In this document: piece by piece, positions 1 to 41,519 of the stretch | Numbering within the stretch: the first letter of the stretch is position 1 | How the letters are laid out: the number at the start of each line of letters is the position of its first letter | Source of the DNA: Vulcanimicrobiota bacterium | GTDB taxonomy: Bacteria; Vulcanimicrobiota; Vulcanimicrobiia; Vulcanimicrobiales; Vulcanimicrobiaceae | Direction: 5' to 3' | NCBI GenBank assembly: GCA_013044185.1 | Contig: JABEUX010000124.1 | Span: forward strand, 1-41,519 | Length of the DNA stretch: 41,519 nucleotides | The notes under the pieces: model-generated | Seen by the model: only the letters and a program-made list of their open reading frames with translations | Databases searched by the model: none | What the model was told of the DNA's origin: nothing | Translations under genes and position numbers: made by a program

Positions 1-165
1 AAGCAACGCAGCGGCCCGCCGCACCAGCGCGGAACTCTTGCCGATCTGCTCGCCTGCCCCCATATCGAGTTCCATCGCGGCGAAGCCCTTCGCCGAGCGA
101 CTCCAATCCCCCGTTTAGGCAGAGCAAGCGGGAGGGGGAAGGACGAAGGAGCGAACACGCGCGGT

Positions 166-642
166 ATGCCGACCGATTACGAACAGTTAGAGCGCCAACT
201 CCGCGCCTTGGTTGAGGGCGAGACCGACGTTCTCGCCAACTGCGCGAATTTTGCCGCATTCATCGCCTCCGAGATTCCCGAGCTCAACTTTGCCGGGCTC
301 TATCTTGCGAAGGGCGAGGACCTCGTACTCGGTCCGTTCATCGGTAGACCTTCCTGTACGCGCATCCGGATCGGGCGAGGGGTCTGTGGGAAAGCCTTTG
401 CCTCCGATGCGACGATCCTCGTCGACGACGTCGATGCCTTCGACGACCACATCGTCTGCGACAGTGCCTCGGCCGCCGAGATCGTCGTACCTCTCCGCGA
501 CTCCGCCGGTGCGCTCGGGGTCATCGACTGCGATAGCCCACAAAGAGCCCGATTTACCGAGGACGATCGCCGCGGAATCGAACGGCTCGCTCGTGCCCTC
601 ACCGAGTGCGTCAACGTTCGTTCGCTCGCGCGCGAGGTCTGA
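166..642 (+). CDS. msrC: Free methionine-(R)-sulfoxide reductase (fRMsr, GAF-domain)
   Basis: 158 aa with fRMsr signature GPFIGRPSCTRIRIGRGVCGKA...HIVCDSASAAEIVVPL...GVIDCDSP; all three family cysteines (PSC, GVC, IVC) present. Confidence 0.88.
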   Translation: MPTDYEQLERQLRALVEGETDVLANCANFAAFIASEIPELNFAGLYLAKGEDLVLGPFIGRPSCTRIRIGRGVCGKAFASDATILVDDVDAFDDHIVCDSASAAEIVVPLRDSAGALGVIDCDSPQRARFTEDDRRGIERLARALTECVNVRSLAREV

Positions 643-646
643 CCGA

Positions 647-2737
647 TTACTCCGTCGCCATCACGGCGTTCTCCGTCAAAAACGCCGAAGTGGCCTCCAG
701 CGTCAGCGGGCGCGAAAGATAGAAACCTTGCACCTCACTCACGCCGAGCGCGCGTAGCTGCATAAACACGGCTTCATCCTCCACGCCCTCGGCGACCGAC
801 GTCAAGCCGAGATTGGTCGCCAGCGTAACGATCGCCTTGACGATCGCTTCGTCGTGCGAACCTTCGTGAAGGTCGTGCACGAACGATTGATCGATCTTCA
901 AACAATCGACCGGAAAGCGACGTAAGAACGAAAGGCTCGTATAGCCGGCGCCGAAATCATCGACGGCGATGCGAACGCCGAGGCGCTTTAAATCTTGTAA
1001 CGTTGCGATCGCACCGGTGACGTCGCGCATGATCGCGCTCTCCGTTAGTTCCAACTCCAAATTTCCAGGGGCGATGCCGGTACGCTCGATAATTGCGGCG
1101 ACGCGCTCGCGCAGATCGCGTCCTTCGAATTGTCGAGCCGAAAGATTGACGGCGATACGGCCGAGTTTCACGCCGCTCTTATTCCACCGAACGAATTGTT
1201 CGCAAGCTGAGGCGAGCACCCATTCGCCGACGTCCTCGATCGCCCCGGATTCTTCAGCGAGCGGGACGAAATTATCGGGCATCAACATACCGTAATTCGG
1301 GTGTTGCCAACGAACGAGTACCTCGAGCCCCGCGAGCGCTCCATCGGATGCACGAAGAATCGGTTGATAGTGGAGGGTAAGTTGCTCGTTGACGGCGGCG
1401 ACTCGGAGATCGCGCTTGAGCGTAATGCGCTCGACCGAAGAGAGCAACATGCTCGGCGTAAAGAACCTCCATGTATTCCGGCCGCTCTGCTTTGCCGAAA
1501 GGAGCGCCGCTTCCGCCGATTCGACTAAAGCATGTGCGTCGTTCCCATCTTCTCCCGCCAAGGCGATACCGATGCTCGCGGTAACGTAAATATCCGATTC
1601 GCGTATCTCGAATGGCGATTCGAACGCATCGCGAATGCGCCGACCTTGCATCTCCACGACATCGCGCGACTCGAGACCGATAGCGAGGATAACGAAGAGA
1701 TCTTCACCGAAGCGCGAAATCGTTGCGGTATCGTCGAAGAGGCGACGCAATCGTCGCCCAACGCCGCGAAGCAACTCGTCTCCGCTCGTTCGGCCGTAGC
1801 TTTCGTTGACTTCCTTGAACCGGTCGAGATCGATAGCAAAAATTGCAATTTCGTCGCCATGCCGCGCCGCGAGCGCCAACGCCTGAACGAGCCGATCTTC
1901 AAGTACGGTCCGATTGGGGAGATCGGTTAGGAGATCGAATTGCGAAAAATAGGTCAATCGCTGCTCGGCGACTTTGCGTTCGGTAATATCGAATGCGACG
2001 GAGATCGTGCCGACGATCCGCCCGCTCTCCGTTCGTAAAGGCTCGACGTGACCTTGCAGCGTCTTGCCGCCCCAAATCATCTCGTACTCGCCGGCGACTC
2101 CCTGCAGGGCCTTCAAATGTGCGCGGCGTACGGGAAATCGCGATTCATCGGCGATCAGTGCCGAGGTGGCGATTCGCGTATTCAGCAGCGCTTCGCTCTC
2201 CATACCCAACGCACCGAGGCGCGCGCCCTCGATCGACGTGATCGTTAGGTCGGTATCGGTAGTAATCACCAACGCCGGAAGTTGTTCGAAAAGCAATCGC
2301 AAGCGCGTCTCGCTCGCGCGTAGCTGTTGCTCGATAATTCGACGCGCGCGGCGCAAATCGGCATCGCGCAACGCACGATCGACCGCCGGGCCGAGGCGCT
2401 TGAGATTGTTTTTGAAGATATAGTCGTAGGCGCCCAGGCGGATCGCCTCGGCGGCAGCCTCTTCACCGATCGCGCCGGAGACGATCAGGCAGGGGATATC
2501 GAGATCCCGTTCGGCGAGCAACGCGAGCATTGCCGGCGCACTAAAATTCGGCATCGAGTAATCGCAGAGCACGACGTCCCAGCTCGCTCGGTCGAGCGCC
2601 TCTCGAGCGGCATCCTCACGATCGGCACGTTGCGTCTCGACGCGATAGCCCGCCTTCCCCAGGGCGAGCACGTTGAGTTCCGCATCGTCGGGCGAATCGT
2701 CGATGCAGAGAACGCGCAGCGGCCGACTTGCGTTCAT
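647..2737 (-). CDS. Response regulator with REC-PAS-GGDEF-EAL domains (c-di-GMP signalling)
   Basis: REC (LCIDDSPDDAE..CDYSMP), PAS, diguanylate cyclase-like segment (YGRTSGDELLRGV..RFGEDLF), EAL (LEVLVRWQHP..ELTES..DDFGAGYTSLSFL). ORF track opens at 2773; ATG at 2737 overlaps upstream stop as ATGA. Confidence 0.85.
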   Translation of the reverse strand: MNASRPLRVLCIDDSPDDAELNVLALGKAGYRVETQRADREDAAREALDRASWDVVLCDYSMPNFSAPAMLALLAERDLDIPCLIVSGAIGEEAAAEAIRLGAYDYIFKNNLKRLGPAVDRALRDADLRRARRIIEQQLRASETRLRLLFEQLPALVITTDTDLTITSIEGARLGALGMESEALLNTRIATSALIADESRFPVRRAHLKALQGVAGEYEMIWGGKTLQGHVEPLRTESGRIVGTISVAFDITERKVAEQRLTYFSQFDLLTDLPNRTVLEDRLVQALALAARHGDEIAIFAIDLDRFKEVNESYGRTSGDELLRGVGRRLRRLFDDTATISRFGEDLFVILAIGLESRDVVEMQGRRIRDAFESPFEIRESDIYVTASIGIALAGEDGNDAHALVESAEAALLSAKQSGRNTWRFFTPSMLLSSVERITLKRDLRVAAVNEQLTLHYQPILRASDGALAGLEVLVRWQHPNYGMLMPDNFVPLAEESGAIEDVGEWVLASACEQFVRWNKSGVKLGRIAVNLSARQFEGRDLRERVAAIIERTGIAPGNLELELTESAIMRDVTGAIATLQDLKRLGVRIAVDDFGAGYTSLSFLRRFPVDCLKIDQSFVHDLHEGSHDEAIVKAIVTLATNLGLTSVAEGVEDEAVFMQLRALGVSEVQGFYLSRPLTLEATSAFLTENAVMATE

Positions 2738-3165
2738 AAGCCCGAACGCGGCGTCTGATTGAGAACGAGCCAATACAGCCCTACCTGCCGAACCGCTTCG
2801 ACGAACTCGTTGAAATCGACCGGCTTGCGAACGTAACTGTTAACTCCGAGCCGATACCCGGCAAGAAGATCTTCCTCCTGTTTGCTCGACGTTAGAATGA
2901 CCGTTGGGATAAGTAGCGTCGCGTCGTGATTTCGAATGCGCTCTAAAAGCTCGAGCCCCGACACTTTCGGCAACTTTAGATCGAGCAGGATGAACTGCGG
3001 AGTACCGCGGCCTTCAAACGCTTTATCGAATAGAAATTGGACGGCCTTCTCGCCGTCTCGAAGTACGACGATTTCGTTCAGAATATGATTTTTTTCGAAC
3101 GCTCGCTTCGTCAGTTCGATATCGTCGTCATTGTCCTCGATAAGGAGAATGTATGGGGTACTCAC
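2734..3165 (-). CDS. CheY-like response regulator (Rcp1-type)
   Basis: YILLIEDNDDDIELTKRAFEK..ILLDLKLPKVSGLELL..PTVILTSSKQEEDL..NSYVRKPVDFNEF. GTG start at 3165 overlaps kinase stop (GTGA). Confidence 0.85.
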   Translation of the reverse strand: MSTPYILLIEDNDDDIELTKRAFEKNHILNEIVVLRDGEKAVQFLFDKAFEGRGTPQFILLDLKLPKVSGLELLERIRNHDATLLIPTVILTSSKQEEDLLAGYRLGVNSYVRKPVDFNEFVEAVRQVGLYWLVLNQTPRSGL

Positions 3166-5099
3166 TCTTGGGGAACCTCCATTGGAAGCGTGAACCAAAA
3201 CGTTGCTCCGCGGCCGACCGATCCTTCTGCCCGCAGGGTGCCTCCATGCCGATGAATGATGCGTGCGACGGTGGCGAGCCCGATTCCCGTTCCCTCGAAT
3301 TCATCGGCGGCGTGCAGGCGCTGGAAAGCCCCGAACAGTTTATTTGCGTAGGCCATATCGAAGCCGGCCCCGTTGTCGCGCACGAAAAACGCTCCCGATG
3401 CGTCGCGTCCGAAGGCGATAGCCGGATGCTCGGTTTTTCGGGTAAATTTCCACGCATTCCCAACCAGATTCCCGAGCGCGGCACCGACGAGCGCGGGATC
3501 GCCGAGAGCGACGAGGTTGGGCTCGATCTCGATGGCGACGCGGCGGTCGGGTTCGGCGACAGCATACTCCCCAAGGATGCCCGAGAACATCTCGCCGAGG
3601 TCGATCCGTTCGAAATGGATCGGAGCACGAGCTATTTTTGCCAGTCGCAAGAGCGCGTCGATCAGCTCCGCCATGCGTCTGGCCGCCGAGCGTACGCGAC
3701 CGAGGTAGCCTCGCCCCGTCTCGTCGAGCAAATCGTGATAATCTTCTTCGAGGACTTGGCTAAAGCCGTCGATCGCTCGCAGGGGCGCACGCAGATCGTG
3801 GGAGACGGAATACGCAAACGATTCCAGCTCCTGATTTGCAGCTTCGAGCTGCGTGGTTCGTTCGATGACCCGCTGTTCGAGCGTCGCATTGAGGTCGCGA
3901 ATCGCCCGTTCGCTGTTGATTCGATTCGTAATGTCGCGAATATAGCCGGCCAGGCCGTCGGCGAACGGGTAAATCCGCATGTCGTACCATCGGTTGTTGA
4001 GGCCGAACCGCAACTCCAGCGTTACGGGTTTTCGAGTTGCGAGCGCCTCCTCAAATGCGGCGCGCACCATGCTCTCCGAGGAGCGATCGACAAAGTCCAA
4101 CATGGGTTTACCAATAAGCGCTTCCTTCGTCGAGCTATAAAACTGTGCCAAGCGTTCGTTGACGTAGATTATGTTTAACGATTTATCGACGGCAACGAAC
4201 GCATCGGTAATACTGTCAAGGATCTCACGGGTCTGTGCGGTCGCACGCGTACTGTGAAAAACCTCGGCGATCGTCGTTGCGACGCTCTCGACAAAGCGGA
4301 GCCGAACTTCGTCAAAATCGCGGGCGCGAGGACTTCCGACCACGATCATCCCTATCGGTTCACTCTCCGTGCCGATGGGAACGCATGCAACCGAGAGGAT
4401 CCCCTGCGCCATCCGTGCGCGCGCGTCGAGAAACGGCGAATCGTCGGAGAGCGTATCGACAACGATCGCCTCCGCTCGACGAACTTGCGCCGAGCCCGCG
4501 AAATCGAGCGCGTCTTCGCCGGGAGGGGCGGGAGCGACAGCCTCCCCGAGTTCTCCGACTCGCTCGTAGCGATCGAGCGAAGGACGGAAGCGATACATCT
4601 CCGCCGCCGGAACGTGGAGATAGGTACAGAGAAGCTCGAGTGCCTCCTCGCTGACCCGGAGCAGCGAGGCCTGCGAGAGCGCAAGCCGTCCGAATTCGAT
4701 GAGGGCGGCTTGCTGGTTGTTCCGCTCCGTCAGCACGCGTTCGGCCTCGACGCGTTCGGTTACATCCCGAAAGTACACCGAGATGCCGTCGGGTGCCGGA
4801 AAGGCCTTCACGTCGAACCAGAGATACGAGGTCAGCGAATAGGCGACGAACGAGGTAGGAGCACCGGTATCGAGCGCCTTTTGATATTGCTCTTCGAAGA
4901 CCGAATTCGCAAAGGTCGGGAAGAGATCGCGCACCCGCATGCCGACGACCTCGCGCCCAACCGCACCGAGCAAGCGTTTTGCCTCGCCGTTCATGAACCG
5001 GATGCGCATCTCAGGATCGAGCACGAAAAACCCATCGGTGATGCGTTCGAGAACCTCACCGAGGTCGACGGGCAGCGTATGACTTTTAGCGGCTCCCAT
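3162..5099 (-). CDS. PAS/GAF sensor histidine kinase
   Basis: PAS-GAF-PAS followed by HisKA (FAYSVSHDLRAPLRAIDGFSQVL) and HATPase (GNLVGNAWKFT..DNGAGFDM..GTGIGLATVARI). Confidence 0.9.
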   Translation of the reverse strand: MGAAKSHTLPVDLGEVLERITDGFFVLDPEMRIRFMNGEAKRLLGAVGREVVGMRVRDLFPTFANSVFEEQYQKALDTGAPTSFVAYSLTSYLWFDVKAFPAPDGISVYFRDVTERVEAERVLTERNNQQAALIEFGRLALSQASLLRVSEEALELLCTYLHVPAAEMYRFRPSLDRYERVGELGEAVAPAPPGEDALDFAGSAQVRRAEAIVVDTLSDDSPFLDARARMAQGILSVACVPIGTESEPIGMIVVGSPRARDFDEVRLRFVESVATTIAEVFHSTRATAQTREILDSITDAFVAVDKSLNIIYVNERLAQFYSSTKEALIGKPMLDFVDRSSESMVRAAFEEALATRKPVTLELRFGLNNRWYDMRIYPFADGLAGYIRDITNRINSERAIRDLNATLEQRVIERTTQLEAANQELESFAYSVSHDLRAPLRAIDGFSQVLEEDYHDLLDETGRGYLGRVRSAARRMAELIDALLRLAKIARAPIHFERIDLGEMFSGILGEYAVAEPDRRVAIEIEPNLVALGDPALVGAALGNLVGNAWKFTRKTEHPAIAFGRDASGAFFVRDNGAGFDMAYANKLFGAFQRLHAADEFEGTGIGLATVARIIHRHGGTLRAEGSVGRGATFWFTLPMEVPQE

Positions 5100-5246
5100 C
5101 CCTTTCGCGCGCTTCCTTCTCAGGCGCTAGGCTCCCTCCGGCGAGGTTAATCTTTTTCCGGTTCTTCCGGGATAAATCTTAGGAAACAGCCGACGCCCAA
5201 CGGAGTCGTCGAGCTATTATGTTTCGCTTTCGTAAAGGCGCCACGC

Positions 5247-5654
5247 TTACTTGGGCCGGAACTGAAGCGACAGCGAGTTGATACAGTAGCGCGTTCCCTC
5301 CGGGCCGGGGCCGTCGTCGAACACGTGCCCGAGATGGGAATCGCAGCGTTTGCAGCGGACCTCGGTGCGAATCATGCCGTGGCTACGATCCTCGATCAGG
5401 CGGACGCGCTCCAACTCCTCGGGACGGGTAAAGCTCGGCCAGCCGCAGTGCGATTCGAATTTCGCGTCCGCGGTAAAAAGCGCGGCGCCGCAGCCTCCGC
5501 AGAGATAACTTCCTTCGGCATCGACGGCGAGCAACGAGCCGGTAAAGGGGCGCTCGGTGCCGGCTTCGCGCAGAACGTGATAGCGCTCGGGCCCAAGTTG
5601 GGCGAGCCACTCGCTCTCGCTTTTGAGGATCTCAGGGATTTCGCGTTCGCTCAT
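5247..5654 (-). CDS. msrB: Peptide-methionine (R)-S-oxide reductase MsrB
   Basis: CGGCGAALF..KFESHCGWPSF..CKRCDSHLGHVFDDGP..RYCINSLSL with two CxxC motifs and catalytic RYCIN. Confidence 0.93.
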   Translation of the reverse strand: MSEREIPEILKSESEWLAQLGPERYHVLREAGTERPFTGSLLAVDAEGSYLCGGCGAALFTADAKFESHCGWPSFTRPEELERVRLIEDRSHGMIRTEVRCKRCDSHLGHVFDDGPGPEGTRYCINSLSLQFRPK

Positions 5655-5701
5655 ACATCAGAAAAGAACGCATGGCCGTAAAGAACGGATGCAACGAGCA
5701 C

Positions 5702-5725
5702 GCCTCGCGTTCAAAAACGCGAGGC
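5702..5725 (-). terminator. Perfect 10-bp stem hairpin beside the left att copy; possible ancestral terminator of the tRNA operon
   Basis: GCCTCGCGTT-caaa-AACGCGAGGC, ending 2 bp before the att repeat at 5728. No clear U-tract after the stem. Confidence 0.45.
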
Positions 5726-5727
5726 TC

Positions 5728-5748
5728 GAGCCGTTGATGGGGATTGAA
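5728..5748. repeat. att copy distal to the tRNA (tRNA-Thr 3'-end fragment)
   Basis: Identical over 21 bp to 8771-8791; both flanking bases differ. Confidence 0.8.
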
Positions 5749-5858
5749 ATCGTGCCCCTGGTAAAACATAGTCCAACACAGTACGACGCCATCCCTCATT
5801 TTACGAGGGAAATCCCGGTACCCTGTTGTGCCCTGTCGTCGTCTGTCAAGCATCGTTG

Positions 5859-5877
5859 GTGGGCCAAATGTGGGCCA
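5859..5877. repeat. Putative integrase-binding site, copy 1
   Basis: GTGGGCCAAATGTGGGCCA, identical to 8704-8722; itself a tandem of GTGGGCCA. Confidence 0.6.
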
Positions 5878-6094
5878 CTCAGGTTTCAGCCCTCCGGGCA
5901 ACGCAGTGGATCCGCCGAAGGGCCTAAGCCTTGCGCGGGTACTTTCGCACGTCCTCGAGCCTTGCTGGCGGCGCTCACGGAGCATCGTTTCCGCTCTCGG
6001 TATCCAACAAAGCTCTAAAACGCTCGCGCGCGCGGGCGCGTGTTGGGTGTGCGAAAAACTCTGCGATTCGGCGAGTCTCAGAATGACCTATCAA

Positions 6095-6169
6095 CGCAAA
6101 TTCGTCGACGACTTCGTCGCCGCTTGGACGAAGGTCATGAACGCGGACCGCTTCGACCTCCCGACGTAA
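6095..6169 (+). pseudogene. katG: Catalase-peroxidase (KatG) C-terminal remnant
   Basis: RKFVDDFVAAWTKVMNADRFDLPT* closely resembles the KatG C-terminus; no KatG-like sequence upstream in the same frame. Confidence 0.6.
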
Positions 6170-6231
6170 GGCCACTATAGCGGCCGCCAGGTGGGATCCG
6201 GAGTGCGAGACGCCGCCGGACGAATGCGGTA

Positions 6232-6282
6232 GACGTGAAGTTTCTGTTGACGTGAAGTTTCTGTTGACGTGAAATTTCTGTT
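6232..6282. repeat. Three tandem copies of a 17-bp unit
   Basis: GACGTGAAGTTTCTGTT x3 (third copy has one G->A change). Confidence 0.9.
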
Positions 6283-6310
6283 TGCGAAGGTGAGGCGCGG
6301 TTCACGGACA

Positions 6311-6799
6311 ATGGCTCTACGCATGGAACGTTTTCAAACTCCGCTCGAAACCGTCCAGAGCGTCGATCTCGAGCGATACGCGGGCCGTTGGTTCGAGATT
6401 GCGCGCGCGCCGGCTCCCTTCGAACGGGATACCGATCGCAACGTAACCGCCGAGTACACGCTGCGGCCGGGCAACCGGGTTCGCGTCGAAAATCGCTGCA
6501 CGCAGCCGGACGGCCGCATCCGGGCCGCCTCCGGAAGCGCCCGTGTGAAGGATCCGAAGAGCAACGCGAAGCTGCTGGTGAAGTTCTTTCCGCTCATGCC
6601 GGCGGCGGACTATTGGATCGTCGGACTCGATGAAGACTACCGCTGGGCGATCGTCGGCGAGCCGCAACGCAGGTTCCTCTGGGTGCTCTCTCGCGTGCCG
6701 AGGCTCGACGACGCTACGCTAGCCCACGTATTGCGCGAAGTCGACCGCGCGGGCTACGACCACAACGCGTTGATTCACACGCCCCAAGACGGAAACTAA
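6311..6799 (+). CDS. blc: Lipocalin family protein (Blc-like)
   Basis: LERYAGRWFEIARAPAPFE..TAEYTLRPGNRVRVENRC..LLVKFFPLMPAADYWIVGLDEDYRWAIVGEPQRRFLWVLSR. ORF track start 6269 lies inside the tandem repeat; ATG 6311 is more likely. Confidence 0.88.
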   Translation: MALRMERFQTPLETVQSVDLERYAGRWFEIARAPAPFERDTDRNVTAEYTLRPGNRVRVENRCTQPDGRIRAASGSARVKDPKSNAKLLVKFFPLMPAADYWIVGLDEDYRWAIVGEPQRRFLWVLSRVPRLDDATLAHVLREVDRAGYDHNALIHTPQDGN

Positions 6800-7120
6800 C
6801 GCTCCGGCAAGCCTCGAGCCGGCAGAGCGCCCGTCCATCGCGATCTGTCTCTTGAGGCGAAAACGATTTCCGGTGGGCGGCACGCCGTTGAACGAACCCG
6901 GAGAATTACCGTTGAATTCTGCTTGCTGCGAGGCGGCATTCCAAAGCTGGCTCACGGGAAGCGAGTTCAATGCTCCGGTCCCATCCTGCGGAACCGCCTT
7001 CAGTACTATCGCTTGGGCAAAACCAGCTAAGCCGGGGTTCGCCATATGGACAAGCTTTTTACTCCAGAATGCCGGTCGCCCTGCATATGGAACGCCGCTC
7101 GGCGATCCGGGCGTACACAA
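6719..7120 (-). other. Uncharacterised ORF or gene fragment
   Basis: Open for 133 codons but overlaps blc and has no recognisable family. Confidence 0.15.
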
Positions 7121-7132
7121 TCGCTGGGGTGC

Positions 7133-7560
7133 TCATGTTGCCGTTGCCGTTGGAGGCGACCGCAACGCGGCAATTCTCTGCATGATCTCCGCTAACAACT
7201 GCTGTGGGATCGCGACCTCGGCCATCTGAAAGGCGATGTAGCGGCCGTTCCTGACGACTTTGGCGCCGATCTTGATCGATTTTTCTCGTAAACTTGTGAG
7301 TGACCACGTTTCAATTGCTTCTGGAATCGCAAGCGTACGCAGGAGCTTTCCGAGATTGCAGGCGAGCGCATGAAAATGCAGGCGAACCGCGTTTGCGTTG
7401 AACGAACTACACGAAATGCGCGTCCACTTGATGGCCCCTTTACCCTCTTTTATCCATTGCTCGCACATTCCGCGCTGGTTGTAAAATCCGACGACATTCT
7501 TGGACGCATGGCGCAGGTTCGTAACGATGAAGCCGACGCGCGGGAACAGCTCGCCTGGGT
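7133..7560 (-). pseudogene. IS1380-family transposase, C-terminal remnant
   Basis: GELFPRVGFIVTNLRHASKNVVGFYNQRGMCEQWIKEGKGAIKWTRISCSSFNANAVRLHFHALACNLGKLLRTLAIPEAI..SLTSLREKSIKIGAKVVRNGRYIAFQMAEVAIPQQL; no N-terminal half found. Confidence 0.75.
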
Positions 7561-7692
7561 GTCATTCCACGTTGCCGCGTCAGTTTCGTCACTTCGGCGC
7601 CACATCATCAGCGTAAACCACTTTTCTATTATAGCAAAACCGCTCCTCGCCAGCATCGGATCTGCAAATGCATCTGGTGAATCCGGACTTAA

Positions 7693-8692
7693 ATGAGAGG
7701 CTATCTTCGTGAACGCGACCGTGGCAGCACGACAAACAGAACTGGCGCGGAAAAGACATTGCAGCTGGTCGCAGATAGCGGAGCCGAATTCGTAGACGGG
7801 GTGCGGAAACGGAAGCAAGAATACCGCTCGTTTTTCGGCACCCGTCGCGAAGCCGAGGAGGCGTTACCACCTTGCATGGTCACGCCCGAATGAATCGGGG
7901 CGCCGCCTTTCCCAGCGAACGGTGTATCACATGTACTCGACGCTTCGCGCGTCGCTCGGCGATGCCGACGACGATGGCCTGCTCGCGGTGCTGCCGTTCA
8001 CCCGACGCATGGCGTCGGCAAAAGACCGCTCCGAGGACATGGCCCTGGACGAGACGCAGCTGCTCGCGCTCCTCGAATACGCCGCCCCCACGCCCTTTGG
8101 GCCGGCAACGCGCCTGGCCGCATGAACTGGGCTACGCCAAGGCGAGCTACTTGCGTTGCGGTGGGATGCCGTGGACTTTGAGAAGCGCACCGTGCGGGTT
8201 CTTGCGTCGCTGGAGACGGTTCGCGAAGGCGGGGCGACCGTCGTTCGGTCGAAGGTGCCGAAGACGCCTAAATCGAGGCGCGAGGTGCCGCTATCGCGCA
8301 TGGCGATCGAGGTGCTGCGCCGTCAGCGCGTCGCCCAGGCGGAGCGGCGGCTTGCACTCGGCGGATCGTGGGGCGACGAAGGGCTCGTCTTCCCGAATCC
8401 GGCGACGGGCGAGGCGTGGCGACCCGATGCTTTCTCCGCAGGCTTCGGAAGGCTCATTGCACGCTCCGGGCTGCCCAAAGTGAGCTTTCACGGGTTGCGC
8501 CACGGTTTCGCCTCGATCCAGCTCAAAGCCGGGACGCCGCTAACGGTCGTTTCCGGTCTGCTCGGGCATAGCAGCGTCGGCATAACGGGCGACGTGTACT
8601 CCCATATTCTCGACGGCATGAAAGCTCAGGTGGCCGACCGACTCGATGCGATCTTCGATAAGGCGACCGCAAGAGCAAAATCGGGACTCTAA
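7693..8692 (+). pseudogene. Tyrosine-type site-specific integrase, frameshifted
   Basis: N-terminal piece (MRGYLRERDRG..KRKQEYRSFFGTRREAEEAL) ends at a stop; middle piece 7922-8125 (VYHMYSTLRASLGDA..ALDETQLLALLEYA) and catalytic piece 8156-8692 (SFHGLRHGFASIQLKAG..VSGLLGHSSVGITGDVYSHI) are in different frames. Confidence 0.75.
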
Positions 8693-8703
8693 AAACAGCG
8701 CTC

Positions 8704-8722
8704 GTGGGCCAAATGTGGGCCA
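8704..8722. repeat. Putative integrase-binding site, copy 2
   Basis: GTGGGCCAAATGTGGGCCA, identical to 5859-5877. Confidence 0.6.
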
Positions 8723-8740
8723 ATCGAAGGATTGAAAAGA

Positions 8741-8765
8741 TAAAAAGCCCGTGGTTACGGGCTTT
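8741..8765 (-). terminator. Rho-independent terminator of the tRNA operon (element-borne)
   Basis: Minus strand: AAAGCCCGT-aacc-ACGGGCTTT followed by TTTATCTTTTC; starts directly after the tRNA-Thr CCA end. Confidence 0.8.
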
Positions 8766-8768
8766 AGC

Positions 8769-8843
8769 TGGAGCCGTTGATGGGGATTGAACCCATGACC
8801 TCGTCCTTACCAAGGACGTGCTCTACCACTGAGCTACAACGGC
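8769..8843 (-). tRNA. tRNA-Thr (GGT)
   Basis: GCCGTTGTAGCTCAGTGGTAGAGCACGTCCTTGGTAAGGACGAGGTCATGGGTTCAATCCCCATCAACGGCTCCA; full cloverleaf, encoded CCA. Confidence 0.97.
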
Positions 8844-8853
8844 ATCGCTTCGT

Positions 8854-8927
8854 TGGAGCGGGCGGCGGGAATCGAACCCGCGCTGTCTGCTTGGAAGGCA
8901 GAAGCACTACCACTATGCAACGCCCGC
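8854..8927 (-). tRNA. tRNA-Gly (TCC)
   Basis: GCGGGCGTTGCATAGTGGTAGTGCTTCTGCCTTCCAAGCAGACAGCGCGGGTTCGATTCCCGCCGCCCGCTCCA. Confidence 0.97.
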
Positions 8928-8928
8928 G

Positions 8929-9016
8929 TGGTGGGCAGGGCTGGATTCGAACCAGCGTAGCGCTTTCGCGCGCCGAATTTACAGTCCGGTGCCTTTAACC
9001 ACTCGACCACCTACCC
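8929..9016 (-). tRNA. tRNA-Tyr (GTA)
   Basis: GGGTAGGTGGTCGAGTGGTTAAAGGCACCGGACTGTAAATTCGG..long variable arm..GGTTCGAATCCAGCCCTGCCCACCA. Confidence 0.97.
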
Positions 9017-9053
9017 ACGCGACCGTCTCTCTAAGCCGACGGCTCCGGACGGT

Positions 9054-9082
9054 ACGATACCAAACCCCCAAACTCCTCGCAA
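9054..9082 (-). promoter_or_regulatory. Sigma70-like promoter for the tRNA-Tyr-Gly-Thr operon
   Basis: Minus strand TTGCGA-17 bp-TATCGT, about 38 nt upstream of the tRNA-Tyr 5' end. Confidence 0.45.
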
Positions 9083-9252
9083 CGACTATCGGCAAAAAAC
9101 CGCGCGCTCGTTCGCTTTGGAGAGAGCGGTCGCTTTTCAGCGAGAGACGAGGCCGGAGAGCGAGCCTCCGGCCCCGAAAAGCTCGGCCATGTTGGGAATA
9201 CCGGTTCATAGGACGCGATCCTCGCGAACAAAAAGCGCAGCGATGTGAGCGA

Positions 9253-9384
9253 GTGAGCGAAAAAACACGCCCGAAGCTCCGCTTTTGGCATGTGATCCTG
9301 GTAGCGGTGACACTGCTCGTGATCGTTTCCTTATTGCTGCTGATCGTTAGCACGCACCTGTTCGCCTTTGGCAGGGTTCGCTAG
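9253..9384 (+). CDS. Possible 43-aa single-pass membrane protein
   Basis: GTG start; VSEKTRPKLRFWHVILVAVTLLVIVSLLLLIVSTHLFAFGRVR: basic N-terminus then one hydrophobic helix. Confidence 0.35.
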   Translation: MSEKTRPKLRFWHVILVAVTLLVIVSLLLLIVSTHLFAFGRVR

Positions 9385-9485
9385 AACGTTCCGACGCCTC
9401 TCCCGATGAAAAACAGCGGATGCATTCGATCCTCTCCGTCTCGCGCGAAGGGTGCCTGCGAGAGGCGTGGAAGCTGGCGCTCTCC

Positions 9486-9561
9486 GCCGATGTGGCTCAG
9501 CGGCTACAGCAGCAGTTTTGTAAACTGCCAATCGTGGGTTCGAGTCCCACCGTCGGCTCCA
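9486..9561 (+). tRNA. tRNA-Thr (TGT)
   Basis: GCCGATGTGGCTCAGCGGCTACAGCAGCAGTTTTGTAAACTGCCAATCGTGGGTTCGAGTCCCACCGTCGGCTCCA; anticodon loop TTTGTAA. Confidence 0.95.
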
Positions 9562-9584
9562 TCGTCCTATCCGGGAGATCCTTC

Positions 9585-9968
9585 ATGCAAACCGTCCGTC
9601 CCAAGTGGCGCTCCGGCGGGCTCGCGCTCGTCTGCGAACGCTGCTCGGCAGAGCGCATCCCCGAAGAGACGCCGAAGATTGCAGAGCGCCATGGCGACCT
9701 CCGTTTGCGCGAGTGGCTCAAGGCCGCGCTCAAAGAACGCGGCGAGTGGGGGCCTATACGAGCAATTTCCACATCGTGTATGGATGTGTGCGCGAAGGGG
9801 ATGGTCACGGTTTGCATCGCCCCGAGCGACGGGCGCGAGAGCGAGGTGCTCGTCGTCGATCCCCTCGAGGATCGCGAGCGCGTCTACGAACGCATCGTCG
9901 CGTTGTTAGGAAAGAGCGTGGAGGCCGAAACGGATGCAGGCGGGAGCGTGGGTGCGGCGAGCGATTAA
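9585..9968 (+). CDS. (2Fe-2S) ferredoxin domain-like protein (thioredoxin-like fold)
   Basis: LVCERCSAERIPEE...STSCMDVCAKGMVTVCI: paired CxxC and CxxxC motifs. ORF track start 9420 overlaps the tRNA; ATG 9585 preferred. Confidence 0.6.
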   Translation: MQTVRPKWRSGGLALVCERCSAERIPEETPKIAERHGDLRLREWLKAALKERGEWGPIRAISTSCMDVCAKGMVTVCIAPSDGRESEVLVVDPLEDRERVYERIVALLGKSVEAETDAGGSVGAASD

Positions 9969-10012
9969 CTCAGGAGCGCAGCTCGCCGCCCCATACATCC
10001 GCCTGCAAGCCG

Positions 10013-10660
10013 TTATTTAAACTCGAACTCCGCGAGGTTCTTCTCGATCTTCCGTTTGACGCGCTGGAGTGCGTTATCGATCGATTTCACGTGTCGACCG
10101 AGATCGCGAGCCATCTCTTGGTAGCTCTTGCCTTCGAGATAGGATTCGAGCACCTGCGATTCGAGTTCCGAGAGATTCTGGCGAATGCGCTGCCGGATGT
10201 CGTCGGAGACTTCCTGCGTCACGACGAGTTCTTCGGGATCCCCCGATTTCTGCGCCGGCATAACGTCGAGCAGCGTCCGCTCGCTGTCTTCGTCATAGAT
10301 CGGTTTATTGAGCGAGATATATTGATTAAGCGGAATATGCTTCTGGCGCGTCGCAGTTTTGATTGCGGTGATGATCTGACGCGTGATGCATAATTCGGCG
10401 AAGGCGCGAAAGCTCGAGAGTTTATCGGCTTTAAAATCGCGTACGGCCTTATACAAGCCGATCATGCCCTCTTGGATAATATCTTCACGGTCCGCGCCGA
10501 TGAGAAAGTAGCTCTTTGCCTTGATGCGCACGAAGTTCTTGTATTTGTTGAGTAAGAACTCCATCGCAAGGCTATCGCCGCTCTTCGCGGTTGCAACAAG
10601 TTCCTCGTCGCCGCGTTCGTGATAGTCCAACCCTGTTGGGGCCGGCTGGGTCATTGCCAT
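10013..10660 (-). CDS. sigH: RNA polymerase sigma factor SigH (Spo0H-like)
   Basis: DEELVATAKSGDSLAMEFLLNKYKNFVRIKAKSYFLIGADREDIIQEGMIGLYKAVRDFKADKLSSFRAFAELCITRQIITAIKTATRQKHIPLN..; neighbour rlmB. Confidence 0.88.
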   Translation of the reverse strand: MAMTQPAPTGLDYHERGDEELVATAKSGDSLAMEFLLNKYKNFVRIKAKSYFLIGADREDIIQEGMIGLYKAVRDFKADKLSSFRAFAELCITRQIITAIKTATRQKHIPLNQYISLNKPIYDEDSERTLLDVMPAQKSGDPEELVVTQEVSDDIRQRIRQNLSELESQVLESYLEGKSYQEMARDLGRHVKSIDNALQRVKRKIEKNLAEFEFK

Positions 10661-10737
10661 GGGTGGTATCTGCCTCGTCTGGGACGCGTGGACGCATGAC
10701 GCGGGCCGGGGCCCGTCGAGCGCGTCGCACGGGTCGG

Positions 10738-10766
10738 AGTATAGAAGGGCTCCCCTCCACCGTCAA
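10738..10766 (-). promoter_or_regulatory. Sigma70-like promoter upstream of sigH
   Basis: Minus strand TTGACG-17 bp-TATACT, ~80 nt upstream of the start codon. Confidence 0.7.
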
Positions 10767-10814
10767 GCGTTTTTGCCGTATCGCCTCGATTTTCTAGCGC
10801 TGCGGCAGCGAGAG

Positions 10815-11597
10815 CTAGCCCTCGCGACGCTGGCGGAGGGCCTCGTAGAGCAGAACCCCGGCAGCGACCGAGGCATTGAGCGAAGCAACCCCAGCGAGCA
10901 TCGGAATCTTCACCAGGAAATCACAGTTCCTGGCGACCAGGGGTGCGAGCCCTGCCCCCTCCGCCCCGATGACGAGCGCGAGGTCCCGGTTGAGGTCGAT
11001 GTCGTACATCGGTTGCGCGCCCTCACCGGCGTCGGCCCCCGCGATCCAGAGTCCACGTTTTTTGAATGCGGTAATCGTCTGCGCGATATTCGTTACCTGG
11101 GCGATGGGAATATGCGCGGTCGCGCCGGCTGCGGCTTTTCGTACCGTGGCATTGACGCCCGCACTCCGACGGTCGGGAAGAACGATCCCATTCGCCCCGA
11201 TGCAGGCTGCGGTGCGAACGATCGCACCGACGTTATGCGGATCGGTGAGATGATCGAGAAGAACGACGAGAAGCGGCGCCCCATCACGCGGCGCGAGCAC
11301 TTCCTCGAGATCGGCATACGGAAACGGCGCGCTGCGCGCGACGACGCCTTGATGCGCCTTATATGGCAAGCGCGCGAAAAAATCGCGCCCTTCAAAGCGA
11401 GCGCGCAACCCGCGCTCCTCCGCAGCGGCGAGCAAGGCGCGCAGCGCAGGGTCGCGCGCTCGATCGCTCGCAACGTGCAGAGCGAGAATCTGCTCGCCGG
11501 CCCCCAACGCTTCCTCAACGGCATGAATTCCGTAAATGACGTCGTCGAAATCGAGTGGGGCTTTCAACCGTCCTCCGGCTATCGGACGACGCTCCAT
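10815..11597 (-). CDS. rlmB: 23S rRNA (guanosine-2'-O-)-methyltransferase RlmB (SpoU family)
   Basis: YGIHAVEEAL..LDHLTDPHNVGAIVRTAACIGANGIVLPDRRSAGVNATVRKAAAGA..LALVIGAEGAGLAPLV..IPMLAGVASLNASVAAGVLLYE. Confidence 0.92.
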   Translation of the reverse strand: MERRPIAGGRLKAPLDFDDVIYGIHAVEEALGAGEQILALHVASDRARDPALRALLAAAEERGLRARFEGRDFFARLPYKAHQGVVARSAPFPYADLEEVLAPRDGAPLLVVLLDHLTDPHNVGAIVRTAACIGANGIVLPDRRSAGVNATVRKAAAGATAHIPIAQVTNIAQTITAFKKRGLWIAGADAGEGAQPMYDIDLNRDLALVIGAEGAGLAPLVARNCDFLVKIPMLAGVASLNASVAAGVLLYEALRQRREG

Positions 11598-13036
11598 GCC
11601 GAACCCTCCTTACCATCTTTGATATCGATACCGCAACGCAACAGCGCATCGCGTAAACGATCGCTCCGCGCCCAATCTTTCTCCGCACGCGCTGCGAGCC
11701 GCTCCGCGATCACGCGTTCGAGTGCCGTTCGCGCATCCTCAACACCATCGAGCCACGGCTCACCGATCTCTCCGCGCAGCGTCGCAGCGAGCCCTGCCGG
11801 CAGCGGAAGCGCCTCCGGCTCCGCGAGCCAGCTCTCGTTCGGTTCGATCCCCAGGAGCGTCAGCGCGGTACGGAGCTCCATCAAGCGTTGCGGTGCGCTC
11901 CCTCCCTCGGCACTCCCCGCCGCAGCGAGAACCTCCCGCAATGCCGCGGCGGTATTCATATCGTCGTCGAGCGCCGCAATGACGCGCGCCGTTAACGCCC
12001 CACCTTCCACCGAAGCCTCGTGCGAGCTGCCTGCAGCGAGATGGAGCGCGCGATAATCGCGGCGCAGGCGTTCGAGCGTCGCCGCCGCTCCCACCATCGC
12101 TTCGTCGGTAAAGTTCATCACTTTCCCATAGCCGGTTCTCAAAAAGAGCAGCCGGATCGCTTGCGGATCGTAGCGATCGAGGACGTCGCAGAGCGGCTCG
12201 AAATTGCCGAGCGATTTGCTCATCTTGCGATTGTCGAAGAGCAACAACCCGCCATGCAACCAGAAATTCGCCATCGGCGGCCGAGCCATCAACGGCTCGC
12301 TCTGAGCGATCTCGTTCTCGTGGTGCGGGAAGATGAGGTCGGCTCCGCCGCCGTGGATATCGAAGCCCGTGCCCTCGGGGTCGAGCAACGCATGCGACAT
12401 CGCCGAACATTCGATATGCCAACCCGGGCGTCCATCGCCGTAGGGCTCGAAGGGCCAATGCGGCTCCCCCGGCTTCGCGAATTTCCAAAGGGCGAAATCG
12501 AGCGGCTCCTCTTTTGCTTCGTCGATTTCGATCCGTGCGCCCGCTTCGAGTTCGGAGATATTGCGATTGGAGAGCGCCCCGTAGCGCTCGAACTTGCCGA
12601 CGCGGTAATAGATGCCGTCGCTCGCAACGTAGGCGTAACCGCGTTCGATCAAGGCGACGATCGTCTCGCGAATCTGTGGAATAAATTCCGTCGCATACGG
12701 CTCTTTATCGGGTTCGCGTACGCCGAGGCGCTGCATCGAACGTTTGAACTCCGCATAATATCCAGCAACGATTTCACGCCAAGAGAGGCCGAGCCGATGA
12801 GCGGCGGCGATACTCCGGTCGTCGATATCGGTGACGTTCTGAACGTAGGTTACGTCGTACCCCGAAAACGTAAGGTAGCGGCGCAAGATATCGAAAAAAA
12901 GAAAAGAACGCGCGTGCCCCAAATGCGCCTGCGCCGATGGCGTCAGCCCGCAGACGTAGATCGAGACGCGCCCTTCGTGGCGCGGGTGAAAGGGCTCGAC
13001 CCGGCGCGTACGCGTATTATAGAGCTGCAGCGGCAT
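11579..13036 (-). CDS. cysS: Cysteine--tRNA ligase
   Basis: [92 protein letters not shown]. Upstream M at 13123 lies inside cysE. Confidence 0.95.
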
Positions 13037-13697
13037 CGTCGTTTCCTTGCGAACGTTCCATCGCCCGGAGCCGCCCTTCGAGTTGGGCGACGCGGGTCTG
13101 TAATTGCGCGATCTGCACGGCATCGGGGTCGGGCATCACCACGCGCGGTGGTTCGTTCGCGTCGCGCACCGGCTCTCCGTCGATAAAAACGATGCGTCCT
13201 GGGACGCCGACGACGACGGCATTCGCCGGGACGTCGCGAACCACGACCGAGCCACCACCGATCTTCGTGTTCTCTCCAATGGATATCGCGCCGAGCACGG
13301 CGGCGTTCACACCGACGACGACGTTCCGCTCCAGGGTCGGATGACGCTTGCCGTGAGAGAGGCTCGTTCCACCGAGAGTGACGCCTTGATAGATGGTGCA
13401 ATCGTCGCCGACCTCCGCGGTCTCACCAATCACCACGCCCATACCGTGATCGATAAAAACGCCATTGCCGAGCGTCGCACCCGGATGGATCTCGATCCCG
13501 GTAAGAAAGCGTACGACATGCGCGAGCCAACGCGGCAACAGCGGGATCCCCCACCCATGCAACACGTGAATGAATCGGTGTGCGAGGAGTGCGTGGAAAC
13601 CGGGATAGGAGAGCAGTACGTCGAGCGCTCCACGCACCGCCGGATCGCGCTGCAACGGCGCGCGAAAATCCGCGGCGATCGTTTTCAATAAGCCCAT
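13017..13697 (-). CDS. cysE: Serine O-acetyltransferase
   Basis: Left-handed beta-helix: GIEIHPGATLGNGVFIDHGMGVVIGETAEVGDDCTIYQGVTLGGTSL..KRHPTLERNVVVGVNAAVLGAISIGENTKIGGGSVVV. Confidence 0.93.
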   Translation of the reverse strand: MGLLKTIAADFRAPLQRDPAVRGALDVLLSYPGFHALLAHRFIHVLHGWGIPLLPRWLAHVVRFLTGIEIHPGATLGNGVFIDHGMGVVIGETAEVGDDCTIYQGVTLGGTSLSHGKRHPTLERNVVVGVNAAVLGAISIGENTKIGGGSVVVRDVPANAVVVGVPGRIVFIDGEPVRDANEPPRVVMPDPDAVQIAQLQTRVAQLEGRLRAMERSQGNDDAAAAL

Positions 13698-14242
13698 TAC
13701 GACGGGCGCTTCCCGTGAATCGGCTCGAAGGGCGCGCCATCGGGGCCGAAGGCGATCGGCTCTAAGCCGCGGCCGTGCAGCAGCCGTGCGTTGATCGCAC
13801 CGACGCGTATCAAGATTCGATCGTGTCCGAGGAGCGGGAAGAGGAGCTCCAGTGGGACATCGTCGCGCACGCCCGTAAGGGCCATCCGAACGCTATCAAC
13901 CGCATCCTTTGCACTCAGGCCGAACTCCTCGCCGATCGCCGGGAGGTCGTGGGCGAGCGGAAGGCCGCGTAATTCCGGTTGAGCGTCGACGTATTGCGCG
14001 ACGGCATCGAGGAAAAAAAGCACCTCGCGCGAGCGCAAGCGCTCCAATTCCAACGCTGGCACGACGCACGACTCGGCGCGCAGCGCGAGAACGAATGGGC
14101 GCGCGAGGTCGAGGTCGGCAACCCGCTCGCCGTAGGCATCGAGAAAGGTCTCGATCCAGCGCAGCGCGGCATCGGGGGCCGGCGTCTCCAGGAGTCCCCA
14201 CTGCTGCATGCGACGCGCGAGCGCGAGGGCGTTCGCGTTCAC
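13697..14242 (-). CDS. Stand-alone GltX (glutamyl-tRNA synthetase) C-terminal anticodon-binding-domain-like protein
   Basis: 181 aa; motif EEFGLSAKDAVDSVRMALTGVRDDVPLELLFPLLGHDRILIRV resembles the GltX C-terminal RxALTG...P..LL.LLG..R.L.R segment; lies between ispF and cysE, the gltX position in Firmicutes; no HIGH or KMSKS catalytic domain. Confidence 0.65.
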   Translation of the reverse strand: MNANALALARRMQQWGLLETPAPDAALRWIETFLDAYGERVADLDLARPFVLALRAESCVVPALELERLRSREVLFFLDAVAQYVDAQPELRGLPLAHDLPAIGEEFGLSAKDAVDSVRMALTGVRDDVPLELLFPLLGHDRILIRVGAINARLLHGRGLEPIAFGPDGAPFEPIHGKRPS

Positions 14243-14721
14243 GATGCGATCGGCTCGACGGTCGCGACGGCATAGACGGCGATCCCCGTACCGTCTCCGG
14301 TATATCCCATTCCCTCGCTACTCTTTGCTTTTACGCTCACGGCACTCACATCGACGCCACATCGAGCGGCAAGGTTGCAACGCATCGTCTCGGTGAACGC
14401 CGAGAGGCGCGGGCGCTCTACGACGATGGTCGCATCGAGGTTGCCGACGCGATAGCCACGCGCGCGTATCAGTGCAACGCAGGCCGCCAACAATCCGAGG
14501 GAATCGGCGTCCTTCCAGCGATCGTCGCTATCGGGGAAGTGCTGCCCCAGGTCGCCGAGCGCGAGCGATCCCAGCAGTGCATCGGCGACGGCATGCGCGA
14601 GTGCGTCGGCGTCGGAGTGCCCGAGCGCCCCCCGCTCGCTAGGAACCTCGACGCCTCCCAACACCAGCCTGCGGCCAACGACGAGCCGATGGGCGTCGAA
14701 GCCGTGCCCGACGCGCATCAT
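14239..14721 (-). CDS. ispF: 2-C-methyl-D-erythritol 2,4-cyclodiphosphate synthase
   Basis: MRVGHGFDAHRLV..LGHSDADALAHAVADALLGSLALGDLGQHFPDSDDRWKDADS. Confidence 0.96.
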   Translation of the reverse strand: MMRVGHGFDAHRLVVGRRLVLGGVEVPSERGALGHSDADALAHAVADALLGSLALGDLGQHFPDSDDRWKDADSLGLLAACVALIRARGYRVGNLDATIVVERPRLSAFTETMRCNLAARCGVDVSAVSVKAKSSEGMGYTGDGTGIAVYAVATVEPIAS

Positions 14722-15425
14722 CGCGCCTCCCCTATGCGTTGCGCGCGTGCGCGAAGAATTGCGGCGGCAAGATCACGATCGCTCTGCTCCGTCACTTTGA
14801 GATTCTCCGCGGTCGACGGAATAATCGTACAACGTACCCCGATCGCCTCCAAGAGCGCGATATCGTCGGTCGCCTCGACTCCGGATACGACCGCACGGTC
14901 GTGAGCTGCGAGCAGGTCGGCATAGGTCGCAAATTGCGGTGTCTGCGCTCCCCAGAGGTTCTCTCGCGGTAGCGTCGCTCGCACGAGCAGCGAACCTGCT
15001 TCCGTTTCCTTCAGCGTATCGACGATGCGCGATGCCAGCAACGCCGCACGCCCCGGCAGAACCTCGCGCATGCCTGCCTCGATCTCCTCGACGCGTACGC
15101 ATGGGCGTGCGCCATCGTGGATCGCGAGCGCGTCGCAGCGGCCGGCGAGCGCGCGTAGCCCGTTGCGCACGCTGGCCTGGCGCGTCGCGCCACCTTCGAC
15201 GATCGGTTGCAACCGCTCGCCGAGCATCGGTCGCGCTACGCGCTCGACATCCTCAAAGGCCTCGCGTGCCGTTACTACCGTCACGACGGAGAACGCCGCT
15301 ATCGCCGCGACTGCATCGAGCGACCACGCGAGCATCGGTCGACCGGCGATCTCAACGAGTTGTTTGAAACCGCCAAAACGGCGCCCCTCACCCGCTGCGA
15401 CGACTAACGCCCCCCAGCGCATCAC
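14718..15425 (-). CDS. ispD: 2-C-methyl-D-erythritol 4-phosphate cytidylyltransferase
   Basis: VVAAGEGRRFGGFKQLVEIAGRPMLAWSL..GGATRQASVRNGL..IHDGARPCV..WGAQTPQFATYADLLAAH..ATDDIALLEAIG. Confidence 0.94.
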   Translation of the reverse strand: MMRWGALVVAAGEGRRFGGFKQLVEIAGRPMLAWSLDAVAAIAAFSVVTVVTAREAFEDVERVARPMLGERLQPIVEGGATRQASVRNGLRALAGRCDALAIHDGARPCVRVEEIEAGMREVLPGRAALLASRIVDTLKETEAGSLLVRATLPRENLWGAQTPQFATYADLLAAHDRAVVSGVEATDDIALLEAIGVRCTIIPSTAENLKVTEQSDRDLAAAILRARAQRIGEAR

Positions 15426-16510
15426 TCTTCGTTCTCCTCGCCCTTCGGGCGTGCAAAGATCATACGCCCCGAGACCGTTTGCAACACGCTGGTCACGATA
15501 ACGTCGAGTCGATCGCCGAGGTAACGGCGCGCACGCTCGACGACCACCATCGTGCCGTCATCGAGATAGGCGACGCCCTGATGGGGCTCCTTGCCTTCGC
15601 GAACGACATGCACCCGCATCTCTTCCCCCGGCAGAACGACGGGCTTGAGCGCCGCCGTCAATTCGTGCAGGTTGAGCGTCATCACGTTTTCCACCCGCGC
15701 GACGCGTTGGAGATTGTAATCGTTCGTGACGATTTTTGCGCCGAATTCGCGTGCGTAACGAACGAGCTTCGCATCGACGTTTCCCGGCGCGAGTTCGGGA
15801 TAATCGCGGTCGACGACTTCAAGCCCCGCAACCTCCTGCAACCGACCGAGAACGTCGAGACCGCGCCGTCCCCGCGCGCGCTTGAGCGAATCTGCAGAAT
15901 CGGCGATCTGCTGGAGCTCGCGCAAAACGAAGCGCGGAAGGACGAATGGGCCCTCGAGGAATCCGCTTTTAATCGCCTCGACAATCCTCCCGTCGACGAT
16001 CACCGAGGTATCGAGAACCTTCGGCGAGAGCCCCGACACGAGTGAAGGCGGAAGAGGCACGATGCGCAGTTTGGCACCGATACGTGCCCCGAGATAGGCG
16101 ATAAACATCGCCACGACGAGGTAGAGAAGGATCGCAACGAGACTTCCCGTTTTCCCTGCGACCCCGACGAATTCAAAAAAAATACTCTTCGTCAGATAGG
16201 CGATCACCAAACCGACGATCAGCCCGGCGGCGCCGCCGACGAGTTCGGAGGGCGCGAGCCGTTCGACCGAGCGTTCGATGGCGCGCGCCTCCTCTTCGAA
16301 GAGCGACTGCGCGATCGGCGCGAGAAAGATTCCCAAGAGCGCGCCGACGACCGAGGCGCCGATATCTAACAGGATCTGCACTCCCGATCCCGCCGTATGG
16401 AACGTCAGAATGCGAAGATAGGCTTCCTGCCCTACCAGAAAGCCGGCGACGGCGAAAAGAATCGCAAAGATCGCACGCAGGAGCGTCGAGGAGAGAGTCG
16501 TCGTTTTCAC
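15422..16510 (-). CDS. PIN/TRAM-domain membrane protein (YacL-like)
   Basis: N-terminal TM segments, then KVLDTSVIVDGRIVEAIKSGFLEGPFVLPRFVLRELQQIADSADSLKRARGRRGLDVL..NVDAKLVRYAREFGAKIVTNDYNL and C-terminal TRAM; GTG start overlaps hemW stop. Confidence 0.88.
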   Translation of the reverse strand: MKTTTLSSTLLRAIFAILFAVAGFLVGQEAYLRILTFHTAGSGVQILLDIGASVVGALLGIFLAPIAQSLFEEEARAIERSVERLAPSELVGGAAGLIVGLVIAYLTKSIFFEFVGVAGKTGSLVAILLYLVVAMFIAYLGARIGAKLRIVPLPPSLVSGLSPKVLDTSVIVDGRIVEAIKSGFLEGPFVLPRFVLRELQQIADSADSLKRARGRRGLDVLGRLQEVAGLEVVDRDYPELAPGNVDAKLVRYAREFGAKIVTNDYNLQRVARVENVMTLNLHELTAALKPVVLPGEEMRVHVVREGKEPHQGVAYLDDGTMVVVERARRYLGDRLDVIVTSVLQTVSGRMIFARPKGEENEE

Positions 16511-17700
16511 TCGATCGTCACAAAGGCCCCACAAACGGTATTGGCGAGCAATCGTCCACGCCGCGTTAAACGGAGATGCTCGCCGCTGCGTTCCAGCACT
16601 CCAGCCTCGATGAAGCCTGCAATGGTGGACTCGTACGTAGCGAGCAGATCGATGCCGTACCGTTGATTAAAGGCCGAGGCATCGACCCCTTGTGCGGTAC
16701 GCAGCGCGAGCATCATCGCCTCGCCGAGTCGCGCGAGTCCCACCAGCCGCTCGCGCTCGCGAGGAGCGGGCTCACCCCGTTCGATTGCCTCCATATACGC
16801 CGCGAGGCTCCGCGTCGCGGTGCTGCGCTCGCCCTCGAGATAGGAAGCGGCGCCGACGCCGAGGCCCACGTAACTCCCGTTCCTCCAATAGTTGGCATTA
16901 TGGCGGCTCTGGTGCCCCGGACGTGCGAAATTGCTGATCTCGTACTGCTCGAACCCAGCCTCACTCAAGCGATCCATCGCAATTTCATAGAGCCGTGCTT
17001 CGAGCTCCTCGTCGGCGAAGCGCTCCGGCGCACGGGAGTAAAGCCGCTCGAAAGGAGTTCCCGCTTCGATCGTAAGGCCGTAGGTCGAGCAATGATCGAC
17101 GCCGAGCGCGACGGCGGCGTCGAGCGACTCGATCCAGTCGACTTCGCTCTGCCCCGGCAGCGCGAAAATCAGATCGACGGAGAGCGATCGTATGCCGGCG
17201 GCACGCGCATCACGAACGCAGCGCTCCACATCGGCGTTGCTATGGCGACGCCCGAGCGCGCGCGACTCGGCTTCTCGAAACGATTGCACGCCGATCGAGA
17301 GGCGATTGACCCCGGCACGCGCGTACGCGTCCATGTCGCCGGGACGAACCGCATCGGGGTTGACTTCGATCGTTACCTCGCACGCCGAATCGACCGCAGG
17401 GAAACGCTCTCGCAGACGAGCGAGGAGATCGACGATTGAGGCGGCTTCGTAGGCATTCGGGGTTCCGCCGCCGAGAAAAATATTCTCCGCCGGTCGTCGC
17501 TCGGTAGCGGCAATCTCTCGGTGAAGCGCCGACAAATAACGAAGGGCATCACTACGCCGAAGCGGCCACTTCGCAAAATCGCAGTAGGGACAAATATACG
17601 GACAGAACGGCAAGTGTACGTAGACGCCGCCGAGCGCCTCCTCAGTCAATCGGCATCGAAAATACGGCACACGCTCGCGGGCCAGAGTTCGTAGCGACAA
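16507..17700 (-). CDS. hemW: Radical SAM heme chaperone HemW (HemN-like)
   Basis: VYVHLPFCPYICPYCDF (CxxxCxxC), NIFLGGGTPN, EVNPD, GVNRLSIGVQSF, YEISNFARPGHQSRHNANYW. Confidence 0.9.
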   Translation of the reverse strand: MSLRTLARERVPYFRCRLTEEALGGVYVHLPFCPYICPYCDFAKWPLRRSDALRYLSALHREIAATERRPAENIFLGGGTPNAYEAASIVDLLARLRERFPAVDSACEVTIEVNPDAVRPGDMDAYARAGVNRLSIGVQSFREAESRALGRRHSNADVERCVRDARAAGIRSLSVDLIFALPGQSEVDWIESLDAAVALGVDHCSTYGLTIEAGTPFERLYSRAPERFADEELEARLYEIAMDRLSEAGFEQYEISNFARPGHQSRHNANYWRNGSYVGLGVGAASYLEGERSTATRSLAAYMEAIERGEPAPRERERLVGLARLGEAMMLALRTAQGVDASAFNQRYGIDLLATYESTIAGFIEAGVLERSGEHLRLTRRGRLLANTVCGAFVTIE

Positions 17701-18490
17701 CCGGGCCGCAACCGTAAACGAAGAGCGACTCGCATCCGCCGATTAATTTCTCACGAATCTCCTTCTCGAATTCGGTAGCCAGATCCGGCGAATCGACGGT
17801 TCCGACCATAAAACGAATCTTCGAGGTATCGGCCAGGCTGCGCAATGCAATACTAATCAATTGCCGACGCGATTTCTCGAAATCGTTCGTTTGCGTCGCC
17901 GACTCCGCCACACCATGATTGAGCTGGAGGATCGGACTCAAGCGCATCATCTGCGCGAGCGAAACGACGGCCTTATTGAGGCGACCGCTTCGGCCGAGAA
18001 AGGTAACGTCGGGGAGCACCATATTGCCGCGCTGCGTTGCGAGTTTGGAACGCAGCCGAGCCGCAATCTCCTGTAACGGAACCCCGGCCTTGGCCAGTTC
18101 GGCCGCGAGCATCGCGTGGAGCGCCAACCCTCCCGAGAACGTCTCCGTATCGACGACCTCGACCTTGCCGGGAAAATTCCGCGCGGCCTCGCTCGCCGAT
18201 GCGAAGGTCTTCGAGAGCTTCGATCCGATCGTCGGACAGATAACGTCGCGCCCCGCACCGATCGCTTTTTGAAACGCGGCGGCGAATTCGTCGCTCGAGG
18301 GCTCTTCGGAGACCGGATTCTCTTTCGAACTCATCAGTCGGCGATGGAACTCCGCCATCGTGATATCGATCCCATCCCGAAAACGCTCGCTTCCCCAGAT
18401 CACGTAGAGCGGAACCTGAACGATCCCGTATTTCGTCGTCATCTCTCGCGACAAATCACAGGTACTATCGGTAACAACCGTGACGGGCAT
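17642..18490 (-). CDS. DegV family protein (FakB-like, divergent)
   Basis: MPVTVVTDSTCDLSREM..VPLYVIWGSERFRDGIDIT; C-terminus GPVVATNSGPRACAV departs from the usual HxGxGxxG. Confidence 0.85.
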   Translation of the reverse strand: MPVTVVTDSTCDLSREMTTKYGIVQVPLYVIWGSERFRDGIDITMAEFHRRLMSSKENPVSEEPSSDEFAAAFQKAIGAGRDVICPTIGSKLSKTFASASEAARNFPGKVEVVDTETFSGGLALHAMLAAELAKAGVPLQEIAARLRSKLATQRGNMVLPDVTFLGRSGRLNKAVVSLAQMMRLSPILQLNHGVAESATQTNDFEKSRRQLISIALRSLADTSKIRFMVGTVDSPDLATEFEKEIREKLIGGCESLFVYGCGPVVATNSGPRACAVFSMPID

Positions 18491-18505
18491 AGATATCTCC
18501 CTTTT

Positions 18506-19387
18506 CTATGGCGGACTAAGCGTTGGAACTCGATCGACGAATGCATCGGTGGCAACCACACCGATCGCCCCCGCCCCGGCATGGACGGCGATCACCGGGC
18601 CCGCTTCGACGATATCGATCGAAATCTCGCGCCCGCTGCAACGTTCGACAATGCGGTCGCGCATCTGCATCGCGAGTTCGGGCGCCTGCGTATGGATGAC
18701 GCGAAAGCGGGCTAGAGCGGTTCCTTGCTCCTCGGAGCAGATAAGGTCGACCATCGTCTCCTGGGCACGTTTGAAGGTGCGCACTTGCGAGCGCGAGACG
18801 ACCGCCCCCGCATCGAGCGTCAAAATCGGCACGATTTTCATTAAGCCGCCGAGAACCGCCGCCGCTCTTCCAATGCGGCCGGTGCGACGCACGTGCGAGA
18901 GGTCGGGAAACGAGGCATAGAGCGGCGCGCGCTCCCTCATGGCGGTGAGGTATGCGAGGATATCGTCCATCGCCGCACCACTCGCCGCCATCCGCGCCGC
19001 ATCTTCGACGAAAAATTGTAACCCTCCGGCGGCGTTGAGCGAATCGAAAAGTTCGATGCGAACGCCATCGATACGTTCGGCGGCCGCTCGCGCGGCATTG
19101 ATCGTTCCCGAGAGAACCGATGAGATCGAGATGCAGAGAATATCTTCCCCGCGAGCTGCCGTGTTTGCAAACGCTTCTTCAAACATCGCCACGCTCGGCT
19201 GAGAGGTCGTCGGCAGGACCGGGTCGTGGCCGAGACGTTCGAAAAACTGCGGTCGCGAGATATCGATGTAATCGCGGAGCGATTCGTTGCCGAAGACGAC
19301 GAAGAGTGGAACGACCGTTACCCCGAGTTCGACGGCGCGCGCCGGGTCGATATCGGCGGTACTATCGGTGACGATATGAATCGGCAT
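18506..19387 (-). CDS. DegV family protein (fatty acid-binding FakB-like)
   Basis: MPIHIVTDSTADIDP..VVPLFVVFGNESLRDYIDIS..TSQPSVAMFEEAF..ISSVLSGTINAA..GPVIAVHAGAGAIGVVA. ATG at 19387 overlaps plsX stop (TAATG); longer ORF in track is out-of-frame plsX. Confidence 0.9.
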   Translation of the reverse strand: MPIHIVTDSTADIDPARAVELGVTVVPLFVVFGNESLRDYIDISRPQFFERLGHDPVLPTTSQPSVAMFEEAFANTAARGEDILCISISSVLSGTINAARAAAERIDGVRIELFDSLNAAGGLQFFVEDAARMAASGAAMDDILAYLTAMRERAPLYASFPDLSHVRRTGRIGRAAAVLGGLMKIVPILTLDAGAVVSRSQVRTFKRAQETMVDLICSEEQGTALARFRVIHTQAPELAMQMRDRIVERCSGREISIDIVEAGPVIAVHAGAGAIGVVATDAFVDRVPTLSPP

Positions 19388-20397
19388 TAGAGTTTCGCCC
19401 CCATTTCGCCGGCGACGAGCTGCCCGATCTTCCCGACGACATCGGCATGCGCTTCTTCGATCGCCGCGCGAATTGCATGTTTGATGCCGTTTCGACCGAT
19501 ACGGCCATGCGAAACGATGCAGTTCCCTCGAAGGCCGAGGAGCGGAGCACCACCATAGGTTTCGTAATCGTACCGTTTGCGCAATCCACGCAGACGAGGC
19601 AATAGCATCGCCGCACCGAGTTTTGCGACGAATCCGCCGCCGAGTACTTCTTTTTTCACAATCGAGCCGAGATCGCCGATCATTCCCTCGCAAGTCTTCA
19701 GGACGACATTCCCGACGAATCCATCGGCGACGATGACGTCGGCGACGTTGTGGAACATGTCTTTTCCTTCGATATTGCCGATAAAATGCACCGGTGCACG
19801 ATCGAGCAGCGCGGCAGCCTCGAGCACCGCTGCGTTCCCTTTTGTCCGCTCTTCACCGACGGAAAGAATGCCGACGCGCGGACGCTCGATGCCCAAAGCG
19901 GCGCGCGCGTACGCGCTGCCCATGATCCCGAACTGCACGAGCCATTCCGGGCGACAGTCGACGTTCGCTCCGGAATCGAGCAAGACCGATGGGCCGTTGA
20001 GGCCGGGCCACACCGTCGCGATCGCCGGGCGGGCGATCCCCTCGATCGTTCGGAGCTTTACCAACGAAATCGCAAGAAATGCGCCGCTATTCCCTGCCGA
20101 GACCACGCCATCGGCCTCGCCGGATTTGACGAGCTCGACCGCCCGCCCGAGCGAGGTGCGCTCGGCCCCGCGAAGGGCATGCGAGGCATGTTGATCCATC
20201 GGCACCGCCTCGGGAGCGTGCACGACGGCAACGTGCTCGCTCGCCGCTCCCTGCAGCAGCGGACGAATACGCTCTTCATCGCCGACGAGCACCACGTGCG
20301 CCCCAAACGCCTCGACGGCGAGCAAAGCGCCGGCGACGATCTCTTCAGGCGCGTGGTCTCCCCCCATGGCATCGACGGCTATACGCGGCTCAGTCAT
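19387..20397 (-). CDS. plsX: Phosphate acyltransferase PlsX
   Basis: IAVDAMGGDHAPEEIVAGAL..LGRAVELVKSGEADGVVSAGNSGAFLA..PSVLLDSGANVDCRPEWLVQFGIMGSAYAR..VGILSVGEERTKGN. Confidence 0.96.
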   Translation of the reverse strand: MTEPRIAVDAMGGDHAPEEIVAGALLAVEAFGAHVVLVGDEERIRPLLQGAASEHVAVVHAPEAVPMDQHASHALRGAERTSLGRAVELVKSGEADGVVSAGNSGAFLAISLVKLRTIEGIARPAIATVWPGLNGPSVLLDSGANVDCRPEWLVQFGIMGSAYARAALGIERPRVGILSVGEERTKGNAAVLEAAALLDRAPVHFIGNIEGKDMFHNVADVIVADGFVGNVVLKTCEGMIGDLGSIVKKEVLGGGFVAKLGAAMLLPRLRGLRKRYDYETYGGAPLLGLRGNCIVSHGRIGRNGIKHAIRAAIEEAHADVVGKIGQLVAGEMGAKL

Positions 20398-21982
20398 CGA
20401 GAGCGATCCAATACTCTGCGTTGTTCATCCCGCCGTAATAATACTCCACATCAAGATTCGGGAAGGCTTCGCGCATCGCATCGGCCAGTACCTTTGCATC
20501 GCGCTCTCGTTGTGCTCCGCCATAGTAAAGAGTCAGCAACGCCCCGCGCTCCCCACCCATCGCCTTCACTGCGTCGTGCAGCGTCTCCGCAACGCTCTCC
20601 GCGACGAGCAGCTCACCGTTCAGCTGGGCGACGGGTCGCCCACGCGCGATGCGTATGCCGCCGTGCACGGCGTCCTTTCCGGCAAAAAACAGTTGTGCCG
20701 CGCCGACGCGCGCAGCCTCAGCGAGGATTTTTTCGACCGGAGGGGTCGCGGCGTCGCCGAGCGAGCGCAGAGCAAAGAGCCCTGCAATACCTGCGACGAT
20801 GTTGGTGGTCGGGACGACCGTAACGCGCTTCTCGCTTCGATTCGCAGCCTCGCGTGCTGCCATTTCGACGTTTTTATCGTTGACGAAGAGCACGACGTCC
20901 TCCGATAGCGTCTTGGTAATCGCCAAGAGAAGGTCGCGAACGCTCGGGTTGACCGTCGCGGGAACGGTAACCTCGGCTCCCAATTCGCGAGCGATAACTT
21001 CGAAACCGTCGCCGGGAGCGACGACGACGATCGAGCGTGCGTGCGGGACGCTATCGACGACCAGCACGTGATGCTGCCGCTCCATATCGTCGATCTTTAG
21101 ATGCGTCACCGTGCCGAATCGTTCGACGCTCTCGGTGACGCGCTGCGGAACGTCGGTATGAATGTGCACTTTAATCTTGGGCACCTCGCCGATCACCAAC
21201 AGCGACTCCCCGAGTTTCTCTAACGTCGCGCGCACCTCGTGAACGCCGACGTTCGCTTCTTCGAGGATGAACTCGGTGCAGAATTTGTTCTCCCCGACCT
21301 GCTGCGTTTTCGCAAAGGCACTCTTTTTTGCCGGCCGACGTGGGAATGCGGTCGCCCGCACCTTCACGTCGGGGCGAAAACTCGATATTCCCTCGAGAAA
21401 ATAGAGAAAACCCGCCCCACCGGCATCGACGACCCCGGCCTCCTTCAGAGCGGTGAGTTGATCGGGGGTGCGATCGAGCGCCTCATTTGCGGCACGAACC
21501 ACGCCGGTGAGCAGTCGATAGAAATCCCGTTCGTGTAGAGCGAGCCGGTATGCGGCCTCGGCGGCGGCGTCGGCGACCGAGAGAATCGTCCCTTCAACCG
21601 GCCGTAGCAACGCCTGACGCGCCGCCGCGACGCTCTCGCGTAGCGCCGTCGCGAAGACGAAGGTATCGATCTCCCGCCGGTGGCGGACGTGGTGGGCGAA
21701 CCCGCGCAGCATCTGCGAGACGATCACGCCGGAGTTTCCACGGGCACCCATCAGGCTGCCCTCCGCCGCGGCGGCGGCGACCTCGGAGAGAGGTGCGCTC
21801 GCGCATTTCGCGGCGGCGATACTCGCGGAGCGAACCGTTAGGAACATATTGGTTCCCGTGTCGCCGTCGGGAACGGGGAAGACGTTCAGATCGTTGAGTA
21901 CGCCCCGGTATTTTCTTAAGAAATAGCTGCCCGCAGCGATAAACTTCGCAAAGGCGCGCCCATCGAGCGCGGTCACATCCAT
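20390..21982 (-). CDS. fakA: DAK2/DhaL-domain fatty acid kinase catalytic subunit (FakA/YloV-like)
   Basis: LNDLNVFPVPDGDTGTNMFLT..SLMGARGNSGVIVSQMLRGFA..VEGTILSVADAAAEAA..LKEAGVVDAGGAGFLYFLEG..TEFILEE. Confidence 0.92.
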   Translation of the reverse strand: MDVTALDGRAFAKFIAAGSYFLRKYRGVLNDLNVFPVPDGDTGTNMFLTVRSASIAAAKCASAPLSEVAAAAAEGSLMGARGNSGVIVSQMLRGFAHHVRHRREIDTFVFATALRESVAAARQALLRPVEGTILSVADAAAEAAYRLALHERDFYRLLTGVVRAANEALDRTPDQLTALKEAGVVDAGGAGFLYFLEGISSFRPDVKVRATAFPRRPAKKSAFAKTQQVGENKFCTEFILEEANVGVHEVRATLEKLGESLLVIGEVPKIKVHIHTDVPQRVTESVERFGTVTHLKIDDMERQHHVLVVDSVPHARSIVVVAPGDGFEVIARELGAEVTVPATVNPSVRDLLLAITKTLSEDVVLFVNDKNVEMAAREAANRSEKRVTVVPTTNIVAGIAGLFALRSLGDAATPPVEKILAEAARVGAAQLFFAGKDAVHGGIRIARGRPVAQLNGELLVAESVAETLHDAVKAMGGERGALLTLYYGGAQRERDAKVLADAMREAFPNLDVEYYYGGMNNAEYWIALDD

Positions 21983-22056
21983 GGCCGCGCTCCTTTGGGC
22001 TCTCCCGGTCGAATCCTGTCCCCGCTCTCGTCGGGGCTCGCTATGCTCGGTGAGGA

Positions 22057-22602
22057 TTACCCGCCGAAATAGCCGTTGAGAACCTTTTTGGCGCTACTCG
22101 CCGGGTTCTGGGCGATGAGCGTCGGGTCGGTAGTGACGATGATCTCCCCCGCCATCGCGCCGGGATAACCATGAACCCCAGGACGATGAGCGGGCTGCAC
22201 GGCGGTTCCGTAGGTCTTTGCGAGCACGGCGTGGACCGAACAATAGTAGGCGTAGATCCCCGGCTTCTTCAATCTCACGGTGTAGGTGGCAACGGGGTGC
22301 CCGGCCCCCGGCGTACCGGCGGGATCGCCGTTGATCACCGGGTTGAGTTTCCCCGTCGAGGGGTGGTAGCCAAGGACGGTATGCGGCTCGGTGTCCTCGT
22401 TGACGAAGACCACCGGCTCGCCCGGCGAGACGGCGACGGTGGGTTCGAGGAACTCGTTTCCGCCGTTCATATGAACATAGACCGGCGTGCTGCTACCGCT
22501 TCCGGTGCCCGCAGTCGATCCGCCGCATCCCGCGAGGGCCAGGCTCAGACAGGTGGCTACGAGGAGCGCGATTCGCCCTTTTTTCACAGAAACTCCCTTC
22601 AA
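22057..22602 (-). CDS. Cupredoxin (plastocyanin-like) lipoprotein
   Basis: Lipobox LALAGCGG; PVVFVNEDTEPHTVLGYHP..KKPGIYAYYCSVHAV; type-1 Cu ligand-like pattern. Confidence 0.8.
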   Translation of the reverse strand: MKGVSVKKGRIALLVATCLSLALAGCGGSTAGTGSGSSTPVYVHMNGGNEFLEPTVAVSPGEPVVFVNEDTEPHTVLGYHPSTGKLNPVINGDPAGTPGAGHPVATYTVRLKKPGIYAYYCSVHAVLAKTYGTAVQPAHRPGVHGYPGAMAGEIIVTTDPTLIAQNPASSAKKVLNGYFGG

Positions 22603-22683
22603 GAGTCGAGCGTAGTACGATATGCTCAGTTGAACGCAGCCCGAAGGCGATTGGTGCCGCCACGAGCGACCGGGCGGCTTGGC

Positions 22684-22712
22684 TTGAAGTTCGTGCGACT
22701 GCGTGGTAAACT
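22684..22712 (+). promoter_or_regulatory. Sigma70-like promoter upstream of rpmB
   Basis: TTGAAG-17 bp-TAAACT about 80 nt before the rpmB ATG. Confidence 0.5.
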
Positions 22713-22793
22713 GCTCAGGCTTTTGCGAGCCGTTCTGCGGCCCGCTACCTCCCGCGACTTTCGTCGCACCACCGTTGTAAGGAACCGACTCAA

Positions 22794-22985
22794 ATGGCGA
22801 AGCGCTGTGAAGTCTGTGGCAAAGGGCCGATGTCCGGCAACAACGTTAGCCACGCCATGAATAAAACCAAGCGTCGTTGGTTACCGAACCTTCAAGCCGT
22901 CAAGATCGACGTTCGCGGCACCCACCGGACCGCCCGCGTCTGCACCGGCTGCCTGCGCGCCAAGCGCGTCACCCGCGCGGTCTAA
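22794..22985 (+). CDS. rpmB: 50S ribosomal protein L28
   Basis: [56 protein letters not shown]; zinc-type CxxC pairs. Confidence 0.95.
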
Positions 22986-23001
22986 TCCCGCCGCGGCCGG
23001 C

Positions 23002-23901
23002 GTGTCGAAGCAACGAATCGGCATCGTCGGGGCAGGGCGCATGGGCGCGAATATCGCGCTCCGCCTCCACGACCTCGGATATTCGATTCCCTCGGTCTAC
23101 GATATCGACGCAACGGTCGCCGAACGCCTAGCGGCGCAGGTAGGGGCCGTCGTTGCCGCACGCCCGGCCGAGCTGACTCCACTCTGCGATCTCGTCCTCA
23201 CCGTCGTCAGCGACGACGCGGCGATGCTCCACATCTTCGGCGAGGGTGCCGACTCGTTGCTTCGGGGCGCTCGCGGACGCACGTTCGTGAACTGCGCTAC
23301 CGTTGCGCCGGCGACCCATATCGAGGTCGAACGACGCGCGCGGGCGGCCGGTGCCGAGGCGCTCGAAGCGTGCATGGCGAGTTCGATCGTCCAGGCCCGC
23401 GAAGGAAGCCTCTATCTCATGATCGGCGGCGATCGCGCGCTCTTCGAACGCTGCGCGCCGTTCTTCCGCGATATCAGCTCCTCGCTCGTCTACGTCGGTG
23501 AAGCGGGGCGCGCCGCCGCACTCAAAGCGCTCGTGAACATGGTGATGAACGCCAATACTGCGGCGCTCGCCGAGGGGCTCGGGCTCGCCGATGCGCTCGG
23601 CCTCGACCTCAACCTCGTGCTCGACGTGTTCGCGCAGACCGGCGCCGAATCGCGCGTCCGAGCGACCGATGGGCTCGATATGCTCGCACGCGATCACGAC
23701 ACCTATTTCTCCGCCGAACATGCCGCCAAGGACTCGGGAATCGCCCTCGACCTCGCGCGCGAAGCTCGACTGCGTCTTCCGGTAGCCGAAGCAACGCTCC
23801 GACAGTACGAACGACTAAAACGTATCGGTCTAGGGGCGCTCGACAAATCGGCGATCTCCGAACTCACCTTTCGCTCGCGTCACGCCGGCGACGATGCATA
23901 A
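23002..23901 (+). CDS. NAD(P)-dependent oxidoreductase, 3-hydroxyisobutyrate dehydrogenase/6PGDH family
   Basis: RIGIVGAGRMGANIALRLHDLGY; TFVNCATVAPATHIEVERRARAAGAEALEACMASS; AALKALVNMVMNANTAALAEGL. Confidence 0.9.
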   Translation: MSKQRIGIVGAGRMGANIALRLHDLGYSIPSVYDIDATVAERLAAQVGAVVAARPAELTPLCDLVLTVVSDDAAMLHIFGEGADSLLRGARGRTFVNCATVAPATHIEVERRARAAGAEALEACMASSIVQAREGSLYLMIGGDRALFERCAPFFRDISSSLVYVGEAGRAAALKALVNMVMNANTAALAEGLGLADALGLDLNLVLDVFAQTGAESRVRATDGLDMLARDHDTYFSAEHAAKDSGIALDLAREARLRLPVAEATLRQYERLKRIGLGALDKSAISELTFRSRHAGDDA

Positions 23902-24688
23902 GGTCGCGCTCGACGACGGCCGCGAAACCACGCTCGAGCGTTGGGGAGAGAACGGACCGGCGATTCTCTGTATCCACGGAATGACCAGTTCGCGCCGCTC
24001 CTGGCAACGACTCGCCGAGCATCTCGCCTCGCGCTATCGCATCTACGCCTACGATCAACGCGGACACGGCGATTTCGCGAACTGTAGCGCCCCGATGACG
24101 CTCGCACGATGCACGGCCGATGCCGCCGCAGTCGCACGAACGATCGGAGAACCGATCGAACTCCTCGTCGGTCATTCATGGGGCGGCGCCGTCGCACTCG
24201 CTTCCGCCCAACAGATAGCCGCGCGCAACGTTCTCGCTATCGACCCGATGCTCGCGCAGTTGCCCTCACAGTGGTACGACGAATTCATCGACGACCTTAC
24301 GGTGCAGTTTTCGCAGCACGGTGAGGCGCGCGACCGTTCTATTCGCGAAGCCTATTCATCGTGGCATCCCGTCGACGTCGAAGGGAAAGTCCACGCGGTC
24401 TCCACGATGAGCGTCGCGCCGATTGCCGGGCTGCGCGACGCCAATCCCGCAAAAACGTGGAATCTCTGCGAACGCGCGCTCGCCTATCCGTTACCGCTGT
24501 TGCTCGCGCTTCCCGATCCGGAGGAGAGCATTATTCCTCCCGACTGTTACGATCGGCTGCTCCGCGAAGCGGCTCCCGAGACCGTCGTGGCGCGCATTCC
24601 CAACGGAGATCACAATCTTCACCGCACGGCATTCGAGCCATTCGTCGCCGCACTCGATGGTTGGCTGGAGATGCGCGGCCTACCGTAA
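23894..24688 (+). CDS. Alpha/beta hydrolase
   Basis: GPAILCIHGMTSSRRSWQRLAEHL..YAYDQRGHGDF..LLVGHSWGGAVAL; catalytic GHSWGG and C-terminal NGDHNLH. Confidence 0.9.
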   Translation: MHKVALDDGRETTLERWGENGPAILCIHGMTSSRRSWQRLAEHLASRYRIYAYDQRGHGDFANCSAPMTLARCTADAAAVARTIGEPIELLVGHSWGGAVALASAQQIAARNVLAIDPMLAQLPSQWYDEFIDDLTVQFSQHGEARDRSIREAYSSWHPVDVEGKVHAVSTMSVAPIAGLRDANPAKTWNLCERALAYPLPLLLALPDPEESIIPPDCYDRLLREAAPETVVARIPNGDHNLHRTAFEPFVAALDGWLEMRGLP

Positions 24689-25102
24689 GACCGTATCGAG
24701 CGCGCTCACGGCGCGCCCGATATGGTGCGGCTCGAGCGTTACCAGGTATTCCACGCGCACGTGCGCTCGCTCGACATCGCGCAACATCACGCCCAATAGC
24801 ACGGGGCCGCGCCGACTCGGCGCAAACGTTAATTCGCAGAGTCCGTCGGCGAGTTTAACGACGTCGCGCGGCCCGTTTCCACCGGAGATACGATCGAGAT
24901 AGGCGCGCAAAATCTCGAATTCGCGCACGCGCACCGCGAGATTGAAGAGACTCTCGACGGGCGGCGCGTAAAGGCGCGCCGCGATCTCCAGTAAATCGAG
25001 CCCGTCGGGTTCGGCGACGTCGGGATAGCGATAACCGAGAATCTCGATATCGAGCGCGGCACCGTTCGCGCGCTCCCCAAGCGGGATGCTGCCCGGATTC
25101 AT
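24680..25102 (-). CDS. Hypothetical protein, possibly WapI/Imm-like beta fold
   Basis: 140 aa, 4-bp ATGA overlap with pdxY-like gene; ALDIEILGYRYPDVAE..LVTLEPHHIGRAVSALDTVL only loosely resembles WapI-family immunity proteins. Confidence 0.6.
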   Translation of the reverse strand: MNPGSIPLGERANGAALDIEILGYRYPDVAEPDGLDLLEIAARLYAPPVESLFNLAVRVREFEILRAYLDRISGGNGPRDVVKLADGLCELTFAPSRRGPVLLGVMLRDVERAHVRVEYLVTLEPHHIGRAVSALDTVLR

Positions 25103-26058
25103 CCGTAGAGTATTTTATGCTTCGGCGGCGCAAACTTTAGGCGCGGTGCATCGAGCGCCGTCGCTTTCATAAGTTCGCTTTTCACGTTCGAGCGTTCGCA
25201 GAAACCCATCGTGCGTTGATCGTCGAGTTGGTAGCCGCTCGGGTTCCATTTGTCGAGCGCCGCGACCGGATCGACCGTAGCGCCACCGTACGGCGAGGTG
25301 TTTGCTACGGCACGCGCGGAGAGCGTCGTCGCCAGCAAGGTTGCGGCGAACGGCGACGCGCCTAAGGCGACGAAACAGGCCATCGCCGCGGCAAAAACGT
25401 CGCCGGCCCCGTGCGCTGGATATGCCGGGTAGTATGGGGCCGAAATTCGCGCGTAGTTATACCCGTTGGTGAAGAGCAATCGGCTACGATGTTTCTCGGC
25501 ATCGCGTTCGTACGAGGTAACCACGATGCCCTTCGGTCCGAGATCGAAGAGGGCGTTGAGAAACCCGAACTCCGTTAACGTATCGCCCACGCCGCCGCTG
25601 AGGACGTCGGCTTCGAAACGATTGGGCGTGACAATTTGCGCGACCGGGAGCAGCATCTCGATAATCGCCCGTGCCGTCTCCTCGCTGACGTACAGCCCCT
25701 TTTTGCCGTCGCCGATGACCGGGTCGAGGACCACGATGCCGGAGAAATCGCGCAGCGCCTGCGCGACGATATCGACGTAGATCGCTTTCGGCAGAAAGCC
25801 GACGAGAATGACGCGCGGTTCCTGCTCGACGAGAAAACGAACGTCGCGCCTGAAATTTGTCGGATCGGCGTAATGCGTCGTTCGCCCGGAGAACCCACCG
25901 TGAGCGCTAGCGAACATCGACCCGGCGTGGACGACGCGAAGGCCGAGGCCATGCGCGACGGCGGCGAATGCCTGGTTGCCGATAAAGCCCATGCCGACGC
26001 TATTTTGAATGCTTCCGATGAGCGGGTACGAAAGAACTTCCTCGCGGCCGCCGTTCAT
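25099..26058 (-). CDS. Pyridoxal/hydroxymethylpyrimidine kinase family protein (PdxY/PdxK-like)
   Basis: SIQNSVGMGFIGNQAFAAVAHGLGLRV..VVLDPVIGDGKKGLYV..QIVTPNRFEADVLSG..PAYPAHGAGDVFAAAMACF. Confidence 0.82.
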   Translation of the reverse strand: MNGGREEVLSYPLIGSIQNSVGMGFIGNQAFAAVAHGLGLRVVHAGSMFASAHGGFSGRTTHYADPTNFRRDVRFLVEQEPRVILVGFLPKAIYVDIVAQALRDFSGIVVLDPVIGDGKKGLYVSEETARAIIEMLLPVAQIVTPNRFEADVLSGGVGDTLTEFGFLNALFDLGPKGIVVTSYERDAEKHRSRLLFTNGYNYARISAPYYPAYPAHGAGDVFAAAMACFVALGASPFAATLLATTLSARAVANTSPYGGATVDPVAALDKWNPSGYQLDDQRTMGFCERSNVKSELMKATALDAPRLKFAPPKHKILYG

Positions 26059-27056
26059 TGCATCTCCCCTACTTCAAAGTGGTCCCAACCATACCGATCG
26101 ACCGGAGTCGCGCTTCCGCTTCTCCACCAGCGGACTCCCGCCTGCGCATCGCAACGACCGACCGCAATCAACTCCCTTCCGAAACGTTTATGAAAGCGCG
26201 CTTGCAGATGCGCGAAGGCGGGCGTTGCGATCGCCACGATGAGTTCGTAATCCTCTCCGCCGGCGAGCGCGAGCTCCTCGGCGTCCTCGCCGGTCGCTCG
26301 CGCCAACGCCGCAATCTCCGGCGCGATCGGAATATGCTCGAGAAGGATGCCGACCCCCGAGGCAGCGGCGATCCGTGCGCAATCTCGGCCGAGCCCATCG
26401 GAGCAATCGAGCATCGCGCGGACGTGCGAACTTCCGGCGAGCCATCGCCCCTCCGGTACGCGAGCCCGCGCAAGCTCGTAGGCGTCGATCGCGCTCCGAC
26501 GAAGCGATTCAGCGAGCAGGCTCGGGTCGTCGAGCGCTCGTAGGCCGGCCGCACTCGCCCCGAGGGGCCCGGTAACCGCTATCGTATCTCCGATCTGCGC
26601 CCCATCTCGGCGTTTAACGTGCGATGCTCGCACCTCACCGACGACGGTCACCGCGAGCGAGAGAACCGGCGACGCCGTGCAATCACCGCCGGCGACCGCG
26701 ATATGAAGTTCGCGCGCAACGCGTGCGATGCCGCGGTAGAGCGAGCGAATTTCGTCGAGCGAAATATCGCTCGGAACGCCGAGCGCGATGGTGGCGAGGC
26801 GCGGGCGAGCTCCCATCGCCGCGAGATCGCTGAGGCTCGCGGCGATCGCGCGCGCACCGATTCGATCGAGCGCGGTGCTTCCCCGTCGAAAGTGGACGCC
26901 GTCGACGAAAGCGTCGGTACTGATCGCACTGCGATCGCTCCGCGACGGTTGCCAGAGCGCGGCGTCATCGCCGATGCCCAACTCGATGCGCGGCCTGCCG
27001 GCCTCGCCGAGCTCTTCGCGAATCGCCGCGATCGTTGCGTTCTCGGAGAGCGCCAT
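26055..27056 (-). CDS. thiL: Thiamine-monophosphate kinase
   Basis: LGIGDDAALWQPSRSDRSAISTDAFVDGVHFRR..RAIAASLSDLAAMGARPR..VAGGDCTASP..DCSDGLGRDC..LAGGEDYELIV. Confidence 0.94.
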   Translation of the reverse strand: MALSENATIAAIREELGEAGRPRIELGIGDDAALWQPSRSDRSAISTDAFVDGVHFRRGSTALDRIGARAIAASLSDLAAMGARPRLATIALGVPSDISLDEIRSLYRGIARVARELHIAVAGGDCTASPVLSLAVTVVGEVRASHVKRRDGAQIGDTIAVTGPLGASAAGLRALDDPSLLAESLRRSAIDAYELARARVPEGRWLAGSSHVRAMLDCSDGLGRDCARIAAASGVGILLEHIPIAPEIAALARATGEDAEELALAGGEDYELIVAIATPAFAHLQARFHKRFGRELIAVGRCDAQAGVRWWRSGSATPVDRYGWDHFEVGEMQ

Positions 27057-27059
27057 ACC

Positions 27060-27713
27060 TTAGGTTGCGAGCAACGCGCGCAGCGAACGCAACTGCACCG
27101 CCGGGTCTGCGGCGTCGAAGACCGCCGATCCCATGACCGCAATATCGGCCCCGGCCTCCGCGACGAGCGGAAGGGTCCGCGCGTTGATTCCGCCATCTAC
27201 TTCGATTTCGCAGCGAGGGTTGCGCTCGTTCACCAAGACGCGTGCTTCGCGAAGTTTCGTCAACGATCGCTCTAAAAAGCTCTGTCCGCCGAAACCGGGA
27301 TTGACGCTCATGACGAGCAGCAGATCGCAATCTTCCACGATATCGGCGATGGCGGCGACGGGCGTCTGAGGGTCGATCGCAATCCCCGCTTTCACGCCGA
27401 GGCTACGAAGGTGGGCGAGCAACCGTTGCGCGTGCGGCGTTGCTTCGAGATGGAACGTAACGATATCGGCTCCCGCGGCCACGAAGGCTTCGACGTAGCG
27501 CTCCGGTTCGACGATCATCAAGTGTGCGTCGAACGGCACCCGCGTCAAGGGCCGCAGATCTCCGATGATCTTCGGCCCCCAGGTGATATTCGGGACGAAG
27601 CGACCGTCCATCACATCGAGGTGCAAGTAATCCGCTCCCGCATCGACCACGGCGGCGATCTCTTCGCCGATCCGTGCAAAATTTGCCGAGAGCAGCGACG
27701 GAGCGAGCTTCAT
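27060..27713 (-). CDS. rpe: Ribulose-phosphate 3-epimerase
   Basis: LAPSLLSANFARIGEEI..DYLHLDVMDGRFVPNITWGPKII..DAHLMIVEPERYV..VMSVNPGFGGQSFLE..EVDGGINARTL. Confidence 0.96.
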   Translation of the reverse strand: MKLAPSLLSANFARIGEEIAAVVDAGADYLHLDVMDGRFVPNITWGPKIIGDLRPLTRVPFDAHLMIVEPERYVEAFVAAGADIVTFHLEATPHAQRLLAHLRSLGVKAGIAIDPQTPVAAIADIVEDCDLLLVMSVNPGFGGQSFLERSLTKLREARVLVNERNPRCEIEVDGGINARTLPLVAEAGADIAVMGSAVFDAADPAVQLRSLRALLAT

Positions 27714-28462
27714 CCGACCGCCAGCGCCTCTAACGCCGCCTCGCTTGCATCGAGGTTGATAAAGACGCGCACGATGTCGGAGTGTTCTTCGAGTGCATCG
27801 TAAAACGCTAGTGCCTCGCCGAGCCGCTCTCCCTCTAAAGCGATCGGCGTCTTCGCGCGGACGCCGAGATAGGCATCGCGCACGGTAAAACCCGCGGCGC
27901 TCAGCGCCTCTCGGACGCTGCGCAGCGCCTCGATCGCGCAGTACATTGTGGCGCTGGGCTCGCCGAATTCGATATCGACGACCCCGTCGACCAACGCTCG
28001 TTCGAGAAAGGCGTCCTCATCGTAGCCGGTCGCGTCGACTTCGAGGATTCCGAGGTGGTCGAACATCCAGCCAACGCTGCCCGTCTCACCGAGCGCGCCT
28101 TTGTGCTTCTGGAAGAGAAAGCGCAGTTCGCCGGCAGTGCGATTACGGTTATCGGTCGCCGCATCGGCGACGACGGCGAGCCCGTGGGGGCCATAGCCTT
28201 CGTAGCGAATCTCCTCGATCTCGCGTTCGTTCCCCGAACCACCTCCGCGAGCGATCGCGCGAGCGACATTTTCGCGCGGCATGTTGTTCGCACGAGCTTT
28301 CTCAACGGCCATTTTGAGGCGATAGTTCGCCTCGGGGTCGGGCGAGCCGCCACGAACGGCAAGGATAATCTCCTTGCTGAGTTTGGTAAAAAGGGCGCCG
28401 CGCTGCGCATCGACCTTGCCTTTGCGCAGGCGGATATTGTGCCATTTGCTATGACCGGACAT
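27710..28462 (-). CDS. YebC/PmpR family protein
   Basis: MSGHSKWHNIRLRKGKVDAQRGALFTKLSKEIILAVRGGSPDPEANYRLKMAVEKARANNMPRENVARAI. Confidence 0.96.
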   Translation of the reverse strand: MSGHSKWHNIRLRKGKVDAQRGALFTKLSKEIILAVRGGSPDPEANYRLKMAVEKARANNMPRENVARAIARGGGSGNEREIEEIRYEGYGPHGLAVVADAATDNRNRTAGELRFLFQKHKGALGETGSVGWMFDHLGILEVDATGYDEDAFLERALVDGVVDIEFGEPSATMYCAIEALRSVREALSAAGFTVRDAYLGVRAKTPIALEGERLGEALAFYDALEEHSDIVRVFINLDASEAALEALAVG

Positions 28463-28492
28463 ACCCCGGGGGATTCGCCCTCGCCCCGCCCG

Positions 28493-31400
28493 CTACCCCG
28501 GCCCGATGATCCATTTCGAGAACCACATGCGCTGGTGCCATGCGTTCCAGGTAATCGGCGTCGCCGAGAGGATCGGGAAGAAATAGATGAACCCGACGAT
28601 CACGAGCAAGACGTAGGTACCGACCAGCCCTCGTGCCAGCATCTTCTTCGTCTCCTCCTGTCGGTCGCCCCATTGCCAGAGTCGTTGAAGGACGATGGCG
28701 TTACAGATACAGACGAGCGGAATATCGACGTAGTAGTGGTACTCGAACGCGATGCGCGGCGAGAGCGACCACGGCAACCACTGCAGGAGGTAGTCGAGCA
28801 CCAATAAGGCGTAGCCCTTATGCCGCTCTCGCCAGGCGAGCACGCCGACGATCGGTATCGCGAGCAAGCCGAACCAGAGAATGAACGGGTTGGGCATCGA
28901 GGTGATCTCACGCACGCAGCATCCATTTGGATCGGTTGGATTTTGCCGCAAATCCTTATAGTAATAGGCGACCGGCACCATATCGAGAGGCCATTCCCAA
29001 AACTTCGACGAGTAGGGATGCGTCGCTTTGAGATGGTCGTGGTATTCGAACATCGTGTATTGCCGATAGACGACGTCGTTGAAATTGTGTATCTCGTTGA
29101 CCGACTTCGCATTGCGCGCGATATCGGGCACCCACGCCAACATATAGACCGTCATACTAATGAACACGATCGAGAGCAGCGCGACGTCAAGCCGGAAGCC
29201 GCGCGGGTTTCCCCAGAGCGCGATTTTGTTCTTCCAGAAGCGCTGCGAGGCAATGACGATCAGTACCAGCCAACTGACGCCGAAGCCCATCACGCCGTAC
29301 CACTTACTGGCGATGAGGCAGCCTAAGGCGACGGTAAAGGCAATCAACCACCACCCGGCGCTCCGCCCGTCCTCGCGCTCGCCAGCATCGCTTTCAATGC
29401 GATTATCCGTATAGGTTACGGCACCATCGGGCGTTGCGTACCGCACGCTACCGTCGCGTCGATACTCGAATTCGACCTCGGGATCGATTTGCGCGACCAA
29501 GTTTCCATTGCGAACCGTCGTTTGCGAACCACGGACGGGCGTTTTCTTGCCCGGTTCGATGCGACCGCCATCGAACGTCTCGACGCGAATGCCCTCGGCG
29601 CCGACGAACGCGACCGAACCGTCGGGGAAGCTCCGTTCGCGTCGTCCGTCGCCGAAAATCCGCGGTAGGACGATGAGCCTCCCGATAAGATAGAGCCCAA
29701 TAGCGACGTAGAGAGCGATGAGCACATCGGCGATTATCGTCACCGTCGGGTTTGCCAGCGGGTTGAGCTTGGTGAAGATCGCTCCGTAGAACAATCCAAA
29801 GATCGACCCGATGCCGAGAGAGATCGCGACCGAGACCACGTAGGCCCACCACGGCAGATCGACGTGTTGCCGTTCGTTCACCTGCGAGGCGATCCAGAAG
29901 CGATAGAATGCATAGACGGCGGCGACCGAAAAAACGATAACGATCCCTTCGGGCGTTGCTATACGCGACTGCACGTAATGCATGCCGTCGAAGAGAAAGA
30001 GCGTCGTGGCGATCGTTGCAAAGAGCGTCGAGCGGGTTACGCGTCGAGCGAAAGCGTAAACGATCGGAATTACGAGCGCTCCGAAGAGCACGTCGACGAA
30101 GCGCCATCCATGCGCGTTATCTCCCCGCGGCAAACCGCCGAAGAGCCAGGTCGAAGCCGTGATGAGCAACTTCGTTAACGGCGGATGCGTGTTTTCGTAG
30201 ATACGAACGTTGCGTAGATACTCTTCTGCGGCTCGCGCGAAGTAAATTTCGTCGAAAATTTTCCCGCCGGGCTTCCAATAATTTACGAACGAGAGCACGA
30301 AACTCGCTACGGTCAGCGCAGCCGAAATCAGGTAATCGAGCGGCCATGCGAGCGCGGCCAACCCATTGCGCGGCGTAAACCAACGGCGGGCGCCCTGGCC
30401 AAACCACGATTTGATCGCTTCTACCGACGGGTCGACATCGCGCTTGCCGGGCTCGCTCTCACCCGAGATCGATAGGAAGCCGTAACTCAGTGCGAAAAAT
30501 GCGAGTACCGCAATCAGCGAGAGCGGGTGCGTTACCGTAGGCCAAAGATTCGTCGCGTTGACACCGGGGGTGTGATTGGTCACGACGTTCAGATAGGCGT
30601 AGGCGTACTTTAAATTGACGAAAAGAACGATCGAGAGAACGATCGCGCCCCAGAGGTACCGTCGCGCAACTCCAAGTGCCGCTATACAAAAGAGCACGCC
30701 GTCGAAACTGTAGCGTTCGTGCATGCGGGTCGCAAGCATGTAGAACGCCAGCAACGCGATCGCCGAGGCTTCGAGCAGTGCGCCCTCGCTGCGCTCCTGT
30801 AAATAGCGCCAGGTCGCCAATGCGGTCGCGGCGGTAACGAGTCCAATCCCCCAGAATGCCTGCGGAATAGCGAAGATCGTCGCGGAGTCCGATTGCCAGA
30901 ACGGAGCGGTGATCGTCCAAAGATTCATCGCATTTGCGGAGTTGACGGGATAGACGCTCGCACCGAACTGATAGCGTTCGTAGAGCCATCCGAGCACCGC
31001 AAACGGATCGAACGAGGGGTGGAAAGGCAGAGCGACGAGCCATGCGAGCCCGAAGGCCGCGAGAATACCGGCTCCCGCCGCTCGGAGGCTCGCGATGCGC
31101 CAGCGCGTTCCAACGAACGCGTAGGCGAGCAGGAGCGGGGCGAGCACCGCGGCTTGAGGCTTGATCAGCAGCGAGTACGAAAATGCCGTCCATGCGAGCA
31201 GCGACCAGCGCATCGTGCCGCTCTCGTCGTCGCCGCTACGCAGAAGCGCGTAGACCGCGAGCAGGGCAAAGAGCCCCGCGACGGCATCGACTTGCCCCCA
31301 GATCGCCGAGATAAAGATCGTCGCCGGATTGAGGACGTAGAGTGCCGCAGCGAGCAACCCAAGAGCCTTCCCACCGAGCCGCGTGACGATGGCGTAGAGC

Positions 31401-31753
31401 AGCGCGCCTATTGCGAGATCGGCAAGAATGCCCGGTACCTTGACGAGCATATCGAGGATCGCGTAGTGCGCGTCGTGGGCGGCGAAGAGATGTGCCCAAA
31501 GGACGCCGATCGATCGCAAGATATAGAAATACCCAGGGGGATAATCGGCGAAGCCCGCACTTCCATAAAACTGCGAGAGCGGATGCGTCGCCAACGTGAT
31601 TGCCCACGATGCGAACGCCGCAATATCGTTCGAGAAGCCGATCTCTCGAATGAAGAGGAGTCGGATGAGCAGTCCGAGAGCGAGGATGAGGTAGAGCAAC
31701 GGCCGAGCGATTGCCTCGACGCGATCGCGGAGCGATGAAGGACGGGTAATCAC
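28493..31753 (-). CDS. Two-module GT-C glycosyltransferase: N-terminal mannosyltransferase-like membrane module fused to a PMT-family module
   Basis: 1086 aa in one frame. N-half multi-TM: FSNDIAAFASWAITLA..ADYPPGYFYILRSIG..ISAIWGQVDAVAGLFALLAV. C-half PMT: FVNYWKPGGKIFDEIYFARAAEEYLRNVRIYENTHPPLTKLLI..LFLFDGMHYVQSRIATPEG..IAFEYHYYVDIPL. Confidence 0.85.
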   Translation of the reverse strand: MITRPSSLRDRVEAIARPLLYLILALGLLIRLLFIREIGFSNDIAAFASWAITLATHPLSQFYGSAGFADYPPGYFYILRSIGVLWAHLFAAHDAHYAILDMLVKVPGILADLAIGALLYAIVTRLGGKALGLLAAALYVLNPATIFISAIWGQVDAVAGLFALLAVYALLRSGDDESGTMRWSLLAWTAFSYSLLIKPQAAVLAPLLLAYAFVGTRWRIASLRAAGAGILAAFGLAWLVALPFHPSFDPFAVLGWLYERYQFGASVYPVNSANAMNLWTITAPFWQSDSATIFAIPQAFWGIGLVTAATALATWRYLQERSEGALLEASAIALLAFYMLATRMHERYSFDGVLFCIAALGVARRYLWGAIVLSIVLFVNLKYAYAYLNVVTNHTPGVNATNLWPTVTHPLSLIAVLAFFALSYGFLSISGESEPGKRDVDPSVEAIKSWFGQGARRWFTPRNGLAALAWPLDYLISAALTVASFVLSFVNYWKPGGKIFDEIYFARAAEEYLRNVRIYENTHPPLTKLLITASTWLFGGLPRGDNAHGWRFVDVLFGALVIPIVYAFARRVTRSTLFATIATTLFLFDGMHYVQSRIATPEGIVIVFSVAAVYAFYRFWIASQVNERQHVDLPWWAYVVSVAISLGIGSIFGLFYGAIFTKLNPLANPTVTIIADVLIALYVAIGLYLIGRLIVLPRIFGDGRRERSFPDGSVAFVGAEGIRVETFDGGRIEPGKKTPVRGSQTTVRNGNLVAQIDPEVEFEYRRDGSVRYATPDGAVTYTDNRIESDAGEREDGRSAGWWLIAFTVALGCLIASKWYGVMGFGVSWLVLIVIASQRFWKNKIALWGNPRGFRLDVALLSIVFISMTVYMLAWVPDIARNAKSVNEIHNFNDVVYRQYTMFEYHDHLKATHPYSSKFWEWPLDMVPVAYYYKDLRQNPTDPNGCCVREITSMPNPFILWFGLLAIPIVGVLAWRERHKGYALLVLDYLLQWLPWSLSPRIAFEYHYYVDIPLVCICNAIVLQRLWQWGDRQEETKKMLARGLVGTYVLLVIVGFIYFFPILSATPITWNAWHQRMWFSKWIIGPG

Positions 31754-31771
31754 GCGGTCGATGATCCTTTC

Positions 31772-32725
31772 CTAGCGAAGAGAATCGGCGGCGAACCGAT
31801 AGAGATCGCCATCGCCGAAACGTTGTAAAGAGTCCAGGCGTTGCGCGATGGCACGTTCGCATGCCGTTCGAGCGGCGAGTTCGTCGAGCGCTCGTCGAAC
31901 CGCTTCTACCTCGTGGAGATCGAGGCTGCGGCCGCTTGCATACGTTGTTGCAACGATACGGCGCGCCGCAGAGTCGGGCCGTGCGAGCGCCCACACGATT
32001 GGGAAACTCCACTTGCGCCGTGCGAGGTCGCCGGCAACGCGCTTGCCGGTTTCGAGCTCATCTCCCCATACTCCGAGCATGTCGTCGCGAATCTGAAATG
32101 CCATACCGTATTCCCGGCCGAAGCCGCGCGCGCGTTCGGCAGTCGACGCATCGGCGGCGGCGCAGATCGCCCCCAGCTCGCACGCCGCACCGAAGAGCGC
32201 GGCGGTCTTCCCGGCGATCATTTCGAGATATTCCTCGAACGCAACGGCATCGCACGACTCGAATGCGATATCGCGGGCCTGCCCATCGCACATCGCCCGA
32301 TGCGCCTCGTGGAGCGTCCGCACGGCGGAGAGCGCGGCGTTCGCCCCGAGGTACGATTCGCACTGCGTTAGCGCGAGAAAGCTTATCGCACACATCGCAT
32401 CGCCGGCATTGATCGCCTGCGCGATACCGTAGCGCGCCCAGAGCGTCGGGCGACCGTGCCGAAGTTCGTCGCGGTCTTCAATATCGTCGTGAACGAGCGA
32501 ATAATTATGGAGGATCTCGACGGCGACTGCGGCGTCGAGCGCAGATTCGAGGGGCGCGCCGAGGTGAAGGGCCGTGCGGAACAAGAGTTGTGGGCGGAGC
32601 CGCTTCCCAACCCGCGTCGGGCCGAACGCACCGAAACCGAAATGATAGGAGATCGCTTCGCGCAGGAGATCGCCGGAGCGATGCTCCTCCGTACGTTCGA
32701 GAAGCCGACGCTCGAAGGATGCCAT
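31772..32725 (-). CDS. Polyprenyl (probably geranylgeranyl) diphosphate synthase
   Basis: GKRLRPQLLFRTALHLG..EILHNYSLVHDDIEDRDELRHGRPTLWARYGIAQAINAGDAM..FQIRDDMLGVWGD. Track ORF to 33352 includes out-of-frame plsC; ATG 32725 preferred. Confidence 0.9.
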   Translation of the reverse strand: MASFERRLLERTEEHRSGDLLREAISYHFGFGAFGPTRVGKRLRPQLLFRTALHLGAPLESALDAAVAVEILHNYSLVHDDIEDRDELRHGRPTLWARYGIAQAINAGDAMCAISFLALTQCESYLGANAALSAVRTLHEAHRAMCDGQARDIAFESCDAVAFEEYLEMIAGKTAALFGAACELGAICAAADASTAERARGFGREYGMAFQIRDDMLGVWGDELETGKRVAGDLARRKWSFPIVWALARPDSAARRIVATTYASGRSLDLHEVEAVRRALDELAARTACERAIAQRLDSLQRFGDGDLYRFAADSLR

Positions 32726-32748
32726 CACCCCATCGATCCTCGGCGCGC

Positions 32749-33336
32749 TCACGCCGCCTCCGCACGCAACGCGCGAATCGCCGCCATCACTCGTTGCGCG
32801 AACGGCTCGATATCTGAACGCGCGAGTCCATTCGCGCATGCGTCGAGCATCGGTTCGCCATAGACGACGGTGACGCGAGCGAGGTTTCGCGCACGATCGG
32901 TACCGACGATACAGGCCGGCACGACCGGTGCTCGCGCGAGCGAGGCGAGCAACGAGACGCCGGATTGAATCGGCGCACGACCATCGAGATTTCGCGTCCC
33001 TTCTGGGAAGATGGCGATCGCTTTCCCCTCCCGTAAGACCTCGACCGAGCGCCGAATCGCCGCCATCGGATTGCCGCCGCGATCGACCGGGTACGCGCCG
33101 ACCGCCGCAATCGCCGCTCCAAGGCCGGGCACCGCGAAGAGTTCGCGCTTCGCCATATAGTGCAACATCCGCGGAAGATAGATTCCCAGCGTCGGTGGGT
33201 CGAGATAGGAGATGTGATTTGCAGCCACGATCAGCGGCCCGTGCAGCGGAACGCGCTCGATACCGAGCGCGCGAACGCGCCACGGCAAGAGCACGAGCCG
33301 GCAGACGCCGCGACCGAAGCGATAGATCGCCGTCAC
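32749..33336 (-). CDS. plsC: 1-acyl-sn-glycerol-3-phosphate acyltransferase
   Basis: PLIVAANHISYLDPPTLGIYLPRMLHYMAKRELFAVPGLGAAIAAVGAYPVDRGG..IAIFPEGTRNLDGR (NHxxxxD and EGTR). Confidence 0.92.
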   Translation of the reverse strand: MTAIYRFGRGVCRLVLLPWRVRALGIERVPLHGPLIVAANHISYLDPPTLGIYLPRMLHYMAKRELFAVPGLGAAIAAVGAYPVDRGGNPMAAIRRSVEVLREGKAIAIFPEGTRNLDGRAPIQSGVSLLASLARAPVVPACIVGTDRARNLARVTVVYGEPMLDACANGLARSDIEPFAQRVMAAIRALRAEAA

Positions 33337-34019
33337 GCCACTCTGCCCGCAAGCGTGGCGATCTTGGAGACGACCTCCTCGATTCCGAGCTCGCTCGAAT
33401 CGATAACGTGCGCGTCGGGGGGAATCTGCAACGGCGAATTTGCTCGCGATTCGTCGAGGCGATCGCGCTCCTCTAACTCGGAATAGAGTGCGTGCGCATC
33501 GATCGCCGTACCGGATGCGGCGAATTGTGCGCTCCGCCGCGCGACGCGCGCGCCGATGCTCGCGGTCAGAAAAATTTTGACCTGCGCGTCGGGCAGCACC
33601 ACCGTTCCGATATCGCGACCGGCCATGATAACCGGGCCGAGTCGGGCGATCTCGCGCTGCTTGGCGACCATTCGTTCGCGAATCCGCGGGTGCGCTGCAA
33701 TCGTCGAGACGACCACGCTCGCGGCATTTGCCTGTAGATCGCCCTCCGAGAGCGCCTCTCCGCCGGCGAGAACGACGAACCCCATCGCCGTCGTGGGCTC
33801 GAGACGGAGCTCGATCGGGCGTGCCTCCAGCAGGCGCAGCAGCGCCGATTCGTTATCTGCATCGACGCGCTCCCGAAGCGAGAGCACGGCGAGCGCGCGA
33901 TACATCGCCCCGGTATCGAGGTAGAGCAACGCGAGGCGCTCGGCAAGGCGGCGCGCAACCGTCGTCTTTCCGGAGCCGGCGGGCCCATCGAGCGCGATCT
34001 GCAGGTGGGGAGGAGTCAC
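33333..34019 (-). CDS. cmk: Cytidylate kinase
   Basis: LQIALDGPAGSGKTTVARRLAERLALLYLDTGAMYRALA..VIMAGRDIGTVVLPDAQVKIFLTASIGARVARR; GTG 34019 overlaps upstream stop (GTGA). Confidence 0.94.
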   Translation of the reverse strand: MTPPHLQIALDGPAGSGKTTVARRLAERLALLYLDTGAMYRALAVLSLRERVDADNESALLRLLEARPIELRLEPTTAMGFVVLAGGEALSEGDLQANAASVVVSTIAAHPRIRERMVAKQREIARLGPVIMAGRDIGTVVLPDAQVKIFLTASIGARVARRSAQFAASGTAIDAHALYSELEERDRLDESRANSPLQIPPDAHVIDSSELGIEEVVSKIATLAGRVA

Positions 34020-35197
34020 AGCGGCCGGGGGTTCGCCCGGCCTATCCTCCGCCCCCGCCAGCGTAGCCCGCCGCGAATGCCCGAGCAGAACGCCGAGAGT
34101 CCGAGAGCGAGGGCGAACGGCGCCGCCGGCGGCTGCGGCACGCCCCGCGGCCGCTCCACGGCGGCAGCGGCGGAGCGCCACGCGAGCATCGGCGCCGCCG
34201 CACCGAGCGTTAATAGAAACGCCGTTTCAAACCAACCGCCCGAACCCGTTGAGAATACATGGAGCCAGGCGACGACCGCAGCGATCGGCAGCAGAGCACG
34301 CAAGAGGTAGATCGCGGCGTAGAGGAGGCTCCCGAGGATCCCGACCTGACCGAGTAACGAACGCCCCAATCCGTCGAGGCTCGCACGCAGGCCGTCGTAG
34401 CCCTCGACGACGACGCAATCGCGTGCGTCGACGCAGGCGACTCGCGTACCACTGCGCTTGAGCGCGCTCGCAAGCGCGATATCTTCGACGAGCCCCACGA
34501 TCGCCGCATGGCCGCCACTCCGCACGTATGCATCGCGTTCGACGAGAAACCACTGCCCGTTTCCGGCAGCGAAACGCGGGTCGGTACCGCTCGCCGCACG
34601 CATCGGAAACGCCTCGAGCAGGAGCATCCGCGGTAACAACGCGCAGCCCGCCGCCCAGAAATCACGAACGCGAATGCGCGGAAAGCCGGTCACCGCGCCG
34701 ACATCGAGCGCGGCGCGAGCGGCGAGCGTCGCACCGAGCGCACCCGGAAGCGCGCGCACGTCGGCATCGGCGAAGAGCGCGAACGGCGCCTCGATCGGCG
34801 CCGCCGCAATCGCTGCGGCGAGCGCGCGCGCCTTCGGCGAACGCTGCGCGGGCGCGTCCTCTGGAACGGAGAGCAGCAGCACGCGTTCGTCCTCGCAAGC
34901 GATCTGCGCGAGGATGGCGGCGCTCTCATCGCTCGATCCGTCGTCGATGACGATAGCGCGACGGAGTTCGGGTTGGGCGAGAAAACTCGCGAGACAGGCG
35001 CGCGCGTTCGACGCCTCATCGCGCATCGCTATATAGAGATCGATCGCACCCGGCGTACCCGCTTGCGGCGAGAGGCGACGAAAATATCGTTCGTTCGAGA
35101 TCGTCATCACCGCGCCGCCGAACGCAAAGGCGAGCGCCGTTCCAAGCAGCCAGGAGAGCGTGGCGATCATCTCCGAGGGCGCAACGGCGCCGAGCAA
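34016..35197 (-). CDS. Glycosyltransferase family 2 membrane protein (CrtQ-like)
   Basis: IDLYIAMRDEASNARACLASFLAQ..AIVIDDGSSDES..FALFADADVRALPGAL..FAAGNGQWFLVERDAYVRSGGHAAIVGLVEDIALA plus TM helices; within the carotenoid cluster. Confidence 0.82.
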   Translation of the reverse strand: MLGAVAPSEMIATLSWLLGTALAFAFGGAVMTISNERYFRRLSPQAGTPGAIDLYIAMRDEASNARACLASFLAQPELRRAIVIDDGSSDESAAILAQIACEDERVLLLSVPEDAPAQRSPKARALAAAIAAAPIEAPFALFADADVRALPGALGATLAARAALDVGAVTGFPRIRVRDFWAAGCALLPRMLLLEAFPMRAASGTDPRFAAGNGQWFLVERDAYVRSGGHAAIVGLVEDIALASALKRSGTRVACVDARDCVVVEGYDGLRASLDGLGRSLLGQVGILGSLLYAAIYLLRALLPIAAVVAWLHVFSTGSGGWFETAFLLTLGAAAPMLAWRSAAAAVERPRGVPQPPAAPFALALGLSAFCSGIRGGLRWRGRRIGRANPRPL

Positions 35198-35880
35198 GCG
35201 GCGACGATCTCGTCGATACCCGCGCTGCCGCGCACGACCTCCCGATACCGTTCGTCGATCCGTGCTTCGCGCAGATCGCCATCGATCGAGGCGAGTAACT
35301 CCGTGACGCGCTCCCGTACCGTTCGCACGGCGCTACGCGAATGTGGGTCGCTCGGAGCGCCGATCGCCGCGATCGCGGTCGGCTTTTGCTCGCCGAGAAA
35401 GAGATAGCGCATCGCCACCGGCAGGACCGGCACCTCCGCTGCGCGCGCGGCATGGACGAACCCCGAGGTAAAGTTCGGCGCGCAGAGCGGCGGCCGTAGC
35501 ACGCCATCCGGAAAAATCCAGAGCCCCGCGCCCTCGCGCGCGCAGCGAGCGCCATAAGCAATCGCGTCGTACGCGGCGCGCACGCTGCTTGCATCGACGG
35601 AGAAGGCACCACCCATCCGAAAGAACGGAAAGCGGCGCAACTGTTCGTCATCCATCATCAGGTTAAACGGGCGCTTCGGCGCGTAGGCACGATGAATGCT
35701 CAGCGCCAAAAAACCATCCCACCACGAGTGATGATTCGGAGCGGCGACGTAGCCGGAATCCGGAAACGCGCTCTCGCAGCGCACGATGACGCGCGCGAAA
35801 CTCCGACGCATCAACCAGCGAAGATAGAGAGCGAAGCATGCTTCGAATCCCGCGACGCGCTGCGCGCGCTGCCAACTCAC
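35167..35880 (-). CDS. Lysophospholipid acyltransferase (PlsC-like) family protein
   Basis: SGYVAAPNHHSWWDGFLALSIHRAYAP..GAFSVDASSVRAAYDAIAYGARCAREGAGLWIFPDGV. Confidence 0.8.
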   Translation of the reverse strand: MSWQRAQRVAGFEACFALYLRWLMRRSFARVIVRCESAFPDSGYVAAPNHHSWWDGFLALSIHRAYAPKRPFNLMMDDEQLRRFPFFRMGGAFSVDASSVRAAYDAIAYGARCAREGAGLWIFPDGVLRPPLCAPNFTSGFVHAARAAEVPVLPVAMRYLFLGEQKPTAIAAIGAPSDPHSRSAVRTVRERVTELLASIDGDLREARIDERYREVVRGSAGIDEIVAACSAPLRPRR

Positions 35881-37301
35881 CGGTGCAGCAGATGCTCGGC
35901 GGCGAGACGCCCCGAGATCACCACCATCGGCACCCCCGATCCCGGGCGCGTTCCGCTCCCGGCGAAGACGAGTCCTGGGAAACGCCTATCGTGCATCGGC
36001 GGTCGAAACGCTCCCATCTGATCGAGGGTATGCTCGGGGCCGAACGCCGCGCCGTGCATGAGCCCAAGTTCGCTCGCCCACTCCGCGGGGCCGCGCATGC
36101 GCTCGACTTCGATAAACTCGCGCATCTCTCCAACCTCCCCTTCGAGGCGTTCGAAGATCCGCTTTCGGAACGCCGCGAGATCGCCTTCGCGGAGCGCCGT
36201 GAGGTTCGGGACCGGGGCGAGCACGAGCAGCGCGCTGCCGTCGGAGGGCGCCGCACTCGCATCGCGAGCGACCGGATTGTAGACGTACAGGAGCGGGTCA
36301 TCGGGCAAGCGCCCAGCGTCGAGCGCGCGATAGGCGCTCCACGGATCGTCGGGCAAAAAAACGGAATGATAGGGCAGATCGACGCGTCGGCGGAGGCCGA
36401 GATAGAGACAGAGCGCGCTATGTCCGTAGCGCATCGCGCGAAAACGTGGAGCCCGCGCTCCGAGGAGCGCGAGCGCGGGCTCGCGATCCGCGGCAACGAC
36501 CACCGCATCGGCCTCAAAGCGCTCCTCCGAGGCGTGCGCGCGCCACGATCCCGTCGCGCTACGCTCGAGCCGATCGACGCGCCGACCGTAGGAGAACTCC
36601 ACTCCCAACGCCCGCACGGCGTCGACGAATGCGTCGACGATACTCGCCATTCCACCCGGTGCGAACCAGATGCCCTCGATCGCTTCGACGGTTGGAAGCA
36701 ACGCATACATTGCGGGCGCCCGTAACGGCGAGGTGCCGAGATAGAGCGATTGAAAGGTCAGCGCATCGACCAAGCGCGGCCGGTGAAAGGAGCGCTCGGT
36801 GAAGCGACGCAAGGAGCCCGCGATCCACGGGCGCATGCGTCCGGGGCGCGCGAGCAACGCGGCAAAGGAGAGCAGCGTGTGGTCGCGTTCGAGGACCTGC
36901 CGGCGCGCGTCGCGATAGGCCCCGTGTACCCGCGCGAAATAATCGAGCGCGCGTGCGCTCACTCCGGGCTCGAAACGTTCGAACTCCGCGAGCAGCAATG
37001 CGATATCGGAGTGCATGGCAAAGCGTTCGCCGTCGCGCCACCGGACTTCGTAACCGGGTTCGAGGCGCATCAATTCCAAATCGGCGAAGCGTCGTGCGCC
37101 GAGCGCTTCTTCCAGCACGTCGGTCATTACGACGAGCGTCGGCCCGAGATCGAATCGATACGCGCCGCTGCTCCACGCCTGCGCTCGCCCACCAGGACGA
37201 TCGGCGGCTTCGAGGACGCGTACCGAGATGCCGGCGCGTGCGAGGTGGAGCGCGGCACTCAACCCCGCAAAACCCGCACCGACGACCAAGGCGGACTTCA
37301 C
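35877..37301 (-). CDS. CrtI/CrtN-family carotenoid desaturase or oxidoreductase (copy A)
   Basis: VVGAGFAGLSAALHLARAGISVRVLEAADRPGGRAQAWSSGAYRFDLGPTLVVMTDVLEEAL..LTFQSLYLGTSPLRAPAMYALLP..GLVFAGSGTRPGSGVPMVVISG; GTG 37301 preferred over track start 37913. Confidence 0.88.
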   Translation of the reverse strand: MKSALVVGAGFAGLSAALHLARAGISVRVLEAADRPGGRAQAWSSGAYRFDLGPTLVVMTDVLEEALGARRFADLELMRLEPGYEVRWRDGERFAMHSDIALLLAEFERFEPGVSARALDYFARVHGAYRDARRQVLERDHTLLSFAALLARPGRMRPWIAGSLRRFTERSFHRPRLVDALTFQSLYLGTSPLRAPAMYALLPTVEAIEGIWFAPGGMASIVDAFVDAVRALGVEFSYGRRVDRLERSATGSWRAHASEERFEADAVVVAADREPALALLGARAPRFRAMRYGHSALCLYLGLRRRVDLPYHSVFLPDDPWSAYRALDAGRLPDDPLLYVYNPVARDASAAPSDGSALLVLAPVPNLTALREGDLAAFRKRIFERLEGEVGEMREFIEVERMRGPAEWASELGLMHGAAFGPEHTLDQMGAFRPPMHDRRFPGLVFAGSGTRPGSGVPMVVISGRLAAEHLLHR

Positions 37302-37325
37302 GCCGAAGGCTCCGAACCGCGCGCT

Positions 37326-37772
37326 ATGCCGATTCTCGAAAGCCTCCACGTCGCCGCGGGCGTGCTTTGGCTTGGGAACTTTGTGGTAACCGGTATCTGG
37401 GCAACGCGCGCGTTCCGTTCCGGCGACGAACGACTGCGCCGCTTCGCCGTCCGCGAAATTCTCTTCACGGATATGATCTTTACCCTGATTTTCGGAACGG
37501 CGGTCATCACCACCGGGCTCGCGTTGGCTTCCCGGCTCGGAATCGCCCCCTGGCAGACGCTCTGGACGCGGGACGCGCTCGCCATTGCGATCGGAAGCGG
37601 CGCACTCTGGCTCGCAGTGCTCCTCCCGCTCGAAATCCAGATGGAGCGCCGAGCTCGCGCCGGCGACGACGCCGCACTCACCCGCCCGTTTCTCGCCTGG
37701 AGCATCCTCGGCTGGACGATGACCCTCGCACTCTTCGCGATCATCTATCTGATGCTCGCAAAACCGGTGTAG
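37326..37772 (+). CDS. DUF2269-like integral membrane protein
   Basis: MPILESLHVAAGVLWLGNFVVTGIWATRAF..ILFTDMIFTLIFGTAVITTGLALA..; four predicted hydrophobic segments. Confidence 0.7.
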   Translation: MPILESLHVAAGVLWLGNFVVTGIWATRAFRSGDERLRRFAVREILFTDMIFTLIFGTAVITTGLALASRLGIAPWQTLWTRDALAIAIGSGALWLAVLLPLEIQMERRARAGDDAALTRPFLAWSILGWTMTLALFAIIYLMLAKPV

Positions 37773-38593
37773 GCGCGCACCCAGCAGCGAATCGCGCGCG
37801 CAATTTTCGCCGGAGTCGGCACGATCGCTCTCCCGGCGTCGGGATTGAATCCGCGCCGCTCCACCTCCTCGACGATGCCGCCGTAAATATCGGCGGTCGC
37901 TAATAACGCCCAACGCGAGCCGTCGTTCGGCACCCGTGCGGCGAGAACGAACGCTTCGCGATAATCCTTGCGTGCGAGCTGCGCGAGCGCGCGCATTACC
38001 TCGCGACGCCCGATGCGTTCGACCTCTCGCTCCGGGAGATAGGTACGACCGCTCCGTTCGTCCTCGGCGACATCGCGGAGAATGTTGGTGTACTGCATGG
38101 CAATGCCCAGCCGTTCGCCGCGTGCGAGCGAATCTTCATCGCTCGCGCCGAGAATCGCCATCGAACAACGCCCGACCGTTCCGGCGACCGCGCGCGCGTA
38201 TCGTTCTAACTCGGCGTAGGTTGCAATCGGGCTCGGCTCCAGATCGCTCTCGCAACCGGCGACGAGCGCGAGGATATCCTCGATCGCGATGGGGAAGCGC
38301 TCGATCGCCCGCGCGACCGCTGCGCCCCACGGCGCTTCGCTCGCAAACGCACCGTGCGATATCGCTTCGACGCTCCGCCGCAGCATGGCGAAGCCCGTAC
38401 GCCGCTCGTCGAGCGTCGGCCCGGGTTCGTCGGCGAGATCGTCGGCGCTGCGAAAGAGGCCGTAGAGCGCTTCGACCGCTTCGCGTTTTGCGCGCGGCAG
38501 CACGCGCGTGCTGAAATAAAAACTCTTCGCGTGTACGCGCATCACCTGCGCGCACCAACGCGCGGAGCGAGCGAAATCCTCCGGATCGTTCAC
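37745..38593 (-). CDS. crtB: Phytoene/squalene synthase
   Basis: HAKSFYFSTRVLPRAKREAVEALYGLFRSADDLADE..GRCSMAILGA..GIAMQYTNILRDVAEDERSGRTYLP; both Asp-rich motifs. Alternative start 38659. Confidence 0.9.
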   Translation of the reverse strand: MNDPEDFARSARWCAQVMRVHAKSFYFSTRVLPRAKREAVEALYGLFRSADDLADEPGPTLDERRTGFAMLRRSVEAISHGAFASEAPWGAAVARAIERFPIAIEDILALVAGCESDLEPSPIATYAELERYARAVAGTVGRCSMAILGASDEDSLARGERLGIAMQYTNILRDVAEDERSGRTYLPEREVERIGRREVMRALAQLARKDYREAFVLAARVPNDGSRWALLATADIYGGIVEEVERRGFNPDAGRAIVPTPAKIARAIRCWVRAYTGFASIR

Positions 38594-38615
38594 ATCCGAT
38601 GGGGTTTGCTCGCGC

Positions 38616-40094
38616 TCACCCAAGCTCCTCGCAGATACGTTCGACGCTCTGAAGGGCACCGAGCGTCACCAGCGGCAAGCCGGTCGCGGGGCGGGTTGAG
38701 GCCCCCGCGAAATAACAATTCTTGAGCTTCGCATGCCGATTGTCGGGGCGCATCGGGCCGATTTGAAAAACATCGTGCGAGAGCCCGAACGCCGAACCGC
38801 GGTTGAGTGAGAGTTCGTCCTGAAATTCCAGCGGCGTTCGCGACTTCACCCAGCGAATACGGGAGCGGAGCCCCGGCAAACGCCGTTCCTCGACGATCCG
38901 CAACGCACGGTCGACGATCGCATCGCGCTCGCCCGCCCAATCGACGACGCCCTCGAGCGAGGGAGCGGGAACGAGGAGGTAGAGCGCCTCTTTCCCCGGC
39001 GGTGCCATCCTCGGATCGCTCGCCCCCGGAGCGCAGAGATAGATCGCGGGATCCTCGGGGATCCGCCCCCGCTCGAAGATATCGGCACAGGTCGCGCGCA
39101 GGTCGCTCGGCATCAAAAACTCGTGATGGAGGAGATCGTCGTAGCGCTCCTCCAACGCGGCATAGACGAGCAACGCCGAGGGTGTGTGGCGCATCCGTAG
39201 GGAGCGATGCTCGGGCTCGCCGAGTAGCCGATCGTAGGCGTAGGGAAGGTCGGCATTGAGCACGATCGCATCGCATTCGATGCGCTCGCCTCCGCCGGTG
39301 CGCACCGCGACGACGCGCTCGCCGCTGCGCTCGACCTCCGCGATCTCCGTATCGTAGCGAATCTGCGCACCATTACTCCGCGCGGCACGATCGAGCGCAC
39401 GCGGAAGCGCGCCGATTCCACCGAGGGGAAAGAATATGCCTTCGCCGAGTTCGGTAAAGAGCAGGAGCCGATAGAGCAGCGGAGCGTCGAAGGGGGACAT
39501 TCCGAGATACATCGACTGGAACGAGAACGCACCGGCGACGCGCGGATCGCGGAAACTTCGCAATGCCTGCGCTCCCAAGTGCCGGAACGCACCGGTCGAG
39601 AAGAGCGCGGCGATCCGTTCCGGAGAGAGAAAGTGAGCGAACGAACGAATGCGCTCGCCGACAAAGAGACGGCGCGAGCGTTGATAGGCATCGGCGGCGT
39701 CGGCAAAATAGCGCAGAAACCCACCGCTCGATCCCGGAGCGAATGCCTCGAGCGAGCGCATCGTCTCGGAGAGCAGCGAGGAGATGACGAGATTCTTTCC
39801 GTCGGCGTAATTCAAACGATAGTTCGGACGTAGGCGCAGCATCGGCACCTCGCGGTCGAAGTCGCCACCCCAGCGCGCGAACGCCTCGCGGTAGACATCC
39901 GGCATAAACAGCAGCGTAGGGCCGAGATCGAAGGTGAATCCATCCCAGGTCATCGCTGCGGCGCGCCCGCCCGGGAGGCTCTGCTTTTCGAAGAGGCTCA
40001 CGCGATACCCGTGATGCGCGAGAAGCGCCGCAGCGGTCAGGCCGGCGACCCCGGCCCCCACGATAACGATATGCCTCGACGATGCTGCGCTCAT
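38616..40094 (-). CDS. crtI: CrtI/CrtN-family phytoene desaturase (copy B)
   Basis: IVIVGAGVAGLTAAALLAHHGYRVSLFEKQSLPGGRAAAMTWDGFTFDLGPTLLFMPDVYREAF..FSFQSMYLGMSPFDAPLLYRLL..FFPLGGIGALPRAL..YFAGASTRPATGLPLVTLGAL. Confidence 0.92.
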   Translation of the reverse strand: MSAASSRHIVIVGAGVAGLTAAALLAHHGYRVSLFEKQSLPGGRAAAMTWDGFTFDLGPTLLFMPDVYREAFARWGGDFDREVPMLRLRPNYRLNYADGKNLVISSLLSETMRSLEAFAPGSSGGFLRYFADAADAYQRSRRLFVGERIRSFAHFLSPERIAALFSTGAFRHLGAQALRSFRDPRVAGAFSFQSMYLGMSPFDAPLLYRLLLFTELGEGIFFPLGGIGALPRALDRAARSNGAQIRYDTEIAEVERSGERVVAVRTGGGERIECDAIVLNADLPYAYDRLLGEPEHRSLRMRHTPSALLVYAALEERYDDLLHHEFLMPSDLRATCADIFERGRIPEDPAIYLCAPGASDPRMAPPGKEALYLLVPAPSLEGVVDWAGERDAIVDRALRIVEERRLPGLRSRIRWVKSRTPLEFQDELSLNRGSAFGLSHDVFQIGPMRPDNRHAKLKNCYFAGASTRPATGLPLVTLGALQSVERICEELG

Positions 40095-40177
40095 CTCGCT
40101 GCGGGTAACCCACGGGACGCGCGCACGGTTGCCCGGCGCACGGGACGCTCGTCGTACGCGCGCGAAGAGAGCCGAGG

Positions 40178-41485
40178 ATGGCCAAAACGCGAGCGGTATT
40201 CTTCTGCAGCGCCTGCGGATTTGAATCCGCACGCTGGCTCGGGCGTTGCCCGCAATGCTCGGCATGGAACACCTTCGAGGAGCGCCCGCGCGAAGCGTCG
40301 CGCCCGATGCGCTCGATGCGCGGCGCAGCAGTCGAACCGATTCCGCTGCACGACGTCGAGAGCGCGCATCACGTTCGCATACCGACCGGGATGCCGGAGT
40401 TCGATGTCGTGCTCGGCGGCGGCATCGTGCCGGGAAGCGTCACCTTAGTCGGCGGCCCGCCCGGCGCCGGGAAATCGACGTTGCTCCTGCAGATCGCCGC
40501 GCGCCTCCAACTCGGCGGCCCCGTTCTCTACGTCTGCGGCGAAGAGTCGGCCGCGCAAGTGAAATTACGCGCCGCTCGTTTGAAACTCGATTCCTCACTG
40601 CTGCTCTTTCCCGAGACCGATCTCCATGCCGTTCTCGATGCTGCGGCACGAATCGCGCCGCGCGCGATGATCGTCGACTCGATCCAAACCGTGCGGCTAC
40701 CCGAGAGCGAGAGCTACGCCGGGAGCGTCGGCCAGGTGCGCGACTGCACGCAGGCGTTGGTCGAGTTCTCGAAGCGTACCGGTTGCGCGACCTTCATCGT
40801 CGGGCACGTTACCAAAGACGGCAGCATCGCCGGCCCACGCCTGCTCGAACATCTCGTCGATACCGTGCTCTATTTCGAGGGCGAGGTTCAGGGCGATTAT
40901 CGAATATTACGTGCATATAAGAATCGTTTCGGCTCGATCGATGAGATCTGCGTCTTCTCCATGCACGACGACGGGCTCCACGATGTCGCCAATCCCTCGG
41001 AGATCTTTCTCGCCGGGCGCGACGCCCGCCCGAGCGGGAGTTGCGTCGTCGCTTCGATTCTCGGCTCGCGCCCAGTGCTCGTCGAGGTTCAAGCGCTCGT
41101 CGGTGAGAGCAGCTTTGGAACGCCGCGCCGACTCGCAAACAATCTCGACCCGGCGCGGCTCGCGATGATTATCGCCGTGCTCGAACGGCGCGCCGGCATG
41201 ATGCTCGGATCGCACGATATCTACGCCTCGGTCGCCGGCGGGCTGCGCGTCAGCGAGCCCGCCGCCGATCTCGGCATCGCGCTGGCGATCGCATCATCGT
41301 TGCGCGACCGCGCGGTCGGCGCGGAGGTCGTCGCGTACGGCGAACTCGGGCTCTCCGGCGAAGTGCGCGCGGTGAGTGCGGCCTCCCGGCGAGCGGCGGA
41401 GGCAAAGCGGCTCGGATACGGGACGCATATCAGCGCGGAGCGTTTTCCCGATATTGGCTCGGCGATCGCCGAGGTGCTGGGCTAG
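40178..41485 (+). CDS. radA: DNA repair protein RadA/Sms
   Basis: Zinc finger CSACGFESARWLGRCPQC; Walker A LVGGPPGAGKSTLLLQ; KNRFGSIDEICVFSM; Lon-like C-terminal domain. Confidence 0.96.
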   Translation: MAKTRAVFFCSACGFESARWLGRCPQCSAWNTFEERPREASRPMRSMRGAAVEPIPLHDVESAHHVRIPTGMPEFDVVLGGGIVPGSVTLVGGPPGAGKSTLLLQIAARLQLGGPVLYVCGEESAAQVKLRAARLKLDSSLLLFPETDLHAVLDAAARIAPRAMIVDSIQTVRLPESESYAGSVGQVRDCTQALVEFSKRTGCATFIVGHVTKDGSIAGPRLLEHLVDTVLYFEGEVQGDYRILRAYKNRFGSIDEICVFSMHDDGLHDVANPSEIFLAGRDARPSGSCVVASILGSRPVLVEVQALVGESSFGTPRRLANNLDPARLAMIIAVLERRAGMMLGSHDIYASVAGGLRVSEPAADLGIALAIASSLRDRAVGAEVVAYGELGLSGEVRAVSAASRRAAEAKRLGYGTHISAERFPDIGSAIAEVLG

Positions 41486-41491
41486 GAGATC

Positions 41492-41519
41492 GTGCAGCTC
41501 TTCGAACTCGTTCCCAATC
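41492..41519 (+). CDS. Start of a truncated CDS downstream of radA
   Basis: GTG 6 bp after the radA stop, with a purine-rich AGGAGA just upstream; too short to identify. Confidence 0.3.

Follow-up and report, generated by a model that had tools for sequence, protein, structure and literature searches.

Pieces of aminoacyl-tRNA synthetases recycled as separate proteins are already known. HisZ, AlaX, ProX and ThrRS-ed are free-standing proteins of this origin (general knowledge and PMC9976931), and YadB (GluQRS), which also derives from GltX, is reduced to part of the enzyme. Bacterial GluRS2 enzymes include the tRNAGln-specific one of H. pylori (PMC9976931, PMC3927822), and the second GluRS of hyperthermophiles is said not to charge tRNAGlx (PMC3927822).

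The window, the whole stretch of 41,519 nucleotides analysed here, contains a gene of 181 codons, referred to as the orphan, that can be set beside each of these systems. Like HisZ, AlaX, ProX and ThrRS-ed, it reuses a synthetase domain as a separate conserved protein, but those proteins, unlike the orphan, keep a catalytic-fold or editing domain. YadB/GluQRS is its mirror image, keeping the catalytic part where the orphan keeps the C-terminal domain only; this opposite architecture, pointed out in a first-pass annotation of the DNA, is confirmed by the ORF and by Pfam. With bacterial GluRS2 (PMC9976931, PMC3927822) it has the C-terminal Anticodon_2 domain in common, and its intact relatives at the same site are full GluRS2 enzymes with HIGH and KMSKS motifs, Glu, His or Gly at position 358 (T. 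thermophilus numbering) and Gly at 444. It differs from them in having no catalytic domain, in being acidic, in its new invariant residues and tail, and in being constrained without catalysis. The non-functional GluRS2 of hyperthermophiles is full-length, whereas here the catalytic half has been removed completely. No free-standing bacterial GluRS anticodon-binding domain and no report on Eremiobacterota GluRS was found in the literature searched. The features of the locus are:

13697..14242, (-) strand: the orphan, encoding the C-terminal (Anticodon_2) domain of a former GluRS2 as a protein of its own, 181 aa, GTG start, without catalytic domain (ORF, PF19269, family profile against PDB, relatives, dN/dS)
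13802..14209, (-) strand: orphan residues 12-147, the counterpart of T. thermophilus GluRS ~335-463 in the C-terminal domain (profile and per-site alignment)
13697..13780, (-) strand: orphan C-terminal tail, residues ~155-181 (LHGRGLEPIAFGPDGAPFEPIHGKRPS), a conserved extension past the end of the GluRS fold (alignment, per-site comparison)
14239..14721, (-) strand: ispF, directly upstream of the orphan with a 4-base GTGA overlap (ORF, NCBIfam)
14718..15425, (-) strand: ispD (ORF, NCBIfam)
13017..13697, (-) strand: cysE, directly downstream of the orphan with a TAATG overlap (ORF, NCBIfam)
11579..13123, (-) strand: cysS, cysteinyl-tRNA synthetase (NCBIfam)

Anticodon_2 (PF19269) is the single Pfam match of the window protein, covering residues 9-147 at 17.8 bits (E 0.0047), under the curated cut-off of 23.6 bits, and NCBIfam gltX_bact matches in the C-terminal part only (14.1 bits). 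All 23 aligned relatives of the orphan match PF19269, with a best E of 9.7e-12. When the profile of the orphan family is searched against PDB, GluRS C-terminal domains come first (E 0.0014-0.02, chain positions ~377-499), and the matches after GluRS have E 0.33 or worse. An AlphaFold model from a shallow alignment has a pLDDT of 60; its Foldseek ranks 1-37 are all GluRS, at E 0.03-2.6 and TM ~0.2-0.44, none of them significant. The assignment to the GluRS C-terminal domain is therefore sound on sequence and suggestive only on structure, and it bears out the first-pass annotation, which had read the 181-aa ORF as this domain alone. That the Rossmann/HIGH/KMSKS part is missing, as also claimed there, holds as well: no HIGH/KMSKS catalytic part was found in the 181-aa ORF by ORF, Pfam or NCBIfam analysis, and the 4-base overlap with ispF leaves no space for one. 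No Rfam elements were found in or near the orphan. The window has four tRNA genes, clustered elsewhere at 8772-9016 (-) and 9486-9558 (+).

NCBIfam confirms the neighbours as IspD, IspF, CysE, CysS, RlmB and SigH, and the order ispD-ispF-X-cysE-cysS-rlmB-sigH mirrors that of Bacillus. The sigma factor that follows rlmB (10013-10660, (-)) scores 353.9 bits with the NCBIfam sporulation SigH model, against a cut-off of 208 bits. The coupling to ispF and cysE noted earlier is exact on both sides, with the orphan GTG start sitting within the ispF stop (GTGA) and the orphan end overlapping cysE as TAATG. Several genomes of genus g9 (G017 at L061, G108 at L110, G110 at L112 and G112 at L114) are arranged otherwise: cysE was not found in the cluster, ispDF lies kilobases off or outside the stretch examined, and the orphan or a degenerate GluRS2 is still directly before cysS.

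A contig scan finds 22 Eremiobacterota loci matching the orphan at 64-95% identity. In the family of the window, made up of uncultured Eremiobacterota, the C-terminal profile is found in 70 of 99 genomes, as an intact (5), degenerate (8) or trimmed gene (57, of which 50 were inspected singly and 7 judged by frame length). The trimmed gene is nearly always located between ispF and cysE, the position whose conservation had been proposed as a check. There is no C-terminal match in the other 29 genomes, and the 12 of these that were inspected all have ispF followed by cysE. The domain is missing altogether from four genus-level groups of the family, and no orphan remnants were found in seven ispF-cysE gaps tested in genera without the orphan. 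The gap in G050 is filled by an unrelated ORF of ~160 aa (L126, reversed; ispF ends at 2639, cysE starts at 2163). Beyond the family, no trimmed form was found among the other genomes of the phylum that were searched, at a completeness of at least 85%, in which the matches are full-length frames.

GluRS2 thus occurs at one site as a series of intact gene, full-length degenerate gene, C-terminal domain only, and nothing. Between ispF and cysE, the sister family (f2) and the class-mates (f3) carry a GluRS2 that is full-length and has normal HIGH and KLSKR motifs, and within the family it is intact in G013, G014, G043, G066 and G068, the last interrupted by a contig end but with KLSKR visible. 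The G068 frame (L013, ~831-1082) runs ~85 residues past the HGRGLEPI tail (SLGPAETRIRAALGRSD...). Eight genomes of g9 have a degenerate full-length GluRS2 that has lost the zinc knuckle and in which KLSKR has become KLSAR, KLSEG, KLSRQ or nothing. In a tree of catalytic domains, the degenerate ones descend from GluRS2 and not from either GluRS1, and because they group with native GluRS2 these copies appear to be decayed GluRS2 and not new fusions; a re-fusion origin is further disfavoured by their continuous linker. In a contig-end GltX-like fragment of G011 (L208, G011:C13, 1-867), the KMSKS is ruined (RERLSNGMASG) and the C-terminus is unrelated; the fragment is ~46-50% like f3 GluRS2 and lies away from the ispF-cysE site. 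The orphan itself is orthologous to the full-length GluRS2 at this site: it is 66% identical to the C-terminus of the intact GluRS2 of G013 and has the same neighbours. It is the remnant of a second synthetase, GluRS2, found full-length at the same site elsewhere in the class. The first-pass annotation had proposed that gltX was cut down to its tRNA-recognition domain while remaining an intact frame. The trimming stands, given the full-length gene at this site in relatives and the selection on the remnant, but the trimmed gene is the second synthetase and not the housekeeping one.

The state of GluRS2 tracks the type of the housekeeping GluRS. All five family genomes with an intact GluRS2 have a native GluRS1, which shares 39% identity with the GluRS of the window genome, and 91 of the 92 other family genomes in which a GluRS was found have a replacement-type GluRS. 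The exception is G107, where GluRS2 is degenerate and the GluRS (L210, G107:C18) is of a third type, ~41% identical to the replacement and 34% to the native enzyme. Sister genomes differ accordingly, G014 (native, intact) from G069 (replacement, trimmed) and G013 plus G066 from G070; the flank-gene tree gives four independent contrasts, all in the same direction and too few to reach p<0.05. The closest PDB entries of the replacement GluRS are from Pseudomonas aeruginosa, Moraxella and Chlamydia, and we infer that it arrived by horizontal transfer.

The only catalytic gltX of the window genome (G000:C92) has normal motifs and its own Anticodon_2 domain (PF19269), at 102.7 bits. The search there for a catalytic gltX lacking this domain came back empty, and because the sole catalytic GluRS is complete, the earlier suggestion that the orphan is a trans-acting subunit of a split GluRS is rejected. 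Near-complete trimmed genomes have one catalytic GluRS-type domain each, leaving aside pieces at contig ends in G011 and G018. GatB is present in the genomes and no GlnRS was found in those searched; in relatives from unaffected lineages there are two GluRS and GatCAB, with no GlnRS detected. In these relatives GluRS1 has Arg at position 358, as does the replacement GluRS; at the equivalents of 358 and 444, where intact GluRS2 has Glu/His/Gly and Gly, the window protein has R and D. As a marker, Arg358 is not universal (PMC3927822).

The retained domain has changed in several respects. In intact f3 GluRS2 the catalytic half is 75% conserved against 48% for the C-terminal part, an order that is inverted in degenerate GluRS2 (64% against 80%) and normal in the functional GluRS of the same genomes (85% against 77%). 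The retained domain is acidic, with a net charge of -8.6 and a pI of 5.0, against +0.8 or -1.1 for GluRS1 C-terminal domains. It has new invariants (E67, R70, D79, Q83, E90, D99, H140 and the tail, with the conserved motif HGRGLEPI..GP.G.PF) that are not in other GluRS. The fold-core residues are kept, along with the equivalents of T. thermophilus R435, T439, G440, L447, G455 and R462, and most invariants are new and mostly not anticodon contacts. The C-terminal domains of intact G013 and G068 are already acidic, at about -7, and have the tail, which is also present in G028 of the sister family and was not found in G014, G043, G025, G026, f3 GluRS2, GluRS1 or most other GluRS2. Since tail and charge are present in intact G013 and G068, the new features would predate the loss of catalysis, with the timing of the tail resting on few intact genomes (G013, G068 and G028). 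The trimmed copy of G012 (L056, 3400-3930, reversed) ends LLGHDRITRRVGAIGNKPA without the HGRGLEPI tail, and therefore either the tail can be lost or there is a frameshift.

Among nine genomes of the window's genus, dN/dS comes to 0.085 for the orphan, 0.082 for ispF and 0.046 for cysE. Between genera the trimmed protein is 66% identical on average, against 66% for ispF and 67% for cysE; in the functional GluRS, the C-terminal domain is less well preserved (53%). Judged by these values, the trimmed domain is under strong purifying selection, and this constraint, with the presence of the same gene in 57 of 99 family genomes, identifies it as a real gene. The window genome is a draft (73% complete, 215 contigs), as would suit an assembly or deletion artefact, the possibility that the first-pass annotation itself had raised against its reading; this is hardly credible, and is refuted by dozens of independent assemblies, some near-complete (G017 is one contig, 99%), in which the gene and its junctions are the same. 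It is also very improbable that the orphan is a relic in decay, or a spacer within the operon that persists only because it couples the translation of ispF to that of cysE. Such a spacer would explain the stop/start overlaps on both sides and the disappearance of the orphan from some genera without visible harm. It is contradicted by an amino-acid constraint equal to that of ispF and by the identity between genera; moreover, the orphan is kept in many relatives in which gaps of 20-110 bases replace the overlaps, and it stays adjacent to cysS when cysE or ispDF lie elsewhere in the genome.

Several independent trimmings appear likelier than one. Degenerate full-length copies sit among trimmed genomes in the flank-gene tree, and unless a catalytic domain can come back after its loss, this nesting requires several trimmings. 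The 5' ends also vary. Most trimmed genes begin ~10 residues ahead of the domain, those of G012, G016, G064, G065, G082, G083 and G110 keep a short GluRS2-like N-terminus (MT.LDYSQPPF, LDLDRPLPV), and that of G017 still has the linker PRERAHALLAERMQ seen in its degenerate relatives. The GluRS2-like N-termini would fit an internal deletion, the matches being short and only suggestive. A single trimming followed by horizontal spread or gene conversion is a tentative alternative of clearly lower probability. It would account for the trimmed genes forming nearly one clade in the C-terminal-domain tree, where monophyly is not rejected (p-AU 0.42), for an AU test that does not force G017 into the degenerate group, and for G069, which has a common-type trimmed gene that looks acquired or converted, its sister G014 having a different intact GluRS2. 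The differing 5' ends argue against it, as does the nesting of the degenerate genes among the trimmed ones in both trees with a native catalytic domain, which a single loss could explain only through regain.

Because this small protein is strongly conserved and has new conserved features, it probably has a non-catalytic job, one that is dispensable given its complete loss in four genus-level groups. We regard it as an evenly balanced proposition that the GluRS2 C-terminal domain was kept after the catalytic part became dispensable, as a neofunctionalised non-catalytic adaptor. GluRS2 would originally have made Glu-tRNAGln, as positions 358 and 444 and the lack of a detected GlnRS suggest, and in one sub-lineage the new invariants, acidic charge and tail are present while the GluRS2 motifs are still intact. 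The replacement GluRS would then have taken over both tRNAs, the domain having by that time a second, non-catalytic job; where this GluRS stands in place of native GluRS1, the catalytic half of GluRS2 has degenerated or been deleted. On this reading the domain most likely serves as a small, soluble regulator or adaptor, with the acidic helical face and the HGRGLEPI tail as its docking surface for another protein, and possibly with some remaining contact to tRNA. Among candidate partners, the likeliest appear to be CysS, which is co-transcribed, or the Gln-tRNA machinery (GluRS/GatCAB). Binding of tRNA is possible, since the equivalents of R435 and L447 are retained. A tRNA-Glu/Gln-binding or GatCAB-partner role, suggested in the first-pass annotation, is possible too, though the acidity of the domain and its mostly new conserved residues speak against it.

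Somewhat doubtful by comparison is a trans-acting anticodon-binding cofactor, in which the free domain would present the anticodon stem-loop of tRNAGln or tRNAGlu to the replacement GluRS or to GatCAB. Descent from a GluRS with tRNAGln-like specificity positions is consistent with such a cofactor, as are the retained R435/L447 equivalents, the reliance of these genomes on GatCAB with no GlnRS found, and the Arg at 358 of the replacement GluRS. The title of a study by Dubois and colleagues from 2009, cited in PMC3927822 and PMC4393105, also offers a precedent for E. coli GluRS halves working in trans, a C-truncated enzyme reportedly being stimulated by its free distal domain. However, the replacement GluRS is itself equipped with a C-terminal domain, and no compensating change at 358/444 was found in the replacement GluRS of genera without the orphan. 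The free domain is strongly acidic, its 358-equivalent drifts among E, R, G and Q, and most of its new invariants are not tRNA contacts. It is more doubtful still, and rather unlikely, that this is a new family of free anticodon-binding domains acting in trans, in which the native pair gave way to a GluRS gained by horizontal transfer and the left-over GluRS2 domain became a Glu-tRNAGln specificity or assembly factor. If this were true, recognition and catalysis would be carried by proteins of different origin.

The analysis brings to light a protein conserved across dozens of Eremiobacterota genomes, of which the family libraries score the window copy below threshold. Enzyme, pseudo-enzyme, single domain and absence form an ordered series at one site in one family, tied to the replacement of a partner enzyme, and this series makes testable how a synthetase acquires a second function and then sheds catalysis.
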